Shown here: piece by piece, positions 1 through 64,000 of the stretch | How positions within the stretch are numbered: position 1 is the stretch's first letter | Layout: every line of letters begins with the position of its first letter | From: Rhodoferax ferrireducens T118 | GTDB taxonomy: Bacteria; Pseudomonadota; Gammaproteobacteria; Burkholderiales; Burkholderiaceae_C | Direction of reading: 5' to 3' | NCBI RefSeq assembly: GCF_000013605.1 | Contig: NC_007908.1 | Span: 248,001 to 312,000, forward strand | Length of the DNA: 64,000 bases | Position numbers and translations under genes: made by a program | Notes under the pieces: generated by a model | What the model saw: only the letters and a program-made list of their open reading frames with translations | What the model was told of the DNA's origin: nothing | Databases searched by the model: none

Positions 1-728
1 TCTTTCTTATAAGCCTCATGGCAGGAAATGCAGCTGATTCTTCCATCTGACAACAAAATTTTCTTTTGTGCCAACTGATTCTCCGGTTGGAAGCCGCCTC
101 TCTTGCTCGCGTCACGGTAGCTGCGCCCGATTGGGTGAGGAGCCGCACCGCTGGCATGACGCAGGACGCCGCTGCTGCCGATGCTGACTGATCCGCCATC
201 CGAATGACTGCCTGCGTGGCATCCCAGGCAATGCAAGGAATGCACATCGATGTCGATGGTGCTGCGCCCGCGACTCACATCCAAATGTCCCGAAATTACC
301 ATTGAAGTTCCTGCATCTTTCATGCTACGGAAAAATGCTTGATCATGACAGGTCAAGCAGAAATCCTTGCCATGTTTTTTGCCACGCAGCAGGCCAGGCT
401 CCCTGCCGTGTGGCAAATGGCAGGTGCTGCAGGTCAGATCTCCTTTCCAATCGAGCGGATACTCAGCGGGCAGGCTTCTCTTTGGCGCAAAGCCGCTGGG
501 GTGGCTGACCTCAATCGCCCGCGCGTGGCACCTTGCACAAAGTAGCTCTTGGGATGAGACCAGCTTCGACGCCTGGTCCTGGTCGACATTGGGTCCGGCA
601 AGATGACAGACGCCACAGTCTGTTCTGGCTGGATGTCCGTTCCCGCGGCCTACATCCGCATGCAGCAACGCTGCCATGCCCAAAGCAGCGACGCCGAAAC
701 CGGCGATGAACCATTTATAAGTTGACAA
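1..728 (-). CDS. Multiheme c-type cytochrome, 3' end cut by window edge
   Basis: Six CXXCH haem-binding motifs lie in one minus-strand frame: CGVCH, CARCH, CSTCH, CLTCH, CLGCH and CISCH, in that order from the N-terminus. The frame stays open to the window edge, so the protein has at least six haems. No ATG sits before the hydrophobic N-terminus. The best start is TTG at 728, giving STYKWFIAGFGVAALGMAAL, a signal or anchor helix. An internal ATG at 677 would remove that helix. The TTG start overlaps the end of the upstream HAMP gene by 14 bases, suggesting translational coupling. The product is presumably periplasmic or anchored and would carry electrons for the island. The frame and haem motifs are seen directly; the start and the role are inferred. 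Confidence 0.85.
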   Translation of the reverse strand, partial: MSTYKWFIAGFGVAALGMAALLHADVGRGNGHPARTDCGVCHLAGPNVDQDQASKLVSSQELLCARCHARAIEVSHPSGFAPKRSLPAEYPLDWKGDLTCSTCHLPHGREPGLLRGKKHGKDFCLTCHDQAFFRSMKDAGTSMVISGHLDVSRGRSTIDIDVHSLHCLGCHAGSHSDGGSVSIGSSGVLRHASGAAPHPIGRSYRDASKRGGFQPENQLAQKKILLSDGRISCISCHEAYKK

Positions 729-1260
729 GCTGTTCTGCTTTTTTCAGGCGGGCAATCCCCGTTGCTAACGCTGTTGAGTCTTCGGCTTCGCTAATGGGCG
801 CCAATGCATTCTCGACCTCGCCGAGTGCTTGTTTCAGTTCTTCGTGTTGCGCGCGCAGAGCCGAAACGCTGGCTTCGAACTCTTCCCATTCCCGCTGCAG
901 GCTGTCGGTATGTCGAATTGGCAGCGGTGCGACCAGTCCATGATTGATTAGAAGTTCCAGATTGCGTGATATCCGGTACAAGGGGCCGGCAATGCGAAAG
1001 CTGGCGTAGATAGAAAATAGCCATGCGGTGATACCTGCGAAACTGACCAGCGCGAAGCCGAAGACCAACATCGCCGGACCCAAACTCACCTTGCTCAGGG
1101 CAAAGGCACTGATGATTTGCCTATAGCCGCTCGCTTTGCCGTCACTAACCAAAATAAGCACTAGCAACAATCCCAGAAAGGATGCGACTGCCACGCGTAG
1201 ACCGATTTTGGCGACCATCCTGACATCTGGCGCAACATGGACGTGGTGGCTCTTGCGCAT
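715..1260 (-). CDS. HAMP-domain inner-membrane protein
   Basis: A 181-residue protein with two hydrophobic helices (about residues 18-38 and 58-84), separated by only a short periplasmic loop. A HAMP-like linker follows (around RIAGPLYRISRNLE), then an acidic, probably coiled-coil tail. It has no methyl-accepting signalling domain, kinase or cyclase domain, so it is a truncated chemoreceptor-like architecture. It sits directly upstream of, and overlaps, the minus-strand multiheme cytochrome gene, so the two are probably co-transcribed. Its role is unknown; it may be a membrane scaffold or a sensor of redox state for the cytochrome module. The start at ATG 1260 is the only good one. Confidence 0.7.
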   Translation of the reverse strand: MRKSHHVHVAPDVRMVAKIGLRVAVASFLGLLLVLILVSDGKASGYRQIISAFALSKVSLGPAMLVFGFALVSFAGITAWLFSIYASFRIAGPLYRISRNLELLINHGLVAPLPIRHTDSLQREWEEFEASVSALRAQHEELKQALGEVENALAPISEAEDSTALATGIARLKKAEQLVNL

Positions 1261-1683
1261 ATCTAATTATTTTTTACAGTTTTCGTGAAGCGTGGATTAA
1301 TGTGGATCAGTACCGGGTACAGAGGCTAGGAGTCTCAAAGTAACTCCATGCGATCGAGCATCGTGTAGCTAAAGCAAATACCTTGCCAGCGCATGTGTCT
1401 ACTCTGGTGCTGTACCAAAGCTGCATGTTGATTTTCCAGTTCTTGAGAGCGATTTTCCCGTATTTGAGAATGGCGACATCTCGGATGACGCCTCAATCCC
1501 ACGGGCGTCACACCTGAAGCGGAACGCTCACGGCATCCAGAAACACGCGCTTGTATTGGCATATATCGTGCTTGAAACCATTTATTGTCATAGTCATGAG
1601 CAAGCAATGTCTTCTATTCTTCCTGCGTTCGGCCGAATCCACTGCTATTGCGTTCGTTCCGAAAATATGCTGGAGACGTCGCT
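1261..1683. promoter_or_regulatory. Divergent intergenic region, 423 bp
   Basis: This gap separates the minus-strand HAMP/cytochrome pair from the plus-strand cytochrome series and must hold both promoters. Open frames in it have no ribosome binding site, no family resemblance and low-complexity translations, so I call no gene. The end nearest 1684 carries GGAG eight bases before the ATG. I see no convincing sigma-70 pair or long inverted repeat. Confidence 0.45.
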
Positions 1684-2364
1684 ATGAAGTGGTTGATGGC
1701 AATTGTCTACATGTTGCTGCTATCGCCAGCCCTATACGGTGGCAGCGTCATCGGTACGCGCCATGACCTGAGCACAGCAGGTACGCCGCAGGTGTGCGAG
1801 TTTTGTCACACGCCGCACGGCGCGAACACCAACCTTCAGGCCCCATTGTGGAACCGCGCCGAAACGACGCAGGTGTTTACGCTGTACGGTAGTCCGACAA
1901 TGAATGTCGCTGTCGGGCAGCCCCGCGTGGCTTCGCGCTTGTGCCTGAGTTGCCATGACGGCGTGAATGCCAGCACCGTGGTTCATGGCAACAGCGTAAG
2001 CACGAAACACGACCTCGTGAAACCGCCAGGCCACCCCGCCCCCGATATGACTTCGGAACCCAACTGTGAACGGTGTCACTCGGATATGTACGGCGGCAAG
2101 AAGCGAACGCTGGTGCTTGGTACCGACCTGAGCAACGATCACCCAATCTCCATCGACTACCCCACTGCGGCTCAGGATTCCGCATTCAAAGCACCCACCG
2201 ACGCCCAGAAAGGCTGGGGCGGAACATCGCCCAATGAAGTGAAGCTTTACGCCGGGGCGGTCGAGTGCGGCTCTTGCCACAATGTGCATAGCAACGACTT
2301 TGCGCCGTTCCTGCGCAAGTCCAATGCGGCAAGTGCTCTGTGCACCACCTGCCATGCCAAGTAA
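1684..2364 (+). CDS. Pentaheme c-type cytochrome, OmcE-like module
   Basis: A 226-residue secreted cytochrome: signal peptide MKWLMAIVYMLLLSPALYG, then CEFCH, CLSCH, CERCH, CGSCH and CTTCH, the last ending three residues before the C-terminus. The order HDLS-VC-CHTPHG-PLWNR-CLSCHDG-GTDLSNDHP-CGSCH-LCTTCH is shared with the proteins at 4623-5312 and at the N-terminus of 9881-11638. This copy has an extra haem motif (CERCH) with added histidines inserted between the second and third common motifs. The ATG at 1684 has GGAG upstream; an earlier in-frame TTG at 1648 would spoil the signal peptide. It is first in the plus-strand cytochrome series. It is probably a periplasmic or cell-surface electron carrier, and possibly a filament subunit (inference). 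Confidence 0.88.
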   Translation: MKWLMAIVYMLLLSPALYGGSVIGTRHDLSTAGTPQVCEFCHTPHGANTNLQAPLWNRAETTQVFTLYGSPTMNVAVGQPRVASRLCLSCHDGVNASTVVHGNSVSTKHDLVKPPGHPAPDMTSEPNCERCHSDMYGGKKRTLVLGTDLSNDHPISIDYPTAAQDSAFKAPTDAQKGWGGTSPNEVKLYAGAVECGSCHNVHSNDFAPFLRKSNAASALCTTCHAK

Positions 2365-2409
2365 GCAGCGCGAGCCCGCTGCCACATGCGTTTCACTCAA
2401 GGAAGTTCA

Positions 2410-3522
2410 ATGACCCCTACACGCGGTGCTTTTGCCGTTTTGTTCTCGTTCGCGTTGGCGGTTTCAACCGGCCTCTTCGCGCAAACCACTCAGCCCAAGT
2501 CAAGCGCGGCGAGTGCCGACGTGTTGGCCGAAAAAGCCGCTGCTGCGCCAGCGGGACGTGCGTCCGCACCCCGATCACTGGTGCCGCTGCCGGCCAAACC
2601 GGCACCGACTTCAAGCCACGCGCCGTTCGAGGCGGGCGACTGCAAGATCTGCCATCAGAACGCAGACCCCAAGCACCCTGGTCCAGTGTTTAAAAAGGGG
2701 CCGGCCCTGTGCCTGGATTGCCATGAGGAATTCAATGGCGTGATGAAGCGAGCGCACACGCATGCGCCGGCACGCACCGACTGTACTAGCTGTCATAACC
2801 CACACAATTCGGTGTTCTCCAAGCTGTTACATCTGGAGCCACGGGCTCTGTGCGTCAGTTGCCACGAGAAGATCGGAAAACTTCACGACAGTGCCAAAGT
2901 GCCGCATAAAGCGCTCACTACTGGTAAATACTGCAGCAATTGCCACAACCCGCATGGCAGCACGGTAGAGAAGCTACTGATTCAATTGCCTTTTGACCTG
3001 TGCGTTAACTGCCACAGCGTCGATACCATGGCTGATGCCAATGGCAAGAAGCTGCAAAACATCAAGGCTTGGCTGCTTGACAACCCGAAGCAGCACGGGC
3101 CGGTGGCTTCCAAGGACTGTAACGATTGTCACGAGCCCCACGGAGGTGATCTCTTCCGCCTGATCAACCAAGACTATCCGCCAGAGTTTTATGCCCCATA
3201 CGACGCCAAAAATTACGGGTTGTGCTTTGGCTGTCACAGGGAAAAAGCGTTCTCTACCGCGCAGACGGCCACGCTCACCAGTTTTCGCAATGGCGCCACC
3301 AACCTGCATTACCTTCATCTGCAGCAATCTGGTCGTGGGCGTACCTGCCGTGCCTGCCATGAGGTGCACGCAGCCAAGCAGGATCACCTTATCCGCGACG
3401 GCGTGCCTTACGGATCGGGCGGCTGGATACTCAAGCTGAACTACAAGAAGACGGCAACCGGCGGCTCGTGCGAAAAGACCTGTCACGCGGAGAAAAGCTA
3501 CGCCAATCGGACGGCGCCTTAG
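2410..3522 (+). CDS. Decaheme c-type cytochrome with paired CXXCH repeats
   Basis: A 370-residue protein with signal peptide (FAVLFSFALAVSTGLFAQ). It has nine CXXCH motifs: CKICH, CLDCH, CTSCH, CVSCH, CSNCH, CVNCH, CNDCH, CFGCH and CRACH. A last CXXXCH motif, CEKTCH, stands near the C-terminus. Motifs come in pairs followed by NPH or EPH, the doubled-CXXCH pattern, so it is likely an extended haem wire in the periplasm or across the outer membrane. AAGGAAG just before the ATG at 2410 supports this start over the ATG at 2386. It starts 45 bases after the preceding stop and ends two bases before the next gene, so it is in an operon. The longer CXXXCH spacing also closes the twelve-haem protein downstream. 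Confidence 0.9.
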   Translation: MTPTRGAFAVLFSFALAVSTGLFAQTTQPKSSAASADVLAEKAAAAPAGRASAPRSLVPLPAKPAPTSSHAPFEAGDCKICHQNADPKHPGPVFKKGPALCLDCHEEFNGVMKRAHTHAPARTDCTSCHNPHNSVFSKLLHLEPRALCVSCHEKIGKLHDSAKVPHKALTTGKYCSNCHNPHGSTVEKLLIQLPFDLCVNCHSVDTMADANGKKLQNIKAWLLDNPKQHGPVASKDCNDCHEPHGGDLFRLINQDYPPEFYAPYDAKNYGLCFGCHREKAFSTAQTATLTSFRNGATNLHYLHLQQSGRGRTCRACHEVHAAKQDHLIRDGVPYGSGGWILKLNYKKTATGGSCEKTCHAEKSYANRTAP

Positions 3523-3524
3523 CA

Positions 3525-4337
3525 ATGAATATCGCGGCCCTGCTGGTGCTGGTTGGGCTGGTGGCGGTCTTCCAACCGGCCAGTGCGGCGCATGCCGCGA
3601 TCGGAACCCCGGTTGCGAGCACCGAGATGCCCACCCTGGAGGGTGGGAAAGCCCAGGTAATGGGAAACGTCGAGGCCAACGTGCTGGTGTTCTTTCGCCC
3701 GGATCAGCCGCGCTCGGCGGGCGCGCTGCGGGAGTTGGCGCGCTGCCAGAAGGATTTCGCTGGCAAGTCCGTGCGTTGGGTGGCGGTAGTCCCCAGTTCC
3801 GCATCGTTGCCAGGCGTGATGACATTGATGCGCGACACCAGCTTCGCAGCTCCGGTGCTGCTGGACAATGGGGATGCGCTTTACGGCAGTCTGGGCTTGG
3901 ACCTGCATCCAGTGGTGGTTATTGTTGGTCGCGATCAAAAACTGGCTGCATTTGAGCCGTTTCGGGTATTGGACTATTGCACCGTCATCAGCGCGCGTAT
4001 CCGCCATGTGCTGCGTGAAATCTCCGACGCTGAATTGGGTGCCGTGCTCGATCCACCCAAGGCTACGCAGGGCGGCAACGAACAGGTCGCACGGCGCTAT
4101 CGCGCGTTTGCCGAGGTCCAGTTCAAGAACAAGGATTACGACAAAGCACTCGTCAGCGTGCGCAAGGGCCTCGCCAAAGACCCCCTGCTGGCACCCGCAC
4201 ATGCCCTGCTGGGCCAGATTCTGCTGGCTCAGGGCAACTGTGCCGACGCGGTCCCCGCATTCAATCAGGCGCTGCTGCTTGACGGCGCCAGCACAGTTGC
4301 CAGGGACGGCCTGGAACGCTGCAAGTCGGCGCGCTGA
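3525..4337 (+). CDS. Secreted thioredoxin-fold protein with C-terminal TPR, no CXXC
   Basis: A 270-residue protein. Signal peptide (about residues 1-25, ending ASAAHAA), then an AhpC/TlpA-like thioredoxin fold. The segment that should carry WCXXC instead reads FFRPDQPRSAG, so it cannot do dithiol chemistry. The C-terminal third (about 185-270) has tetratricopeptide helices (YDKALVSVRKGLAKDPLLAP and the following repeat). The start at 3525, two bases after the previous stop, gives a clean signal peptide. The combination suggests a periplasmic chaperone or scaffold for the cytochromes around it. That role is inferred only from architecture and context. Confidence 0.75.
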   Translation: MNIAALLVLVGLVAVFQPASAAHAAIGTPVASTEMPTLEGGKAQVMGNVEANVLVFFRPDQPRSAGALRELARCQKDFAGKSVRWVAVVPSSASLPGVMTLMRDTSFAAPVLLDNGDALYGSLGLDLHPVVVIVGRDQKLAAFEPFRVLDYCTVISARIRHVLREISDAELGAVLDPPKATQGGNEQVARRYRAFAEVQFKNKDYDKALVSVRKGLAKDPLLAPAHALLGQILLAQGNCADAVPAFNQALLLDGASTVARDGLERCKSAR

Positions 4338-4345
4338 CGCGCATG

Positions 4346-4392
4346 TTCCCGAAATCGGGAAAGCAGCTCACCATGTTTCCAAAACCTGGAAA
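4346..4392 (+). terminator. Two consecutive hairpins after the thioredoxin/TPR gene
   Basis: TTCCCGA at 4346-4352 pairs with TCGGGAA at 4355-4361. TTTCCA at 4376-4381 pairs with TGGAAA at 4387-4392. Both lie just past the stop at 4337, before a 230-base gap and the next cytochrome. There is no clear U-tract, so this may be an mRNA 3' end or processing signal rather than a classical terminator. Confidence 0.4.
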
Positions 4393-4622
4393 AACGGGGG
4401 CTGGCACTAGCTGGCCTGTGCCATGGCAATCAGACTAGTTCCCGCGCTTGCACCTCCGATTCTTTGTAAGTTATTGATTTGCAAACAGTTGTCCCCCATC
4501 CCGAGAAGAAGTTGATATGGCTCAACCGATACGCGGGCTACTGGCATGGCTTATGCGTTGGAGACAGTGGATACCACGGAAATAGTCGAAACAACTTTTG
4601 ATCAAAGGAAAAGGAACACAAA

Positions 4623-5312
4623 ATGAAATCCCAATTGAGATGTTTGAAATGGGCCGGGCTGGCAGCCGCATCGCTGCTATTGACGCTTGGCGCGACATCG
4701 GCGCAGGCGGCCATCGGAACCATCGTTGGTTCAGTGCACGATTTCTCCACCACAGGCCCCAACGCGACCTACAAAGGCACAAGTACTCAGGTTTGCATCT
4801 ATTGCCACGCGCCCCACAATACCGGTTCTACGCTATTGTGGAATCGTGCTACTAATGGTGCAACCTACTCTCTATATAGCTCCACAGTCAGTTCCACAAT
4901 GAACGCCACAACGGGGCAACCGGGTGCCGTTTCCAAGCTCTGCCTGTCCTGCCATGACGGCACCGTTGCGATCGACAGTTTTGGCGGCGCCACCGGAAGC
5001 AAAATGGTCACGGGCGCACCTTTGCTCGGCACCGACCTCAGCAACGACCACCCAATCGGGTTCCCATATAACGCTGCACTCGTAACGGCTGACCCTGGTT
5101 TGCGCGCCGTTAGCACTGCCGCAACCATCGGCACCGGTAATGTGGGTACGATTGAAAGCAAGATGCTGTTCGGGGCCTCAGGGGCAGCCACCGTGGAGTG
5201 CGCTTCCTGCCATGATGTGCATAACAGCACCTCGGGAACCGCAGTGCAAGCCAAGCTGCTGAAAGTTACCACAGTGGGTAGCGCGCTCTGCACAACTTGC
5301 CACATCAAGTAG
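4623..5312 (+). CDS. Tetraheme c-type cytochrome, candidate OmcE-like filament subunit
   Basis: A 229-residue protein with signal peptide ending ATSAQA and four haem motifs: CIYCH, CLSCH, CASCH and CTTCH. Outside those motifs the mature protein has exactly four histidines (in SVHD, APHN, NDHP and DVHN), the number needed for four bis-histidine haems. Size, motif order and the terminal CTTCH match what I recall of Geobacter OmcE, whose subunits polymerise into extracellular haem wires. The neighbouring beta-propeller lipoproteins and beta-barrel fit such loci. AGGAAAAGGAACAC precedes the ATG, and a 285-base leader suggests its own promoter. Haem count and histidines are read directly; polymerisation is a hypothesis. 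It could instead be a soluble periplasmic carrier. Confidence 0.88.
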   Translation: MKSQLRCLKWAGLAAASLLLTLGATSAQAAIGTIVGSVHDFSTTGPNATYKGTSTQVCIYCHAPHNTGSTLLWNRATNGATYSLYSSTVSSTMNATTGQPGAVSKLCLSCHDGTVAIDSFGGATGSKMVTGAPLLGTDLSNDHPIGFPYNAALVTADPGLRAVSTAATIGTGNVGTIESKMLFGASGAATVECASCHDVHNSTSGTAVQAKLLKVTTVGSALCTTCHIK

Positions 5313-5579
5313 TAAACAGGCGGCTCGCGAAGCGTTTAGACCCGGCTCGCACGGCCAAGGCGGAACAAGCCGCTCAGGCCGTGCAGTTGGGTAGATATCA
5401 AAACCTTCTGTTGAGGGAGGCTAGCAACACGCTACCCAAGCGCTTGACAGTCCCCGCAAGAGAGGTTTTTTTGGGACTTCCTTAGTTGCCTTTTCCATAC
5501 CCTTGACCTTGACTCCTCTGATGTTGCCTCCTTTGCATGCCCACGCTTTGTTCAGAATACACCGCCAATAAATCTGCTC

Positions 5580-6734
5580 ATGCCCAACTCATCAACGACC
5601 ATGTTCCTGCCTACTCGACTACGATTTTTCAGTGCACTGCTCGGCGCGCTTATGCTGCTGTCCGGCTGCGTCACGCAGCCTACCAAAGCACCGCTGCAAA
5701 AAGAGGCCGTGTTCTACCCGCGAGCGCCGGATGCGCCGCGCGTGCAGCATCTGGCCACTTTTGCCAGCGCGCGCGATCTGGAAACCGCCAAAGAAAGTGG
5801 TGGGCTCAAGGATTTTCTGCTCGGCGAAGAAAAAGTCGAGGACGCCTTGGTGCGTCCTTACGGCGTGGCGATGTCCGATAGCAAGATCTACGTCGCCGAT
5901 AGTCGAGGCCCCGGCTTGGCGGTTTTTGACCTCAAAACCAGAAAATTTTCACTCATGTCGGGGTCGGGTGCTGGACGCATGCAGCGCCCCATCAATGTAG
6001 CCATCGACGCAGACGATACCAAGTACGTGACTGACACCGCGCGTAATCAGGTACTGGTCTATGACAAGGGCGACCGTTATCTTGCAGCCTATGGCGGCAA
6101 GGATGAGTTCAAGCCGGTCGATGTCGCGATTGCCGGCGATCGGCTGTATGTGGTGGACATCGAGCACCATGAAGTCCAGGTGCTGGACAAGCGATCGGGG
6201 AAACTACAGTTCAAATTTGGCAAGTCCGATGTTGATAAAGAGAAGTCATTGCATCAACCGACCAATCTTGCCGTTGGCCGCGACGGGGACATCTATGTTG
6301 TCGAAACCGGAAACTTCCGCGTTGCGCGTTTCACGCCCGAGGGTAAGTTCGTGCGCCATTACGGCGAAGCGGGTCAGGCGCCGGGGCAGTTTGCACGGCC
6401 CAAGGGGATCGCGATGGACCGCTCCGGTCGCATGTACGTCAGCGATGCGGCATTCCAGAATGTGCAGATCTTCGACGGTCAGGGGCGTGTGCTCATGGCT
6501 TTCGGGCAGCCAGGGGGGGATTTGCCCGGTCTCAACCTGCCAGCAGGTGTTGCCATCGATTACGACAACGTGGCGCTGTTTCGCAGCCTCGCAGACCCCA
6601 AATTTTCCATCGAGCACCTGATTCTGGTCGTGAGTCAATTTGGGCCCAACCAGGTTGACGTCTTCGGTTTCGGAAAAATGGCCGGTGTTGACTATCCCCA
6701 GGACGAGAAGCTCGAATCCAAACCGGTCCCGTGA
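5580..6734 (+). CDS. NHL-repeat beta-propeller lipoprotein
   Basis: About 384 residues with a lipoprotein signal peptide whose lipobox is LLSGC. Repeated NHL-type blades follow, for example RPYGVAMSDSKIYVADSRG, QPTNLAVGRDGDIYVVETGN and RPKGIAMDRSGRMYVSDAAF, predicting a six-bladed propeller. It is likely anchored in the outer membrane. ATG 5580 gives the longest product; ATG 5601 (MFLPTRLRFF) is an equally plausible start and neither has a strong ribosome binding site. It precedes the beta-barrel gene and has a paralogue at 8853-9884, so barrel and propellers probably form one complex. A 267-base gap without a gene separates it from the tetraheme gene. The propeller call is firm, the function unknown. 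Confidence 0.85.
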   Translation: MPNSSTTMFLPTRLRFFSALLGALMLLSGCVTQPTKAPLQKEAVFYPRAPDAPRVQHLATFASARDLETAKESGGLKDFLLGEEKVEDALVRPYGVAMSDSKIYVADSRGPGLAVFDLKTRKFSLMSGSGAGRMQRPINVAIDADDTKYVTDTARNQVLVYDKGDRYLAAYGGKDEFKPVDVAIAGDRLYVVDIEHHEVQVLDKRSGKLQFKFGKSDVDKEKSLHQPTNLAVGRDGDIYVVETGNFRVARFTPEGKFVRHYGEAGQAPGQFARPKGIAMDRSGRMYVSDAAFQNVQIFDGQGRVLMAFGQPGGDLPGLNLPAGVAIDYDNVALFRSLADPKFSIEHLILVVSQFGPNQVDVFGFGKMAGVDYPQDEKLESKPVP

Positions 6735-6792
6735 CGGCGCCTGCCACCTGAACCGCAGCCGCGCAATACGGGTCGCAAACGTGAATCAGTCT

Positions 6793-8850
6793 ATGCCCAA
6801 CCGGGCAGCCTGCCTCATTACCCGCCTGGCGATCGGCGTCGCCTTGTTACCCGTAGTGAGCAGTTGCTGGGCCCAGGCCAGCGCGCCTTTGCGGCTCAAA
6901 AGCGCATCGGAGATTGCGCCGTTTCGAATCATAGGGATAGACGGCTACGTCAAGGCGCGCTATTTGACCGATGACAGTAGCAGCGTTGGGGCAGCCGGCG
7001 GCACGCCGGTGCGCGCCACGCAGTCGAACCTGAGCGAGGAGATTTACCTCATGACGCACAGCTACATCTATCACCCCAGCCTGCTGCTGCTCGATCTGGG
7101 TGGTGGCCCGATCATTGACAAGAGCCAGGACGGCGGTGACGGGGTAGGAACGAGTGCAAGACGGCAAATGTTCAACCTCAATGGGCGTGCAACATTCCTG
7201 CGTGACAAGCCTTATACCGGAGCATTTTTTTACGACCGCAGTAACCAGACCCAGAGCATGGGTCCAGCACAGCAGATGTTCAACGAAAATACCAGGTATG
7301 GTGCAACCTTTTCGCTGCTCAGTCCGGTTACCCCGGTGCCAATGCAAGTGGAACTCACCCGCTCCACGAGCCAGGGAAAAGGAGCTGAACAGGTCATGGA
7401 TGACCGTATCGATCAGTTACGAATCAAGATGGATGCCACCATAAGCAAGTTGGGTGGGTCAACGTTTCAATTCGTGGGTACGCGCCAGGACTCTGCCAGC
7501 GGCAGCTCCGGCCTGCCGATTCAGGCCAGCCGTTCCGCCAGCGACAGGGCGAACCTGGATACGCGCCTGAAGTTTGGGTCGACGAACGAATACGAGCTCA
7601 GCAATGCGGTCGCGCTGAATCGGAGCAGCTTTACGGGCGGCCAAGGCTCGCTGGCGAATCAGAAGGACGCCAGTTTCGGGCTCGACCTGCGCGGAAGGCA
7701 CTCCGAGGAGTTGCAGACCTACGGGCGATACAACGTCAATGCCAGTCGGCAGGATGGTCAGTCGATGACCCTGAATGCGGCGAGCGCCGGGCTCAGCTAT
7801 CGCGTCAATCCCGACCTGTCTGGCGCACTCGCAGTGCGCGGCGAGGTCAATAGAGCGAGCCAGCTAAGCTCGACCTTCTACGCGATTGACGGCTCCGCCC
7901 AATACCGGCAAACGCTGCCACTGGGCCAGGCGACTGCGGGCTACAACGTCTCCTATAGTCAACGCGACCAGCAGGCAACATCGCTGCAAACAAAGATGCT
8001 CGGCGAGCATGTGACCTTGGGCAGTACAAGCTTCGTTTCATTGAGCAAGCCGCAAATCATAGCCAGCACAGTGGTAGTCACCAATCTGACGCGTACACAG
8101 ACCTTTGTCGAAGGCGGCGATTATTTGCTGTCCCAAATCGGCCTTGAGTTGCGCATTCAGCGGCTGATAGGCGGCAATATTCTCGATGGACAAGAGGTCT
8201 TGATCGACTATGACTATTCAAGTGGCGGCAGTTACGCGGCGAGCCAGCTTGACAACACGCTCAGCCTGAGCTGGTCGTACAAGAGTTACCTCAACTTCTT
8301 CGTGCGCCACCTTGCTTCGACACCGCGACTCGAGTCCGGCTCGCCGACTTCGCCGCTCAACTCGGTCAATAGCACGTTCTACGGTGCGCGCACCGACATT
8401 CCGCTATCGCTGCTAACGCAGGAATTCCTGCTGGGTGGCAGTGCCGAGCGCGAAGTTCGACGCGAAACCATCTCGTCCTACAGACGCGCCAATCTTGAGG
8501 CGTATGTTCAGACGGATTTGCCCCTGGTCAGAAGCGGCAATATCCACATAGGCGCTCGGCAAATGCAAGTGAACTACGAAGACAGCCCGTTGCAAGCGGT
8601 GAAGCTGACAGCCGTAGATATTCGTCTATGGGCGCGCATCGGCTATGGCATCGATCTATCCGCCGAAGCGAGTCGCCACCGTGATACCGGCGCGCCGGAG
8701 CTGCGGGAAGGCTCGGCGGCATCGGTCAGGGCACAGTGGCGCCAGCGCAAGCTGCTTTGGACACTCGACCTGACCCGTGTGCATGATGCCCAGGGCTTGG
8801 CCGAAAGAACGCGCACCTATGGACAGCTGTTATTAAGGAGAGACTTTTGA
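6793..8850 (+). CDS. Large outer-membrane beta-barrel protein of the cytochrome island
   Basis: A 685-residue protein with an N-terminal signal (ITRLAIGVALLPVVSSCWAQ). The mature chain of alternating polar and hydrophobic residues is rich in Ser, Thr, Gln, Asn and aromatics, and ends RTRTYGQLLLRRDF, a typical barrel end with terminal Phe. Length is close to MtrB/PioB-type porins (about 700), but I do not see the MtrB N-terminal CXXC. GTG at 6781 is an alternative start; extending upstream would overlap the NHL gene. Two NHL lipoprotein genes flank it and multiheme cytochromes follow, so an outer-membrane conduit or exporter for cytochromes is the best inference. Barrel topology is judged by eye only. 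Confidence 0.75.
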   Translation: MPNRAACLITRLAIGVALLPVVSSCWAQASAPLRLKSASEIAPFRIIGIDGYVKARYLTDDSSSVGAAGGTPVRATQSNLSEEIYLMTHSYIYHPSLLLLDLGGGPIIDKSQDGGDGVGTSARRQMFNLNGRATFLRDKPYTGAFFYDRSNQTQSMGPAQQMFNENTRYGATFSLLSPVTPVPMQVELTRSTSQGKGAEQVMDDRIDQLRIKMDATISKLGGSTFQFVGTRQDSASGSSGLPIQASRSASDRANLDTRLKFGSTNEYELSNAVALNRSSFTGGQGSLANQKDASFGLDLRGRHSEELQTYGRYNVNASRQDGQSMTLNAASAGLSYRVNPDLSGALAVRGEVNRASQLSSTFYAIDGSAQYRQTLPLGQATAGYNVSYSQRDQQATSLQTKMLGEHVTLGSTSFVSLSKPQIIASTVVVTNLTRTQTFVEGGDYLLSQIGLELRIQRLIGGNILDGQEVLIDYDYSSGGSYAASQLDNTLSLSWSYKSYLNFFVRHLASTPRLESGSPTSPLNSVNSTFYGARTDIPLSLLTQEFLLGGSAEREVRRETISSYRRANLEAYVQTDLPLVRSGNIHIGARQMQVNYEDSPLQAVKLTAVDIRLWARIGYGIDLSAEASRHRDTGAPELREGSAASVRAQWRQRKLLWTLDLTRVHDAQGLAERTRTYGQLLLRRDF

Positions 8851-8852
8851 TC

Positions 8853-9884
8853 ATGACGCGCGCTTATCGCTTTGCCATGGCACTGGGACTGCTGCTTGCG
8901 CTAGGCGTGTTGGGCGCTTGCGCGCCGCTCCCGCCCAAGCCAGCGGATCAGGCGCCGTTGGCGTGGCCGGACCTTCCCAATCCACCGCGCATTACCTTCG
9001 TCAGGCAATTTTCCAAGCCGGATGATTTCAGCATTGGCAAGGGTTTTTTCCAACGTCTGGGAGATCTGCTCTTCGGTGCCCGTGGAGAGCGGCTGATCCG
9101 ACCCTTGGCGGTGGTCACGAACAACGGTGTGGTGTTTGTCGCCGATCCTGGTGCCAATGGTGTGCACCGTTTCGATCAGACGAAGGCGCGCTACGATCTG
9201 ATCGTCGGTGAAGGCGGCCAGGCCTTGCCTTCGCCTGTGGCCCTGGCACTGGGTAGTGCGGGCGAGGTGTACTTGACCGATTCCAACCGCGCCCAAGTGC
9301 TGGTGATTCAGCCCGGGGCCGCAATGGCGACGCCGCTGGCGCTGCCGGACATGGCTCAACCCACTGGAATCGCGTTTGACAAGAGCAATGGCAATCTCTA
9401 TGTTGTCGATACTGGTGCACATCGCGTCAATGTGTTTAAGCCGGATGGCACCTTGGTCTTCAGTTTCGGTGCGCGCGGCGATGGTGCCGGGCAGTTCAAT
9501 TACCCGACGATGATTTGGTTTGATCGCGGCGGACGCTTGTACGTGACTGATTCTCTCAATTTTCGCATTCAGATGTTCAGCCGTAACGGCAAGTACCTGA
9601 GTGGCTTTGGGCAAGTGGGTGACGGTTTGGGTGACAACATACGCCCGAAGAGTGTCGCCACCGACAGCCATGGGCACGTCTACGTCGTCGACGCGTTGCA
9701 CAATGCGCTGCAAATTTTCGATGTGCTAGGCAGATACCTTCTCTCGGTCGGCTCAATAGGCAATGATCGCGGTGAGTTCTGGCTGCCTGCCGGAATTTTC
9801 ATAGATGAAAACGACCTGATTTACATTGCCGACTCGTACAACCAGCGGGTCCAGGTATTTCGCTATATTGGAGGACCGTCGTGA
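8853..9884 (+). CDS. Second NHL-repeat beta-propeller lipoprotein
   Basis: A 343-residue protein whose signal ends in the lipobox VLGAC, followed by NHL blades: RPLAVVTNNGVVFVADPGAN, QPTGIAFDKSNGNLYVVDTG, YPTMIWFDRGGRLYVTDSLN and RPKSVATDSHGHVYVVDALH. It is a paralogue of the protein at 5580-6734; the pair brackets the barrel gene. AAGGAG at 8835-8840 serves either the ATG at 8853 or an in-frame TTG at 8847. The gene overlaps the following twelve-haem gene by four bases, so the proteins are translationally coupled. Probably an outer-membrane lipoprotein handling or docking secreted cytochromes (inference). Confidence 0.87.
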   Translation: MTRAYRFAMALGLLLALGVLGACAPLPPKPADQAPLAWPDLPNPPRITFVRQFSKPDDFSIGKGFFQRLGDLLFGARGERLIRPLAVVTNNGVVFVADPGANGVHRFDQTKARYDLIVGEGGQALPSPVALALGSAGEVYLTDSNRAQVLVIQPGAAMATPLALPDMAQPTGIAFDKSNGNLYVVDTGAHRVNVFKPDGTLVFSFGARGDGAGQFNYPTMIWFDRGGRLYVTDSLNFRIQMFSRNGKYLSGFGQVGDGLGDNIRPKSVATDSHGHVYVVDALHNALQIFDVLGRYLLSVGSIGNDRGEFWLPAGIFIDENDLIYIADSYNQRVQVFRYIGGPS

Positions 9885-11638
9885 TCAAGCACCAGTTCGC
9901 AGCGCTTGCCGCTGCGGCAACAATGGTCCTGCTGCTCTGGGCGGGTGCACCCGCTCAATCGGCGAGCATAGTTGCCAACAAGCACAATCTGTCGGCTACG
10001 GGTCCGGGCACGATCAAGGCCACATCTGAAGGCGAAGTCTGTGTGTTTTGCCACGTGCCACACAATTCACGGGCCACCGGTCCGCTGTGGAACCGCGACC
10101 AGCCGGTCGGCTCCTACACGCCCTACACCAGCAGCACACGCAAAATCTCCGCCCCCGGCCAGCCGACTGGTGCTTCACTCTTGTGCCTGAGCTGCCATGA
10201 CGGAACCATCGCGCTAGGCAAGGTCAGCAGCCGCACCGCCAACATCGCCATAGCTGGCGGCAAAAATAATTTCCTCCTCGGTGATCAAAGCTACATCGGC
10301 ACTGACTTGTCAGACGACCATCCGGTGTCTTTTCTTTATTCGAGCGTGCTCAGCAATACAGAGCTGCGCACCCCGACCGGCGCCGTGAAGCTCGACGCCA
10401 GCGGGCAGATGCAGTGCACCTCCTGCCACAGTCCGCACGACAATGCCAACGGCAAGTTTCTGGTGGTGAGCAACATCAAGTCGGGACTGTGCACCAACTG
10501 CCACAACAAGAGCTACTGGGCGGCCAGCGATCACCAGACCTCGACCAAGACCTGGAATGGCGTGGGGACCAATCCCTGGCTGCACACAACGAATACGCCC
10601 CAAAACGTCACCAACAACGCCTGCGAGAGCTGCCACCGGCCGCACACGGCGCCGGGCAGACAGCAACTGCTGAACAGTGCAACGGAAGAAACGAATTGCC
10701 TGGTATGCCACAGCGGCACGGTGGCGACATCGGCCAAGAATATCCAGATTGAGTTGAATAAAACTTCCCAACACAGCGTGGGCGCCTATCTGAATGTGCA
10801 CGATGCGGGCGAAGCCAACTTGATGACGACCGCTCACGTCGAATGCCAGGACTGCCATAACCCTCATTCTGCCAATAGCACAGCCGGCTCTGCACCTGGC
10901 ACCACGCCGATTGCGTTGCCGGGCTCACTCAGCAACGTGCGCGGCATCACCATCAGCGGTGCGGCGGTTAGCCCAGTCACGGCCGAGTACCAGATTTGTT
11001 TGCGCTGCCATGGTGACAGCACCAGCAGGACGCCGGCATCGCGCACCGCGCGCGTGATCGTGCAAACCAACACGCGGCTGGAATTCGATACTGCCAATCC
11101 GTCCTACCATCCGATTGCCGGCGTTGGTAAGGCGACCGGGGTAACCGGCAAGACGGTCCCCAGCCTGATTGCGCCCTGGACGACAACGAGTGTGATGAAT
11201 TGCAGCGACTGCCACAACAACAACGCGGGGCCAAACACCGGGGGCACTGGTCCCAACGGCCCGCACGGCTCCACCAATCCACTGTTGCTGGAGCGTTCCT
11301 ACGTGGTGACCGATCCGGCGACAGAAAGCGCCGCTAACTATGCGCTTTGCTACAAATGCCACAGCCGGACCGCCATTATTGGCACTGGCGCGGGTAGCTT
11401 CAAGGAACACAACAAACACATTGTTGGCGAGACGACCTCTTGCAACGTCTGCCATGACCCGCACGGCATCAGCAGTACCCAGGGCACGGCTCTGAGCAAC
11501 AGCCGATTAATCAATTTCCAAACTGGTGTTGTAACCAAGAGTGGCGCGCAGGCCATTCGCTGGGAGCGTGTGGGCACGACCGGCGGTCGCTGCTACCTGT
11601 CCTGTCATGGGAAAGACCACAACGGCTTGTCTTATTAA
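9881..11638 (+). CDS. Dodecaheme c-type cytochrome
   Basis: A 585-residue secreted cytochrome (signal ends GAPAQSAS). It has eleven CXXCH motifs (CVFCH, CLSCH, CTSCH, CTNCH, CESCH, CLVCH, CQDCH, CLRCH, CSDCH, CYKCH, CNVCH) and a final CXXXCH, CYLSCH. Residues about 30-205 repeat the module of the four- and five-haem proteins: HNLSATG, CHVPHN, PLWNRD, CLSCHDGTIA, GTDLSDDHP, CTSCHSPH, LCTNCH. The rest is a further eight-haem domain, so the protein looks like an OmcE-like unit fused to a larger haem wire. The GTG start at 9881 is preceded by GGAGG and overlaps the NHL gene stop. It is the best candidate for the extracellular or outer-membrane cytochrome of the conduit. Confidence 0.92.
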   Translation: MIKHQFAALAAAATMVLLLWAGAPAQSASIVANKHNLSATGPGTIKATSEGEVCVFCHVPHNSRATGPLWNRDQPVGSYTPYTSSTRKISAPGQPTGASLLCLSCHDGTIALGKVSSRTANIAIAGGKNNFLLGDQSYIGTDLSDDHPVSFLYSSVLSNTELRTPTGAVKLDASGQMQCTSCHSPHDNANGKFLVVSNIKSGLCTNCHNKSYWAASDHQTSTKTWNGVGTNPWLHTTNTPQNVTNNACESCHRPHTAPGRQQLLNSATEETNCLVCHSGTVATSAKNIQIELNKTSQHSVGAYLNVHDAGEANLMTTAHVECQDCHNPHSANSTAGSAPGTTPIALPGSLSNVRGITISGAAVSPVTAEYQICLRCHGDSTSRTPASRTARVIVQTNTRLEFDTANPSYHPIAGVGKATGVTGKTVPSLIAPWTTTSVMNCSDCHNNNAGPNTGGTGPNGPHGSTNPLLLERSYVVTDPATESAANYALCYKCHSRTAIIGTGAGSFKEHNKHIVGETTSCNVCHDPHGISSTQGTALSNSRLINFQTGVVTKSGAQAIRWERVGTTGGRCYLSCHGKDHNGLSY

Positions 11639-11726
11639 AGTGTGACAAAGCAGGAACATCCAACGTGAAGCAAGGGGCGCACAAAGGCATAGCGGGTAAT
11701 TGAAGGATCACGAGTCGGAAAAATGA

Positions 11727-12365
11727 ATGAAAAATACACCTAGTCTCAAGGCAAGCCTGGCATGGGCGTTGGCTCTGACCTTTACTTTCGCATTGCCGGT
11801 CCTGGCTCAGAACCGGGACAAGGACAAAGACAAAGACAAAGCATGCCTTGAGTGTCACGCCGCCGTCGCACAGAAGAAGGTGGTGCATGCGGCGGTTCAT
11901 ATGGGCTGCAACAGTTGCCATAATGAAGTCGAATTGAACACAGTGCCGCACAAGTCCAGAAGCAAGACCGCAAAAGAGCGCTCGGCCGAGAACGCCGCGA
12001 TGTGCGCCAATTGCCATGACAAGAAGTTGTTTGAAGGAAAAGTAGTTCACGCTCCAATTGCGGCGGGCGAGTGCAATGACTGCCACGACCCCCATGCATC
12101 GGACAACCTTGGACTCCTGAAGAAAGAGCCTGCGACGCTGTGCCTGGACTGCCATCCCGACATCAAGAAGGGTCCCCACGTCGTCGCCGGATTTACGCGA
12201 TCCGGGCATCCTCTGGGCGATGAAAAGAAAGAGGCGAAGGATCCGCTACGCTCGGGCAAGAAATTCTATTGCGGCAGTTGTCACGAGCCCCACAGCTCGG
12301 AACGTCCCAAGCTCAACCGCTTCGGCTTGGGCATGGTTGCCTGCCAGAAATGCCACGAGAAGTGA
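11727..12365 (+). CDS. Heptaheme c-type cytochrome
   Basis: A 212-residue protein with signal peptide ending FALPVLAQ, an unusual charged linker of alternating Asp and Lys, then seven CXXCH motifs: CLECH, CNSCH, CANCH, CNDCH, CLDCH, CGSCH and CQKCH. There are eight further histidines, enough for bis-His ligation of every haem. It ends two residues after the last haem motif. The ATG at 11727 is required because the ATG at 11723 is in a frame that stops at once. It is likely the periplasmic carrier that feeds or drains the outer-membrane cytochromes. It closes the island; the next gene is on the opposite strand. Confidence 0.9.
   Translation: MKNTPSLKASLAWALALTFTFALPVLAQNRDKDKDKDKACLECHAAVAQKKVVHAAVHMGCNSCHNEVELNTVPHKSRSKTAKERSAENAAMCANCHDKKLFEGKVVHAPIAAGECNDCHDPHASDNLGLLKKEPATLCLDCHPDIKKGPHVVAGFTRSGHPLGDEKKEAKDPLRSGKKFYCGSCHEPHSSERPKLNRFGLGMVACQKCHEK
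11817..11840 (+). repeat. In-frame hexanucleotide tandem repeat (GACAAR x4)
   Basis: Four tandem copies of GACAAG/GACAAA encode Asp-Lys four times between the signal peptide and the first haem motif of the heptaheme cytochrome. A six-base unit keeps frame when copy number changes, so the linker length could vary between strains. Confidence 0.8.
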
Positions 12366-12474
12366 TGCGCACGAATAGGCTCCGACGGAGCGTCTGATGA
12401 AAAGTGAGCGATGGCTGTGCAGGCCTCGGAGCGCGCGCCGCTTTTCACCAGAGACTTGGGAAAAGTTCACAGCG

Positions 12475-15400
12475 TTACTTCGCCACCAGCCCCAGTTTGA
12501 GCGGCACCGGCTTGCCAATGTCGGATTCGACCTTCTCAGGCGCCGCCGCGTCGGCGCGGGCGGGGTCGACGCCGGCTTCCTTGAGCGCTGCCAGAATCGC
12601 TTCGGCTCGCTGCGCACCCAGCTTGGCCAGGGCATCGGCGGCCAGCGGCTGGTTCTGGTTCAGGCGCTCCTGCAACTGGTTGTAGAAGGCACTGGCATCG
12701 GCCACCTGCGGTTCGCCCTGGATCATCTTGCCGACGCGCTGCCAGAGCGGCAATTTCGCCTGGGCCGCTGCGGTCTTGGTGTCCGGCATACTCGCCGCAG
12801 CAGCGGGAGCGCCGCCGCCTTCCGCTGCCTTTTTCTGCTTGTCGAGTTCCGCCTCGCCGAAGCGCTCGGCATACAGGTCGCGCATCGCGCCGCGCACCGC
12901 GCGATCGCTCAGGTTCAACGGACCGGGCTCTTCGCCTGCCTGGAGCTTGATGCCGGCACGGCGGGCGATCTCGACCCGCACTGCGCCCGCCCGCAAGGCG
13001 GCGCCATCGGCTGTTTCGCTGTACTGTGCGGGCACCGAGAGTTTCAGTTGCGCGCGCTTGCCCAGAATCTGAGCCACCTGCTTGAGCTTTTCGCGCTCCG
13101 GGGGCAGCAGCCTGTCGCTGCCGGCATCGAAGTCGATCGACTCCAGCTTCTCGCCGCTGACGCCCAGCAGGCTGCCCAACGCGCGGAACGGCGCGGTGAC
13201 GATCCTGGTCAGCAGGTTCCCGATGGCCTTCCAGATGATGGCGCCGTAGCTGAACTGCGGGTCACTGAGGTTGCCCGAGATTGGCAGGCCGAGGTCGATG
13301 CGGCCCTCGCTGTCCTTGAGGATGGCGATTGCCAGTTGCAGCGGCAGCTTGAGCGCATCGGGGCTGTCGACCCGCTCGCCCAGGGTCAGTTTGTCGATGA
13401 CGATCTGGTTGGCGCCTTCCAGCTGGCTGTCGCGTATTTTGTATTGCAGGTCCAGCGAAATCTTGCCCTCGGCGACCTTGTAGCCGGCGAACTTCATGCT
13501 GTAGGGTGAGGCCGGCACCATGTCGACATTCTTGAACACGACGTTGATGTCGGTGTTGTTGCGCGGCGCGAACGGGTTGAGCTCGCCGCGGATGCGCGCC
13601 AGGCCGAACTCGTCGACTCGGCCGTCAAGCTCGATCTGGCTGCGCGCCTCGCGGTTCGACGAGAGTCCGTTGATCACGCCGTTGAGCTCGTAGATCTTGG
13701 CGCTGAACTGCGGCCGCAAACTGAGATCGGTGAAGTCCAGCTTGGCGTTCTGCAGGCGCAGGCGCCGGATTCGAACCGGGAACGGGTCGTCGTCGGCCTT
13801 AGCCTTGGCCTGAGTCGGCACCTCGACTTTTGCGCCTGCATTGGGCTGCACCAGCAAGCGGGCCGCATTGAAGCTGCGATCGTCTTCGATGATCAGCGTG
13901 GCGTTGGGCTCGACGATACGCAATTCCGGGACGTCGAGCCGGTTGGGGTTGAGGCTGGCCGTGAACTTGTCGGCGCTGGCGTTCTTCCACGCGGCGAACA
14001 GGCCACCGTCCTCCTCGTTGAGCGTCAGCCCGGCAACGTTGAGCGCGCCGACGTAACGCAGGCTCGGGCTCTTGGCTGTGCCCGCGCCGGTGGTGAGCAG
14101 CCCTTGCGCGGAGACATTGCCGCGGGCGATTTTCAACTTCAGATAGTGGGCCAGGAGGGGCTGCAAGGGCGCCAGCGCGAGCTGCTTGAGACGCACATCG
14201 GCCTGCACTTCACCGTTGGCCGGGACCACGCTGCCTTGTGCCGTGAACTGCCCCCCTTCGCGCAGCTTCAGGTCGGTGTTGAACTTGACCGTCTGCTTGA
14301 GATCGCTGCTGGCGCCTTCGAGTTTCAGCGCAAGGTCGGTGACCTGAACCTTGACGCCGGCGCCCTCATCCGCAACATCGGCGCCGAACTTGCTTAATTC
14401 CACGGTCTTGGCCACGGCGACCCATGGCTTGCCGGCTGCCGCCGCAGCCTGCGGTCCGATCGCGCTGGATCGGGGCAATAACTCCATGAGATTGAGTTTT
14501 CCGTCCCGTGCGCGCACGAGCTGCAGTTGCCCGCCCTCGGCATAGAGGCGCCCGATGCTGGCCTGCCGGGCAGCGAGGTCAAGCATGCCGTCCGAGAAAC
14601 CCAGCTGCGCCAGCTTGAACGGCGCTTGCGCCCCGCTGGCCAGCGTCAGGCCAGCGAGTGAAAGGGCAGCCTGCGAGAGCTTCAGCTGGAAGTTGGCGCC
14701 TGCCTGCTCGGCGGCAACTTGCAGCTGCAGCCGCACTTTGCCCGCGTTCAACTTCAGCGGTGGTTTGGCCGTTTCGTCCACCGCGCTGACCGCCATCTGA
14801 TCGAATAGCACTTGCTTGACCGCCAGCTTCCAGTTGTTGACAGCCACCGCGGCAGCCGGCCCCGAGGCCGCCGGACCCGCGCTGGCGATCATGAGGTTCG
14901 TCAGATCGAGTTCGCCCTTGGCGTCGCGTTTGACACTGAGCTTGCCGCCGTCGGCGCGCACCTCGCCCACCGTCACCTGCCGGCGTGCCAGATCGGCGTT
15001 GACGTCGTTGATGTCCAGGCGCGTCAGCGCGGCGAAGGAATCGGTAACGCCTTCGCGCGCCAGCGCCAGATCGCGCAGCGACACCTTGGCGCCTTCCAGG
15101 CTGGCTTCAAACTTGCCGTCCGCGTAGGACAGGCTGTACGGCAAGGTGGCGGAAAGCTGCCCGGCTGCCACCCTTGCACGGGTGTACGACTTGAGATAAA
15201 CCGCCAGCTCCGGCAGCGAGGCGTTTTCGAGGGTCACTTCGCCGCTGGCGCGGATCGGGTTCACCGACGCAGTGCCCTTCCAGCGCATCTTGCCGCCGCG
15301 CGCGGACTGGGCCGTGAAAGTATGGGCGTCGTTCTGCTCCGGCAAGGTGCTGAAATTGCTCAGCGAAAAATCGATCGGCGCAAAGGTGTTGTCGTAACCG

Positions 15401-15909
15401 GCCCGCCGGTCGTGCATGTCCACCGTGCCCTGTTCCAGCGCGAGTTGCTCGACGATCACGCGTGGCAGGCTGGCGTCGGTGGACGCTTCGTGCGGTCGAC
15501 GCTCAAGCGTGGCCAGCAGCTCGGCGAGATTGAATTTGCCGTCGGGCGCGATCGCCAGGTTCGCGCTCGGTGCGGTGATGCGGATGTCGGAAAAACTCCA
15601 GGCACGCCGGATCAGGGATTTCCATTGCAGTGCCACGGCGAGTTTGCCGACCGCGAACAGCGGCGTGCCATCGGCCTCGGCCAGGCGCAAATCCTGCGCC
15701 TCCAGGCGCAAAGTGAAGGGATTGAAACGAACCTCGCCGATCGTCGCCTGGCGCGCCAGTTCGGTCTGCCCAAACTGGGGGACCTGATGCTTGATCAGCG
15801 GCGGAACCAGCCAAAACCCGGCCACCGTATAGGCAGCAAGCAGGCCCGCCGCGCCCGCCACCCACCGCTTCCACCGAATGTTTGTCCACTGCAAGCTCTG
15901 TCTGGCCAT
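12475..15909 (-). CDS. AsmA-like DUF748 domain protein
   Basis: A very large (1144-residue) protein with one N-terminal membrane helix (about 17-36, WVAGAAGLLAAYTVAGFWLV). A long repetitive beta-rich periplasmic region follows (IGEVRFNPFTLRLEAQDLRL, LRIVEPNATLIIEDDRSF), of the type found in AsmA/DUF748 proteins. Near the C-terminus (from about residue 920) is a stretch with the feel of an OmpA-like segment (DAGSDRLLPPEREKLKQVAQ). Such proteins act in envelope lipid or outer-membrane homeostasis, possibly as lipid-transfer bridges; the specific role here is unknown. It converges on the cytochrome series across a 109-base gap. Long open frames on the opposite strand are GC-driven shadows. Confidence 0.85.
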   Translation of the reverse strand: MARQSLQWTNIRWKRWVAGAAGLLAAYTVAGFWLVPPLIKHQVPQFGQTELARQATIGEVRFNPFTLRLEAQDLRLAEADGTPLFAVGKLAVALQWKSLIRRAWSFSDIRITAPSANLAIAPDGKFNLAELLATLERRPHEASTDASLPRVIVEQLALEQGTVDMHDRRAGYDNTFAPIDFSLSNFSTLPEQNDAHTFTAQSARGGKMRWKGTASVNPIRASGEVTLENASLPELAVYLKSYTRARVAAGQLSATLPYSLSYADGKFEASLEGAKVSLRDLALAREGVTDSFAALTRLDINDVNADLARRQVTVGEVRADGGKLSVKRDAKGELDLTNLMIASAGPAASGPAAAVAVNNWKLAVKQVLFDQMAVSAVDETAKPPLKLNAGKVRLQLQVAAEQAGANFQLKLSQAALSLAGLTLASGAQAPFKLAQLGFSDGMLDLAARQASIGRLYAEGGQLQLVRARDGKLNLMELLPRSSAIGPQAAAAAGKPWVAVAKTVELSKFGADVADEGAGVKVQVTDLALKLEGASSDLKQTVKFNTDLKLREGGQFTAQGSVVPANGEVQADVRLKQLALAPLQPLLAHYLKLKIARGNVSAQGLLTTGAGTAKSPSLRYVGALNVAGLTLNEEDGGLFAAWKNASADKFTASLNPNRLDVPELRIVEPNATLIIEDDRSFNAARLLVQPNAGAKVEVPTQAKAKADDDPFPVRIRRLRLQNAKLDFTDLSLRPQFSAKIYELNGVINGLSSNREARSQIELDGRVDEFGLARIRGELNPFAPRNNTDINVVFKNVDMVPASPYSMKFAGYKVAEGKISLDLQYKIRDSQLEGANQIVIDKLTLGERVDSPDALKLPLQLAIAILKDSEGRIDLGLPISGNLSDPQFSYGAIIWKAIGNLLTRIVTAPFRALGSLLGVSGEKLESIDFDAGSDRLLPPEREKLKQVAQILGKRAQLKLSVPAQYSETADGAALRAGAVRVEIARRAGIKLQAGEEPGPLNLSDRAVRGAMRDLYAERFGEAELDKQKKAAEGGGAPAAAASMPDTKTAAAQAKLPLWQRVGKMIQGEPQVADASAFYNQLQERLNQNQPLAADALAKLGAQRAEAILAALKEAGVDPARADAAAPEKVESDIGKPVPLKLGLVAK

Positions 15910-16126
15910 TGTTACCCCTTGATCGCCTCTTGTTCTGGAGGGCGGAAATCAGCGCCGCCGCTGTGAGTATGCCCCTTTGGCGGCTGAACTGGAAGCAGAC
16001 GGAAGGACCAGAGCGCGAGTCAATCGCATGAGCGACAGGAAGACCCATCGACCCATCGCGGGTGCCCTGTGCCAATGCAGCGTCAAGCGAGAATGGATTT
16101 TTTTGCCGTGCTCAAGATGAGCCACC

Positions 16127-18178
16127 TCATTGCCGAGCCATCGCCTCTGCCTGGATGGCTGTGAGCGCGATCGTAAACACAATGTCATCGACCAATGCGC
16201 CGCGAGATAAATCATTCACCGGCTTGCGCAAGCCCTGCAGCATCGGACCGACCGACACGACTTTCGCTGAACGCTGAACCGCTTTGTAGGTGGTATTGCC
16301 CGTATTCAGATCGGGGAATATAAAAACCGTCGCCTGCCCCGCAACCGCGCTGCCCGGCGCCTTCTGCTCGCCGACTTCACGCACGGCGGCAGCGTCGTAT
16401 TGCATCGGGCCGTCGAGCACCAACTCCGGCCAGCGGGCATGCGCCAGCGCGGTGGCCGTGCGGACCTTCTCGACATCGTCACCCGATCCGGATTCCCCGG
16501 TGCTGTAGCTGATCATCGCGACCTTGGGTTCGATGCCGAAGGCCAGTGCGCTGTCGGCGCTCTGCTTGGCGATATCGGCAAGCTCCTGGGCCGTCGGATT
16601 GGGGTTGATCGCGCAGTCGGCGTAAACCAGGACCTGCTCGGGCATCAACATGAAGAAGCAGGACGATACGATCGACGAACCCGGCGCCGTCTTGATCAAC
16701 TGCAACGCAGGGCGCACCGTGCTGGCCGTCGTGTGCACCGCGCCGCTGACCAAGCCATCAACTTCGCCGACTGCCAGCATCATGGTGCCGAGTACGACGG
16801 TGTCTTCCAATGCAACCAGGGCTTGCCCGGGCGTCAGTCCTTTGCTCTTGCGCAGTTCCACCATGGGCGCCACATAGCGTTCGGCGATCTCACTGGGTTC
16901 CAGTATCTCAAGCCCTTTTGGCAGCTCGATCCCCAGCGCGTCAGCCACCGAATGGATCACTTTGCGCTTGCCCAGCAAAACGCAGCGCGCGATACCTTTC
17001 TCGGTGCAAATAACGGCTGCACGGATCGTGCGGGGTTCGTCGCCTTCTGGCAGCACGATGCGTTTGTTGGCGGCCCGAGCCTTCTGAATCAACTGGTGGC
17101 GGAAGGCCGGTGGCGACACGCGCGCCGGTGCGGCACGCTCCAGTCCGGCAAAAATCATATTGCCATCAAGCTGTTCGGCCACGCTTTCGATCACGTTATC
17201 CATCCGGGCCAGATCGTCCTGCGGTACCGCCAGGGGCAAGCGGCTGATACTGGCGGCGGTTTCATAGCTGTCGCCGTCGGTGCGCAACACCGGCAGGCCG
17301 CTGTGAAAGGCGAGTGAGGCAAAGCGTTCGATCCGCGGGCTGATGGCGCTGTGGTGGGTCAGCATCAGGCCGGCCAGCTCAACGCCGTTGCTGGCCGCCA
17401 GCGCAGTGGCCAGTATCACATCGTCGCGGTCGCCGGCAGTGACCACCAGTGTGCCGGGTTTGAGGCGCGGAATGACTTCGGCCACGGAGCGCCCGCAGAG
17501 GACTGTTTCAAGCATGCGCCGGGTCGCGATGTCGCCCTCAATCATGACTTCAGCGCCCAGATGGCGGGCCACGTCGATCATGCGCGGCGCCGACAGCGCC
17601 GGATTGTTTTTGACGACGCCCCAGATCGGCACGCCGTCCAATTGCATGGCGGCGGCGGCTTCATCGAAGTCCGCAGGAGCACGGTTGAAGATGACTCCCA
17701 CCACGTTGCGACCGACATTGCGGATCTGGGCAATCAGGTAGTTGGTCTCGGCGATGCCCTGCGCGTCCGCGGCGCTGGCCACCAGGACCACATCGGCCTG
17801 CAGGCTTCGGGCGATCTGACCCGACAGGCGCGGAATGAATATCCTGCTCGGATCCGCATGAATACCTTCGACCAGCAGCACATCGGCCTCCTTGGTGCAG
17901 GACATGGCAAGGCTGACTATCTCTTCAAGCAGCTCATCCGTCTGGCCGCTGCTGACGCGTTGTGTCACCAGACTCATGGGCAAGGGGTCGGGCGTGTTCT
18001 GAAGATGACAGATGCTGCGTGCGAACAGGACCGAAGGTTCGGTGTCGGCCGTGCGCTTGGTGATCGGCTTGACAAACGCCACTTTCAGTCCGCGCCGCTG
18101 CAGCGCCCGCAAGAGACCGAGTGAAACCGAGGTCAGGCCGACGTTAGGTTGTGTCGGCGCCAGGAAATACGTACGCAT
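16127..18178 (-). CDS. pta: Phosphate acetyltransferase
   Basis: A 683-residue long-form enzyme that interconverts acetyl-CoA and acetyl phosphate. The N-terminal third is the BioD-like P-loop region (TYFLAPTQPNVGLTSVSLGL), the middle a DRTGG-like regulatory domain. The C-terminal 320 residues are the PTA/PTB catalytic domain (RIVLPEGDEPRTIRAA, GLVSGAVHTTASTVRPALQL, DLNTGNTTYKAVQRSA). Length matches the enterobacterial enzyme. No acetate kinase gene is adjacent, so its partner must lie elsewhere. The 256-base upstream gap (18179-18434) has an A/T-rich stretch suitable for a promoter but no site I can define. Confidence 0.95.
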   Translation of the reverse strand: MRTYFLAPTQPNVGLTSVSLGLLRALQRRGLKVAFVKPITKRTADTEPSVLFARSICHLQNTPDPLPMSLVTQRVSSGQTDELLEEIVSLAMSCTKEADVLLVEGIHADPSRIFIPRLSGQIARSLQADVVLVASAADAQGIAETNYLIAQIRNVGRNVVGVIFNRAPADFDEAAAAMQLDGVPIWGVVKNNPALSAPRMIDVARHLGAEVMIEGDIATRRMLETVLCGRSVAEVIPRLKPGTLVVTAGDRDDVILATALAASNGVELAGLMLTHHSAISPRIERFASLAFHSGLPVLRTDGDSYETAASISRLPLAVPQDDLARMDNVIESVAEQLDGNMIFAGLERAAPARVSPPAFRHQLIQKARAANKRIVLPEGDEPRTIRAAVICTEKGIARCVLLGKRKVIHSVADALGIELPKGLEILEPSEIAERYVAPMVELRKSKGLTPGQALVALEDTVVLGTMMLAVGEVDGLVSGAVHTTASTVRPALQLIKTAPGSSIVSSCFFMLMPEQVLVYADCAINPNPTAQELADIAKQSADSALAFGIEPKVAMISYSTGESGSGDDVEKVRTATALAHARWPELVLDGPMQYDAAAVREVGEQKAPGSAVAGQATVFIFPDLNTGNTTYKAVQRSAKVVSVGPMLQGLRKPVNDLSRGALVDDIVFTIALTAIQAEAMARQ

Positions 18179-18434
18179 AGGGGGAAACTCCGCTTTTGAT
18201 CACCATCCCTCCCGGTTAAATAGAAAAGGATTTGTGCCATGCATCATAATTGCTTAAGGGATTTACCTTATTGACATGGAGCCAAATTACATTCAATTTT
18301 TGTAGGCGCAAATGATTTGGAAACGGAATGAGGGGCCTTATTTATTGGCCTAGCGGCGGGGAAAGCCGAAAAACGGGTGATTTGGCGTCAAGTTTAAGAG
18401 GTCAAACTCACAAGCCGTTCATGGCACAAGTCGT

Positions 18435-18890
18435 CTATTTGTAAATTTTTTTCAGTAACCGTATCAGGGTTTTCCGCTCGGCGGAACTTAAATTTGGGGT
18501 GCAGTCAAACTCCAGCTTGCTGGCTGTTTCTTCCGCTGCCTTGAGCAAGGTCTTTCCGTCTTCGGTCAGATGCAGGCCCATAGCCCGACCGTCGTGCGGA
18601 TGAGGACAGCGGGTAATCAAGCCTCTTTTCTCAAGTGCCGTCACCATGCCCACCAAATTGGGTGCTAAAACACCCAGTGCATTGCACAATTGGCGCGAGG
18701 TGATCCCGGGGTTGTGGCTAACAAGTGACAACACGGAAAAATCAACTGGCCGCAATTCATACTTGGCCATGCGCTCCAAAAACACGCCAATGATTGCCAA
18801 CGCCGCCCGGCGCGAGTTGTAGCCCATGAGGGTTTCAAGATAACTGGTGTCTACTTCTTCTACAAAAGATATCTTTGTAATCTCGTCCAT
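18435..18890 (-). CDS. MarR-family regulator, CouR-like by context
   Basis: A 151-residue winged-helix regulator. The recognition region is PGITSRQLCNALGVLAPNLV, followed by the wing PHPHDGRAMGLHLTEDG. ATG 18890 is preferred; an in-frame TTG at 18905 is possible. It begins the minus-strand block containing the acyl-CoA dehydrogenase, transporter and phenylpropanoid genes. MarR proteins of the CouR group repress p-coumarate genes and release DNA on binding the hydroxycinnamoyl-CoA. That role is inferred from context. Confidence 0.8.
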   Translation of the reverse strand: MDEITKISFVEEVDTSYLETLMGYNSRRAALAIIGVFLERMAKYELRPVDFSVLSLVSHNPGITSRQLCNALGVLAPNLVGMVTALEKRGLITRCPHPHDGRAMGLHLTEDGKTLLKAAEETASKLEFDCTPNLSSAERKTLIRLLKKIYK

Positions 18891-19005
18891 GAATTTCAAC
18901 GGCAAAAAACTGAAGAGGATACCGAACTATTCCATTCGCGCCTTGACTGGGCGCAGACGTGTCTCATATTCCAGATGTATCCAGTGACTGGCCAAGCATG
19001 CCGAA

Positions 19006-20715
19006 CTAGGGGAGCCTGTCTGCGACTATCTGCACGCGCATGGCGAACCCCGGTAGGATCCAGAGTTGCAACGCTGCCGCGGGAAGCAACCAGCGTGCAG
19101 CATCGGAGCCCTGCACATCGGCTGGAACGGCCGGCCTGATTTGCGACCAGGCCCAAGCCAATAGAGTCATGGCCACGGCGTGCAAATAGTCATCGGCTAC
19201 CCAATAAGGCAACTGCCGATCCAGCGCACTGGCCGCAACCAGCTGGCGCGTCAGATCGCACAGCACCGTGACCTGCGTCTGGAATGCCTTGTCTGCAACC
19301 TCAGAGCAAACCAGGTCGTCGGACAGTTGCTGCAGCAACGCGGTCAGCCCCGCTCCACCATCGGGCAACACCTTGCGCACCAGCAGGTCAATCGCCTGAA
19401 TCTCGTTGGTACCTTCATAAATCATGGCCACGCGCGAATCCCGCACGATCTGCTCAATGCCCCATTCACGCACGTAGCCGTGGCCGCCAAACACCTGCAG
19501 GCAATCGCTCGCACCGTTGAACGCCTGTGCCGTCCAGGCCGCTTTGAGCACCGGTGTCACCAGGCTGCACCAGCGCTCGGCCTCGGCCTTGCGTTTACTG
19601 TTGGGGTGGTGTTTGATGACATCAAGCTCCAGCGCAGTTTTGTAGGCCAGCACGCGGCCTCCGTCGATCCAGGCGCGCTGGGTGTCCAGAATGCGCCGCA
19701 TGGCGGGGTGCTCCACGATCAGGTCAGCCTCAGCGGCTGAGGTGCCACGCACTGGTGCGCGCATCTGGCGGCGTTCTTTGGCGTAGGCATCGGCCTTTTG
19801 CCAGGCGGCATCCAACAGCCCAATGCCTTGCAAGCCCACATGCAGCCGCGCGGCGTTCATCATGACAAACATGGCGTTCAAACCGCGCCCTGGCTCGCCC
19901 ACGATCCAGCCGGTGGCCTCGTCAAAACGCATGACGCAGGTGGCGCTGCCGTGCAGGCCCATTTTCTCTTCGATGCGCTCGCAGTGCACCGGGTTGCGTG
20001 CGCCGTCTGGCATGAACTTCGGTGAAAGAAACAGTGACAGGCCCTTGGGGCCGGGCGGCGCATCGGGCAAGCGGGCCAGCACCAGGTGGACGATGTTGTC
20101 CGTCAGGTCATGTTCGCCGCCGGAAATGAAAATTTTGGTGCCGCTAAGTCGGCAGCTGCCGTCCGCCTGTGGCTGAGCCTTGGTTCGTACCAGGCCCAGG
20201 TCACTGCCCGCCTGTGGTTCGGTCAGGCACATGGTGGCCAACCATTCGCCGGTGGCAATTTTTCCCAGGTAACGCGTTTTAAGCTCGTCACTGGCGTGGT
20301 GTTTGACGCACTCGTAAGCGCCATGCAACAGGCCCGGTGCCATGGTCCAGCCGTGGTTGGCAGCACTGAGCATCTCGTACAACACGGCTTCCAGCAACCC
20401 GGGCAAGCCCTGGCCACCATCCTCCACAGCACAGGCCAGCGCGGGCCAGCCCGCCTGCCAGAAGGCCTGGTAGGCGGCCTTGAAGCCGGGCGGCGTGGTG
20501 ACCTGACCGTTGGCAAACTGGCAGCCCACTTCGTCTCCGCTGCGGTTCAGGGGTGCGATGACTTCGCCGACAAATTTGCCGGCTTCGTCCAGCACCTGGT
20601 GCATCAGGTCGGCATCCACCTCGGCAAAGGTGGGCAGGGACTGCAGACAAGCAGGCGCGTTGAGCACCTCATGCAGAATAAATTGGATGTCTTGAAGAGG
20701 TGGCTCGTAGCGCAT
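19006..20715 (-). CDS. Acyl-CoA dehydrogenase, large DmdC-like form
   Basis: A 569-residue flavoprotein, longer than the usual 380-residue acyl-CoA dehydrogenases and typical of the DmdC/AidB-like subgroup with a C-terminal extension. The FAD and substrate region has CLTEPQAGSDLG, TGTK-type signature SGTKIFISGGEHD, and the C-terminal IYEGTNEIQAIDLL motif. In this cluster it would oxidise a saturated side chain, for example dihydroferuloyl- or dihydrocoumaroyl-CoA, to the cinnamoyl-CoA, feeding the ligase and hydratase pathway. Substrate is inferred from neighbours only. It lies 18 bases downstream of the porin stop, on the same strand. Confidence 0.87.
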   Translation of the reverse strand: MRYEPPLQDIQFILHEVLNAPACLQSLPTFAEVDADLMHQVLDEAGKFVGEVIAPLNRSGDEVGCQFANGQVTTPPGFKAAYQAFWQAGWPALACAVEDGGQGLPGLLEAVLYEMLSAANHGWTMAPGLLHGAYECVKHHASDELKTRYLGKIATGEWLATMCLTEPQAGSDLGLVRTKAQPQADGSCRLSGTKIFISGGEHDLTDNIVHLVLARLPDAPPGPKGLSLFLSPKFMPDGARNPVHCERIEEKMGLHGSATCVMRFDEATGWIVGEPGRGLNAMFVMMNAARLHVGLQGIGLLDAAWQKADAYAKERRQMRAPVRGTSAAEADLIVEHPAMRRILDTQRAWIDGGRVLAYKTALELDVIKHHPNSKRKAEAERWCSLVTPVLKAAWTAQAFNGASDCLQVFGGHGYVREWGIEQIVRDSRVAMIYEGTNEIQAIDLLVRKVLPDGGAGLTALLQQLSDDLVCSEVADKAFQTQVTVLCDLTRQLVAASALDRQLPYWVADDYLHAVAMTLLAWAWSQIRPAVPADVQGSDAARWLLPAAALQLWILPGFAMRVQIVADRLP

Positions 20716-20732
20716 GGTCAGGAGTGAACTGT

Positions 20733-21854
20733 CTAGAACGCGTGGTTCATACCCAGCATCACGCCGGTTTGTGAATCACCCAAGGCGGGGTTGCTACCGG
20801 GTGCCCCACCGCTGACGGACACATTGGCCAAACTGTCATTGCTGATTCCACCCAGTTGAACGTACAAAGTGGTGCGTTTGGACATCTTGTAAAGCGACCT
20901 CACCACCAGCAGGGATGAGTCGAAATTGGCAATGTCCTTGTAGCTCAGTTTGGCGTAAGTTCCGTCAATCGTCCATGCAGGTGACAGCGGGTAAGACGCA
21001 CCCACGTACCAGAGGTCACTCTTGGGCTTGGTGGCACTGCCGTCGTTGGTGCGGCGAATCACACCGCCTGCGAGCTTCACGTCAGAGAACTTCACATAGC
21101 CGTTCAGCATCAAGCGCGCATCGGATTTGGCGCTGCTGGTCAGGCCCGCTGGCAACACCACGTCAGTGCCGCTGGCCGGGGTGCGTCCGTTCAGGGAGTC
21201 GTAAGCCACAGCGGCACCCCAGCTCGCGGTGTCGTACTTCACCAGGGCAGACCATTCGCGGCACGCCTGTGTGTCTGCGCCACTCTCGCCCGCGCAATTG
21301 GTGCCCGCAGGTGAAGGACCCGCATTGACTGTGTCACGCCCCAGGCTGTAGGTGCCGCCCACCGTCACATTGCCAAACTTGCCTTTGTAGGCCAGCGAGT
21401 TGTCAATACGCGAGTTGGGGATGTAGCTGTCCAATGAGCCCAGTCCATAAACGGCGGGGCCGACGATGTCGGAGTCCAGAATTGACCAGAACAGCATCGT
21501 CCATTGGCGACCCAGTGTGACGGCACCCCAATCGCCGCTGAAGCCGACCGTGGACTGGCGACCAAACAGGCGACCGCCCTGCCCGGACGCGCCGGTGTCC
21601 GGGGCAAAGCCCATTTCCAGCGTGTAAACGGCGCTCAAGCCACCGCCCAGGTCTTCCTTGCCACGAAAGCCCAGGCGCGATGGAAGAATGCCCGTGGTAG
21701 AAGGCATGCGGGTGAGGGTGCCCGCGCCGGACACGTTGCTGACAGCCTCCACGCCCGTGTCGATCATGCCGTACAGGGTGGCGCTTTGGGTTTGCGCTTG
21801 CACCGCGCCCGTGGCGAGCAAGCCCGACAGGGTGATGAGTGATGAAATTTTCAT
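20733..21854 (-). CDS. Gram-negative trimeric porin
   Basis: A 373-residue outer-membrane porin of the betaproteobacterial general family. Signal MKISSLITLSGLLATGAVQA, then the characteristic start SATLYGMIDTGVEAVSNV, FGRQSTVGFSGDWGAVTLGR, and a C-terminal strand ending in Phe (GVMLGMNHAF). ATG 21854 has GGAG eight bases upstream; an in-frame ATG at 21866 would lack this. The leader reads AAAACCACCTTGGAGAC, nearly the same as that of the binding-protein gene at 26793. Its place between the acyl-CoA dehydrogenase and the ABC transporter suggests it lets aromatic acids cross the outer membrane (inference). Confidence 0.92.
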   Translation of the reverse strand: MKISSLITLSGLLATGAVQAQTQSATLYGMIDTGVEAVSNVSGAGTLTRMPSTTGILPSRLGFRGKEDLGGGLSAVYTLEMGFAPDTGASGQGGRLFGRQSTVGFSGDWGAVTLGRQWTMLFWSILDSDIVGPAVYGLGSLDSYIPNSRIDNSLAYKGKFGNVTVGGTYSLGRDTVNAGPSPAGTNCAGESGADTQACREWSALVKYDTASWGAAVAYDSLNGRTPASGTDVVLPAGLTSSAKSDARLMLNGYVKFSDVKLAGGVIRRTNDGSATKPKSDLWYVGASYPLSPAWTIDGTYAKLSYKDIANFDSSLLVVRSLYKMSKRTTLYVQLGGISNDSLANVSVSGGAPGSNPALGDSQTGVMLGMNHAF

Positions 21855-21983
21855 AAGAGTCTCCAAGGTGGTTTTACTAAGTTATGGACAACCCCATTCG
21901 GGGAACCGTGCGGCCTGATGGGCAGCGAACCTTTCAGCGGGTTCGTCGATTCCTGGTGCGTGGTTGTCTGTTTGCTGCTGAAA

Positions 21984-22733
21984 TCAGGGCCGGGTGGCCG
22001 TGTCTTTTTTGCGCGCCGCGCCCAGGTAGGTGTCGATCACCCGCGGGTCGGTGGCCAGGTCTTGGGCCGGGCCGTGCAGGGCAATTTCACCCATCTCCAG
22101 CACGTAGCCGTCATCAGCCGCCTCCAGCGCGGCGCGGGCGTTTTGCTCCACCAGCAGCGTGGTGACCCCGGTTTTGCGCAAGGTGTCGATGGTGCGAAAG
22201 ATTTCCTTCACCACCAGCGGGGCCAGGCCCAGGCTGGGTTCGTCCAGCATCAACAGCGTCGGGCGTGACATCATGGCGCGGCCCACGGCCAGCATCTGGC
22301 GCTCGCCACCGGACAAGGTGCCTGCGGCCTGCGTGCGCCGCTCTTTCAGGCGCGGGAACAAGTCAAACACCACGTCCATCTGCTCACGCCACTTGGGGTT
22401 GCGCAGGCGCACCTGGCGAAACGCGCCCAGTACCAGGTTGTCTTCCACCGACATGCTGCCAAACAGCTCGCGCTTTTCCGGCACCAGGGCAATGCCCAGC
22501 ATGACGCGCTCTTCCAGCGACAAGGTGTTGATCGGCTGGCCCTCAAACTCGATCTGGCCCTGAGCTGGCAGCACGCCCATCAAGGCGTTCAAAAAGGTGG
22601 ACTTGCCGGCCCCGTTGGGGCCAATCACGGTGATCACGCTGCCCTGAAAAGCTTGCAAGTCAATGCCATGCAGCACCTCGGCGCGGCCATAACCGGCGCG
22701 CAGACCTTTGACGGTTAAAACAGGTGGTTTCAT
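21984..22733 (-). CDS. livF: LivF-type ABC transporter ATP-binding protein
   Basis: A 249-residue ATPase with Walker A GPNGAGKST, signature LSGGERQMLAVGRAMM and Walker B LLMLDEPSLGLAP, of the branched-chain amino acid/amide (HAAT) family. ATG 22733 starts one base after the stop of the upstream fused gene. With the fused permease/ATPase, the second permease (24533) and the binding protein (25660) it makes a complete transporter. Because the neighbours degrade phenylpropanoids, the substrate may be a hydroxycinnamate, as in the CouPSTW-type transporter of Rhodopseudomonas, rather than an amino acid (inference). Confidence 0.93.
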   Translation of the reverse strand: MKPPVLTVKGLRAGYGRAEVLHGIDLQAFQGSVITVIGPNGAGKSTFLNALMGVLPAQGQIEFEGQPINTLSLEERVMLGIALVPEKRELFGSMSVEDNLVLGAFRQVRLRNPKWREQMDVVFDLFPRLKERRTQAAGTLSGGERQMLAVGRAMMSRPTLLMLDEPSLGLAPLVVKEIFRTIDTLRKTGVTTLLVEQNARAALEAADDGYVLEMGEIALHGPAQDLATDPRVIDTYLGAARKKDTATRP

Positions 22734-22734
22734 A

Positions 22735-24531
22735 TCAATGCTCCACGCCAAGGTAGGCGGCACGTACTTTCGGGCTTTGCTGCACTTCTTCGGGCGTGCC
22801 CTGCATCAGCAGGGTGCCAAACTCCATCACCACGATGTGGTCGGTCACGTCCATCACCAGGTCCATGTCGTGCTCCACCAGCAAAATGCTCATGCCTTCA
22901 CTGCGCAGCTGGCGCAACACCGCGGCCAGGGCTTGCTTTTCTTTGTGGCGCAGACCGGCGGCGGGTTCGTCCAGCAGCAGCAGGGCTGGGTCGCTGCACA
23001 GGGCGCGGGCAATTTCCAGCAGGCGCTGCGGGCCCATGGCCAGGTTGCCGGCCAGTTCGTGCATCGCATGGCCCATGCCGATGCGCTCCAGCTGACGTGC
23101 CGCTTCGCGCAGCAGGCTTTGTTCTTCGGCACGGTCCAGGCGCAACATGCTGGAAAGCGCGCCCTTGCTGCCCCGCAACTGTGCACCCAGTGCCACGTTT
23201 TCCAGCACCGTCATCTCCGGGATCATCTTGACGTGCTGGAAGGTGCGGCTCATGCCGCGCCGGGCAATCTCGCGCGAAGGCAGGCCGCTGATGGTTTGGC
23301 CGCGAAACTTCACCTCGCCCGAGCTCAGGCCCAGCACGCCGGTGATCAGGTTGAAGGTGGTGGACTTGCCAGCACCATTGGGGCCGATCAGGCCAACGAT
23401 TTGCCCCGCCTGGATGGAAAACCCGATGTTGTTCACTGCGGTCAGCCCGCCAAACTGTTTGCGGATGTCTTTCACCTCCAGCACGGTGTCACCCAGCGCG
23501 GGTTTGGCGCGCTCAGGCAAGGCAGCAGCAGCGTGCCAGTCTTCGACCCGGTTGGGCTTGGGAAGAAAACGCCCCACCAGCGACCACACGCCATCGGGCA
23601 GGTACTTCAGCACCAGCACCAGCACAATGCCAAACACAATCACCTCGTAGCTGCCGCTGGTGCCCAGCAATTTGGGCAGGAGCACCTGCAGTTCGTCCTC
23701 CAGCAGCTTGGTCATCACCGCGCCGCTGATGGCACCCCACACATAACCGGCCCCACCGAGCACGGTCATGAACAGGTACTCAATACCCATCTTCAGGCCA
23801 AAGGGAGACGGGTTGACGGTGCGCTGAAAGTGCGCAAACAACCAGCCCGAGAGACTGGCAAACAGGGCCGCGATCAAAAAGATGCCGACCTTGTGGCGCA
23901 GCGTGTCCACCCCCATGGCCTCGGCCATCAGGGTGCTGGCGCGCATGGCTTTGATGGCGCGGCCGGTGCGTGAATCCATCAGGTTCAACAGTGCAAACGC
24001 AGCAAACAGCACCATGCCCCAGGCCAGCACAAAGAAGCTGCGGCCCTGGCTGATGTCCCAGCCCCACACGGTCAGCGCGGGCACACCCAGAATACCGTCG
24101 TACTTGCCCAGCGCATCCAGGTTGCCCATCAGGTAATACAGCGACAAGCCCCAGGCAATGGTGGCCAGCGGCAGGTAGTGGCCCGACATGCGCAGCGTGA
24201 TCCAGCCCACCACCAGCGCGCTGATGCCGGTGATGAACAGCCCGGCAAACACGGTGAGCCAGGGTGACCAGCCCATGTGAACCGTCAGATACGCGCTGGT
24301 GTAAGCCCCGATGCCGACAAACGCGGCCTGCCCGAATGAAGTCAGCCCGCCGATGCCGGTGAGCAGCACCAGCCCCAGAATCACCAGACTGTAGAGTGCG
24401 ATGTAGTTGAGCTGGGTGATCCAGAACTCGGGCACGGGGGACACGGCGTACAGCAGCATGCAGGCCACGACCACCACGCGCTGGATTTTGGCGTTGTGCG
24501 CCCAATGTTGAAGTTGTGTGGTGAAGCTCAT
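22735..24531 (-). CDS. Fused LivM permease and LivG ATPase
   Basis: A 598-residue single polypeptide. Residues about 1-330 are a LivM-like permease with roughly eight to ten membrane helices (LTSFGQAAFVGIGAYTSAYL). A short linker (KPNRVEDWHAAAALPERAK) leads to a LivG-like ATPase with Walker A GPNGAGKST, a signature region NLAMGPQRLLEIARAL lacking the usual LSGG, and Walker B LLLLDEPAAGL. In most liv operons these are separate genes, as they are in the second system of this window. The true start is ATG 24531 (MSFTTQLQHW); longer readings add a Cys-rich stretch with no merit. The adjacent permease stops one base upstream. Confidence 0.93.
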   Translation of the reverse strand: MSFTTQLQHWAHNAKIQRVVVVACMLLYAVSPVPEFWITQLNYIALYSLVILGLVLLTGIGGLTSFGQAAFVGIGAYTSAYLTVHMGWSPWLTVFAGLFITGISALVVGWITLRMSGHYLPLATIAWGLSLYYLMGNLDALGKYDGILGVPALTVWGWDISQGRSFFVLAWGMVLFAAFALLNLMDSRTGRAIKAMRASTLMAEAMGVDTLRHKVGIFLIAALFASLSGWLFAHFQRTVNPSPFGLKMGIEYLFMTVLGGAGYVWGAISGAVMTKLLEDELQVLLPKLLGTSGSYEVIVFGIVLVLVLKYLPDGVWSLVGRFLPKPNRVEDWHAAAALPERAKPALGDTVLEVKDIRKQFGGLTAVNNIGFSIQAGQIVGLIGPNGAGKSTTFNLITGVLGLSSGEVKFRGQTISGLPSREIARRGMSRTFQHVKMIPEMTVLENVALGAQLRGSKGALSSMLRLDRAEEQSLLREAARQLERIGMGHAMHELAGNLAMGPQRLLEIARALCSDPALLLLDEPAAGLRHKEKQALAAVLRQLRSEGMSILLVEHDMDLVMDVTDHIVVMEFGTLLMQGTPEEVQQSPKVRAAYLGVEH

Positions 24532-24532
24532 C

Positions 24533-25570
24533 TCAATGCTCCTCCTCATTTCCGCCTGCGACCGAGCGCCAGAGCAGAATGGGCAGCACCAGGGTGAACA
24601 CAATCACCTCTTTGAAGGCGCTGGCCCAGAACGAGCCAAAGGACTCGACCAGGCCGACAAACAGCGCCCCCAGCGCCGCCAGCGGGTAGCTGTGCAGACC
24701 ACCCATCACCGCCGCCACAAAACCCTTGAGGCCAATCAGAAAGCCGGAGTCGTAAAACACCGTGGTGGTCGGGCCGATCAACAGCCCCGACAGCGCACCA
24801 ATCAGCGCGGCCATGGCAAACGTGGCTTGCCCGGCGCCGTGGGTGGAGATGCCCATCAGCCGGGCGCCCAGGCGGTTCACCGCCGTGGCTTGCAAGGCTT
24901 TGCCGTATAAGGTGCGGTTGAAAAATTGCCACAGCAACACAATCATCGCCAGCGATGTCAGCACGATGATGATGGCCTGTCCGGTGATGGCCAGCGGCCC
25001 CAGGTTCAGGCGCTCGTCCCAGAACGAGGGGTTACGAAAGCCTTCTGCGCCAAAGAACAGCAAGCCCAGGCCGGTCATGGCAAAGTGCACACCCACCGAC
25101 ACAATCAGCAGCACCAGCGAGCTGGCATCGGCCAGCGACTGGTAGGCCAGCCGGTAGACCAGCGGGCCAAACGCGGTGACGATGGCCACCGTCAGCAGCG
25201 CCTGCACCAGCAAGGGCAATTGGTGCGGTGCGGCCCAGATCGACAAGAGGGATACCACCAACGGTGCCGCCAGGGCGCTCAAACCCGCCTTGAGCGCGCG
25301 CTTGGCATCACCGGTATGCTGCCAACTCAAACGCGCATCCATCAGCGCCGCCAGCACTGCCATGATCAGCAGCAACCAGACCGTGCCCGGCACCTTGCCG
25401 GTTTGAAAAATGGCCAGAGTCAACGCGCCGTAGGCGACAAATTCACCTTGCGGGATAAAGATCACCCGCGTTACGGAAAACACGAGCACCGTGGCCAAGC
25501 CCAGCAGGGCGTACACCGCCCCGTTGGTGATGCCATCGAGCAGCAAAATGCTGGCAATTGAAAAGTCCAT
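24533..25570 (-). CDS. livH: LivH-type ABC transporter permease
   Basis: A 345-residue membrane protein of the branched-chain amino acid permease family (LLLDGITNGAVYALLGLATV, VTRVIFIPQGEFVAYGALTL, GLKGFVAAVMGGLHSYPLAA). It is longer than the typical 290-300 residues because of an insertion at about 75-135 with extra hydrophobic segments. It pairs with the fused LivM-LivG to form the channel. A strong hairpin (25600-25624) separates it from the binding-protein gene upstream. Confidence 0.92.
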   Translation of the reverse strand: MDFSIASILLLDGITNGAVYALLGLATVLVFSVTRVIFIPQGEFVAYGALTLAIFQTGKVPGTVWLLLIMAVLAALMDARLSWQHTGDAKRALKAGLSALAAPLVVSLLSIWAAPHQLPLLVQALLTVAIVTAFGPLVYRLAYQSLADASSLVLLIVSVGVHFAMTGLGLLFFGAEGFRNPSFWDERLNLGPLAITGQAIIIVLTSLAMIVLLWQFFNRTLYGKALQATAVNRLGARLMGISTHGAGQATFAMAALIGALSGLLIGPTTTVFYDSGFLIGLKGFVAAVMGGLHSYPLAALGALFVGLVESFGSFWASAFKEVIVFTLVLPILLWRSVAGGNEEEH

Positions 25571-25599
25571 GATGGGCCCAGAAAAAATAGAGATTGCCC

Positions 25600-25624
25600 C
25601 AAGGGCAGCCCCAGGCTGCCCTTG
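25600..25624 (-). promoter_or_regulatory. Perfect 11-bp hairpin between binding-protein and permease genes
   Basis: CAAGGGCAGCC (25600-25610) and GGCTGCCCTTG (25614-25624) are exact complements around a three-base loop. On the minus-strand transcript it lies between the binding-protein stop (25660) and the permease start (25570), followed about 14 bases later by a run of six U. It could terminate or stabilise part of the message so that binding protein is made in excess. Confidence 0.7.
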
Positions 25625-25659
25625 ACCTCAGACCAACGGAGGTGTGAGCGAGAGGCCGC

Positions 25660-26793
25660 TTACTCGACCTTCCAGTCGCCGTTGACCACCTTGAGCATCA
25701 CACCGGTTTCGTTGGTGAAGCCCCAGTGGTTGTCATGGGTCCAGTTCAGCACGCCATGCGACACCACGGTGCGGCCCATGGTTTCCATGGCGTCACGCAG
25801 GGCGGCGCGGAATTCCTTGGTGCCGGGTTTGCCTTTTTTCAGCGCCACGGGAACGACTTTTTCCAGTATCAGCACCGCGTCGTAACTGTGGCCGGCGAAC
25901 TGGTTGCGTGACCCCGGGCCATAGGCCTTTTCGTATTGCTGCACGAAGTCGATGGCAACTTTCTTGGACGGGTGGCTGTCGGGCAACTGCTCGGCAATTA
26001 CCGCCGGGCCGGACACCACATAAGCACCTTCCACGGCTTTGCCACCGACACGCATCAGGTCACGCGACGCTGCTGCATGGGTCTGGTAGATCTTGCCCTT
26101 GTAGCCACGATCCACCACCGCCATGTGGGGCATGGCAGCGCCGCTGCCCGAGGCCACAATCAACATGGCGTCCGGGTTGGCGGCCACCAGCTTGAGGGCC
26201 TGGGCGGTGACGCTGGTGTCAGAGCGGGCAAAACGCTCGGTGCCAATCAGCTTGATGCCGTTGGCATTGGCTTGAGCGGTGAACTCCTTGAGCCAGCTTT
26301 CGCCATAGGCATCGGTGTAGCCCAGAAAGCCCACGGTTTTGACACCTTGCTTTTTCATCAACGCCACCATGGCGTGGGCCATCACATCGTTCGATTGCGG
26401 CAGACGAAAGGTCCAGGCATCTTTGCCGGGGGGCAGTACGGCGGGGGAGAACGCTATCTGCACGGTTTCGGCTTCAGCGGCCACGGCGGCCATCGGGATG
26501 GCCACCGGTGTGGCGGCTGAGCCCATGATGATGTCGGCCTTGTCTTCGGTCACAAAACGTTTGGCGTTCTTGACGCCGTTGGTCGGATCGGTGGCATCGT
26601 CCAGCACGATGACCTTGAGTTTTTCTCCGGCGATGGATGTAGGCCAGAGCTTGATCTGGTTGCCCATCGGAATGCCCAGGCCTGATGCCGGGCCGCTCAA
26701 AGGCAGGCTGATGCCGATGGTGATGTCGGCCAGCGCCGAGCCAGTGACCAGAGCCGCAGCGGCGGTGGCGATGAGGGTTTTGAAAGCTTTCAT
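25660..26793 (-). CDS. ABC transporter periplasmic binding protein (type I, LivJ/K family)
   Basis: A 377-residue protein with signal peptide (TLIATAAAALVTGSALA), then the family opening ITIGISLPLSGPASGLGIPM. Other family segments are FVTEDKADIIMGSAATPVA and VKTVGFLGYTDAYGESWLKE. ATG 26793 is set by the GGAGAC site. It supplies the transporter at 21984-25570. Such proteins bind aromatic acids as often as amino acids in bacteria of this type, and the downstream catabolic genes point to a phenylpropanoid (inference). Confidence 0.92.
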   Translation of the reverse strand: MKAFKTLIATAAAALVTGSALADITIGISLPLSGPASGLGIPMGNQIKLWPTSIAGEKLKVIVLDDATDPTNGVKNAKRFVTEDKADIIMGSAATPVAIPMAAVAAEAETVQIAFSPAVLPPGKDAWTFRLPQSNDVMAHAMVALMKKQGVKTVGFLGYTDAYGESWLKEFTAQANANGIKLIGTERFARSDTSVTAQALKLVAANPDAMLIVASGSGAAMPHMAVVDRGYKGKIYQTHAAASRDLMRVGGKAVEGAYVVSGPAVIAEQLPDSHPSKKVAIDFVQQYEKAYGPGSRNQFAGHSYDAVLILEKVVPVALKKGKPGTKEFRAALRDAMETMGRTVVSHGVLNWTHDNHWGFTNETGVMLKVVNGDWKVE

Positions 26794-26860
26794 GGTGTTG
26801 TCTCCAAGTGGTTTTATAAAAGGGCAAGCGCGGGAAAAAAGGGAAAACAATTAAACGGGG

Positions 26861-27277
26861 TCAACAGCACAAGGCCTTGATGTCAGCGGGCACGGGGATG
26901 GCCTTGATGCGGTCTGAGTCGGGCAAGCGCATGCAAAAGGCGCGCACCTCGGTGCCTTCGCACAGCAGCTCATCGCCGCGTTTGATCAGGTGGCGGTGCA
27001 CAAACACCTTGTCGCGCCACTCCTCGATGCTGGTGTGAATCTGCAGCGTTTCGCCGTAGGTGGCCGGGCGCAGGAATTTGGTGTTGATCTCCAGCAGCGG
27101 CGTGCCGATGATGCCGGTGGTCTTGACCAGCTCACGCCAGGGCGGCACGCCGCTCTGAATGAAGAAGTTCAGTGACGAGGCATCCATCCACTTGGCAAAG
27201 TTCGGAAAGAACACGATGCCGGCCGGGTCGCAGTCGCCAAACATCACGTTCACTTCATAAACAACCGTTTTACTCAT
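26861..27277 (-). CDS. 4-Hydroxybenzoyl-CoA-type thioesterase
   Basis: A 138-residue hotdog-fold enzyme. The motif FGDCDPAGIVFFPNF holds Asp17 in the same place as the catalytic Asp of Pseudomonas 4-hydroxybenzoyl-CoA thioesterase, and the context SGVPPWRELV also matches that enzyme. It would hydrolyse the aroyl-CoA (4-hydroxybenzoyl- or vanilloyl-CoA) made by the thiolase, releasing 4-hydroxybenzoate or vanillate. It follows the SDR gene by nine bases, consistent with an operon. The choice of acyl group is inferred. Confidence 0.88.
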   Translation of the reverse strand: MSKTVVYEVNVMFGDCDPAGIVFFPNFAKWMDASSLNFFIQSGVPPWRELVKTTGIIGTPLLEINTKFLRPATYGETLQIHTSIEEWRDKVFVHRHLIKRGDELLCEGTEVRAFCMRLPDSDRIKAIPVPADIKALCC

Positions 27278-27286
27278 GGAGTGCCT

Positions 27287-28051
27287 TTAACGCGGAGCCA
27301 TGCGCAGTGCGCCATCAAGGCGGATCACCTCGCCGTTGAGGTGACAGTTGCTGACAATGTGTGCGGCCAACTGCGCAAACTCCTCGGGCTTGCCCAGACG
27401 CTGCGGGAACGGAATGCTGGCTGCCAGCGACACCTGCACGGCTTCAGGCAAGGTCTTCATCAGCGGCGTGGCGAACAGGCCGGGCGCAATGGTGCAGACG
27501 CGAATGCCGTGCTGCGCCAGATCACGCGCCATGGGCAGCGTCATGCCGGCCACACCGGCCTTGGAGGCGCTGTAGGCCTGCTGGCCGACCTGGCCGTCAA
27601 ACGCGGCCACGGAGGCGGTGAACACCATGGCACCGCGCTCGCCGTCTTCCATGGGTTCAAGCTTGGCGCAGGCGGCGGCGAACAGGCGCGCCACGTTGTA
27701 GGTGCCGATCAGGTTGACGTTGACCACGCGCACAAAGTCTTCCAGCGGGGCGGCGTTGCCGTCCTTGCCGACGACCCGCTTGGCGCTGCCGATGCCGGCA
27801 ATCTGCATCAGGATGCGGGCTGGGCCATGGGCGGCGGTGGCGGTGTCGATGGCGGCTTGCACGCTGTCCGGGCTGGTCACGTCACACTGGCAGGCCACGC
27901 CGCCAATTTCGGCGGCCACCTTTTCGGCGTTGGCCAGGTTCACGTCCAGAATCGCCACCTTGGCACCCAGGCGGGCCAGTTCGCGGGCGGTGGCTTCGCC
28001 CAAGCCGGAGCCACCACCGGTGACCAGAGCTGCTTGTCCTTGAATGTTCAT
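27287..28051 (-). CDS. SDR 3-hydroxyacyl-CoA dehydrogenase
   Basis: A 254-residue short-chain dehydrogenase of the HSD17B10-like group: TGGGSGLG cofactor motif at residues 11-18, the NVNLIGTYNV region, and catalytic YSASK. It is expected to oxidise the beta-hydroxy-acyl-CoA formed by the crotonase to the beta-keto-acyl-CoA using NAD. It lies between thioesterase and thiolase genes, which fits the third step of side-chain beta-oxidation. A copy of the dispersed repeat lies upstream in the 101-base gap to the thiolase. Confidence 0.9.
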   Translation of the reverse strand: MNIQGQAALVTGGGSGLGEATARELARLGAKVAILDVNLANAEKVAAEIGGVACQCDVTSPDSVQAAIDTATAAHGPARILMQIAGIGSAKRVVGKDGNAAPLEDFVRVVNVNLIGTYNVARLFAAACAKLEPMEDGERGAMVFTASVAAFDGQVGQQAYSASKAGVAGMTLPMARDLAQHGIRVCTIAPGLFATPLMKTLPEAVQVSLAASIPFPQRLGKPEEFAQLAAHIVSNCHLNGEVIRLDGALRMAPR

Positions 28052-28080
28052 GTTGAATGCTTTTGTGGGTTAGAGTTGAA

Positions 28081-28135
28081 TGCTATTAAATATATAGCTG
28101 CTTGCGCTTGTTTTATAAGGGCTAGAGGCCAGTTT
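28081..28135 (+). repeat. Dispersed intergenic repeat, copy 1
   Basis: TGCTATTAAATATATAGC, a short imperfect palindrome, is followed by TGCTTGCGCTTG and GGGCTAGAGGCC. Related copies are at 35371-35425 (opposite orientation), 38444-38497 and 47329-47380, with a partial one at 55826-55850. Confidence 0.8.
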
Positions 28136-28152
28136 CTTATATAAAGACGGGA

Positions 28153-29403
28153 TCAGACCGTCAGCGGGTTTTCCAGCAGCAGGGCAATGCCCTGGCCACC
28201 GCCGATGCAGGCGCTGGACACGCCGTAGCGCACATGGCTGCGCTGCATCTCGCGTGCCAGTGTCAGCGTCAGGCGCACACCGGTGCAGGCCAGCGGATGG
28301 CCCAGCGCAATGGCGCCGCCGTTGACATTGAGTTTGGACAGGTCCAGGCCCAGTTCACGCCCCACCGACAGGGTTTGCGCGCCTTGGGCCTCATTGATTT
28401 CGAAGCGGCCGATCTGGTCCAGCGTCAGCCCGGCGCGCTCCAGCAGCAGGCGGATAGCGGGTGCCGGGCCAATGCCCATGATCTCGGGCGGCACACCCAC
28501 CACGGCAGCGGCCACCACGCGGGCCAGCGGTTTCTTGCCTTCAGCGCGGACATAGCCGCCTGAGGCGACGACGACCGCCGCAGCAGCGTCGACCAGCGCG
28601 GCGCTGTTGCCACCGGTCTGCACGCCACCGGGGTAGACGCTGCGCAGCTTGGCCAAGACCTCGACCGGCGAGATGCGGGCATGGGTGTCAAGCGCCACTT
28701 CGCTGCTTTTGCCCTGTAACTTGATGGCGCGGGTGGCGTAGCCTTCAAGCGCGAAATTTTCACTGACCACGGGCACGATTTCACCGGCGTGAAAGCCGCT
28801 TTGTTGCGCAGCCACTGCCTTGGCAAAGGAGCTGGAGGCAAAGGCATCCACCTCCTCGCGGGTGATGCCGTATTGCTTGGCCAGGTTTTCGGCGGTCTGG
28901 ATCATGTTGATGCCCGCTGCCGAGTCATTCAGCGCTTCCCACATGTAGTCCTTGAAGCCGACCGGTGCACCCAGCTTGAAGCCGGTGCGGTGCTCAAAGG
29001 CGGCAATCGGGTTGCGTGTCATCGACTCGGTGCCCACCACCAGCGTCACGTCAGCGCAGCTGCTTTCGATTTGTTCACCGGCCTGGCGAAACAGCTCAAA
29101 TCCGGTGCCGCAGATGCGCTGCGCCATCAGCGCGGGCACGTCTTGTGGCACACCGGCGTACAGGCCGATGTGACGCGGCAACATGAATTGCTCAAAGTCG
29201 CCCGGGGCCATGTTGCCGGTCAGCACCGAATTGATGTGTGCTGCGGGCACAGCTGCGCGCTCCAGCGCCGCACGGGCTGCCTTGATGCCCAGGTCAGTCG
29301 GCGAGATGTGACCCAGCGCACCACAGTAGTCCACCAGGGGGGTGCGCATGCCATCCAACATCCAGATGTCATCAAACGCGTTGAAAAATCCTTTGCTTGC
29401 CAT
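28153..29403 (-). CDS. Acetyl-CoA acetyltransferase-like thiolase
   Basis: A 416-residue thiolase. The acylated Cys98 lies in AQRICGTG, His369 in GGAIALGHP and Cys399 in SSACIGGG, so all three catalytic positions are kept. In this cluster it should cleave the aryl-beta-ketopropionyl-CoA with CoA to aroyl-CoA and acetyl-CoA. That makes the thioesterase at 26861 necessary to free the aromatic acid. It is separated from the ligase gene by 13 bases. The aromatic substrate is inferred from neighbours. Confidence 0.92.
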   Translation of the reverse strand: MASKGFFNAFDDIWMLDGMRTPLVDYCGALGHISPTDLGIKAARAALERAAVPAAHINSVLTGNMAPGDFEQFMLPRHIGLYAGVPQDVPALMAQRICGTGFELFRQAGEQIESSCADVTLVVGTESMTRNPIAAFEHRTGFKLGAPVGFKDYMWEALNDSAAGINMIQTAENLAKQYGITREEVDAFASSSFAKAVAAQQSGFHAGEIVPVVSENFALEGYATRAIKLQGKSSEVALDTHARISPVEVLAKLRSVYPGGVQTGGNSAALVDAAAAVVVASGGYVRAEGKKPLARVVAAAVVGVPPEIMGIGPAPAIRLLLERAGLTLDQIGRFEINEAQGAQTLSVGRELGLDLSKLNVNGGAIALGHPLACTGVRLTLTLAREMQRSHVRYGVSSACIGGGQGIALLLENPLTV

Positions 29404-29416
29404 GGTGTTGTGTCTT

Positions 29417-31276
29417 TCAGAGCGACTGGGGTTTCAAAATCGAAGCCAGCGAGTCATCGTGCAGCGCCGCCACGGTCTCGGCGCGGTGGGTCAGCACCGC
29501 CCGCTGGTTGATCGAGCCCTTGTCGGTCACCTCGCCGCGGTCCAGTGTGGGCGGTTCGGCCAGCAGGCACATGCGGGCAATCCGGCTGGCACTGCCGGTG
29601 GCAATCTTGTTCAGCTCGTTCATCACCTTCTGGAACTGATCCAACACCGGCGCACGGGTCAGCACATCGGCCATCGGCGTGCTGGCAGGCAGGCCACTCA
29701 AGGCCCGTACCGCCTGGGTAGGGAACACCATGGCACCCACCTCCTTCAAGTTGATGCCGGTCAGCACCACGTCCTGAATGTAGGGGGCACCGGCGGCAAT
29801 GATCTTGGCGCGCAGCGGCCCGACACTCACAAAGGTGCCAGTGGCCAGTTTGAAGTCTTCGGCAATACGACCATCAAATTTGAGGCCCTGGTGCACATCG
29901 GTCTCATCGATCCATTTCACCGCGTCACCTGAGCAGAAATAACCTTCTTCGTCAAAGTGTTTGGCGGTCTCATTGGGGGCGCGCCAGTAGCCGGGCGTGA
30001 TGTTGGGGCCGCGGTAGCGGACCTCGGTCTTGCCATCCACATCAACCAGTTTCAGGTCCATGCCCGGTGTGGGCACGCCCAGATCGCCCGCCTTGACGTT
30101 GGGGTTGGTGACAAAAATCGCGAACGGACCGGACTCGGTCATGCCCAGGCCGGTGCTCATCACAATGCGCTCGCCGATTTCTCTTTCTTCGGATTCAAAC
30201 AAGCTGTCCCAGATCGGCTGAGCCATGGCGGCACCAGCGTAGAAAAACATCTTGACGCGCGAGAGCAGGTTTTTGCGCAGTACGTCATCGGTCTGCATGG
30301 CGGCGGCAATCGCCTCAAAACCGGTGGGCACGTTGAAGTACACCGTGGGTGCGATCTCGCGCAGGTTGCGCAGGGTTTCCGCCATGAGGGCGGGGGTGGG
30401 TTTGCCGTCGTCGATGTAGAGCGTGCCACCGTGGTAAAGCACCATGCCAAAGTTGTGGTTGCCGCCGAAAGTGTGGTTCCAGGGCAGCCAATCCACCAGC
30501 ACCAAGGGTTCCTGCGCCAGCACCGGCATGGATTGGGCCATCTGCTGCTGGTTGGCGCACCACATGCGCTGGGTGTTGATCACCGCCTTGGGCAGGCTGG
30601 TGGAACCGCTGGTGAACAAAAATTTGACGATGGTGTCTGGACCGGTCGCTTGCATGGCCGCATCAACCGCGGGTGTGACAGGCGTGTTCAGAAGGTCGGC
30701 AAAGGTCGTGTGGTCGCGGCCATCAATCTGGCCTTGGGTCAGCACGACTTCAATATCAGCAGGCAGGGCTGCGTTGATGGCCTTTGCGTATCGCGTGGCA
30801 TCCGCCGCAAACACCAGGCCGGGCGTGACGGTTTTGATCACGTGACGCAGCTTGTCATAGTCAACGCTGACCAGCGAATAGGCGGGTGAAGTCGGCACAA
30901 ATGGCACACCAGCCACCAGGCATCCCAGCGCCAACAGGGCGTGTTCCAAGTCGTTTTCAGACAGGATAACCACCGGGTTTTTGGTGCTCAAGCCGCGGTG
31001 AATCAGCGCCTGCGCAATACACCGTGCGTGGCGCCAGGCCTGGCCATAGGTGATGCACTTCCACTCGCCCTTGCTGCCATCCGGCAGTTTTTCACGTTGC
31101 GCGATGTAGATGCGGTCAGGCGCCGTGGCAGCCCAGTGTGCCAGCCGGTCGGTTATGCGCTCGGGGTAGTCTTGCAAGGCTTGCTCGGCTTTTAGGTAAT
31201 GCACGCCGGGTGCGCCGTCGCGTAAGTCAACGCGGGTCACCCCAAAGGTCAACGGTCGAAATTTCGGCTCTGTCAT
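29417..31276 (-). CDS. Feruloyl-CoA synthetase-like acyl-CoA ligase
   Basis: A 619-residue AMP-forming ligase. The adenylate motifs are FLFTSGSTSLPK and STGLGMTESGPFA, with YFCSGDAVKW later. Length and overall sequence match the feruloyl-CoA synthetase family that activates hydroxycinnamates. ATG 31276 is preceded by GGAGAC at the right distance. It would start the pathway: ferulate, p-coumarate or caffeate plus CoA and ATP gives the cinnamoyl-CoA. The neighbouring hydratase, dehydrogenase and thiolase carry on from there. Exact substrate range cannot be read from sequence. Confidence 0.9.
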   Translation of the reverse strand: MTEPKFRPLTFGVTRVDLRDGAPGVHYLKAEQALQDYPERITDRLAHWAATAPDRIYIAQREKLPDGSKGEWKCITYGQAWRHARCIAQALIHRGLSTKNPVVILSENDLEHALLALGCLVAGVPFVPTSPAYSLVSVDYDKLRHVIKTVTPGLVFAADATRYAKAINAALPADIEVVLTQGQIDGRDHTTFADLLNTPVTPAVDAAMQATGPDTIVKFLFTSGSTSLPKAVINTQRMWCANQQQMAQSMPVLAQEPLVLVDWLPWNHTFGGNHNFGMVLYHGGTLYIDDGKPTPALMAETLRNLREIAPTVYFNVPTGFEAIAAAMQTDDVLRKNLLSRVKMFFYAGAAMAQPIWDSLFESEEREIGERIVMSTGLGMTESGPFAIFVTNPNVKAGDLGVPTPGMDLKLVDVDGKTEVRYRGPNITPGYWRAPNETAKHFDEEGYFCSGDAVKWIDETDVHQGLKFDGRIAEDFKLATGTFVSVGPLRAKIIAAGAPYIQDVVLTGINLKEVGAMVFPTQAVRALSGLPASTPMADVLTRAPVLDQFQKVMNELNKIATGSASRIARMCLLAEPPTLDRGEVTDKGSINQRAVLTHRAETVAALHDDSLASILKPQSL

Positions 31277-31358
31277 CGTTTGTCTCCAACGGATGTATTT
31301 TTTTGCTTGGCTTGTCACGGCAATTCCAGCCCGTGCCGCCCCCTCCGGGGCAACTCTC

Positions 31359-32141
31359 TCAGGCTATTCGGACCTTGTCGGCCCGGCCTTCCAGAAAGGC
31401 GCGCACGCGCTCCTTGGCGGCCGGTGCGCTTTGGGCAATGGCGGCCATCATGGCTTCGGTCATGAAGCCCTGGTCAGCGGGTTGATCGGCAATGCGCGGC
31501 AGCACGTGGGTCAGCGCGTAGTTGGTCATGGGGGCGTTGCCGGCAATGCGCACCGCCAGTTCACAAGCCTTGTCAAAGGCCGTGCCAGCGGGTACCAGGT
31601 ATTGCGCCAGGCCGATGCGTTCGCCATCTTGCGCATTGAACACGCGTCCGGTCAGCATCATGTCGGTCATGCGCGCGGTACCGATCAGGCGCGGGATGCG
31701 CACCGCACCACCGCCGCCGACAAAGATGCCGCGCGAGCCTTCGGGCAGGGCATAGAAGGTGGTGTCGTCGGCCACGCGGATGTGGCAGGCACTGGCCAGC
31801 TCCAGGCCACCACCCACCACCGCGCCGTGCAGCGCCGCAATGACGGGCACCGGGCCGTATTGCACGTGTTCCAGGGCGGCATGCCACATGCGGGAGTGGA
31901 ACACGCCCTGGCTGGCATCACGCTCTTGCAGTTCGCTCAAATCAAGCCCGGCGCAGAAGTGTTCACCCTCGCCGTCGATGACAGCAGCACGCACGCTGGC
32001 GGGCATTTTTTCAAACAGACCGCGCAGGGCCAGAATCAGGCCGTCGTTCAAGGCGTTGCGCTTGCTGCCACGAGTCAGGCGGATGATGGCGACTTCCTGT
32101 TGCTCGCCGTAGAGTTCAAAGTGGATGTGTTTTTTGTCCAT
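31359..32141 (-). CDS. Crotonase-family enoyl-CoA hydratase
   Basis: A 260-residue crotonase. Oxyanion-hole segments are HFCAGLDLSEL and GAVVGGGLELA, with the second catalytic region ALPEGSRGIFVGGGGA. It would hydrate feruloyl- or coumaroyl-CoA to the beta-hydroxy acid thioester. The presence of a 3-hydroxyacyl-CoA dehydrogenase and thiolase argues for hydration without the retro-aldol step that gives vanillin. It is first in its operon and divergent from the amidohydrolase gene. Confidence 0.88.
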   Translation of the reverse strand: MDKKHIHFELYGEQQEVAIIRLTRGSKRNALNDGLILALRGLFEKMPASVRAAVIDGEGEHFCAGLDLSELQERDASQGVFHSRMWHAALEHVQYGPVPVIAALHGAVVGGGLELASACHIRVADDTTFYALPEGSRGIFVGGGGAVRIPRLIGTARMTDMMLTGRVFNAQDGERIGLAQYLVPAGTAFDKACELAVRIAGNAPMTNYALTHVLPRIADQPADQGFMTEAMMAAIAQSAPAAKERVRAFLEGRADKVRIA

Positions 32142-32254
32142 GATGGGTTCCTTCTGGGTCTAATTATGGTTATATTTAATAACTACAATCAAGCCCGAAG
32201 CCGGTCAATTTACTAAGTGTTTTCCCTAGCCAACCAAAATCACAGGAGACTTTC
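32142..32254. promoter_or_regulatory. Divergent promoter with inverted repeat
   Basis: This 113-base gap serves the phenylpropanoid operon on one side and the amidohydrolase on the other. GTTAT (32169-32173) and ATAAC (32179-32183) form an inverted repeat around ATTTA, in an A/T-rich patch that looks like promoter DNA. It is the best place for the CouR-like MarR protein to bind. Whether the 15-base site is real is untested. Confidence 0.55.
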
Positions 32255-33118
32255 ATGGACGTTAAAAACCTTGTCGCCATCGATATTCACACCCATGCGG
32301 AAGTGAGTTGCTGGAACCCGTTTGACAGTTATGGCGAGGAGTACGACCGCGCGGCCGACAAGTACTTTCGCAACAGCCGCAGGCCGACCATCGCGGAGAC
32401 CATTGCCTACTACCGCGAGCGCAAGATTGGCCTGATCATGTTCACGGTGGACGCTGAAACCCAGATGGGGCGCAGGCGCATTCCCAATGAGGAAATTGCC
32501 GAGGCGGCCAAAGCCAATTCGGACATGATGATGGCCTTTGCCAGCATCGACCCGCACAAGGGCAAGATGGGTGCGCGCGAGGCCCGCAAGCTGATTGAGG
32601 AGTTCGGCATCAAGGGCTTCAAGTTCCACCCCACGGTGCAGGGCTACCACCCCTACGACAAGATGGCCTGGCCGATTTACGAGGTGATTGCCGAATACAA
32701 GATGCCCGCCATCTTCCACACCGGCCACAGCGGCATTGGCAGCGGCATGCGCTGCGGTGGCGGCCTGCGCCTGGCCTACAGCAACCCGATGCACCTGGAC
32801 GACGTGGCGGTTGATTTCCCCGACATGCAGATTGTCATGGCGCATCCCAGTTTCCCGTGGCAGGACGAGGCGCTGAGCGTGGCTACGCACAAGCCCAATG
32901 TGTGGATCGACCTGAGCGGCTGGAGCCCCAAGTATTTCCCCAAGCAACTGGTGCAGTACGCCAACACCTTGCTCAAAGACCGCATTCTGTTTGGCAGCGA
33001 CTACCCGCTGATCACGCCGGATCGCTGGATGAAAGACTTTGAAGAAGCCGGCTTCAAACCCGAGGTGATGCCCGGCATCTTGAAAGACAACGCGGTGCGC
33101 TTGCTGGGGCTTGGGTAG
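32255..33118 (+). CDS. Amidohydrolase-2 family protein, possible aryl-beta-ketoacyl-CoA hydrolase
   Basis: A 287-residue TIM-barrel metal hydrolase (PF04909 type). It opens with IDIHTHAE, the HXH metal site. It also has FKFHPTVQGYHPYD, IFHTGHSG, VMAHPSFPW and the final metal Asp in LFGSDYPLITPDRW. In Rhodococcus p-hydroxycinnamate clusters a member of this family (CouO, as I recall) hydrolyses 4-hydroxyphenyl-beta-ketopropionyl-CoA to 4-hydroxybenzoate and acetyl-CoA. Its divergent position beside the crotonase and ligase genes fits that role. A decarboxylase of the ACMSD family is the main alternative. Family is firm, activity inferred. Confidence 0.82.
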   Translation: MDVKNLVAIDIHTHAEVSCWNPFDSYGEEYDRAADKYFRNSRRPTIAETIAYYRERKIGLIMFTVDAETQMGRRRIPNEEIAEAAKANSDMMMAFASIDPHKGKMGAREARKLIEEFGIKGFKFHPTVQGYHPYDKMAWPIYEVIAEYKMPAIFHTGHSGIGSGMRCGGGLRLAYSNPMHLDDVAVDFPDMQIVMAHPSFPWQDEALSVATHKPNVWIDLSGWSPKYFPKQLVQYANTLLKDRILFGSDYPLITPDRWMKDFEEAGFKPEVMPGILKDNAVRLLGLG

Positions 33119-33127
33119 CCCATAAAC

Positions 33128-33148
33128 TCAGGTTCTTTCCGAACCTGA
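33128..33148 (+). terminator. Hairpin after amidohydrolase gene
   Basis: TCAGGTTC (33128-33135) pairs with GAACCTGA (33141-33148) around a five-base loop. It lies ten bases after the amidohydrolase stop and just before the ATG at 33156. There is no U-tract, so it may instead control translation of the next gene. Confidence 0.5.
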
Positions 33149-33155
33149 CTCCCTT

Positions 33156-33860
33156 ATGAACCCAAGCACCATCCTCCCGCAGGCCGATGTCCTTGACCAC
33201 GCCGGGCTGAACCGTCAGCACGTGTTTGACCTGGCGGCGCTGCCCCCGGATCTGGTGGCTCCGCTGGAACCGGTACCGCATGAACGGCAATTGATTCTGT
33301 TTGGGCATGCGGGTCGGCGCTTGTGGGAATGTGTGCAGGCCGAGGGCATTCACAGTGCGCATCCGATTGACGAGTACAGCGTGCGCACCGTCGAACGCTG
33401 GCTGGCTCAGGCCTTGCCACAAGTGCGCTCGCGTGTGGTGTTTCCGGGCGCGCAACGCATTGGTTTGCAACGGCTGGGGGCGATCGCAGGCTGGCATCGC
33501 GCCGCGCCTTTTATGGTGGGCATTGATTCGGTGTGGGGCAGCTGGTTTGCCTACCGGGTGGCGATCCTGACCGACACGGCCCTTCCCCCCTCGGCCCCGA
33601 TTGACAACGGTTACCCCTGTGACAGCTGTGTGAACAAGCCCTGCATCTCGGCGTGCCCGGCCGGGGCGCTGGTCAGTGGCAGTTTCAATTTGCAAGCCTG
33701 CAACACGGGCCGACTGGCTGCCGACTCCGACTGTGCGCTGGGTTGTACGGCCCGCAGTGCCTGCCCGGTGGGTGCAGAGCACCGCTACGACGAGAGCCAG
33801 ATTCGCCACAGTGCAGCAGGCTCGCTGGCGACGATCCGCAGCTACCCCGCTTGCCCTTGA
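33156..33860 (+). CDS. Ferredoxin-like 4Fe-4S protein
   Basis: A 234-residue soluble protein. Its C-terminal third has CDSCVNKPCISACP, a typical 4Fe-4S arrangement, and a second Cys group, CALGCTARSACP. The N-terminal part resembles the region before the clusters in epoxyqueuosine reductase-like proteins, but it lacks the cobalamin domain length. Function unknown; it may be an accessory redox protein. A hairpin lies immediately before its ATG. It converges on the qorB-like gene, 21 bases away. Confidence 0.75.
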   Translation: MNPSTILPQADVLDHAGLNRQHVFDLAALPPDLVAPLEPVPHERQLILFGHAGRRLWECVQAEGIHSAHPIDEYSVRTVERWLAQALPQVRSRVVFPGAQRIGLQRLGAIAGWHRAAPFMVGIDSVWGSWFAYRVAILTDTALPPSAPIDNGYPCDSCVNKPCISACPAGALVSGSFNLQACNTGRLAADSDCALGCTARSACPVGAEHRYDESQIRHSAAGSLATIRSYPACP

Positions 33861-33881
33861 TGACTCGCCTTCGTCAGGAGC

Positions 33882-34772
33882 TTATAACGCAGCCAATGCA
33901 GCGGCGTTGGCGCTTAACCAGCCGGCAAATGGCTGCGGCGCAACTCCGGTGAGCTTCTGGAAGTCACCCGTGACCTCGGCCACGCGGCCTGCGGCGGTGT
34001 TGGTGTCGAACGAGGCAAACACTGCCGCCAGTGGCTCGGGGAAGCCCGCGCTCACCATGCCCTGAATCAGGCCCGCCAGCGGCACAGGCACCACTTGCAG
34101 CGGTTTGCCCGTGGCTTGCGACACCTGTTGGGCGATTTGCTCGGTGGTGAATGCCTCGGCGCCGCTCAGGGTGTAGGTGTTCTTGCCGGTGTCTTTGAGC
34201 AATGCGGCGGCAGCAGCACGTGCCAGGTCGTCGCGCGCGATGTGGGCCACCTTGCCTTGCTCGGCCGCGCTGTACCACTGGCCGCTGGCCAAGGCTGACG
34301 GCAGCCACATGAACAGGTTTTCAAAATACCAGTGGTTGCGCAGCAGCGTCCAGCCCTTGAGCGCGCTGCTGGCCAGCGCTTTCTCGGTGCCGGCGTGGTC
34401 AGGAGCAATCAACAGGGGCGAATTTTCAGGCAGCGGCATGGAGGTGTAGACCACATGCGCCACACCGGCTTGCTGCGCTGCAGCGACGGCGGCTTGCTGC
34501 TGCGCCAAGCGGCGGCCGGGGCGGTCCAGCGCGTCGGTGCTGATAAGCAGCAGGCGATCCGCCCCCGCAAAAGCACTGCGCAGCGAGGCTGCGTCGTCAA
34601 AGTCGGCGCCGCGCACGGTGATGCCCTTGGCAGCCAGGTCTTTGAGGGTTTCGGGCTTGCGGGTGGTGGCGATGATGCGTTGCGGGGCCACTTTCAGCGT
34701 CTCCAGCAGGTGATGAATCACGCGTTGGCCCAGGTGACCGGATGCGCCGGTGACGAGCAAGGTGGAAGTCAT
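33882..34772 (-). CDS. NmrA-type NAD(P)H:quinone oxidoreductase, QorB-like
   Basis: A 296-residue atypical SDR/NmrA protein with N-terminal TGASGHLGQRV cofactor loop and no SDR YXXXK at the usual spacing. Other features are RNHWYFENLF and a C-terminal region like QorB (YtfG). ATG 34772 is used; an upstream alternative at 34835 extends into the intergenic region without benefit. It is divergent from an HxlR regulator gene, the same arrangement as qorB/ytfH in enterobacteria. It likely reduces quinones or senses NADPH. Confidence 0.83.
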   Translation of the reverse strand: MTSTLLVTGASGHLGQRVIHHLLETLKVAPQRIIATTRKPETLKDLAAKGITVRGADFDDAASLRSAFAGADRLLLISTDALDRPGRRLAQQQAAVAAAQQAGVAHVVYTSMPLPENSPLLIAPDHAGTEKALASSALKGWTLLRNHWYFENLFMWLPSALASGQWYSAAEQGKVAHIARDDLARAAAAALLKDTGKNTYTLSGAEAFTTEQIAQQVSQATGKPLQVVPVPLAGLIQGMVSAGFPEPLAAVFASFDTNTAAGRVAEVTGDFQKLTGVAPQPFAGWLSANAAALAAL

Positions 34773-34959
34773 GTGGATGTCCTTTAAGTTGAAATGAAAC
34801 GAAATTCGCAGCGGTGTGACTAGGTATTTATTCAATACTAATATTCACTTTGTTCGTTGCTAATGGTATGGTACGGACTGCGGACGAAAATACAAGAAGG
34901 GTTCTGAAAGTCACCAGGTTCCCTTGACGTAACCATCACCCTGTTGCAAAGGAAGAGCC

Positions 34960-35346
34960 ATGGCAGTACACAAATCAAAAGTTGATTGGGCCGAGCGTTG
35001 CCCGATCCGGGACGTGCTGGAACGCATGGGTGACCGCTGGAGCATGCTGGTGCTGTTCACACTTGGCGACCACCAGAGCCTGCGCTTCAGTGTGCTCAAA
35101 ACCACCATTGGCGATATTTCGCAGCGTATGTTGTCGCAGACCCTGCGTCGCCTGGAGCAGGACGGCCTGGTGCTGCGCACCGCCCATGCCACGGTGCCGC
35201 CCCGGGTGGACTATGAGTTGACCGCGTTGGGGCAATCATTCCTGCTGCCGATGCGCAATCTGCTGCATTGGGCCGAGCAGAACCACCAGCAGGTGCGTGA
35301 TGCGCGCGTCGCCTACGTGCCGCCGCCCCGGCATGAAGCGTTGTGA
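34960..35346 (+). CDS. HxlR-family transcriptional regulator
   Basis: A 128-residue winged-helix regulator with the HxlR opening CPIRDVLERMGDRWSMLVLF, ISQRMLSQTLRRLEQDGLV and ELTALGQSFL. The conserved Cys at the start (residue 14) is the usual redox-sensitive position in QorR/YodB-like members. Divergent from the QorB-like gene, it probably represses that gene and itself in response to quinone or thiol stress. The 187-base shared promoter is A/T-rich near 34820-34860. Confidence 0.85.
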   Translation: MAVHKSKVDWAERCPIRDVLERMGDRWSMLVLFTLGDHQSLRFSVLKTTIGDISQRMLSQTLRRLEQDGLVLRTAHATVPPRVDYELTALGQSFLLPMRNLLHWAEQNHQQVRDARVAYVPPPRHEAL

Positions 35347-35370
35347 GCCATGGATGGATTTTTAAGGGAA

Positions 35371-35425
35371 ATTGACCTGTAGCCCAATAGATATCTGCAC
35401 AAGAAGCTATTAAAACAATAGCAAA
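35371..35425 (-). repeat. Dispersed intergenic repeat, copy 2 (inverted)
   Basis: On the minus strand it reads TTGCTATTGTTTTAATAGC, then TTCTTGTGCAG, then GGGCTACAGGTC, matching the plan of the other copies. It lies between the HxlR gene and the MarR gene upstream of vanAB. Confidence 0.75.
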
Positions 35426-35565
35426 TCTTCGGGATCAGAACACATGGCAACCCAGTGCAGGGGCAGGGCAGCCGCGCTTAATGACGGGCGGATGGCGGGT
35501 TTGCCCCTCACGCCGGTGTTCAATCCTGTTGTCTATAAAAAAAGCCCTTGGGGCAAAATCCCGCC

Positions 35566-36042
35566 ATGACCCAAGCCACAAGCCAAGCACCTGCCTTCAC
35601 GCTCTATGACGAGCCCGGCCACCTGATTCGCCGCGCCCAGCAAATTGCGGTGTCCAAGTTCCACGAAGTACATGGCCGCCAGGTCACGCCGATCCAGTAC
35701 GCCATCCTGCGCACGCTGTTTGAATCGCCCGGTGTGGACCAGGTGACACTGGCGCAGCTGATTGCGCTGGACACCTCCAGCACCGCCGACATCGCCACCC
35801 GGTTGGAGGCCAAGGGCTGGATACTGCGCGAGGTGCTGCCGCGCCGCCAGCGCAGCCTGTCGCTCACCCCGGCGGGTGAAGCGGTCTTGCAGGGCATGCG
35901 CTCGGGCATCGAGCAGATGTACCTGGGCATGATGGACAGTCTGGACGCTGCCGAGCAGCGCGAATTCATGCGCCTGCTGCGCAAGTTTGTGCATTTGAAC
36001 GACCAGCAGAACCAAGCCGACGAGCCCAAAACCAAGGGTTAA
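35566..36042 (+). CDS. MarR-family regulator upstream of vanAB
   Basis: A 158-residue MarR protein with HTH region VTLAQLIALDTSSTADIATRL and wing PRRQRSLSLTPAG. The start at ATG 35566 follows a plausible leader; an in-frame upstream start at 35548 has no support. It is transcribed toward vanAB and an inverted repeat lies in the gap. It is therefore the natural candidate for their repressor, responsive to vanillate or a related acid. Most described VanR repressors are GntR-type, so this would be a different regulator class. Confidence 0.85.
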   Translation: MTQATSQAPAFTLYDEPGHLIRRAQQIAVSKFHEVHGRQVTPIQYAILRTLFESPGVDQVTLAQLIALDTSSTADIATRLEAKGWILREVLPRRQRSLSLTPAGEAVLQGMRSGIEQMYLGMMDSLDAAEQREFMRLLRKFVHLNDQQNQADEPKTKG

Positions 36043-36094
36043 TCCCGATCAAATCGGGCTGGCACTGCCCTCAGTCATTCCGTACAATGAATCA

Positions 36095-36112
36095 CATTCA
36101 GCATACTGAATG
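36095..36112. promoter_or_regulatory. Candidate MarR operator before vanA
   Basis: CATTCAG (36095-36101) and CTGAATG (36106-36112) form a perfect seven-base inverted repeat around CATA. It is about 67 bases before the vanA ATG and 53 after the MarR stop, in the only A/T-rich part of the gap. Confidence 0.65.
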
Positions 36113-36178
36113 AAAATTGCGCCAGCCACCCCTGCCCACCCCATCGCAGGACTTTTTTGAACCAACGAGGTCTCCATC

Positions 36179-37234
36179 ATGTTCCCCAAAAACACCTGGT
36201 ACGTTGCCGCCACCCCCAACGAAATCGACGAAAAACCGCTGGGCCGCACCATCTGCGGCGAGCGCATCGCCTTCTATCGCGGTGAAGAAAACAAGGTGGC
36301 CGCAGTTGAAGACTTCTGCCCGCACCGTGGCGCGCCCTTGTCGCTCGGTTACGTGTCCGAGGGTAAGCTGGTCTGCGGCTACCACGGCCTGGAAATGGGC
36401 TGCCAGGGCAAGACGATTGCCATGCCGGGCCAGCGCGTGCGCGGTTTTCCGGCCATCAAAGCCTACCCCGTCGTTGAGCGCTACGGCTTCATCTGGGTCT
36501 GGCCCGGCGACGCAGCGCAGGCGGATGAGGCCAAAATTCCGCACATGGCGTGGTATGACAACCCCGAGTGGGCCTATGGCGGTGGCCTGTACCACATCAA
36601 TTGCGATTACCGCCTGATGATCGACAACCTGATGGACCTGACACACGAGACCTATGTGCACGCCAGCAGCATCGGCCAGAAAGAAATCGACGAGACCCCA
36701 TGCAAGACCACGGTCGAGGGCGACACGGTGGTGACCAGCCGCTTTATGAGCGGTATCCAGCCCCCGCCATTCTGGCAAATGGCCTTGCGCGCCAACCACC
36801 TGGCCGACGACGTGCCGGTGGACCGCTGGCAAATTTGCCGCTTCACACCGCCCAGCCACGTGATGATTGAAGTCGGTGTGGCACACCAGGGCCATGGCGG
36901 CTATGACGCACCCAACGACAAAAAGGCCTACAGCGTGGTGGTGGACTTCATCACGCCCGAGACCGAGACCTCGATCCACTACTTCTGGGGCATGGCGCGC
37001 AAGTTCAACCCGGCCGACAAGGCGCTCACCGCCAGCATTCGCGAAGGCCAGGGCAAGATTTTTGGCGAAGACCTGGAGATGCTGGAGCGCCAGCAGCAAA
37101 ACCTGCTGGCCCACCCCGAACGCGCCTTGCTGATGCTTAATATCGATGCCGGTGGTGTGCAGTCGCGCAGGATTCTGGAGCGTGTGATTGCGCAGGAAAA
37201 ACAAGGCGCTGGCCCAGTCGGCACCAGCGTTTGA
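36179..37234 (+). CDS. vanA: Vanillate O-demethylase oxygenase subunit
   Basis: A 351-residue Rieske oxygenase that removes the methyl group of vanillate as formaldehyde, giving protocatechuate. The Rieske cluster ligands are Cys47, His49, Cys66 and His69 (CPHRG and CGYHG). The mononuclear iron region is NLMDLTHETYVH with His156 and His161, and Asp153 as the bridging acid. GAGG precedes ATG 36179. The reductase gene follows ten bases after the stop. Together with the ferulate genes it provides the second pathway stage. Confidence 0.95.
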   Translation: MFPKNTWYVAATPNEIDEKPLGRTICGERIAFYRGEENKVAAVEDFCPHRGAPLSLGYVSEGKLVCGYHGLEMGCQGKTIAMPGQRVRGFPAIKAYPVVERYGFIWVWPGDAAQADEAKIPHMAWYDNPEWAYGGGLYHINCDYRLMIDNLMDLTHETYVHASSIGQKEIDETPCKTTVEGDTVVTSRFMSGIQPPPFWQMALRANHLADDVPVDRWQICRFTPPSHVMIEVGVAHQGHGGYDAPNDKKAYSVVVDFITPETETSIHYFWGMARKFNPADKALTASIREGQGKIFGEDLEMLERQQQNLLAHPERALLMLNIDAGGVQSRRILERVIAQEKQGAGPVGTSV

Positions 37235-37244
37235 GGGGCACATC

Positions 37245-38216
37245 ATGAGCAGCACATCGGCCCTGTCGGTTCGTGTGGCGCGCAAAGCCACCGTGGCCAC
37301 CGACATCTGCACCCTGGAACTGGTAGCCGCACAAGACGGCACAGCGCTGCCAGGCTTCTCGGCGGGCTCGCATGTGGATGTGCACTTGCCCGGCGGCCTG
37401 ACCCGTCCGTACTCGCTGTGCAACGACCCCAAGGAAACCCACCGCTACCTGATTGGTGTGCTGCGTGACCCGGCCTCACGCGGGGGCTCGCAGGCGGTGC
37501 ATGAGCAGGTGCAGGAAGGCCAGGTGTTGCAAATCAGCGCGCCCAAGAACCACTTTCCGCTAGCGCACGATGCCAAGCACAGCTTGCTGCTGGGCGGCGG
37601 CATCGGCATCACACCCATCCTGTGCATGGCCGAGCGCCTGGCCAACACCGGTGCCGACTTCGAGCTGCATTACTGCACCCGCTCAATCGAGCGCACGGCG
37701 TTTCGGGAACGCATCGCCGCCTCCAGCTTTGCTGACCAGGTGCAGTTCCATTTCGACGACGGCGATGCGGCGCAAAAGCTCAATCTGGCAACGCTGCTGT
37801 GTGCGCCCAAAGCTGGCTGCCACCTCTACGTCTGCGGCCCCAAAGGCTTCATGGACGCGGTACTAAAAACAGCGCGCGACATTGGCTGGCCCGAGGGCCG
37901 GTTGCACTACGAATTTTTTGCCGCCGAGGTGCTCAAGTCCGAGGCTGATGCCAGCTTCGAGGTCAAGTTGGCCAGCTCAGGACGCATCATCACCGTGGCC
38001 AAAGACCAGACCGTCACCAAGGCGTTGTCAGACGCCGGCGTCGAGGTACAAACTGCGTGTGAACAGGGTGTGTGCGGCACCTGCCTGACACGCGTGCTTG
38101 AAGGTGTGCCGGATCACAAGGACCAGTACCTGACCCCCGAGGAGCAGGCGGCCAACGACCAGTTTCTGCCTTGTTGCTCGCGGGCAAAAACTGCGCGGCT
38201 GGTGCTGGATCTCTGA
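37245..38216 (+). CDS. vanB: Vanillate O-demethylase reductase subunit
   Basis: A 323-residue phthalate-dioxygenase-reductase type protein: flavin site RPYS at 54-57, NAD region LLLGGGIGITP at about 114-124, CGPKGFM near 197. The C-terminal plant-type 2Fe-2S domain has Cys272, Cys277, Cys280 and Cys310. It passes electrons from NADH to VanA. ATG 37245 has GAGGGG upstream; the longer reading from 37188 overlaps vanA and adds nothing recognisable. Confidence 0.95.
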   Translation: MSSTSALSVRVARKATVATDICTLELVAAQDGTALPGFSAGSHVDVHLPGGLTRPYSLCNDPKETHRYLIGVLRDPASRGGSQAVHEQVQEGQVLQISAPKNHFPLAHDAKHSLLLGGGIGITPILCMAERLANTGADFELHYCTRSIERTAFRERIAASSFADQVQFHFDDGDAAQKLNLATLLCAPKAGCHLYVCGPKGFMDAVLKTARDIGWPEGRLHYEFFAAEVLKSEADASFEVKLASSGRIITVAKDQTVTKALSDAGVEVQTACEQGVCGTCLTRVLEGVPDHKDQYLTPEEQAANDQFLPCCSRAKTARLVLDL

Positions 38217-38527
38217 GGGTTGGCCAAAACGCCGTCACCGTCGGTTCCACGCAACTCCGTTGCCCCCCTTGGCCGTGACCACGCGGATCAAGAACTCCCT
38301 GCGCAGCGCGCAACGGCGCGGTAGCGTTGAGGGGTGGCTCGATGGGGTGGGATGCGCCTACGGTGCATGCGGCTTTTGCCGTCACCTGCCGCCTGTGACG
38401 GGCCCTACGCCCGAAACCGGCAGGCGATCAGCCAGCCTGGATGTGCTATTGAAATAATAGCCTCTTGCGAAGTATTGACGGGGGCTGCAGGTCAAAAACT
38501 GTCATTGGTGCAATCTAACAATAGTGA
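38217..38527. other. Convergent intergenic region, 311 bp
   Basis: The gap between vanB and the YkgJ gene. It holds repeat copy 3 (38444-38497). The rest shows no coding potential that I can support and no clear terminator hairpin. Confidence 0.5.
38444..38497 (+). repeat. Dispersed intergenic repeat, copy 3
   Basis: TGCTATTGAAATAATAGC, then CTCTTGCG, then GGGGCTGCAGGTC. It fits the same two-part plan (short palindrome, then a GGGCT-type block about 35 bases on). Confidence 0.75.
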
Positions 38528-39214
38528 TCACTGTTTTTCTGTTCCATCCGTTGACCTGGAGGCCTCAAACTCACGACTGGCCCGAATGATCGCTTCTGCA
38601 ATTTCAGACGGCGTTTGACTTCCCATTTCTGGCAGGAGGAAAACGCCATGCACTTTGATGGCAAGAACGGCGATATCGCTCGGCGCAACTGGCGCTCGCC
38701 CACCGGGAAACGCAGCGCGATTCTTGACAATGAACGATGCAGCCTTCTTGATGGCATTGTGGATTTGCTGATCCTGACCAGTGGCATAGGAAAACTGCCA
38801 CTCCTGCACGCGCTGGTTAATGGCAGCCTTGTCTGCACCTCCCGCATTGATTCCCGCTGCGGTGAATACCCGACAGTCGTAGTCACGACAAGTTTGGAGA
38901 CGACTGCTGTAGATGGAGCAGTCACCGTTTTTGAGCAGCGCGCAAAAGCCGTTTGATGTAAATCCAATCAACTTGTAGCCTTGTGGCAGTCCAGGTGCAG
39001 CAGTTAGGAGACTTTTGGGTACAGCACCGATGGTCTTGAGGTCACTCGGGCGAACGTGAATGAAATAGGAAGATGTACAGCAACCACGGCAACTCCCACA
39101 CGGAACGTCAGTTCCTGCGGAACCCCGAAATGAGGCCAGCACTTGCGTGAGCCAGACTCCAAAATCGCCCGCTTCAACCTCTGCTAATTTGTTCACTGGC
39201 ACAGATGTATTCAT
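38528..39214 (-). CDS. YkgJ-family cysteine cluster protein
   Basis: A 228-residue protein with CGSCRGCCTSSYF (CXXCXXCC) near residue 39 and later Cys residues in FCALLKNGDCSIYSSRLQTC and DYDC. This is the zinc- or iron-cluster pattern of YkgJ proteins (PF03692). Function is unknown; some members are linked to metal-binding or oxidative maturation. It is longer than the typical 120-140 residues because of a C-terminal helical extension. It is alone on its strand next to accessory genes. Confidence 0.82.
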   Translation of the reverse strand: MNTSVPVNKLAEVEAGDFGVWLTQVLASFRGSAGTDVPCGSCRGCCTSSYFIHVRPSDLKTIGAVPKSLLTAAPGLPQGYKLIGFTSNGFCALLKNGDCSIYSSRLQTCRDYDCRVFTAAGINAGGADKAAINQRVQEWQFSYATGQDQQIHNAIKKAASFIVKNRAAFPGGRAPVAPSDIAVLAIKVHGVFLLPEMGSQTPSEIAEAIIRASREFEASRSTDGTEKQ

Positions 39215-39241
39215 ATTGACAAAATTATCTTGTATTCGTCG

Positions 39242-39356
39242 CTACAGCCAGGTCAAGGTGGTCGTGACCGCGCAGCGCAGCCAGTCCAGATGGCCTTTGA
39301 CGCGGATGCCGGTTTTATCGATATGCACGTGTCGGCCTTTTGCACGGACTGCCCGA
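39242..39356 (-). pseudogene. Probable IS66-type transposase fragment
   Basis: A minus-strand frame reads GRHVHIDKTGIRVKGHLDWL and then RCAVTTTLTWL before a stop. This resembles the catalytic-core stretch of IS66 transposases (HXDETGXRVXGXLXWLHXXXT). Nothing recognisable flanks it and no ends are visible, so only a small remnant is left. The match is by eye. Confidence 0.45.
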
Positions 39357-39467
39357 TGGCCGCCACCGTGGGCACAGGGCCTGGGCCGCTTCTTGGGGAG
39401 TGCTGGCGGGAGTTCAGCTGGCGGTTCGCTGGAAGCGATTTATTGCTTGCTTTCTTGAAAAGCATGA

Positions 39468-39479
39468 TTAGAATTCTAA
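39468..39479. promoter_or_regulatory. Perfect palindrome at MarR start
   Basis: TTAGAATTCTAA is a perfect 12-base palindrome ending two bases before the MarR ATG at 39482. Its form and place are typical of a MarR autoregulatory operator. Confidence 0.65.
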
Positions 39480-39481
39480 CC

Positions 39482-39922
39482 ATGAAAGGTCAAGCCCTCG
39501 AACTCATCTCTGAAATCCATCTGGACTGGAAGCGCCATGTCGCCCGGGCGCTCGCACCTCACGGGATCACTCCAAAGCAGATATTCCTGCTGCGCAAGCT
39601 GAAAGAGTCCGCAACACTGACACCCAGCGAAGTCGCGGTTCTGATTCATGGAGACCGACCAAGCACGACCTCGATGCTGGACACACTGGAGCGGTCGGGC
39701 TGGATTTGTCGGCAGCGCGATCCTTCCAACGGGAAACGGGTCATCATCACAATGACTGACGCTGGCATGGAGAAGCTCGCCTCAGTGCCCGAGCGCCTGT
39801 GGCGCAGCGGCAAGGTGCCATCGGATCCTGAATCCTGCCTGGAGCGCGATGAGCGAGAAGAACTCACGCGCCTTCTCCAGAAGATGCACCGCTGCATGAA
39901 CGCCAATCCGCAAGAGAGGTGA
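39482..39922 (+). CDS. MarR-family regulator of an EamA transporter
   Basis: A 146-residue MarR protein: HTH around TLTPSEVAVLIHGDRPSTTS, wing DPSNGKRVIITMTDAG. ATG 39482 is chosen because upstream sequence in this frame runs through the palindrome and the transposase remnant; an ATG at 39464 is possible. The transporter gene starts four bases after the stop, so regulator and exporter form an operon. It is probably repressed by its own product at the palindrome and induced by a transported compound. Confidence 0.83.
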   Translation: MKGQALELISEIHLDWKRHVARALAPHGITPKQIFLLRKLKESATLTPSEVAVLIHGDRPSTTSMLDTLERSGWICRQRDPSNGKRVIITMTDAGMEKLASVPERLWRSGKVPSDPESCLERDEREELTRLLQKMHRCMNANPQER

Positions 39923-39926
39923 TGGA

Positions 39927-40817
39927 ATGCTCGCCTGGCTCGCCTACCTGACCGCCTCCGTTGTGTGGGGCTCTACCTTCCTCGCCATTGCCTTTGCCAT
40001 CGAGACTTTCACGCCATTTGGTCTTTCGGCCGTACGCTTCATTCCGGCGGGAATCCTCGCCCTCCTCATCGGGCAAATTAGAAAGGAGCGCTTTCCGTCA
40101 TGGCGAGAGATTCCCCACATCGCCTTGGTGGGCATCACGTTGCTGGGCGTATGCATGGGCTTGATCGGCTGGGCCGAAGGTCGCGTCAGCAGTGGCGTCA
40201 CTGCCGCGCTGGGAGCCACCGTCCCTTTGTTCCTGGCGTTGATGGATCCTCGCGGACTCGATCCAAAGGCATGGTGCGGGCTTGGTATGGGTTTTTTGGG
40301 TGTGCTGGTGCTCCTGTGGCCATCCGGACAAGGTCCGGCCCTTTCTGGCGCAGCGGCGCTTGTCCTTTCGGCTTCACTTTGGGCCTACGGAACCTTGTAC
40401 GGCAAACGCCATGCCGATGAAAGCGGGCACTTTTCCCAGATCGGCGTCGAAATGCTGGTGGCAGGTGTACTTTCCCTGCTTGCGGCATCCCTCACCGGCG
40501 GCATTTCCCACGGCACGTGGAACCCCCGAAGCCTCCTCGCCGTGGGATACCTGATAACCTTCGGCTCGATCCTGGCTTACTCCGCCTATATCTATCTCTC
40601 GAAGGTTTGGCCCTGCGCCAAGGCGGGAACCTATGCCTATTGGAACCCGATAGTCGGTGTTCTTCTGGGCTGCTGGTTCCGAGGAGAGACCTTCCACGCA
40701 CGCATGCTCCCTGGCCTTGCCTGCATTCTCCTCGGCGTGGCGCTGGTGCAGATTCCTTGGCCGAAAGCGCTCAGGTTCGGATCTGCGAACCAGGGCGCCA
40801 AGCAGATCTCCCGTTGA
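39927..40817 (+). CDS. EamA/DMT-family transporter
   Basis: A 296-residue membrane protein with about ten helices in two EamA repeats (YLTASVVWGSTFLAIAFAIE, VRFIPAGILALLIG, LSASLWAYGTLYGKRHADES, YWNPIVGVLLGCWFRGE). It is probably an exporter of small metabolites or drugs. Paired with the MarR gene just upstream. Substrate unknown. Confidence 0.88.
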   Translation: MLAWLAYLTASVVWGSTFLAIAFAIETFTPFGLSAVRFIPAGILALLIGQIRKERFPSWREIPHIALVGITLLGVCMGLIGWAEGRVSSGVTAALGATVPLFLALMDPRGLDPKAWCGLGMGFLGVLVLLWPSGQGPALSGAAALVLSASLWAYGTLYGKRHADESGHFSQIGVEMLVAGVLSLLAASLTGGISHGTWNPRSLLAVGYLITFGSILAYSAYIYLSKVWPCAKAGTYAYWNPIVGVLLGCWFRGETFHARMLPGLACILLGVALVQIPWPKALRFGSANQGAKQISR

Positions 40818-40967
40818 GAAGGGAAGGCGTGTGTCCCAATGGGTATGGAGATCGATCTTGTGATCCACGTGTTTTGGGGGCAGTTTGGAACCAGGACCGC
40901 GTACCGCGAAAGAGAGCAGTACATTGCCTTCTTTTTTATACCCAGAAAAGTGAAAGGGAGGTCGCGC

Positions 40968-41435
40968 GTGGAAGTAGTGGAACAAGGGGGAATGACCGTC
41001 GCGGGCGTGCTGGTGCAGGCACCCTGGCAGCGGCTATGGGACGAAGTGCCCAAGGCCTGGCAGCAGGTTTTCCAGCGCGCGCCAGAGTTGCAGGCGCTGC
41101 AACAGGGGCCATTCATGGACGTGTCTCTGGGCCTGGTCGATTCGGCGTATCTGCAACTGGTGGGGGTGCGGCTTAGGGAGGGCGCAGCCGTTCCGCGCGG
41201 GTTCACGGCGGTGCACATTCCGGCGCAGAAGCTGCTGCGCCACCGTCACGTCGGTCCGGCGGCCGGCATTGCCGACAGCTTTGGCGCCATGTACGCGTGG
41301 GCCAGGCGGCACGGCGTGGCCTTGGGCGACTTCAAGTTGGACTTCGGGTATCTGCCATCGGGTGACGAAACCGAGCACGAGCTGTTGGCCGGCTTGCTGC
41401 CGGAAGTCGCCTGGCGCTCCGCCCACGCAGGCTGA
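40968..41435 (+). CDS. GyrI-like small-molecule-binding protein
   Basis: A 155-residue stand-alone GyrI/SOUL-fold domain like the C-terminal effector domain of AraC-type regulators (VLVQAPWQRLWDEVPKAWQQ, HIPAQKLLRHRHVGPAAGIA, LDFGYLPSGDETEHELL). GGGAGG at 40956-40961 sets the GTG start at 40968; longer readings add unrelated residues. It may sequester or sense a hydrophobic compound, perhaps the same one exported by the EamA protein, 150 bases upstream. Function is not established. Confidence 0.72.
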   Translation: MEVVEQGGMTVAGVLVQAPWQRLWDEVPKAWQQVFQRAPELQALQQGPFMDVSLGLVDSAYLQLVGVRLREGAAVPRGFTAVHIPAQKLLRHRHVGPAAGIADSFGAMYAWARRHGVALGDFKLDFGYLPSGDETEHELLAGLLPEVAWRSAHAG

Positions 41436-41561
41436 GGCTAGTCTCGGCTGGTGTTCGGGCCTTGACAGCGCCTTTTGCGCCAAACGTCACTGGCAACGCG
41501 AAACGCTGGCGTTCCATCGGCCCAATCCGAGCCCAGCCCCTTTTTCAGGTCAATTTCCGCT

Positions 41562-41718
41562 CACGGCATCCTGGTGCAACTGCCGCTGCCCGCGCACATC
41601 GACGTGACCGGGCAAAACGCGGTCATCGTCGGCGATGTGGACTTTGAAGGCGTGAAGAAAAAAGCCTCCTGGATCACCCCGGTGCCCTGCGGTGTCGGCC
41701 CCATGACCGTGACCATGC
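41562..41718 (+). pseudogene. folD: folD remnant with internal deletion
   Basis: Two pieces of methylenetetrahydrofolate dehydrogenase/cyclohydrolase are joined in one frame. [14 protein letters not shown] comes from the middle of the enzyme. It runs straight into [20 protein letters not shown] and GVGPMT from its C-terminal part. About 120 residues between them are missing, as are the N-terminus and C-terminal tail. The frame then passes into unrelated sequence. The gene is dead. Confidence 0.85.
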
Positions 41719-41728
41719 GGCTGCGCAC

Positions 41729-42361
41729 GCGCGTCAGATCAAGGTGGCAATGGACAACACCTGGGCCACGGCACTGGGCTTTCGGGCGCTGGATGCGGGC
41801 GTGGACTATTGCGTGCAAGCCCTGACCAAATATGTGGGCGGTCATTCCGACTTGCTGATGGGCGCAGTCAGCACCCGCGATGTTGCCGCCTATCACGCCC
41901 TGCGCGACACCGCCGAACTGCTTGGCTACTATGTCGCCCCCGATGAATGCTTCTTGGCTCTGCGCGGTCTGCCCACCCTGGCGCTGCGACTGGAACGCCA
42001 GTACGCCTCGGCCCTGCGCATTGCAACCTTTCTGCAAAGCCATGCGGCAATAAGCCAGGTCAATTACCCACCACGGCCAGGCGACACCTACCATCATCTG
42101 TGGCAACGCGATTTCAAACTTGGCAATGGTTTGCTGTCTTTCACCCTCCGGCAAAACGACATGCAGGCCATAGAAAACTTCGTCGCAGCCCTGCAGCTTT
42201 TCACTCTCGGCAACAGCTGGGGCGGCGTGCACAGCCTGGTCGCCGTTGCGCCACAGCGCGCGACAAGCAGCGGGTGGCTGCTACGCCTGCATGTGGGGGT
42301 CGAACAGGCGGACGATTTGCTGGCCGATCTGGCGCAGGCACTGACGGTGCTTGAGGGGTGA
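41729..42361 (+). pseudogene. metC: metC (cystathionine beta-lyase) 3' fragment
   Basis: The frame holds the C-terminal half of a Cys/Met-metabolism PLP enzyme: [20 protein letters not shown], then [14 protein letters not shown] with the PLP-binding Lys, and continues to a natural stop. The first half (about 190 residues) is missing; the preceding DNA belongs to the folD remnant. A GTG at 41744 would allow a 205-residue product, but it lacks most of the cofactor and substrate site. I treat it as a truncated pseudogene. Confidence 0.82.
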
Positions 42362-42389
42362 TGATGGCTGTGCATTTGGCAGGTATTCG

Positions 42390-42506
42390 TCCAGTCGCCT
42401 GATGCGCGAGCACTCCCGCATCGCCCAGCGCAACCTGCGTGAAGCCGTGCTGAGCCAGCGGCTTGACCAGATGCCTGGTGTGCGGCTGATTCGCAAGCGC
42501 AGCTGA
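42390..42506 (+). pseudogene. GntR/FCD regulator C-terminal fragment
   Basis: The frame reads SSRLMREHSRIAQRNLREAV, then LSQRLDQMPGVRLIRKRS and stop. This resembles the last helix of FadR-type (FCD) regulators (ALMREHXRXXXRNL). Nothing of the DNA-binding domain is present. It starts within 30 bases of the metC fragment stop, so a third gene has been broken in the same place. Confidence 0.55.
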
Positions 42507-42697
42507 GAATCTGTTCAGCGCTTCTGTGACCTCAGTCAAGTCAGCGGCTGATCCACGGCAAAGAGCTGTGCCCCTGGGCTATTGGGTTATCTCAAAGCGT
42601 TATAACAAACAGTCTGAAATCGCTATTGCGCGCGGTTCTTTTTGCCTGCACATTAAGCATAAAAAAGCGAACCCTTCCATCACCCTGGAGACGAACC

Positions 42698-43870
42698 ATG
42701 AACAAACGGCAATTCATTCATGCCATAGCCCTTGCTGTATCTTTACTTGCTGCTAGTAATTCAATAGCGCAAGGCAATACTTTTAAAATTGGCCTGATTT
42801 TGCCCATGACCGGCCAACAGGCCAGCACCGGCCGCCAGATCGAGGCCGCCGCCAAGCTGTACATGGCGCAAAACGGCGACACGGTGGCGGGCAAGAAGGT
42901 GGGGCTGATCGTCAAGGACGACACCAGCATCCCCGACGTGACCAAACGCCTGGCGCAAGACCTGGTGGTGAATGACAAGGTGAACGTGCTGGCCGGCTTT
43001 GGCATCACGCCCTCGGCCCTGGCCACCGCGCCGATTGCCACGCAGTCCAAAACCCCCTTGGTGGTGATGGCCGCCGCCACCAGCAGCATCACGCAAGCCT
43101 CGCCCTATGTGGTGCGCACCAGTTTCACGCTGGCGCAGGCCGCCGTGGCCATGGGTGACTGGGCTCCGAAAAACGGTATCAAGAAAGTGGTGACCCTGGT
43201 CAGCGATTACGGCCCCGGCATCGACGCTGAAAAATATTTCAAGGAGCGCTTCCTGTTCAACGGCGGCCAGGTTCCGGAATCGCTGCGGGTGCCTTTGCGC
43301 AACCCCGACTTCGCGCCGTTTCTGCAAAAAGTGCGCGACCTGAAACCTGACGCGCTGTTTGTGTTTGTGCCATCAGGCGCAGGTGCTGCTGTGATGAAGC
43401 AGTTTCTGGAACGCGGCATGGACAAGGCCGGCATCAAGCTGATTGGCACCGGTGACGTGACCGATGACGATCAGCTCAACGGCATGGGCGATGGCGCTTT
43501 GGGCGTGGTGACCTCGCACCATTATTCGACCGCCCACCCGTCTGCCGTGAACAAGAAGTTTGTCGAAGCCTTTGGCAAAGCCAACCCCGGCCTGCGCCCC
43601 AACTTCATGGCGGTTGGCGGTTATGACGGCATGCGTGTGATTTACGAAGCGCTCAAGGCGACCAAAGGGCAGGGCGGTGGGGACGCCTTGCTGGCGGCCA
43701 TGAAGGGCCAGATTTTCGAGAGCCCGCGCGGCCCGATGTTCATCGACGCGCAAACCCGCGACGTGGTGCACAACATCTACCTGCGCAAGGTCGAGAAGAA
43801 AGACGGCCAGCTCTACAACGTGGAATTTGACGTGATCAAGGATGTGAAAGACCCCGGCAAAGCCAAGTAA
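42698..43870 (+). CDS. ABC transporter periplasmic binding protein (second Liv system)
   Basis: A 390-residue type I binding protein: signal peptide (FIHAIALAVSLLAASNSIAQ), then FKIGLILPMTGQQASTGRQI and later AVAMGDWAPKNGIKKVVTLV. ATG 42698 is preceded by GGAG. It is the first gene of a five-gene transporter ending at 47321. The next cluster encodes protocatechuate ring cleavage, so an aromatic substrate is possible, but nothing in the sequence decides between aromatics and amino acids. Confidence 0.92.
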   Translation: MNKRQFIHAIALAVSLLAASNSIAQGNTFKIGLILPMTGQQASTGRQIEAAAKLYMAQNGDTVAGKKVGLIVKDDTSIPDVTKRLAQDLVVNDKVNVLAGFGITPSALATAPIATQSKTPLVVMAAATSSITQASPYVVRTSFTLAQAAVAMGDWAPKNGIKKVVTLVSDYGPGIDAEKYFKERFLFNGGQVPESLRVPLRNPDFAPFLQKVRDLKPDALFVFVPSGAGAAVMKQFLERGMDKAGIKLIGTGDVTDDDQLNGMGDGALGVVTSHHYSTAHPSAVNKKFVEAFGKANPGLRPNFMAVGGYDGMRVIYEALKATKGQGGGDALLAAMKGQIFESPRGPMFIDAQTRDVVHNIYLRKVEKKDGQLYNVEFDVIKDVKDPGKAK

Positions 43871-43884
43871 TTTCACCGCACGTT

Positions 43885-43901
43885 GGCCTGACACACAGGC
43901 C
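43885..43901 (+). promoter_or_regulatory. Hairpin between binding-protein and permease genes
   Basis: GGCCTG (43885-43890) pairs with CAGGCC (43896-43901) around ACACA, in the 68-base gap after the binding-protein stop. It has the same location as the hairpin at 25600-25624 in the other transporter. Confidence 0.5.
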
Positions 43902-43938
43902 GGACTGGCTCCGGTATGTGCATTACTCTGGATCGCTT

Positions 43939-44811
43939 ATGCTGACCATTCTCTTTGACGGCATCGCCTACGGCATGCTGCTCTTCATTCTGGCGGTGGG
44001 CCTGGCCGTGACCATGGGGCTGATGAACTTCATCAACCTGGCGCACGGTGCCTTTGCCATGGTGGGTGGCTACATCACCGTGCTGCTGATGCAAAAATTT
44101 GGCGTGCCCTTTCTGCTGTGCCTGCCGCTGGCCTTTGTCGGCTCGGCCCTCTTGGGTGCGCTGCTGGAGCGCACGCTGTACCGCCCGCTGTACCACAAGC
44201 CGCACCTGGACCAGGTGCTGTTTTCCATCGGCCTGACCTTCATGGCCGTGGCCAGCGCCGACTACTTCATTGGTTCGGGCCAGCAAATTATCCAGCTGCC
44301 CGAATGGCTCAAGGGCCGCACCGAATTCGGTGACGGGGCCTGGATGCTGGGCATGGGGCACTACCGGCTGTTCATCATTGCCGTATGTGCGGCGCTCACC
44401 GTGGCGTTGCAGTACGTGCTGACCAAAACCCGCTTCGGCAGTCGCCTGCGCGCCTCGGTGGACGACCAGCGTGTGGCCGCCGGTATGGGCATCAACGTCA
44501 ACCTGGTGTTTCTGACCACCTTTGCGGTCGGCTCCGGGCTGGCCGGTCTCGGTGGCGCACTGGGGGCAGAAGTGCTGGGGCTGGATCCGAGCTTTCCGCT
44601 GAAATTCATGATTTACTTTTTGATTGTGGTCGCCGTGGGCGGCACCTCCAGCATCACCGGCCCCCTGCTGGCCGCGCTGTTGCTGGGCATTGCCGATGTG
44701 GCGGGCAAGTACTACATCCCCAAACTGGGCGGCTTTATTGTGTACAGCCTGATGATTGCGATTTTGATCTGGCGACCGCAAGGCCTGTTTGTGCGCAAGG
44801 GCGGCAAATGA
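43939..44811 (+). CDS. livH: LivH-type permease (second Liv system)
   Basis: A 290-residue permease of standard length with about eight helices (LTILFDGIAYGMLLFILAVG, MGLMNFINLAHGAFAMVGGY, VAVGGTSSITGPLLAALLLG). ATG 43939 is preferred to the in-frame ATG at 43918 because of CTGGA upstream. Its stop overlaps the next start (ATGA). Confidence 0.93.
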   Translation: MLTILFDGIAYGMLLFILAVGLAVTMGLMNFINLAHGAFAMVGGYITVLLMQKFGVPFLLCLPLAFVGSALLGALLERTLYRPLYHKPHLDQVLFSIGLTFMAVASADYFIGSGQQIIQLPEWLKGRTEFGDGAWMLGMGHYRLFIIAVCAALTVALQYVLTKTRFGSRLRASVDDQRVAAGMGINVNLVFLTTFAVGSGLAGLGGALGAEVLGLDPSFPLKFMIYFLIVVAVGGTSSITGPLLAALLLGIADVAGKYYIPKLGGFIVYSLMIAILIWRPQGLFVRKGGK

Positions 44812-45788
44812 TGAGCAACACACAAGACCTGCTTCGCCAGACTGGCCGCTGGAAGCGTTGGGAAGTCCCGCTGTGGCTGCTGGCGCTGGCCTCGCCGTTG
44901 CTGCTGAGTGGTCACGCGCTGATCATCAACGAGATAGCCATCGTGGCGCTGTTTGCGCTGTCGCTGGATTTGATTCTGGGCTTCACCGGCATCGTGTCGC
45001 TCGGTCATGCGGCCTTCTTTGGCATGGGGGCGTATTCGGCGGCCCTGTTTGCCAAGCTGGTGATGCCTGACCCGCTGGTCGGCCTGGCGGTAGGTATCGC
45101 CTGCGCCGCGCTGCTGGGTGCGCTGTGCAGCGCCACCATTTTGCGCGGCACCGACCTGACGCGGCTGATGGTCACGCTGGGTGTGGCCCTGATCCTGGGC
45201 GAGCTGGCCAACAAGCTGGACTGGCTCACCGGCGGCGCCGATGGCCTGCAGGGCGTGATGATGGGGCCGCTGTTGGGGCAGTTTGAGTTTGACCTGACCG
45301 GGCGCACGGCGGCCTGGTATTCACTGACGGTGCTGCTGGTGGTCTTTGTCATCACGCGTCGGTTTGTGAATTCACCGTTTGGTGCCACGCTCAAAGCCAT
45401 TCGCGACAACCGCTTGCGCGCCATGGCCATTGGTATTGCCGTCAACAGTCGCATGGCGCTGGTCTACACGGTGGCAGCGGCCCTGGCCGGAGCGGCAGGG
45501 GCCTTGCTGGCGCAAACCACCGGGTTTGCCTCGCTGGACTTGTTCGAGTTTCACCGCTCGGCCGATGTGATGCTGATCCTGGTGATTGGGGGTGTCGGCT
45601 GGCTGTATGGCGGCATCACCGGCGCGATTGTGTTCAAGCTGATGCAGGACGCGATATCGAGCATCACGCCGCAGTACTGGACCTTCTGGATCGGCCTGTT
45701 CCTGGTGGTGCTGGTGCTGGTCGGGCGTGAGCGCCTGATCAGGCCCTGGACCTGGTTTGGGAAAGGCAAGACGGGGGGTGCGGCATGA
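44808..45788 (+). CDS. livM: LivM-type permease (second Liv system)
   Basis: A 326-residue permease (ALSLDLILGFTGIVSLGHAA, FGATLKAIRDNRLRAMAIGI, ILVIGGVGWLYGGITGAIVF). Tandem ATGs at 44808 and 44811 overlap the livH stop. It ends four bases into the livG gene. Here, unlike the first system, the permease is a separate protein. Confidence 0.93.
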   Translation: MMSNTQDLLRQTGRWKRWEVPLWLLALASPLLLSGHALIINEIAIVALFALSLDLILGFTGIVSLGHAAFFGMGAYSAALFAKLVMPDPLVGLAVGIACAALLGALCSATILRGTDLTRLMVTLGVALILGELANKLDWLTGGADGLQGVMMGPLLGQFEFDLTGRTAAWYSLTVLLVVFVITRRFVNSPFGATLKAIRDNRLRAMAIGIAVNSRMALVYTVAAALAGAAGALLAQTTGFASLDLFEFHRSADVMLILVIGGVGWLYGGITGAIVFKLMQDAISSITPQYWTFWIGLFLVVLVLVGRERLIRPWTWFGKGKTGGAA

Positions 45789-46591
45789 GCGACACCGTGT
45801 TGTCGGCCCAAGGCCTGGTGATGAAGTTTGGCGGCATCACCGCCACCAACAATGTCACGCTGGACCTGAAACAAGGCGCGCGTCACGCGCTGATCGGCCC
45901 CAATGGCGCGGGCAAAACCACGCTGATTAATCTGCTCACCGGCGTGCTGCAACCCACCTCGGGCAAGATCGTGCTGGAGGGGCAAGACATCACCACGCTG
46001 GCACCTTACCAACGGGTGCGCCGCGGCATGGTGCGCACCTTCCAGATCAACCAGTTGTTCGACACCCTGACCCCGCTGGAAACGCTGGCCATGGTGGTGT
46101 CGCAGCAGCAAGGCCTGGGCAACAAATGGTGGCAGGCGCTGGGCGCAAATCAGCGCGTGACCGAGCGTTGCGAACAACTGCTGGAGCAGTTCCACCTGAC
46201 GGCGGTGATGACGCAGCCCACCCGCGTGCTGGCCTACGGCAAGCGTCGCCTGCTGGAGATCGCCATTGCCCTGGCCTGTGAACCACGGGTGCTGCTGCTG
46301 GACGAACCGGTGGCCGGTGTGCCCGCCGGTGAGCGCGAAGAGCTGCTGCAAACCGTGGCGGCACTGCCCGCTGACGTGTCTATTTTGCTGATCGAACACG
46401 ACATGGACCTGGTGTTCAGCTTTGCCAAGCGCATGACGGTGCTGGTGAACGGCACGGTGCTGACCGAGGGCGACCCGGACCAGATTGCCCATGACCCGCA
46501 GGTCAAGGCCGTGTACCTGGGCCATGGTGATGAAATCAACGATGCCATGGGCGGCATGATGGCCAGCGCAGGAGGCACACACCATGGGTGA
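45785..46591 (+). CDS. livG: LivG-type ATP-binding protein (second Liv system)
   Basis: A 268-residue ATPase with Walker A GPNGAGKTT, Walker B LLLLDEPVAGVP and signature region VLAYGKRRLLEIAIAL, which lacks the classic LSGG as is common in LivG. ATG 45785 overlaps the livM stop by four bases. A C-terminal tail of about 15 residues rich in Gly, Met and His is unusual. Confidence 0.93.
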   Translation: MSDTVLSAQGLVMKFGGITATNNVTLDLKQGARHALIGPNGAGKTTLINLLTGVLQPTSGKIVLEGQDITTLAPYQRVRRGMVRTFQINQLFDTLTPLETLAMVVSQQQGLGNKWWQALGANQRVTERCEQLLEQFHLTAVMTQPTRVLAYGKRRLLEIAIALACEPRVLLLDEPVAGVPAGEREELLQTVAALPADVSILLIEHDMDLVFSFAKRMTVLVNGTVLTEGDPDQIAHDPQVKAVYLGHGDEINDAMGGMMASAGGTHHG

Positions 46592-47321
46592 ATTGCTCAA
46601 GGTCGAGAATTTGAGCGCCGGCTACGGCGAGGCGGTGGTCTTGCACGGCGTGTCGCTGTCCATCGCCGAAGGCCAGACGCTGGCGCTGCTGGGGCGCAAC
46701 GGCACCGGTAAAACCACGCTGATCAACACCCTGGCCGGGGCCACACGCCAGCATGGCGGCAGCATCAGCTTGGGGACTGGCGCAACGTCGGTCACACTGC
46801 ACAAGCTGCCCTCCCACGAACGCGCCGCCGCCGGCATTGGCTGGGTGCCGCAAGAGCGCAACATCTTCAAGTCCCTCACAGTGCATGAGAACCTGACCGC
46901 GGTGGCCCGCCCGGCCCGCGCCGGACGGGCCTCACGCCCCTGGACTCCCGAGCGTGTCTACGAGCTGTTTCCCCGCCTGGCCGAGCGCAAGAGCAACCTG
47001 GGCACCCAGCTCTCGGGTGGCGAGCAGCAGATGCTGGCCCTGGGCCGTGCGCTGGTGCTCAACCCCACGCTGCTGCTGCTGGACGAACCCTGTGAAGGCC
47101 TGGCACCGATCATCGTGCAGGAGCTGCTGCGCGCCATCCGGCGCATCACCCGCGATGAGGGCTTGTCAGCCATCATCGTCGAGCAGCACCCGCAGGCGAT
47201 TCTGGCCATCTCGGACACCGCCGCTGTGCTCGACCGTGGCACCGTGGTGCACACCGGCACCGCCCGCAGCCTGCAGGAGCAGCCCGCCCTGCTGGACAAG
47301 CTGCTGGGTGTGGCACGCTGA
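46584..47321 (+). CDS. livF: LivF-type ATP-binding protein (second Liv system)
   Basis: A 245-residue ATPase: Walker A GRNGTGKTT, signature LSGGEQQMLALGRALV, Walker B LLLLDEPCEGLAP. The start overlaps livG by eight bases, so all four membrane and ATPase genes are translationally coupled. It ends the transporter operon; a dispersed-repeat copy follows. Confidence 0.94.
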   Translation: MGELLKVENLSAGYGEAVVLHGVSLSIAEGQTLALLGRNGTGKTTLINTLAGATRQHGGSISLGTGATSVTLHKLPSHERAAAGIGWVPQERNIFKSLTVHENLTAVARPARAGRASRPWTPERVYELFPRLAERKSNLGTQLSGGEQQMLALGRALVLNPTLLLLDEPCEGLAPIIVQELLRAIRRITRDEGLSAIIVEQHPQAILAISDTAAVLDRGTVVHTGTARSLQEQPALLDKLLGVAR

Positions 47322-47328
47322 CTATGAT

Positions 47329-47380
47329 TGCTATATAAATAATAGCTATTTGTGCACGTTCTACCTGGGCTAGAGGCCTA
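47329..47380 (+). repeat. Dispersed intergenic repeat, copy 4
   Basis: TGCTATATAAATAATAGC, then ATTTGTGCACG, then GGGCTAGAGGCC. The last block is identical to copy 1. It lies eight bases after the livF stop. Confidence 0.8.
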
Positions 47381-47427
47381 AAACATGCTTGACACCTGAT
47401 CTTCAACCTTCACCCAAAGAGCACACC

Positions 47428-48012
47428 ATGGAACCCTCCAGCATTCACATCATTCGCGACGAACACGCCACCCTGGCGGCCATGCTGCGCTCGCTGGGCA
47501 TGATGGTGGCGCGTGGCCCCGGTGCCCATCCGCAAAACTTCTTTGACGTGTTGCGTGCCATGCTGTTCTACATCGACGAGTTTCCCGAGCGCCTGCACCA
47601 CCCGAAGGAAACCGAGTTGTTATTCCCGAAGGTGGCGGCCCGTTCACCCGAGACCGCGGCGCTGATCGCCCAACTGGACCGGGAGCACGAACTGGGTGAG
47701 TCCAACGTGCGCGAGTTGCAGCACCTGCTGCTGGCCTGGGAGCTGCTGGGCGAATCCCGGCGCGAGCCGTTTGACGTGGCTGCCAAACGTTACCTGAGCT
47801 TCTACCTGGAGCACATGCGCCTGGAAGAAACGGTGATCTTGCCTGCGGCCATGAAGGTGCTCAGCGCGGCTGACTGGAAGGATATCGATGCCGCGTTCGA
47901 GACCAATTGCGATCCGCTCACCGGCCAATACCCGCGTGACCCGCTGTACGACCAATTGTTCACCCGCATCGTGAACCACGCCCCGGCACCGATCGGGCTG
48001 GGCGAGGACTGA
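47428..48012 (+). CDS. Hemerythrin-like domain protein
   Basis: A 194-residue four-helix protein with hemerythrin-type iron ligands spread as expected: His13 in DEHATL, His57/His58 with Glu61 and Glu63 in HHPKETELLFP, His87 in REHELG, His129 with Glu133 in EHMRLEE. Such cytoplasmic proteins bind di-iron and oxygen, NO or iron. ATG 47428 gives the natural N-terminus. It may be transcribed with the liv genes or alone; it converges on ligB. Confidence 0.85.
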   Translation: MEPSSIHIIRDEHATLAAMLRSLGMMVARGPGAHPQNFFDVLRAMLFYIDEFPERLHHPKETELLFPKVAARSPETAALIAQLDREHELGESNVRELQHLLLAWELLGESRREPFDVAAKRYLSFYLEHMRLEETVILPAAMKVLSAADWKDIDAAFETNCDPLTGQYPRDPLYDQLFTRIVNHAPAPIGLGED

Positions 48013-48015
48013 TCG

Positions 48016-48048
48016 ACCGGGGGGAGGGGCACGCCGCAGCCCCCCGGT
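48016..48048. terminator. Bidirectional hairpin between hemerythrin and ligB genes
   Basis: ACCGGGGGG (48016-48024) and CCCCCCGGT (48040-48048) form a nine-base stem in the 49-base gap between two convergent genes. The strong GC stem and place suit a shared terminator, though neither side has a long U-run. Confidence 0.6.
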
Positions 48049-48061
48049 TGCTTCCCGCTCT

Positions 48062-48913
48062 TCAGCTCACCTTTTCCAGCGCCAGCAAACCCGTAGCGGT
48101 GTTGGAAATCGGGATGTGGTAATTGCTGTGCACCTTGCGCACACCTGCGCCCTCACCCACCGTCAAGGCCGCACGCATGGCCAGCCAGGTCAGCAGCTCG
48201 ATGCCCTGGGTGCCGGTTTTTTCCACCAGCTCGTGGATGCTGAACTGGGTCGCCCACTCGGGGTTGGTCAGCAGGCTTTCCATGAACTTCAGGTCAAAGT
48301 CCTTGTTGATGAAACCGGCGCGTGTGCCTTCAAGCTGATGACTCAAGCCGCCTGACGCAATGAAAGCCACCTTTTTGCTGCTGTCCCAAGCCGCCACGGC
48401 TTCACCCACGGCGCGGCCCAGCGTATACACCCGGTGGGCTTTGGGCAGCGGGAACTGCACCGTGTTGATACACACCGGCACCACCGTCACGGGGTAGTTA
48501 CCCTCGGGGAAAAACAGCTTCAGCGGCAAGGAGCAGGCGTGATCCACCAGCAATTCCTGGCAGGTGGTGATATCGAACTCCTTGTCTACCAGATGGTTGA
48601 TGATTTGCCAGGACAAGTCCACCTCCCCCTTGAGCGCTTCCAGCGAAGGAATGCCCCAGCCTTCGTCGGAATTGACGTATTGAGGAGCCGCACCGACCGC
48701 AAAAGTGGGCATCTTGTCCAGGAAAAAGTTCAGGCCGTGATCGTTGTAGAAGATCACCATCACATCGGGCTTTTGCGCTTTGAGCCATTCGTGAATGGGG
48801 GGAAAGCCGTCAAAAAAAGGCTTCCAGTACGGGTCTTGCTGCAAGCCTTTGTGGATTGCGCCGCCGATGGCGGGAATGTGGGAGGTGCCGAGGCCACCGA
48901 TGATTTTTGCCAT
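48062..48913 (-). CDS. ligB: Protocatechuate 4,5-dioxygenase beta subunit
   Basis: A 283-residue class III extradiol dioxygenase catalytic subunit. His12 (GTSHIPAIG) and His59 (YNDHGLN) are iron ligands and His192 (GGLSHQLEG) is the catalytic His position. It cleaves protocatechuate between C4 and C5 to 4-carboxy-2-hydroxymuconate semialdehyde. The alpha-subunit gene is 15 bases upstream, as in pmdAB of Comamonas. No semialdehyde dehydrogenase or hydrolase gene follows, so the rest of the 4,5-pathway lies outside the window. Confidence 0.94.
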   Translation of the reverse strand: MAKIIGGLGTSHIPAIGGAIHKGLQQDPYWKPFFDGFPPIHEWLKAQKPDVMVIFYNDHGLNFFLDKMPTFAVGAAPQYVNSDEGWGIPSLEALKGEVDLSWQIINHLVDKEFDITTCQELLVDHACSLPLKLFFPEGNYPVTVVPVCINTVQFPLPKAHRVYTLGRAVGEAVAAWDSSKKVAFIASGGLSHQLEGTRAGFINKDFDLKFMESLLTNPEWATQFSIHELVEKTGTQGIELLTWLAMRAALTVGEGAGVRKVHSNYHIPISNTATGLLALEKVS

Positions 48914-48928
48914 TGTTGTTCTCCTGAT

Positions 48929-49282
48929 TTATTTGCCTGCGGCCACGAGCTTGGCCTTGAATTCTTCTTTGGTCATGCCGGTTTGCTGCGCACCAATGTC
49001 CTGCATATCCAGCCCAAAAATGCCGGCAAATTTGGCCAGGTAGTAGGCATTGCCCCCCGCGTCAAGCAGTTGCAGCACGTTCTTGGCACGGATGGCGGCG
49101 GCCTGTGGTTTGGTCAGACCGTATTTGCGCATGTAGGCTTCTTCGTCATTTTTGAACTCGGCGCGGTTCTCGGCCGAGTTGAACGAAAAACACATCTTGT
49201 TGAGTGCATAGCCTTTTTTGGCCAATTCGCCATCAAACGGGTTGGTGCCCGGAATTTGCGGCAAGGGGGTGCGTGAAACCAC
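48929..49282 (-). CDS. ligA: Protocatechuate 4,5-dioxygenase alpha subunit
   Basis: A 117-residue small subunit (PGTNPFDGELAKKGYALNKM, EEAYMRKYGLTKPQAAAIRA, AKFAGIFGLDMQDIGAQQTG) that caps the active site of LigB. AGGAG lies seven bases before the GTG at 49282, so this start is better than the longer in-frame reading from 49339. Divergent from a LysR gene that probably controls it. Confidence 0.93.
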   Translation of the reverse strand: MVSRTPLPQIPGTNPFDGELAKKGYALNKMCFSFNSAENRAEFKNDEEAYMRKYGLTKPQAAAIRAKNVLQLLDAGGNAYYLAKFAGIFGLDMQDIGAQQTGMTKEEFKAKLVAAGK

Positions 49283-49414
49283 TGTGAATCTCCTGTTTCG
49301 ACTTGTTGAGAGGACGGACAAAGCTGGAGTATTTGGCAACTATTAAATAAAATAAAGAGATGAATCATGATGAAACACATGAGCAGATTCGATGAATAAG
49401 CACAACGGACACCC
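49283..49414. promoter_or_regulatory. Divergent ligA / lysR promoter region
   Basis: A 132-base gap with an A/T-rich block near 49337-49357. On the LysR side are a nearly symmetric TCATGATGA and TTCGATGAA, plausible parts of a LysR-type site. No single T-N11-A box stands out. Confidence 0.45.
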
Positions 49415-50338
49415 ATGAGCAAATTCAACTACACCGACCTTGACGGCCACCTGCTGCAGCTTCTGGTGGCGGTGGTGGAGGTGGGTTCCATCACCGGTGC
49501 CGCGCAGCGCCTGGGTGTGACCCAGTCGGCTGTGAGTCATTTGCTGGACAAACTGCGCGCCATCACGGGCGACGCGCTGTTTGTCAAATCCGGCCGGGGT
49601 ATCGTGGCCACCGCACACGCCGAGCAGCTGGCGGGCAAAGCGCGCGAGCTGCTGATGGCCATGGAAGGTTTTGCCATGTCAGGCGCGTTTGACCCGGCGC
49701 GCTGGCGCTGCACCTTCACCATCGCCGCCAACGACTTTCAGCGTGACGTGTTGCTGCCGCCGCTGATGGCGCAATTGCGGCAAGAAGCGCCGGGTGTGAC
49801 CCTGCGGGTGATTCCGTCCAACATCCCCAGCCTGGAGATGCTGCGCCAGGAGCACTGCCAGCTGGTCATCAGCCCGCGCCCGCCAGTGGGCGGCGACGTG
49901 ATGCAAAAACGCCTGTTTGAAGACAGCTACCGCGTGTATTACGATCCCAATCAGCGGGACGCGCCGCAAACCCTGGCCGACTACCTGGCCGCAGAACACA
50001 TCACCGTGGTGTACGAGCCCAAACGTGCGCTGGATCTGGACCAGTGGCTGGCCGGGCGTGGCGTGCAGCGCCAATTCAGGGTCATGGTGCCCGGCATGGC
50101 CGCGCTGCCCGCCTTCATGCGCGGCAGCCAGCTGCTGGCCACAGCCCCCGGCTTGCTACAGCAACATCTGTTCAAAGATCTGGCCAGCGCACCGGTGCCG
50201 CTGGACTGCCCCAAGATGCCGATGTACATGATCTGGCACCTTCGCTACCAAAACGATCCTGCGCATCAATGGTTGCGCGCGGGCTTGAGCCAGATTTCGC
50301 TCAAAGTGGCAAGCACTGAGCTGGCAGCACCGTCATGA
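49415..50338 (+). CDS. LysR-family regulator of protocatechuate genes
   Basis: A 307-residue LysR protein: HTH about residues 15-60 (VEVGSITGAAQRLGVTQSAV) and an effector domain with TIAANDFQRDVLLPPLMAQL. Divergence from ligAB makes it the likely activator, with protocatechuate or a ring-cleavage product as effector (inference). It ends seven bases before the convergent AraC gene. Confidence 0.88.
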   Translation: MSKFNYTDLDGHLLQLLVAVVEVGSITGAAQRLGVTQSAVSHLLDKLRAITGDALFVKSGRGIVATAHAEQLAGKARELLMAMEGFAMSGAFDPARWRCTFTIAANDFQRDVLLPPLMAQLRQEAPGVTLRVIPSNIPSLEMLRQEHCQLVISPRPPVGGDVMQKRLFEDSYRVYYDPNQRDAPQTLADYLAAEHITVVYEPKRALDLDQWLAGRGVQRQFRVMVPGMAALPAFMRGSQLLATAPGLLQQHLFKDLASAPVPLDCPKMPMYMIWHLRYQNDPAHQWLRAGLSQISLKVASTELAAPS

Positions 50339-50345
50339 CCCTCGC

Positions 50346-51269
50346 TCAGTCCTGCCCGCCGTGCTCTGACCGGTAACGCTGCGGGCTCACGCCCATGCGG
50401 CGCTTGAAGAAGCGCGAGAAATACGCCGGGTCTTCAAACCCCAGCTCTGCCGCCAGCCGGGCCGCCGGGGCGGCAATGTAGATCAGCCGACGGCAGGCCT
50501 CGCGCGTCAGGCGCTCGTGCACCAGCTCCAGCGCGCTGACACCACGCTGCTCACGTACCAGTCGGTTCAGCCGTGGCGTGGACAGGCCCAGGCGTGAGGC
50601 ATAACGCTCCAGCGGCCAGTGCTCCAGAAAGTGTTGTTCCACCAGCAGCAGAAAACGTGTGAAAAGTGCCTGGTGCCCATAAGCGCGTTTACCCTGCACC
50701 TGCTGCCCACGGGCACTGGCCTGGGCCAGCCGCCACACCAGTGAGCGGGCCAGCCACACCGGCACCGGCGAGCCGTCCGAGCCCGGCAGCAGGAACTCGG
50801 CCAGTAATTCCCGAAACAGCGCATTGAGCCGCACCGCCGTCACCTGCCCGGGCTCAAACGGCAGCAGGCCCGGTGCCGCAAACAGCGCACGAAACGCTTC
50901 ACCGACGGCCTGGAACTCCCCGGCTTCCAGAAACTTGGCGCTCAGCGTCAGCACCAGGCCATCGGTGGCAGGTGCGAAACGAAAGCCATGCACCACCCCC
51001 GGCGGCACCACGATGGCGGTCGGCCCCCGCACCGCTTCGCGCCGCTCATCGAGCAGCACATCGGCCGTGCCCTGCTGCAGCCACAGCACCTGGTACAGGC
51101 CGTGGTGCACATGGGGCTCGATCTCCCATTGGTAGAGCTGGCTGCGCGACTGCACATCTTCAATGTGCAACATGTCCTGCGCCGAAGTGACGCTCTCGCC
51201 ATACAGGGCAAAGGTCGGAATTGCCTGTGCCTTGCGCTTGGGAACACGGGTTTTATTGCTTATGGTCAT
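50346..51269 (-). CDS. AraC-family regulator
   Basis: A 307-residue regulator: N-terminal cupin-like effector domain (HVHHGLYQVLWLQQGTADVL, VVPPGVVHGFRF) and C-terminal double HTH (LERYASRLGLSTPRLNRLVR, LAAELGFEDPAYFSRFFKRR). It resembles the PobR/PobC-type 4-hydroxybenzoate activators. It is divergent from the P450 gene, 109 bases apart, and is its likely activator. ATG 51269 is chosen; an in-frame GTG at 51305 is possible. Confidence 0.86.
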   Translation of the reverse strand: MTISNKTRVPKRKAQAIPTFALYGESVTSAQDMLHIEDVQSRSQLYQWEIEPHVHHGLYQVLWLQQGTADVLLDERREAVRGPTAIVVPPGVVHGFRFAPATDGLVLTLSAKFLEAGEFQAVGEAFRALFAAPGLLPFEPGQVTAVRLNALFRELLAEFLLPGSDGSPVPVWLARSLVWRLAQASARGQQVQGKRAYGHQALFTRFLLLVEQHFLEHWPLERYASRLGLSTPRLNRLVREQRGVSALELVHERLTREACRRLIYIAAPAARLAAELGFEDPAYFSRFFKRRMGVSPQRYRSEHGGQD

Positions 51270-51378
51270 GAACCAATTTTGAATGAAAAGTACCAGCACT
51301 GGCACACCTTTTTGCAGTGCGCAACCGCACCACTGCCCCTAAAGTTCGCCTTCGACAAATAACTACCGGAGACAAGCC

Positions 51379-52557
51379 ATGTTCAGTTTTGACCCTTATG
51401 CACCTGCCGTGGACGCGAACCCGTTCCCGTTTTACAAAACCCTGCGCGACGAACACCCCTGCTTCTGGAGCCCTGAAGCCGACATGTGGATCCTGTCGCG
51501 CTACGCCGACATCGTCTCTGCCGGGCAGGACGCGCAGACCTATTCGTCCGCCAGCGGCAACCTGATGACCGAGTTGCCCGGCCGGGCCGGCGCCACGCTG
51601 GGCACCACCGACGCACCGCGCCATGACCGCCTGCGCGGCCTGATCCAGCACGCATTCATGAAACGCAATCTGGAATCCTTGAGCGAACCGATCCGTGACA
51701 TCGCCCGTGAAGTGGCCGAATCCTTGCGCGGAAAAAAACAGTTCGACTTCATCAGCGAGTTCTCGTCCAAGTTCACGGTGCGCGTGCTGTTTGCGGCGCT
51801 GGGACTGCCCACCGGAGCCGAGGTCACAGTGCCGGAATCCACCGTGCGTGACAAGGCCGTCATGATGGTGCAGTCCGACCCGGTCACCCGCACCAAGGGC
51901 CCCGAGCACATCGCCGCCTACAACTGGATGCAGGACTACGCCGCCGGCGTCATTGCCGAGCGCCGCGCCAGCCCGCGCAACGACCTGATCTCGCACTTCA
52001 GCATGGCCGAAATTGATGGCGACAAACTCGACGAGCGCGAAGTGCTGCTGACCACCACCACGCTGATCATGGCCGGTATCGAATCGTTGGGCGGCTTCAT
52101 GGCCATGTTTGCCCTCAACATGGCCGACTTCGCCGATGCACGCCGCCAGTGCGTGGCCAACCCGGCGCTGCTGGCGGACGCGGTGGAAGAGTCGCTACGC
52201 TTCAACACCTCGGCCCAGCGCTTTCGCCGCCGCCTGATGAAAGACGTGACCCTTCACGGCCAGACCATGAAGGCGGGTGACTTTGTCTGCCTGGCCTATG
52301 GCAGCGGCAACCGCGACGAGCGCCAGTACCCCAACCCCGATGCCTACGACATCACGCGCAAGCCGCGCGGCCACCTCGGCTTTGGTGGTGGTGTACATGC
52401 CTGTTTGGGCACCGCCATTGCGCGCCTGGCGGTGAAGATTGCGTTTGACGAGTTCCACAAAGTGGTGCCCGAGTACCACCGCGTGCAGGAGCAACTGCCC
52501 TGGATGCCGTCTTCCACCTTCCGCAGCCCGCTGGTGCTGGAATTGGCAGTGGTCTGA
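51379..52557 (+). CDS. Cytochrome P450 with AGIES I-helix motif
   Basis: A 392-residue class I bacterial P450. Haem-thiolate loop FGGGVHACLG with Cys342, EXXR at Glu271-Arg274 (EESLR), and I-helix MAGIESLGG at 231-239. The usual acid-alcohol pair (Asp/Glu-Thr) of the AGXDT motif is Glu235-Ser236 here. The next two genes supply ferredoxin and reductase. In a region devoted to methoxylated aromatics, and under an AraC regulator like PobR, an aryl O-demethylase or hydroxylase is a reasonable guess. Family assignment below P450 is not possible by eye. Confidence 0.94.
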   Translation: MFSFDPYAPAVDANPFPFYKTLRDEHPCFWSPEADMWILSRYADIVSAGQDAQTYSSASGNLMTELPGRAGATLGTTDAPRHDRLRGLIQHAFMKRNLESLSEPIRDIAREVAESLRGKKQFDFISEFSSKFTVRVLFAALGLPTGAEVTVPESTVRDKAVMMVQSDPVTRTKGPEHIAAYNWMQDYAAGVIAERRASPRNDLISHFSMAEIDGDKLDEREVLLTTTTLIMAGIESLGGFMAMFALNMADFADARRQCVANPALLADAVEESLRFNTSAQRFRRRLMKDVTLHGQTMKAGDFVCLAYGSGNRDERQYPNPDAYDITRKPRGHLGFGGGVHACLGTAIARLAVKIAFDEFHKVVPEYHRVQEQLPWMPSSTFRSPLVLELAVV

Positions 52558-52561
52558 CACC

Positions 52562-52885
52562 ATGGCCAACATCACCTACATCGAAGCCTCGGGGCAAGCC
52601 ACCACCCTCAAGCTGGCCGACGGCTGGAGCCTGATGCAGGGCGCCACGGCCAACGGCGTGGACGGCATTCTGGGCGAATGCGGCGGCTCCTGTGCCTGCG
52701 CCACCTGCCACTGCTATGTGGATGAAGCCCGCTTGGCGGACTTGCCACCCGCCAGCGACAACGAACTGGCCATGCTGGACAACGTGGCCGCCGAGCGCCG
52801 CCCGGGCAGCCGCCTGGCCTGCCAGATCAAGGCCAGCGCCGCGCTGGACGGCCTGATCATCCACCTGCCTGACATGCAGGAATAG
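52562..52885 (+). CDS. 2Fe-2S ferredoxin of the P450 system
   Basis: A 107-residue putidaredoxin/adrenodoxin-type ferredoxin. Cluster ligands are Cys40, Cys46, Cys49 and Cys87 in ECGGSCACATC and ACQIK. Starts four bases after the P450 stop; the reductase starts three bases after its own stop. It is the electron carrier between the two. Confidence 0.93.
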   Translation: MANITYIEASGQATTLKLADGWSLMQGATANGVDGILGECGGSCACATCHCYVDEARLADLPPASDNELAMLDNVAAERRPGSRLACQIKASAALDGLIIHLPDMQE

Positions 52886-52888
52886 AGC

Positions 52889-54124
52889 ATGACGGCCCAC
52901 ATCGTCATCATCGGCGCCGGCCAGGCCGGTGTGCAAACCGCCGAGGCCCTGCGCGCCGGCGGCTTTGCCGGCGCCATCACCCTGCTGGGCGACGAGCCCC
53001 ACGGCCCCTACCACCGCCCGCCGCTGTCCAAAGCCTGGCTGGCCGGTGACATCGGCGCTGAGCAACTGGTGATGCGTGCGCCCGAAGCGCTGGCGCGCAA
53101 AAACATCGCGCTGCGCACCCACACCCAGGTCAACGCCATCGACCGTGCGGCCCGGCAAGTCAAGCTGGCCGACGGCAGTGCCCTGTCCTACAGCGGCCTG
53201 GTGCTGGCCACCGGCTCCACTCCGCGCCGCCTGCCACTGCCAGGTGGCGATGCCAAGGGTGTGCTGGCCCTGCGTTCACGCATGGATGCCAGCGCCATCG
53301 CCGAACGCATGGCGATGTGCATCGAACAGCAGTTGCCGGTGGTGGTGATTGGCGGCGGTTTCATCGGCCTGGAAGTGGCGGCCACCGCGCGCAAGAAGGG
53401 CTTGCGCGTCACCGTGCTGGAAGCTGCGCCCCGACTGCTGGGGCGCGTGCTGGCCCCGCTGCTGTCCGACTGGTACGCCCAGTTGCACCGCAGCCATGGC
53501 GTCAACCTGGTGTTGGGAGCGCAGATCACGGCGCTGGAAGCCGACCGCCAAGGCACTGTGAGCGGCGTGCGCATGGCCGATGGCACGCTGCACCCCGCCG
53601 CCCTGGTGGTGGTGGGCATTGGCGTGAGCGCCAACGAGCAGCTCGCCCGCGACGCCGGCCTGGCATGCGAGCGCGGCATCGTGGTCGATGCCTGCGGCCG
53701 CACCAGTGATCCGGTCATCGTGGCGGCAGGCGACTGCGCCGCGCGCCGCCTGCCGGACGGCAGCCTGCTGCGCTTGGAGTCGGTGCAAAACGCCATCGAG
53801 CAGGGCAAGTCGGTCGCCGCCGCGCTGCTGGGACAAGAGCGCCCCTTCACTGCCACGCCCTGGTTCTGGAGCGACCAGTACGACAAGAAGCTGCAGATGG
53901 CGGGCCTCTCCGGCGGCGCTGACCAGTGGGCTGTGCGCGGCGACATGGACAGCGGCAGTTTCTCTGTGTATCACCTGCGCGCCGGGCAATTGCTGGCGGT
54001 GGACAGCGTCAACGCCAGCCGCGACCACCTGCAGGCGCGCAAGCTGCTCGACGCCGGCGTGTCACCCACGCCAGCCCAAGTCGGAGATGCCGCGTTTGAC
54101 CTTGGCACCCTGCTGCTGAAGTGA
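52889..54124 (+). CDS. Ferredoxin reductase of the P450 system
   Basis: A 411-residue FAD/NADH oxidoreductase of the putidaredoxin reductase type. It has IIGAGQAGVQTAEALR at the N-terminus for FAD, VVIGGGFIGLEVAATARKKG for NADH, VVAAGDCAARRLP, and a C-terminal reductase domain with WFWSDQYDKKLQMAGL. It completes the three-component system. Confidence 0.94.
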   Translation: MTAHIVIIGAGQAGVQTAEALRAGGFAGAITLLGDEPHGPYHRPPLSKAWLAGDIGAEQLVMRAPEALARKNIALRTHTQVNAIDRAARQVKLADGSALSYSGLVLATGSTPRRLPLPGGDAKGVLALRSRMDASAIAERMAMCIEQQLPVVVIGGGFIGLEVAATARKKGLRVTVLEAAPRLLGRVLAPLLSDWYAQLHRSHGVNLVLGAQITALEADRQGTVSGVRMADGTLHPAALVVVGIGVSANEQLARDAGLACERGIVVDACGRTSDPVIVAAGDCAARRLPDGSLLRLESVQNAIEQGKSVAAALLGQERPFTATPWFWSDQYDKKLQMAGLSGGADQWAVRGDMDSGSFSVYHLRAGQLLAVDSVNASRDHLQARKLLDAGVSPTPAQVGDAAFDLGTLLLK

Positions 54125-54176
54125 ACATCAACCGTGTGTGACGGATGCCGGATTCAAGCCCCAAGGACGCCCAAGA

Positions 54177-54497
54177 TCACCGGTGACCGCGCCCAGAGCC
54201 GCGTGGCCCACCGCGCCCGCCCCGATCAAATGAATGATGGCCGCCCCATAACGGGAATCCAAAGCCGAAGTTCAAAGATACCGGTGGCGCTATGTACACA
54301 GGGTCATAGTAGTAAGGGGAATAGTACGGGTACGCACTGACGGGAGGCGTCGCGTAAACGGGTTGGCCATAAGCGTCCGTTGTGTACGTGTAGGGTCCAG
54401 GGGCGACAGGCCCGTAGACCGCGCATCCGCCCAAGGCAGACACGACAAACAGCGAAAAGGTAAGGCGTTTCGCCGCGCCTTTGATAGATGGCTTCAT
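54177..54497 (-). CDS. Small Tyr/Pro/Gly-rich lipoprotein
   Basis: A 106-residue protein: signal with lipobox ALGGC, then YGPVAPGPYTYTTDAYGQPV with many Tyr and Pro, then FGFPLWGGHHSFDRGGRGGP and a basic tail. It belongs to a common type of short betaproteobacterial lipoproteins of unknown function. ATG 54497 puts the signal at the N-terminus; an upstream GTG adds nine residues. Confidence 0.7.
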   Translation of the reverse strand: MKPSIKGAAKRLTFSLFVVSALGGCAVYGPVAPGPYTYTTDAYGQPVYATPPVSAYPYYSPYYYDPVYIAPPVSLNFGFGFPLWGGHHSFDRGGRGGPRGSGRGHR

Positions 54498-54538
54498 GAA
54501 CATTGGAGACGTGGCGCGACCCACAGTTCAGTGGATAT

Positions 54539-54668
54539 TCAGCTTGTTACATCCTTGCCGCGAACGGTCAGCATCACAAGGGGGATGTCGCTTTCTTTGC
54601 GGATGATGCGGCACAGCTCAGAGCCGTCCATCGCCGGCCCTATCATGTCCAGAATGGCCGGCGGCAGG
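54539..54668 (-). pseudogene. Response-regulator receiver fragment
   Basis: A minus-strand frame reads MIGPAMDGSELCRIIRKESD and then IPLVMLTVRGKDVTS before a stop. This is the alpha2 to beta4 part of a receiver domain (compare MLPXMDGXEXCRXIRXXSXIPIXMLTARG). The phosphoacceptor region is not readable and there is no output domain. It is a decayed or inserted remnant between the lipoprotein and aldo/keto reductase genes. Confidence 0.65.
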
Positions 54669-54712
54669 TCTCAGCGGGGTTTCGATTTATTTCGTTTTGT
54701 ATCAGCGCACGC

Positions 54713-55717
54713 CTAAAAGTCTTCGGTATCGACTTCGCTGTTGCCCTGCGCGTTGTAGCGGCTACCCACCACATTTTTCTGGTTGATCAACGCATCGAGC
54801 CGGGCCATGACCGCCGGGCTCAAACGCAGGTCCACCGCCGCCAGGTCTTCGGCCAGATGCGCCACGCTGGTGGTGCCGGGGATGGGGATGATGTGCTCGC
54901 CCCGGTGCAGCAGCCAGGCCAGCGCCAGCTGCGCCGGACTGCAGCCCACCTCTTGGGCCACTTGCTGGTAGGCCGGCAGCAGCTTGAGGTTGGCCGCGTA
55001 GGTATCGGGCGCGAAACGCGGCATGCTGCGCCGAATGTCCTTGGCATCCAGCGTGTTCACGTCTTGCAGCTGGCCGCACAAAAAGCCACGCGCCACCGGG
55101 CTGAAGGCGACAAAGGCCACCCCGAGTTCCTTGCAGGCATCCAGCACGGCGATCTCGGGGTTGCGCGTCCACAGCGAATACTCGGTTTGCACGGCGGCAA
55201 TCGGGTGCACGGCATGCGCGCGGCGCAAGGTCGCGGCGGACACTTCAGACAGGCCAATGCTGCGGATATGGCCCTTGCGCACCAGGTCGCTCAAGGCGCC
55301 CACACTGTCTTCAACCGGCACCTTTTTATCCCAGCGGTGCAGGTAGTAGAGGTCGATCACATCGGTTTGCAGGCGGCGCAGACTGTCTTCGCAGGTCTTG
55401 CGAATGGTCTGCGGACGCCCGTCAATCACGCGCAGCAGTTTGCCGTCGCCATTCACGTCCACGCCCTGCATGCCGCACTTGCTGGCCAAGGTGAACTTTT
55501 GGCGGTGCGGTTTCAAGACCCGTCCGACCAGGATTTCATTGGCGCCAAAGCCGTAGAGGGCAGCGGTGTCAAACAGCGTGACGCCGGCGTCCAGCGCCGA
55601 CAGCAGCACACGCTCGCCCTGTTCTGCCGATACCGGAGCGCCGTACGCGTGGCTGAGGTTCATGCAGCCCAGGCCAATCGCGGAGACTTGGAAGGGGCCT
55701 AGTTTGCGGAGGTGCAT
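54713..55717 (-). CDS. Aldo/keto reductase
   Basis: A 334-residue NADPH-dependent TIM-barrel oxidoreductase: GLGCMNLSHAYG, DTAALYGFGANEILVGRVL with the catalytic Tyr, YYLHRWDKKVPVEDSVGAL with the catalytic His, and GTTSVAHLAEDLAA in the cofactor site. Reduces aldehydes or ketones; substrate unknown. Divergent from the tetR operon by 222 bases but with no sign of shared control. Confidence 0.92.
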   Translation of the reverse strand: MHLRKLGPFQVSAIGLGCMNLSHAYGAPVSAEQGERVLLSALDAGVTLFDTAALYGFGANEILVGRVLKPHRQKFTLASKCGMQGVDVNGDGKLLRVIDGRPQTIRKTCEDSLRRLQTDVIDLYYLHRWDKKVPVEDSVGALSDLVRKGHIRSIGLSEVSAATLRRAHAVHPIAAVQTEYSLWTRNPEIAVLDACKELGVAFVAFSPVARGFLCGQLQDVNTLDAKDIRRSMPRFAPDTYAANLKLLPAYQQVAQEVGCSPAQLALAWLLHRGEHIIPIPGTTSVAHLAEDLAAVDLRLSPAVMARLDALINQKNVVGSRYNAQGNSEVDTEDF

Positions 55718-55825
55718 GGTGGCGGACGGTGTTGGTTGAGAGAAAAGCTTAGTTTAGGGGATTGGTCATTTTCAGCGAATGGTTCAATATAAATGTGGCG
55801 ACATCCCTCGTGCAATATGCATATA

Positions 55826-55850
55826 CAGCTATACATTTAATAGCTAGCAA
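55826..55850 (+). repeat. Dispersed intergenic repeat, partial copy 5
   Basis: CAGCTATACATTTAATAGCTAGCAAG keeps only the A/T palindrome part of the repeat; the GGGCTAGAGGCC block is missing. It lies in the aldo/keto reductase to tetR gap. Confidence 0.4.
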
Positions 55851-55926
55851 GTGGCAAAATGTGGCCCGCATACTGGTACTGCCGCCATGCCTTGATCAGC
55901 CTGTTGCATGCTGGAATAAATTGTTG

Positions 55927-55950
55927 TATGATGCTCGTCATGCGAAATTC
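55927..55950. promoter_or_regulatory. Candidate TetR operator 1, overlapping tetR start
   Basis: TATGA-N6-TCATG followed by CGAAATTC. It matches the site at 56565-56588 at 20 of 24 positions and covers the ATG of tetR, which would give tight autorepression. Confidence 0.7.
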
Positions 55951-56545
55951 ACCATCCAATATCCGAACCGCAGCCAAAGAAGCTTCGCACGAGCGCATCG
56001 TCGATGCCGCGGCACGCGCCATCCGTCGTAGCGGCTATGACGGCACGGGTGTTGCCGACATCATGAAAGAAGCCGGCCTGACGCATGGCGCCTTTTACGC
56101 CCATTTTGCGTCTCGCGAAGCCATGCTGGCCGAAGCGGCGGACCGTGCGGGTGCCGAAGCCAACGCCGCTGCGGCGAGTGTCATCGCGGCAGTGCCGCCC
56201 GAGCGGGCGCTGCAGGCCCTCATGCAGGTCTATCTTTCCAAGGAGCATCTGGAGAGCATTGAGACCGGTTGCCCGATTTCAGCCCTGGGTTCCGAGATGC
56301 CGCGCCAATCGCCCGAGGTGCGCCGCGCCGCCACGCGCCGTATCAAGGAGATGGTTGATCTCGTCGCCCGCCAGTTCCCGGACTGGGGGCAACCCGGCGC
56401 GCATGAGCGTGCGCTGGTGACCGTGGCCACGATGGTTGGCACTTTGATGCTGGCCCGCGCTGTCAATGATTCCGCATTGTCCGACGCGCTGCGTAGCGCG
56501 ACATTGAAGAGCCTGAGTCTGGCTAAGCCTGCATCCACCGACTGA
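55940..56545 (+). CDS. TetR-family repressor
   Basis: A 201-residue TetR protein with N-terminal HTH (ARAIRRSGYDGTGVADIMKE, then AGLTHGAFYAHFASREAM) and a helical ligand domain with TGCPISALGSEM. The HTH and a Cys-containing effector segment resemble AcuR/NemR-type electrophile-sensing repressors (inference). ATG 55940 is the best start; earlier in-frame starts run through the operator. It heads an operon of oxidoreductases that follows in the same direction. Confidence 0.88.
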   Translation: MRNSPSNIRTAAKEASHERIVDAAARAIRRSGYDGTGVADIMKEAGLTHGAFYAHFASREAMLAEAADRAGAEANAAAASVIAAVPPERALQALMQVYLSKEHLESIETGCPISALGSEMPRQSPEVRRAATRRIKEMVDLVARQFPDWGQPGAHERALVTVATMVGTLMLARAVNDSALSDALRSATLKSLSLAKPASTD

Positions 56546-56564
56546 AGTTTTTTTTGCCAAAAAA

Positions 56565-56588
56565 TATGACGATCATCATACGAAATTC
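56565..56588. promoter_or_regulatory. Candidate TetR operator 2, before the oxidoreductase operon
   Basis: TATGA (56565-56569) and TCATA (56576-56580) form an inverted repeat around CGATCA, followed by CGAAATTC as in operator 1. It is about 57 bases before the ATG at 56645. Confidence 0.75.
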
Positions 56589-56644
56589 CAAGATAGCCCA
56601 AACCATTGGGTTCCACCCCACCACTTTTTGACAAGAGGAAAACC

Positions 56645-57646
56645 ATGAAAGCATTCACCATTGATCGCTATGGAAAAAAGAGCGCGTTGCGCTTGGCAGA
56701 TGTGCCAACGCCGGAGCTGCGCGATGACGAGATCCTGGTCCAGGTGCATGCCGCTGGCGTGAACCTGGTGGACGCCAAAGTCCGCAACGGAGAGTTCAAA
56801 CTCATCGTGCCCTACCGCCTGCCGCTCATCCTGGGTCACGACGTGGCGGGGGAGGTTGTCAAGGTTGGTAGGCGCGTGCGGCAGTTCAAGCCGGGCGATG
56901 CGGTCTATGCGCGGCCCGATGATTTACGAATAGGCACGTTCGCGGAATTCGTCCCCGTCAAGGAAGCGTCCCTGGCGCTCAAGCCCAAGGGCCTGACCAT
57001 GGAAGAAGCCGCTTCCATTCCCCTGGTGGCCTTGACGGCCTGGCAGGCATTGGTCGAGAAGGCCAAGCTGAAGAAGGGGCAGAAGGTCTTCATACAGGCT
57101 GGCTCCGGCGGTGTAGGTACGTTTGCCATCCAGTTGGCCAAGCACCTGGGCGCCACCGTTGCCACCACCACGAGCTCAGGCAATGTCGCGCTCGTCAAGA
57201 GTCTGGGCGCGGATGTCGTCATCGACTACAAGACGCAAGACTTTGAGGATGTGCTGCGCGACTACGACGTGGTCCTGAACAGCCAGGACAACAAAACTCT
57301 GGTGAAGTCTCTGAGCGTGCTCAAACCCGGCGGAAAACTCATCTCCATCTCCGGGCCGCCTGATCCCGCATTCGGCAAGGAAATCAAAGCCCCCGGCTTC
57401 GTCAGACTGGTCATGCGGCTGCTGAGCGCGGGCGTCCGCCGCAAGGCCAAGCGCCTTGGGGTCGATTTCTCGTTCCTTTTCATGAAAGCCAACGGCAGCC
57501 AACTGCGCGAGATCACCCGCCTCTTGGACGCCGGTGTTATCCGCCCCGTGGTGGATAGGGTCTTCCCGTTTGCAGAAACCAATGCAGCCCTGGCCTACGT
57601 CGAGGCAGGCCGGGCAAAAGGCAAGGTCGTCGTCAAAGTCAAGTGA
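56645..57646 (+). CDS. Zinc-independent MDR quinone oxidoreductase-like protein
   Basis: A 333-residue medium-chain reductase: VHAAGVNLVDAKVRNGEFKL, LILGHDVAGEVVKVG, and the NADPH loop AGSGGVGTFAIQLAKHLGA. No zinc-ligand cysteines are seen. It is like NADPH:quinone oxidoreductases that reduce quinones or alkenals. AGAGGA precedes the ATG. First structural gene of the TetR operon, just after operator 2. Confidence 0.9.
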   Translation: MKAFTIDRYGKKSALRLADVPTPELRDDEILVQVHAAGVNLVDAKVRNGEFKLIVPYRLPLILGHDVAGEVVKVGRRVRQFKPGDAVYARPDDLRIGTFAEFVPVKEASLALKPKGLTMEEAASIPLVALTAWQALVEKAKLKKGQKVFIQAGSGGVGTFAIQLAKHLGATVATTTSSGNVALVKSLGADVVIDYKTQDFEDVLRDYDVVLNSQDNKTLVKSLSVLKPGGKLISISGPPDPAFGKEIKAPGFVRLVMRLLSAGVRRKAKRLGVDFSFLFMKANGSQLREITRLLDAGVIRPVVDRVFPFAETNAALAYVEAGRAKGKVVVKVK

Positions 57647-57680
57647 GTCTAGTTTCCCACCCCCTCTTTTGGAGTCCCCT

Positions 57681-58385
57681 ATGAAAATCGAAAATGCTGT
57701 CGTCCTCGTCACCGGTGCCAACCGTGGAATCGGTTTGGCCTTTGCGCGTGAATTGCTCGCCCGTGGCGCCCGCAAAGTCTACGCCACAGCCCGAGATCCT
57801 GCAACGGTGACCTTGGCCGGTGTGCAGGCTTTGCAGCTGGATGTGACCAATGCCTGGCAGGTTGCCGCCGCTGCACACCAGGCGGCGGACGTAACGCTGG
57901 TGATCAACAACGCCGGCATTGCCCAACCCGGAGGGTTTCTCGCGCAGGACAGCGAAGCGGTTGCGCGTCGCATCTTCGAGACCAACTTCTTTGGCATGCT
58001 GAACATGAGCAAGGCCTTCGCGCCGGTGCTCAAGGCCAATGGCGGCGGCGCGCTGCTCAATGTGTTGTCGGTCGCGTCGTGGGTGAACGGTGGCGAGTTG
58101 GCAGCCTATTCGGCCAGCAAGTCAGCCGCGTGGTCGCTGACCAACGCTCTGCGCCACGAGCTGGCGGGTCAGAAGACCCAGGTACTGGGATTGCACATGG
58201 CCTATGTGGACACTGACCTCACACGCGGCTTCGAAGTACCGAAGAGCAGCGCTGAAGAAATCGTCCAACGCGCACTCGACGGGCTGGAGACAGGCGCAGA
58301 AGAAGTGCTGGCCGATGCACTGACACAACAGGTCCGGCAAGGGCTAACGGCGCCGCGCCCGGGCTACCTGCCCCAGGCGAACTGA
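57681..58385 (+). CDS. Short-chain dehydrogenase (1 of 3)
   Basis: A 234-residue classical SDR: TGANRGIG cofactor motif, NNAGIAQPGG, and YSASKSA catalytic motif. GGAG lies eight bases before ATG 57681. Substrate unknown; it lies 34 bases after the reductase gene. Confidence 0.9.
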   Translation: MKIENAVVLVTGANRGIGLAFARELLARGARKVYATARDPATVTLAGVQALQLDVTNAWQVAAAAHQAADVTLVINNAGIAQPGGFLAQDSEAVARRIFETNFFGMLNMSKAFAPVLKANGGGALLNVLSVASWVNGGELAAYSASKSAAWSLTNALRHELAGQKTQVLGLHMAYVDTDLTRGFEVPKSSAEEIVQRALDGLETGAEEVLADALTQQVRQGLTAPRPGYLPQAN

Positions 58386-58422
58386 TCACAGCCCATCCCA
58401 CACAACCCATCGGAAAACAACC

Positions 58423-59499
58423 ATGTTATTTACACCGCTTAAGGCATCGTCCTTGCAATTGAGCAATCGTGTTGTCATGTCGCCGCTCACCCGCAGCCGT
58501 GCTTCACAAGACAACATACCCACTGCGCTGATGGCCGAGTACTACGGTCAACGCGCGACGGCGGGCTTGATCATCACTGAGGGCACCTCGCCATCGCCCA
58601 ACGGGCTGGGCTATCCCCGCATGCCCGGCCTTTTCAATGCCGTTCAAGTCGCAGGCTGGAAGCAGGTGACCGATGCCGTGCATGCCAAAGGCGGGAAGAT
58701 CGTCATTCAACTGATGCACACAGGCCGGGTAACGCACGTTGCCAATCTTCCGGCAGGGGCCGAGGTGGTGGGACCTTCAGCAGACCCGTGCCCTGGAGAG
58801 ATGATCACAGACGCTCAAGGCATGCAGCCGCATTCAACGCCCTGGGCGATGACGCAGGCGGACATCACGACCGCCGTTGATGAATATGTGCAATCCGCCA
58901 AGCTGGCCATCGAAGCAGGCTTTGATGGCGTTGAGTTGCACGCTGCAAATGGCTACCTGATCGAGCAGTTCCTGAATGCGAACGTCAACAAGCGAACGGA
59001 CGGCTATGGCAGCAGCATCGAAGGCCGGAACCGCTTTGCACTGGAAGTTGCACGCGCGACCGCTGCCGCTATTGGTGCGGACAAGGTGGGTATCCGCCTG
59101 TCCCCGCACGGTGTTTTGGGAGGCACAGGCACATTCCCTGAAGTGGATGCGCAATACCTTGCACTGACGGATGCCTTGTCTTCACTGGAGTTGGCCTATA
59201 TCCACGTGCTAGACCATTCTGCCTTGGGCACACCACCCGTACCAGAAGCAACTAAAAAAGCCTTGCGTGCCGCGTTCAAAGGCACCTTCATTCTTGCCGG
59301 TGGATTTGACCGCGCCAGTGCCGAGGCTGCGCTTGCAGAAGGGCGTGCCGATCTGATTGCATTTGGCAGACCATTTATCGCCAATCCCGATTGGGTTGCC
59401 CGCATGCGAAACGGCGCGGCAGTCAGCGCTCTGGACATGTCAACGTTCTACACGCCCGGCCCAAAGGGCTACACCGACTATCCAAGCCTCGGAGCCTGA
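58423..59499 (+). CDS. Old yellow enzyme-type alkene reductase
   Basis: A 358-residue FMN enzyme of the NemA/OYE family: NRVVMSPLTRSRA, LIITEGTSPSPNG, QLMHTGRV, FDGVELHAANGYLIEQFLN with the substrate-binding His-Asn pair, and LIAFGRPFIANPDWV. It reduces activated C=C bonds of enones, and in relatives nitro groups. It fits a TetR/NemR-like electrophile response. Confidence 0.93.
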   Translation: MLFTPLKASSLQLSNRVVMSPLTRSRASQDNIPTALMAEYYGQRATAGLIITEGTSPSPNGLGYPRMPGLFNAVQVAGWKQVTDAVHAKGGKIVIQLMHTGRVTHVANLPAGAEVVGPSADPCPGEMITDAQGMQPHSTPWAMTQADITTAVDEYVQSAKLAIEAGFDGVELHAANGYLIEQFLNANVNKRTDGYGSSIEGRNRFALEVARATAAAIGADKVGIRLSPHGVLGGTGTFPEVDAQYLALTDALSSLELAYIHVLDHSALGTPPVPEATKKALRAAFKGTFILAGGFDRASAEAALAEGRADLIAFGRPFIANPDWVARMRNGAAVSALDMSTFYTPGPKGYTDYPSLGA

Positions 59500-59501
59500 G
59501 C

Positions 59502-60485
59502 ATGAAGACCAATGCAATGCAACATTTTTTGAAGGCCGCACTGGTCGGGCTCGCAATGGCTGCCACACTCCTGCCAGCGTCAGTGAGCGCAGCAGACGCG
59601 GTGTCCACCGGGATGCCCCAAGCTCTGCAGACATCTGGCCAAACGTTGGGAAACTCCTGGAAGAGTGTGGCCACGCAAACCATTACGGCAGGCGACATCA
59701 GCTTCGCGTACCGGGAATTGGGGAAGCAAAACGGCGGAACGCCCGTGGTGCTTCTTGCCCATCTGGCTGCCGTGCTGGACAACTGGGATCCCCGGATCAT
59801 GGATGGCATTGCAGCGAAGCACCATGTAATTGCTTTCGACAACCGTGGCATCGGGGCATCCAGTGGCTCACCGTCGAATGCGATGGAACAGATGGCCGAC
59901 GATGCCGTCACCTTCATCAAGGCCATGGGCTTCCAGCAGGTGGACCTGTTGGGCTTTTCGATGGGCGGCATGGTTGCCCAGGAAATCGTGCTGAAGGAGC
60001 CGCAACTCGTCCGAAAAATGATTCTCGCGGGGACCGGCCCTGCGGGTGGCGAGGGCATCAGTTCGGTGTCGGGGGTGACCTTTTACGACATGCTGCGGGG
60101 CTTCTTTACGGGCCAGGATGCAAAGCAGTACCTGTTCTTTACCCGCACACCCAATGGCATCGAAGCCGGCAAGGCGTTCCTGGAGCGGTTGAAGGAGCGA
60201 TCTGAGAATCGGGACAAGGACATTTCCGTGAGCGCGTTTCTGGCCCAGTTGCAGGCCCTGCGCGCCTGGGGCCAAAAAGAACCCGCGGATCTCTCGGTCG
60301 TGAAGCAGCCGGTGCTCGTTGTCAACGGCGATGCAGACCGCATGGTCCCCACGCCAAACACGCACGACTTGGCGCGGCGGCTTCCGAACAGCACCTTGAT
60401 CATTTATCCCGATGCGGGGCATGGCGGCATATTCCAGTTCCATGCCGAATTCGTGCCCAGCGCACTTGAGTTTCTTGCCCGATAG
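59502..60485 (+). CDS. Secreted alpha/beta hydrolase
   Basis: A 327-residue hydrolase with a signal peptide (ALVGLAMAATLLPASVSA), rare among the cytoplasmic neighbours. Nucleophile Ser153 lies in GFSMGG, an acid in NGDADRM (Asp277 or 279), His307 in DAGHGG. It is clearly related to the hydrolase at 63249 (both DLLGFSXGG, LVRKXXLXGTGP). Starts two bases after the alkene reductase stop. Role unknown; perhaps an esterase, lactonase or haloperoxidase-like enzyme. Confidence 0.87.
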   Translation: MKTNAMQHFLKAALVGLAMAATLLPASVSAADAVSTGMPQALQTSGQTLGNSWKSVATQTITAGDISFAYRELGKQNGGTPVVLLAHLAAVLDNWDPRIMDGIAAKHHVIAFDNRGIGASSGSPSNAMEQMADDAVTFIKAMGFQQVDLLGFSMGGMVAQEIVLKEPQLVRKMILAGTGPAGGEGISSVSGVTFYDMLRGFFTGQDAKQYLFFTRTPNGIEAGKAFLERLKERSENRDKDISVSAFLAQLQALRAWGQKEPADLSVVKQPVLVVNGDADRMVPTPNTHDLARRLPNSTLIIYPDAGHGGIFQFHAEFVPSALEFLAR

Positions 60486-60538
60486 GACAGATTCAGGCAT
60501 TTGCAGATCAATCATTCAATTTAATTGGAAAGCTAACA

Positions 60539-61339
60539 ATGACAAATCCCAGCTCTAAGAAAGTCGCCCTTATCACCGGGGCTTCCTCCGGCATCGGAGC
60601 CGTCTATGCGGATCGCCTCGCTGCGCGTGGATACGATCTCATCCTGGTCGCACGACGCGCTGACCGACTGGAAGCGCTCTGCACGCAGATATCAAAGGCG
60701 CACGGTATCAAAGCCGAGCCAGTCGTGGCCGATCTGACCAAAGATCAGGATGTGGCGCGAATCGAGACGATTCTGGCCACCCATGGGGACGTGCACGTCC
60801 TGGTGAACAACGCCGGTGTTGCGCGCCTGGCACCTGCTGCCCAGACATCTGCGAACGACGCGCTGACCCAGATTGCCCTCAACATCACAGCACTAACGCG
60901 TCTGACGCAAGCTGTGATGCCCGCGTTCGTGGCGAGGAACCAGGGCCTGATCATCAACATCGCTTCCGCCCTGGCCGTCCACTCGCTGCCCATCAGCGCC
61001 ATCTACAGCGGCACCAAAGCCTTCGTATTGCAATACAGCAGAGGCTTGCAGCAAGAACTGGCTGAAACCGGGGTGAAGGTTCAACTGGTTCTGCCAGCAG
61101 CGACGGCTACCGAGCTCTGGGATCTGTCGGGCGTTCCGCTGGCCGCCCTCAACAAGGAGACTTTGATGACGACCGAGCACATGGTTGATGCGGCGCTCGC
61201 GGGCCTGGACCAAGGCGAAATGATCACTTGGCCGTCAGTCGCCGATGCCAGTCTGTGGGACAAGTACGAGGCAGCCCGCACCGAACTGTTTGCCGGTACC
61301 CAGGCTGGAACGCCTGCTCCTCGCTACAAGATCGGTTGA
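60539..61339 (+). CDS. Short-chain dehydrogenase (2 of 3)
   Basis: A 266-residue SDR: TGASSGIG motif, NNAGVARLAP, catalytic YSGTKAF. It is of the DltE/YqjQ-like group by motif spacing. It lies 53 bases after the hydrolase stop. Substrate unknown. Confidence 0.9.
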   Translation: MTNPSSKKVALITGASSGIGAVYADRLAARGYDLILVARRADRLEALCTQISKAHGIKAEPVVADLTKDQDVARIETILATHGDVHVLVNNAGVARLAPAAQTSANDALTQIALNITALTRLTQAVMPAFVARNQGLIINIASALAVHSLPISAIYSGTKAFVLQYSRGLQQELAETGVKVQLVLPAATATELWDLSGVPLAALNKETLMTTEHMVDAALAGLDQGEMITWPSVADASLWDKYEAARTELFAGTQAGTPAPRYKIG

Positions 61340-61383
61340 TTTCAGCTCAGCAATCGCAATAACAAACCATTTGAAAGAAAACG

Positions 61384-62370
61384 ATGACATTCCAAGCACT
61401 ACTTGCCAGCAAGACCGGTGACAAGATCACGACCAGCGTAGTCTCGCTGAGCGATGCAGACCTCATGCCCGGCGATGTCGTGGTCGACATCGATTACTCC
61501 ACCGTGAACTACAAGGACGCGATAGCCATCACCGGCCGTGCGGAGGTCATTCGCCAGTTCCCCCTGATTCCCGGCATCGACTTCGCCGGCACGGTCAAGA
61601 CTTCTTCCTACCCCGGCATCGCTGCTGGCGACCGCGTCGTCGCCAATGGCTGGGGCTTGAGCCAAACCCACCACGGCGGCTATGCGCAGCAGGCGCGCGT
61701 GAAAGGTGAGTGGCTGATCAAGCTTCCGGCCGCCTTGTCCACCAAGGATGCGATGGCCATCGGGACGGCGGGCTACACAGCGATGCTGTCGGTGATGGCG
61801 CTTGAGCATGGCGGGCTCACGCCCCAGCATGGGGACATCCTCGTGACGGGTGCCAATGGCGGTGTCGGCTCCGTCGCCATCGCCCTCCTGTCCGGCCTCG
61901 GTTACCGGGTTGTCGCCTCTACCGGGCGACTGGAGGAGAGCGAGTATCTGCGCAGCCTGGGGGCTGCCGACATCATCGATCGCCGGACGCTGTCGGAGCC
62001 GGGAGCGCCGATAGCCGGTGAAAAGTGGGCTGGTGCCGTCGACTCGGTCGGCAGCCACACGCTGGCCAATGTGCTGGCGCAAACAAAGTACCGGGGCGTG
62101 GTCACCGCTTGCGGTCTGGCCCAAGGCATGGACCTCCCTGCTTCTGTGCTGCCTTTCATCTTGCGTAATGTGACGCTTGCTGGCATTGATTCGGTCAATG
62201 CCCCCCAACAGGTGCGCATCGAGGCTTGGTCACGGCTGGCGCGGGACCTGGATTTGGCCAAGCTCGCACGCGCGACTCACGTGGTCGGCTTGGCCGAGGT
62301 GCCCACGGTTGCCGCCCAAATGCTCGAAGGAAGAGTCCAGGGCCGCGTGGTTGTTGATGTCAACGCATGA
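61384..62370 (+). CDS. AcuI/YhdH-type MDR reductase
   Basis: A 328-residue zinc-independent reductase: DYSTVNYKDAIAITGRAEVI, PGIDFAGTVKTSSYPG, NGWGLSQTHHGGYAQQARVK, VTGANGGVGSVAIALLSGLG. These match the acrylyl-CoA reductase (AcuI/YhdH) family. It would reduce acryloyl-CoA or related reactive enoyl groups, fitting an electrophile-detoxification operon. Confidence 0.92.
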   Translation: MTFQALLASKTGDKITTSVVSLSDADLMPGDVVVDIDYSTVNYKDAIAITGRAEVIRQFPLIPGIDFAGTVKTSSYPGIAAGDRVVANGWGLSQTHHGGYAQQARVKGEWLIKLPAALSTKDAMAIGTAGYTAMLSVMALEHGGLTPQHGDILVTGANGGVGSVAIALLSGLGYRVVASTGRLEESEYLRSLGAADIIDRRTLSEPGAPIAGEKWAGAVDSVGSHTLANVLAQTKYRGVVTACGLAQGMDLPASVLPFILRNVTLAGIDSVNAPQQVRIEAWSRLARDLDLAKLARATHVVGLAEVPTVAAQMLEGRVQGRVVVDVNA

Positions 62371-62386
62371 GTCTGTTGAGGCAAAT

Positions 62387-63211
62387 ATGAGTACAAACAC
62401 CACCGTCAAGATGGCTAAGCGCGCACTGGTGACCGGCGCATCCAGCGGCATTGGCGCGGCCATCGCGCGTGAGTTGGCGGCGCTCGGCATTGATCTCGTG
62501 CTGACGGCGCGCCGCCGCGCCGCGCTTGAAGCGGTCGCCGCAAGCTGCAAGGGCGTGAAGGTCGAGATCGTCACCGCCGATCTCGGCAAGCCCGATGCCG
62601 CGCACGCACTGTGGGCCGCCGCCACTGCCAGTGGCCCTATCGACATCCTGATCAACAACGCCGGCTTCGGCTATTTTCGCCGCTTCGACGAGGTCGATTG
62701 GGCGCGTGACGCGGAGCTTGTCCAGCTCAACATGACTTCGCTCGTCGCGCTTGCGCGCTGCTTTGTGGATGCGCACAGGGCTGGCACCACACCTGCGCAC
62801 ATGCTGAACATCGCGTCGACCGGCGCGTACCAGTCCGTGCCGAATATGGCGCTGTATGCCGCGTCGAAAGCGTTCGTGCGCAACTTCAGCGAGGCTCTCC
62901 ATGACGAGTACCGCGGCACACCACTGTCGGTGACCTGCATCTGCCCCGGCGGCACCGAAACCGCGTTCCACGCCGCGTCCGGCGGGGGCGACTACTCGTG
63001 GATCGCAAATGCTTCGACGAAAAGCGCTGAGTTCGTGGCACACGCTGCCGTCCGCGCAATGCTGGCTGGCAAGCGCACGGTGGTACCTGGCCTGTTTAAC
63101 CAGTTATCCACGTTCGGCGTGCGCTTCTTGTCGCGGCGCGTTGCGTCAAAGGTGGCGACCCAGGTGCTGGGCAAGCCTCGACTGGCGCTGCCGGTGCGAA
63201 GCGCGACCTGA
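62387..63211 (+). CDS. Short-chain dehydrogenase (3 of 3)
   Basis: A 274-residue SDR: TGASSGIGAAIARELAALGI, NNAGFGYFRRF, catalytic YAASKAF, ICPGGTETAFH. GAGG lies before ATG 62387, 17 bases after the AcuI-like gene; an in-frame ATG at 62357 overlaps that gene. Substrate unknown. Confidence 0.88.
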   Translation: MSTNTTVKMAKRALVTGASSGIGAAIARELAALGIDLVLTARRRAALEAVAASCKGVKVEIVTADLGKPDAAHALWAAATASGPIDILINNAGFGYFRRFDEVDWARDAELVQLNMTSLVALARCFVDAHRAGTTPAHMLNIASTGAYQSVPNMALYAASKAFVRNFSEALHDEYRGTPLSVTCICPGGTETAFHAASGGGDYSWIANASTKSAEFVAHAAVRAMLAGKRTVVPGLFNQLSTFGVRFLSRRVASKVATQVLGKPRLALPVRSAT

Positions 63212-63248
63212 GATCGCAGCCAAAGCCCGTCCACAAAAGGATTTCAAT

Positions 63249-64000
63249 ATGAGCTACAACCACCTCACCGCCACCACCCGCTTTGTGGAAGTCGATGGCG
63301 ACAAATTCGCCTATCGCCGCTGGGGCAATGCCACGTCAGACCAACCGCCCATGTTGTTGCTGCAACATTTTCGTGGCGGCATGGACCATTGGGACCCCTT
63401 GATGACCGACGGTCTTGCCGAAGGCCGTGAAGTCATTCTCTACAACGGCCGCGGCATAGCGTCGTCTGGCGGCAAACCGCGCACCCGAATTGAGGACATG
63501 GCCGACGATGCGGCCGCCTTCGTGCGCGCGCTGGGCCTGCAGCAGATCGACCTTCTGGGCTTTTCGCTGGGCGGCTTTCAGGCACTGGATCTGACCTGGC
63601 GTCATCCCACTCTGGTGCGCAAACTGATGTTGTTGGGTACCGGCCCGCGCGGCGGCAACCCCGACATGGAGCAGCGCGTGCTGACCACCGCCGTCAATCC
63701 CGTCCCCGATTTTGAAGACTTCCTGTACCTGTTCTTTGGTCGCTCGGCGCAGGCCGAGCAGGCCGCAAAGGCGTTCTGGGAACGGCGTCACCAGCGCAAG
63801 GATCAAGATCCGCCGTCCTCCCAGGAAGCCGGAATTGCACAGATCGAGGCCAACATACTCTATCTGCCAAGGCTGTCGGAGGACGATCCCTTCGCTTATT
63901 TGCGCGGCGTCCACCACCCCACGTTCATTCTCAATGGGGTGAACGACGTGATGGTCCCGACCATCAACTCGTTCTACATGGCTCGCAACATGCCGAATGC
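63249..64000 (+). CDS. Alpha/beta hydrolase, 3' end cut by window edge
   Basis: The first 250 residues of a cytoplasmic alpha/beta hydrolase: FAYRRWGNATSDQPPMLLLQ, Ser106 in GFSLGG, LVRKLMLLGTGPRGG, and NGVNDVMVP with the catalytic acid. The catalytic His lies beyond the window. It is a paralogue of the secreted hydrolase at 59502, but lacks a signal peptide. The operon continues beyond the window. Confidence 0.9.
   Translation, partial: MSYNHLTATTRFVEVDGDKFAYRRWGNATSDQPPMLLLQHFRGGMDHWDPLMTDGLAEGREVILYNGRGIASSGGKPRTRIEDMADDAAAFVRALGLQQIDLLGFSLGGFQALDLTWRHPTLVRKLMLLGTGPRGGNPDMEQRVLTTAVNPVPDFEDFLYLFFGRSAQAEQAAKAFWERRHQRKDQDPPSSQEAGIAQIEANILYLPRLSEDDPFAYLRGVHHPTFILNGVNDVMVPTINSFYMARNMPN

Follow-up and report, generated by a model that had tools for sequence, protein, structure and literature searches.

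On its sequence, the tetrahaem c-type cytochrome encoded by gene A of Rhodoferax ferrireducens T118 is a member of the OmcE family and a full-length homologue of OmcE, a four-haem protein from which Geobacter builds filaments that carry electrons, and its predicted structure has the OmcE fold. The gene lies in the window, the whole stretch of 64,000 nucleotides analysed (C2:248001-312000, where C2 marks contig numbering), within a block that also encodes C, a large cytochrome starting with an OmcE domain of its own (Table 1). It is fairly probable that A is exported and stacked as an extracellular haem wire with C as its docking end. From family membership, conserved ligands, predicted fold and neighbourhood, we infer its export, polymerisation and electron path as well as what C and the NHL proteins do. 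Of these results, the pairing of a wire subunit with a large OmcE-fused cytochrome most deserves further work.

Table 1. Positions of the block genes, the paralogue D and the direct repeats (window numbering unless marked C2).
Feature	Position	Strand	Remarks
B, pentahaem OmcE-domain paralogue	1648..2364	+	ORF from TTG 1648; scored start 1684
Decahaem cytochrome (9 CXXCH + 1 CX3CH), candidate periplasmic or porin-embedded electron donor	2386..3522	+	
TPR-containing protein	3525..4337	+	ORF 3468-4337; scored start 3525
A, OmcE-like tetrahaem cytochrome, 229 aa, proposed filament subunit	4623..5312	+	Signal-like N-terminal helix
NHL beta-propeller	5580..6734	+	Pfam PF01436; lipobox-like LLSGC near N-terminus (by eye)
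Candidate outer-membrane beta-barrel	6793..8850	+	C-terminal Phe; scored start in ORF 6640-8850
NHL beta-propeller	8847..9884	+	Pfam PF01436; lipobox-like VLGAC (by eye)
C, cytochrome of 585 aa with 12 haem motifs (11 CXXCH + 1 CX3CH), candidate filament base or cap	9881..11638	+	
Heptahaem cytochrome, candidate periplasmic carrier	11727..12365	+	
Direct repeat, right copy, 347 bp, 94%	12418..12764 (C2:260418-260764)	.	3' end of DUF748/AsmA-like gene
Direct repeat, left copy	C2:241005-241349, outside window		3' end of DUF748/AsmA-like gene
D, tetrahaem OmcE-like paralogue of A	C2:241503-242171 (wider interval 241500-242285)	-	Sequence match

The reading frame of A opens with an ATG at 4623 and closes with a TAG at 5312, and its product begins with a hydrophobic stretch and a predicted helix at residues 2-27. 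The CXXCH motifs start at residues 58, 107, 193 and 223, and the only other histidines are residues 39, 65, 143 and 200, which agrees exactly with the four motifs and four further histidines counted in an earlier note on this DNA; the motifs that it listed (HD, CHAPHN, LWNR, CLSCHDG, DLSNDHP, CASCHDVH and LCTTCH) are likewise all present in the translation. None of 200,000 residue shuffles of A contained four CXXCH motifs, the highest number being two. The same note had argued that four bis-His haems use every histidine. The count holds, but it would be the same in a monomer whose four bis-His haems are all ligated internally, and it is therefore no evidence for a filament and cannot separate a wire from a monomer.

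In a sequence search of solved structures, A matched the OmcE filament of G. sulfurreducens (7tfs) with an E value of 5.8e-35, residues 11-229 aligning to 7-232, and a profile search gave 4.6e-50 for the same structure. The two proteins have the same length, number of CXXCH motifs, number of distal histidines and predicted fold, and are 45% identical (about 55% diverged) over a full-length alignment that includes LWNR, GTDLSNDHP and the spacing from end to end. The four CXXCH motifs and four distal histidines of A sit at the OmcE positions, and the haem-ligand residues were invariant in all 64 chosen sequences of alignment A1, made from 42 of the 120 proteins among the matches listed, 20 of the 79 loci described below, A and D. 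Foldseek with the predicted model, a monomer without haem of moderate confidence (below 50 at residues 26-33, 63-76 and 131-134), found 7tfs as its sole PDB match. The earlier note had held that soluble periplasmic cytochromes as best matches would speak against its proposal; among solved structures, the OmcE nanowire came first, followed by 9yuq, a second family member with 16 identical chains (a chain count, which need not mean a filament), and reaction-centre cytochromes appeared at E 0.03 or worse. Short Pfam matches to Cytochrome_C7 and Cytochrom_c3_2 could be taken to mean that A is an unrelated soluble periplasmic c3/c7-type cytochrome, OmcE-like only through its CXXCH motifs, yet the best of these stretches are limited to the last 40 or so residues, and the whole-length alignment, the 7tfs match, the Foldseek result and the profile match all contradict such an origin, which is very improbable. 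OmcS gave no full-length match in A, its profile (6ef8) reaching E 5.6e-8 for the whole sequence with a best stretch of 17 residues. Two protein searches found at least 6024 and at least 6315 relatives, both lower bounds because scoring was limited in each to the 8000 candidates with the most words in common.

The quick tree of the family (101 rows, those from 21 loci having been dropped for size; 39 of 98 inner branches open) places A and OmcE in different parts, OmcE falling in the starred part of 73 rows. In this tree A is not a close sister of OmcE, so that it may or may not be an orthologue; OmcE is an observed filament, A a proposed one. Haem 2 of OmcE is described as being ligated by a histidine of the neighbouring subunit in the extracellular filament (PMC12203936). 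A protein with the OmcE fold might instead work as a monomer or short oligomer, serving as an extracellular or outer-membrane-associated tetrahaem carrier that links the conduit with its acceptor and forms no long wires. Internal ligation would suit the histidine count, A is about 55% diverged from OmcE and does not come out as its orthologue on the tree, and the account of UetA, a tetrahaem protein of the Uet cluster discussed below, calls it an extracellular tetrahaem cytochrome and no more (PMC10734462). Against this stand the ligand residues invariant at OmcE positions, the nanowire as sole fold match and, within the limits of a chain count, the 16 chains of 9yuq, so that a wire-free carrier is conceivable but rather unlikely.

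The genes around A follow the order of Table 1, from B, the decahaem cytochrome and the TPR protein before A to the heptahaem cytochrome after C. The five window cytochromes counted, to which the cytochrome crossing the window edge does not belong, carry 5, 10, 4, 12 and 7 haem motifs. The decahaem protein partly matches chain A of 6r2q (E 3.7e-15), which is identified as MtrA (PMC12203936), and may with the barrel candidate belong to an MtrAB-type conduit. The propellers seen by the earlier note were upheld by Pfam PF01436, and the three NHL Pfam matches of the genome all lie in these two genes. Its beta-barrel is a candidate judged by size, by its place between the propellers and by a Phe at the C-terminus; the Pfam search of ORF 6640-8850 matched no family.

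The block was compared with 79 loci, the best kept of 353 confirmed stretches, which therefore lean towards close relatives. A profile found an OmcE-domain ORF in 76 of the 79, and in 69 of these 76 an NHL propeller was encoded on the same strand within 1.5 kb of the OmcE-domain gene, against 20% for random placement; the other seven had no NHL gene within that distance. The OmcE-like identity proposed in the earlier note is thus borne out by sequence, ligand positions, predicted fold and NHL neighbours alike. When 13 short loci were included, the C-terminal part of C was matched in 38 of 92 loci and the T118 barrel candidate in 15 of 92. Rhodoferax sp. STA_46 (L006) keeps the block at 78-81% DNA identity in two main segments and A within it at 83-84% identity, with Vgb-like and regulator genes on the other side of the block at 72-77%.

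A genome-wide search with the A1 profile revealed four clear OmcE-domain proteins in T118, namely A (E 2.7e-90), D (2.1e-78), B (6.5e-52) and the first part of C (3.8e-50), in addition to weak matches in the cytochrome at the left edge of the window (4.2e-6) and in a stretch of the decahaem protein (8.7e-4). The matches at C2:249723 and C2:250110 are two pieces of one protein, B. D is 58% identical to A with all ligands present, lies about 11 kb from A outside the main block and adjoins a DUF748 fragment. With four such paralogues, any one could be the wire. An OmcE homologue of the species, Rfer_0244, is already in print (Risso et al. 2009, PMC2755013), so the expectation that this type of system would be a novelty, or nearly so, in an organism like Rhodoferax finds no support, and A is an additional OmcE-family member in a species with one homologue already reported. 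The same account gives no homologues of OmcS, OmcT or OmcZ for R. ferrireducens, and its lines on OmcE name one gene with no mention of filaments or a cluster. Among titles and abstracts on OmcE and nanowires in Rhodoferax and Burkholderiales, a scope to which the defining OmcE and archaeal-filament papers do not belong, none came nearer to A. By gene counting from the benzoate-CoA ligase gene, Rfer_0216 of PMC2755013 (C2:213352-214878), on a rough gene call plus one cytochrome that this call missed, Rfer_0244 is probably D, and A probably lies near Rfer_0255.

The tetrahaem D, with its full set of ligands, its strong profile match and its probable identity with the homologue named in 2009, could be the real filament subunit, leaving A as a minor, specialised or condition-specific one. 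This arrangement is improbable, for A and not D sits in the conserved block with NHL genes, the barrel candidate and the 12-motif protein, A scores 369 against OmcE where D scores 332, and L006 retains A in the same block.

Residues 15-210, approximately, of C form an OmcE domain (E 6e-30 to 7tfs), and eight more motifs follow. All haem motifs and the four OmcE-type distal histidines were invariant in the 47 chosen rows of alignment A2 (45 of the 120 proteins among the matches listed, one locus and the query), and the structure model of C was poor, with a mean pLDDT of 50. The nearness of A to this 12-motif OmcE-fused protein may set it apart from OmcE. Large OmcE-fused cytochromes with at least seven motifs occurred in 31 of 78 sources (the 76 loci, the window and L085, the T118 stretch left of the window, in which 9005-9349 corresponds to C2:241005-241349), and 29 of the 31 also hold a small OmcE-like gene with 4-6 motifs. 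In 12 further sources a second OmcE-domain match was cut by the locus end, and 35 held small forms only within the DNA compared. As these 35 of 78 have no large form in that DNA and seven of 76 loci no near NHL gene, neither partner is universal. Eleven tetrahaem proteins of 273-361 aa, in which the HMM envelope ends before the last motif, were counted as not fused.

On the quick tree, two changes explain the distribution of the small and large forms, and a single change is enough if the split gene of L068 is taken as a large one. Large and cut rows lie within one set of 31 rows with an SH-aLRT of 93, and all three cut rows are compatible with being large. Going by record titles, the 27 large rows span six named phyla, one of them through a doubtful MAG titled Bifidobacterium; on the broader reading given below, the fusion may go back to one ancient event and have reached several phyla. 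A strict motif regular expression picked up 50 of the 69 small rows, 24 of the 27 large ones and two of the three cut ones. AU tests covered two narrower sets and not the full set of 31: the exact 27-row and 29-row large sets were each rejected as clades (p 4.7e-61 and 0.0002, respectively), both having omitted truncated large rows.

The paper that defined the Uet cluster is reportedly Eddie 2022. The cluster is described as comprising a tetrahaem UetA, a PPIase UetB, a barrel UetC, trihaem UetDEG, NHL proteins UetHI and an undecahaem UetJ, with hosts such as Ca. Tenderia and Gallionella, cathode- and iron-oxidising bacteria, and a Gallionella table giving 11 and 12 motifs (PMC10734462). Compared by description, the T118 block likewise unites a tetrahaem gene, a barrel-sized ORF, two NHL genes and a cytochrome in the 11-12 motif range. 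It differs in having decahaem and heptahaem proteins instead of the PPIase and trihaem ones and 12 motifs rather than 11 in the large cytochrome; no rotamase match was found among the island proteins scanned (10 + 6), and none of the five window cytochromes counted is trihaem. By gene content, the T118 block resembles a cousin of Uet without the PPIase and trihaem genes.

A Magnetococcales MAG locus (L037) reads, in order, an OmcE-like tetrahaem gene, a PPIase, a 679-aa ORF, four trihaem genes, one recognised NHL gene and an 11-motif OmcE-fused cytochrome. The 679-aa ORF had no Pfam match, and tblastn of the T118 barrel candidate against this locus gave no match. Since L037 carries the Uet order, it is probable that UetA is related to OmcE and that an OmcE domain opens UetJ. 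Uet-like loci were seen in Magnetococcales and Gammaproteobacteria MAGs (L037, L030, L056, L073 and L028), each of which pairs a tetrahaem gene of the OmcE type with an OmcE-fused cytochrome, trihaem ORFs lying between the two; the fused protein has 11 motifs in L037, L056, L073 and L028, and nine where the locus ends in L030.

A locus of Geoalkalibacter ferrihydriticus is described as uniting an OmcE homologue, two NHL proteins and an MtoA homologue (PMC12016550), in which it resembles the T118 block; the description mentions no large OmcE-fused protein such as C. NHL genes are also reported in the cytochrome clusters of D. ferrophilus (PMC9769857).

In the proposed working, A would pass out of the cell, receive four bis-His haems and polymerise there head to tail into a continuous haem wire, in which every subunit has one haem (haem 2 in OmcE) that takes a histidine of the adjoining subunit as ligand. 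Electrons would reach this wire through the MtrA-like decahaem, the heptahaem and the candidate outer-membrane barrel; since both Fe(III) and electrodes are reduced by the species, they would flow outward. C would be the fixed end that docks the wire, whether as a base or cap or as a joint to the outer-membrane conduit, and the NHL propeller lipoproteins may help assembly or anchoring. How a cytochrome nanowire attaches to its cell and receives electrons is an open question; if C is the joint, it could be tested in a cultivated facultative anaerobe. R. ferrireducens is described as transferring electrons to graphite electrodes, and MtrCAB has been reported for it (PMC8805035). Were the wire reading true, the species would gain a candidate long-range electron route beside MtrCAB. 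What cytochrome filaments do physiologically is itself under dispute (PMC11077965, PMC12580347).

A broader reading is tentative: OmcE wires may generally consist of two parts, a tetrahaem repeat and a large OmcE-fused base or cap with a wire-type interface, with the Uet and OmcE systems forming one family. The large cytochrome, with 12 motifs here and 11 in Uet-type loci, would present its N-terminal OmcE domain of some 200 residues as a wire-subunit interface through histidine exchange, while its extra seven or eight haems would plug into the outer-membrane barrel and the NHL lipoproteins would hold the joint. The OmcE wires studied in Geobacter for electron export would then be linked with the Uet cluster of cathode- and iron-oxidising bacteria, and uptake by UetA and UetJ and the OmcE nanowires would belong to one wire family working in both directions.

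As for the origin of the island, homologues at E 1e-10 were found in seven of 299 family genomes, T118 included, and the first 12.4 kb of the window have a GC content of 57.6% against 61.6% for the rest. The copies of the 347-bp repeat bracket the whole cytochrome island of about 19 kb and look like the scar of an insertion or duplication, which suggests that the island was acquired or rearranged by way of the DUF748 gene. A plasmid search with the second contig of the genome gave no match, in a set from which its own records may be missing. Among 60 genus genomes and two relatives compared, none showed an empty site, and a repeat-bounded insertion is therefore something that we infer. DUF748 relatives occurred in nine of the 60 genus genomes, T118 included, and the left-flank gene in one, T118 itself; of the 99 kb compared, the two relatives have DUF748 and nothing else in common with T118.

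Several further genes lie at the edge of the island. The cytochrome crossing the window edge, a multihaem protein in a 268-aa frame with two PF09699 matches, runs on the minus strand from C2:247940 to about window position 700. It is flanked by two small minus-strand proteins (window 715-1260 and L085:15380-15940) that appear membrane-like by eye and had no Pfam match. A scan for sigma-54 sites gave five in the window against 5.5 expected and none in L085, so this motif gives no support for control by a nearby activator. Beside the island, L085:10614-14318 encodes a Tll0287-like protein with a CXXCH motif, a HAMP histidine kinase and a sigma-54-type response regulator, and a Vgb-like propeller is also encoded left of the window. 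In L006, DNA matching the response regulator and the end of the kinase adjoins the block.
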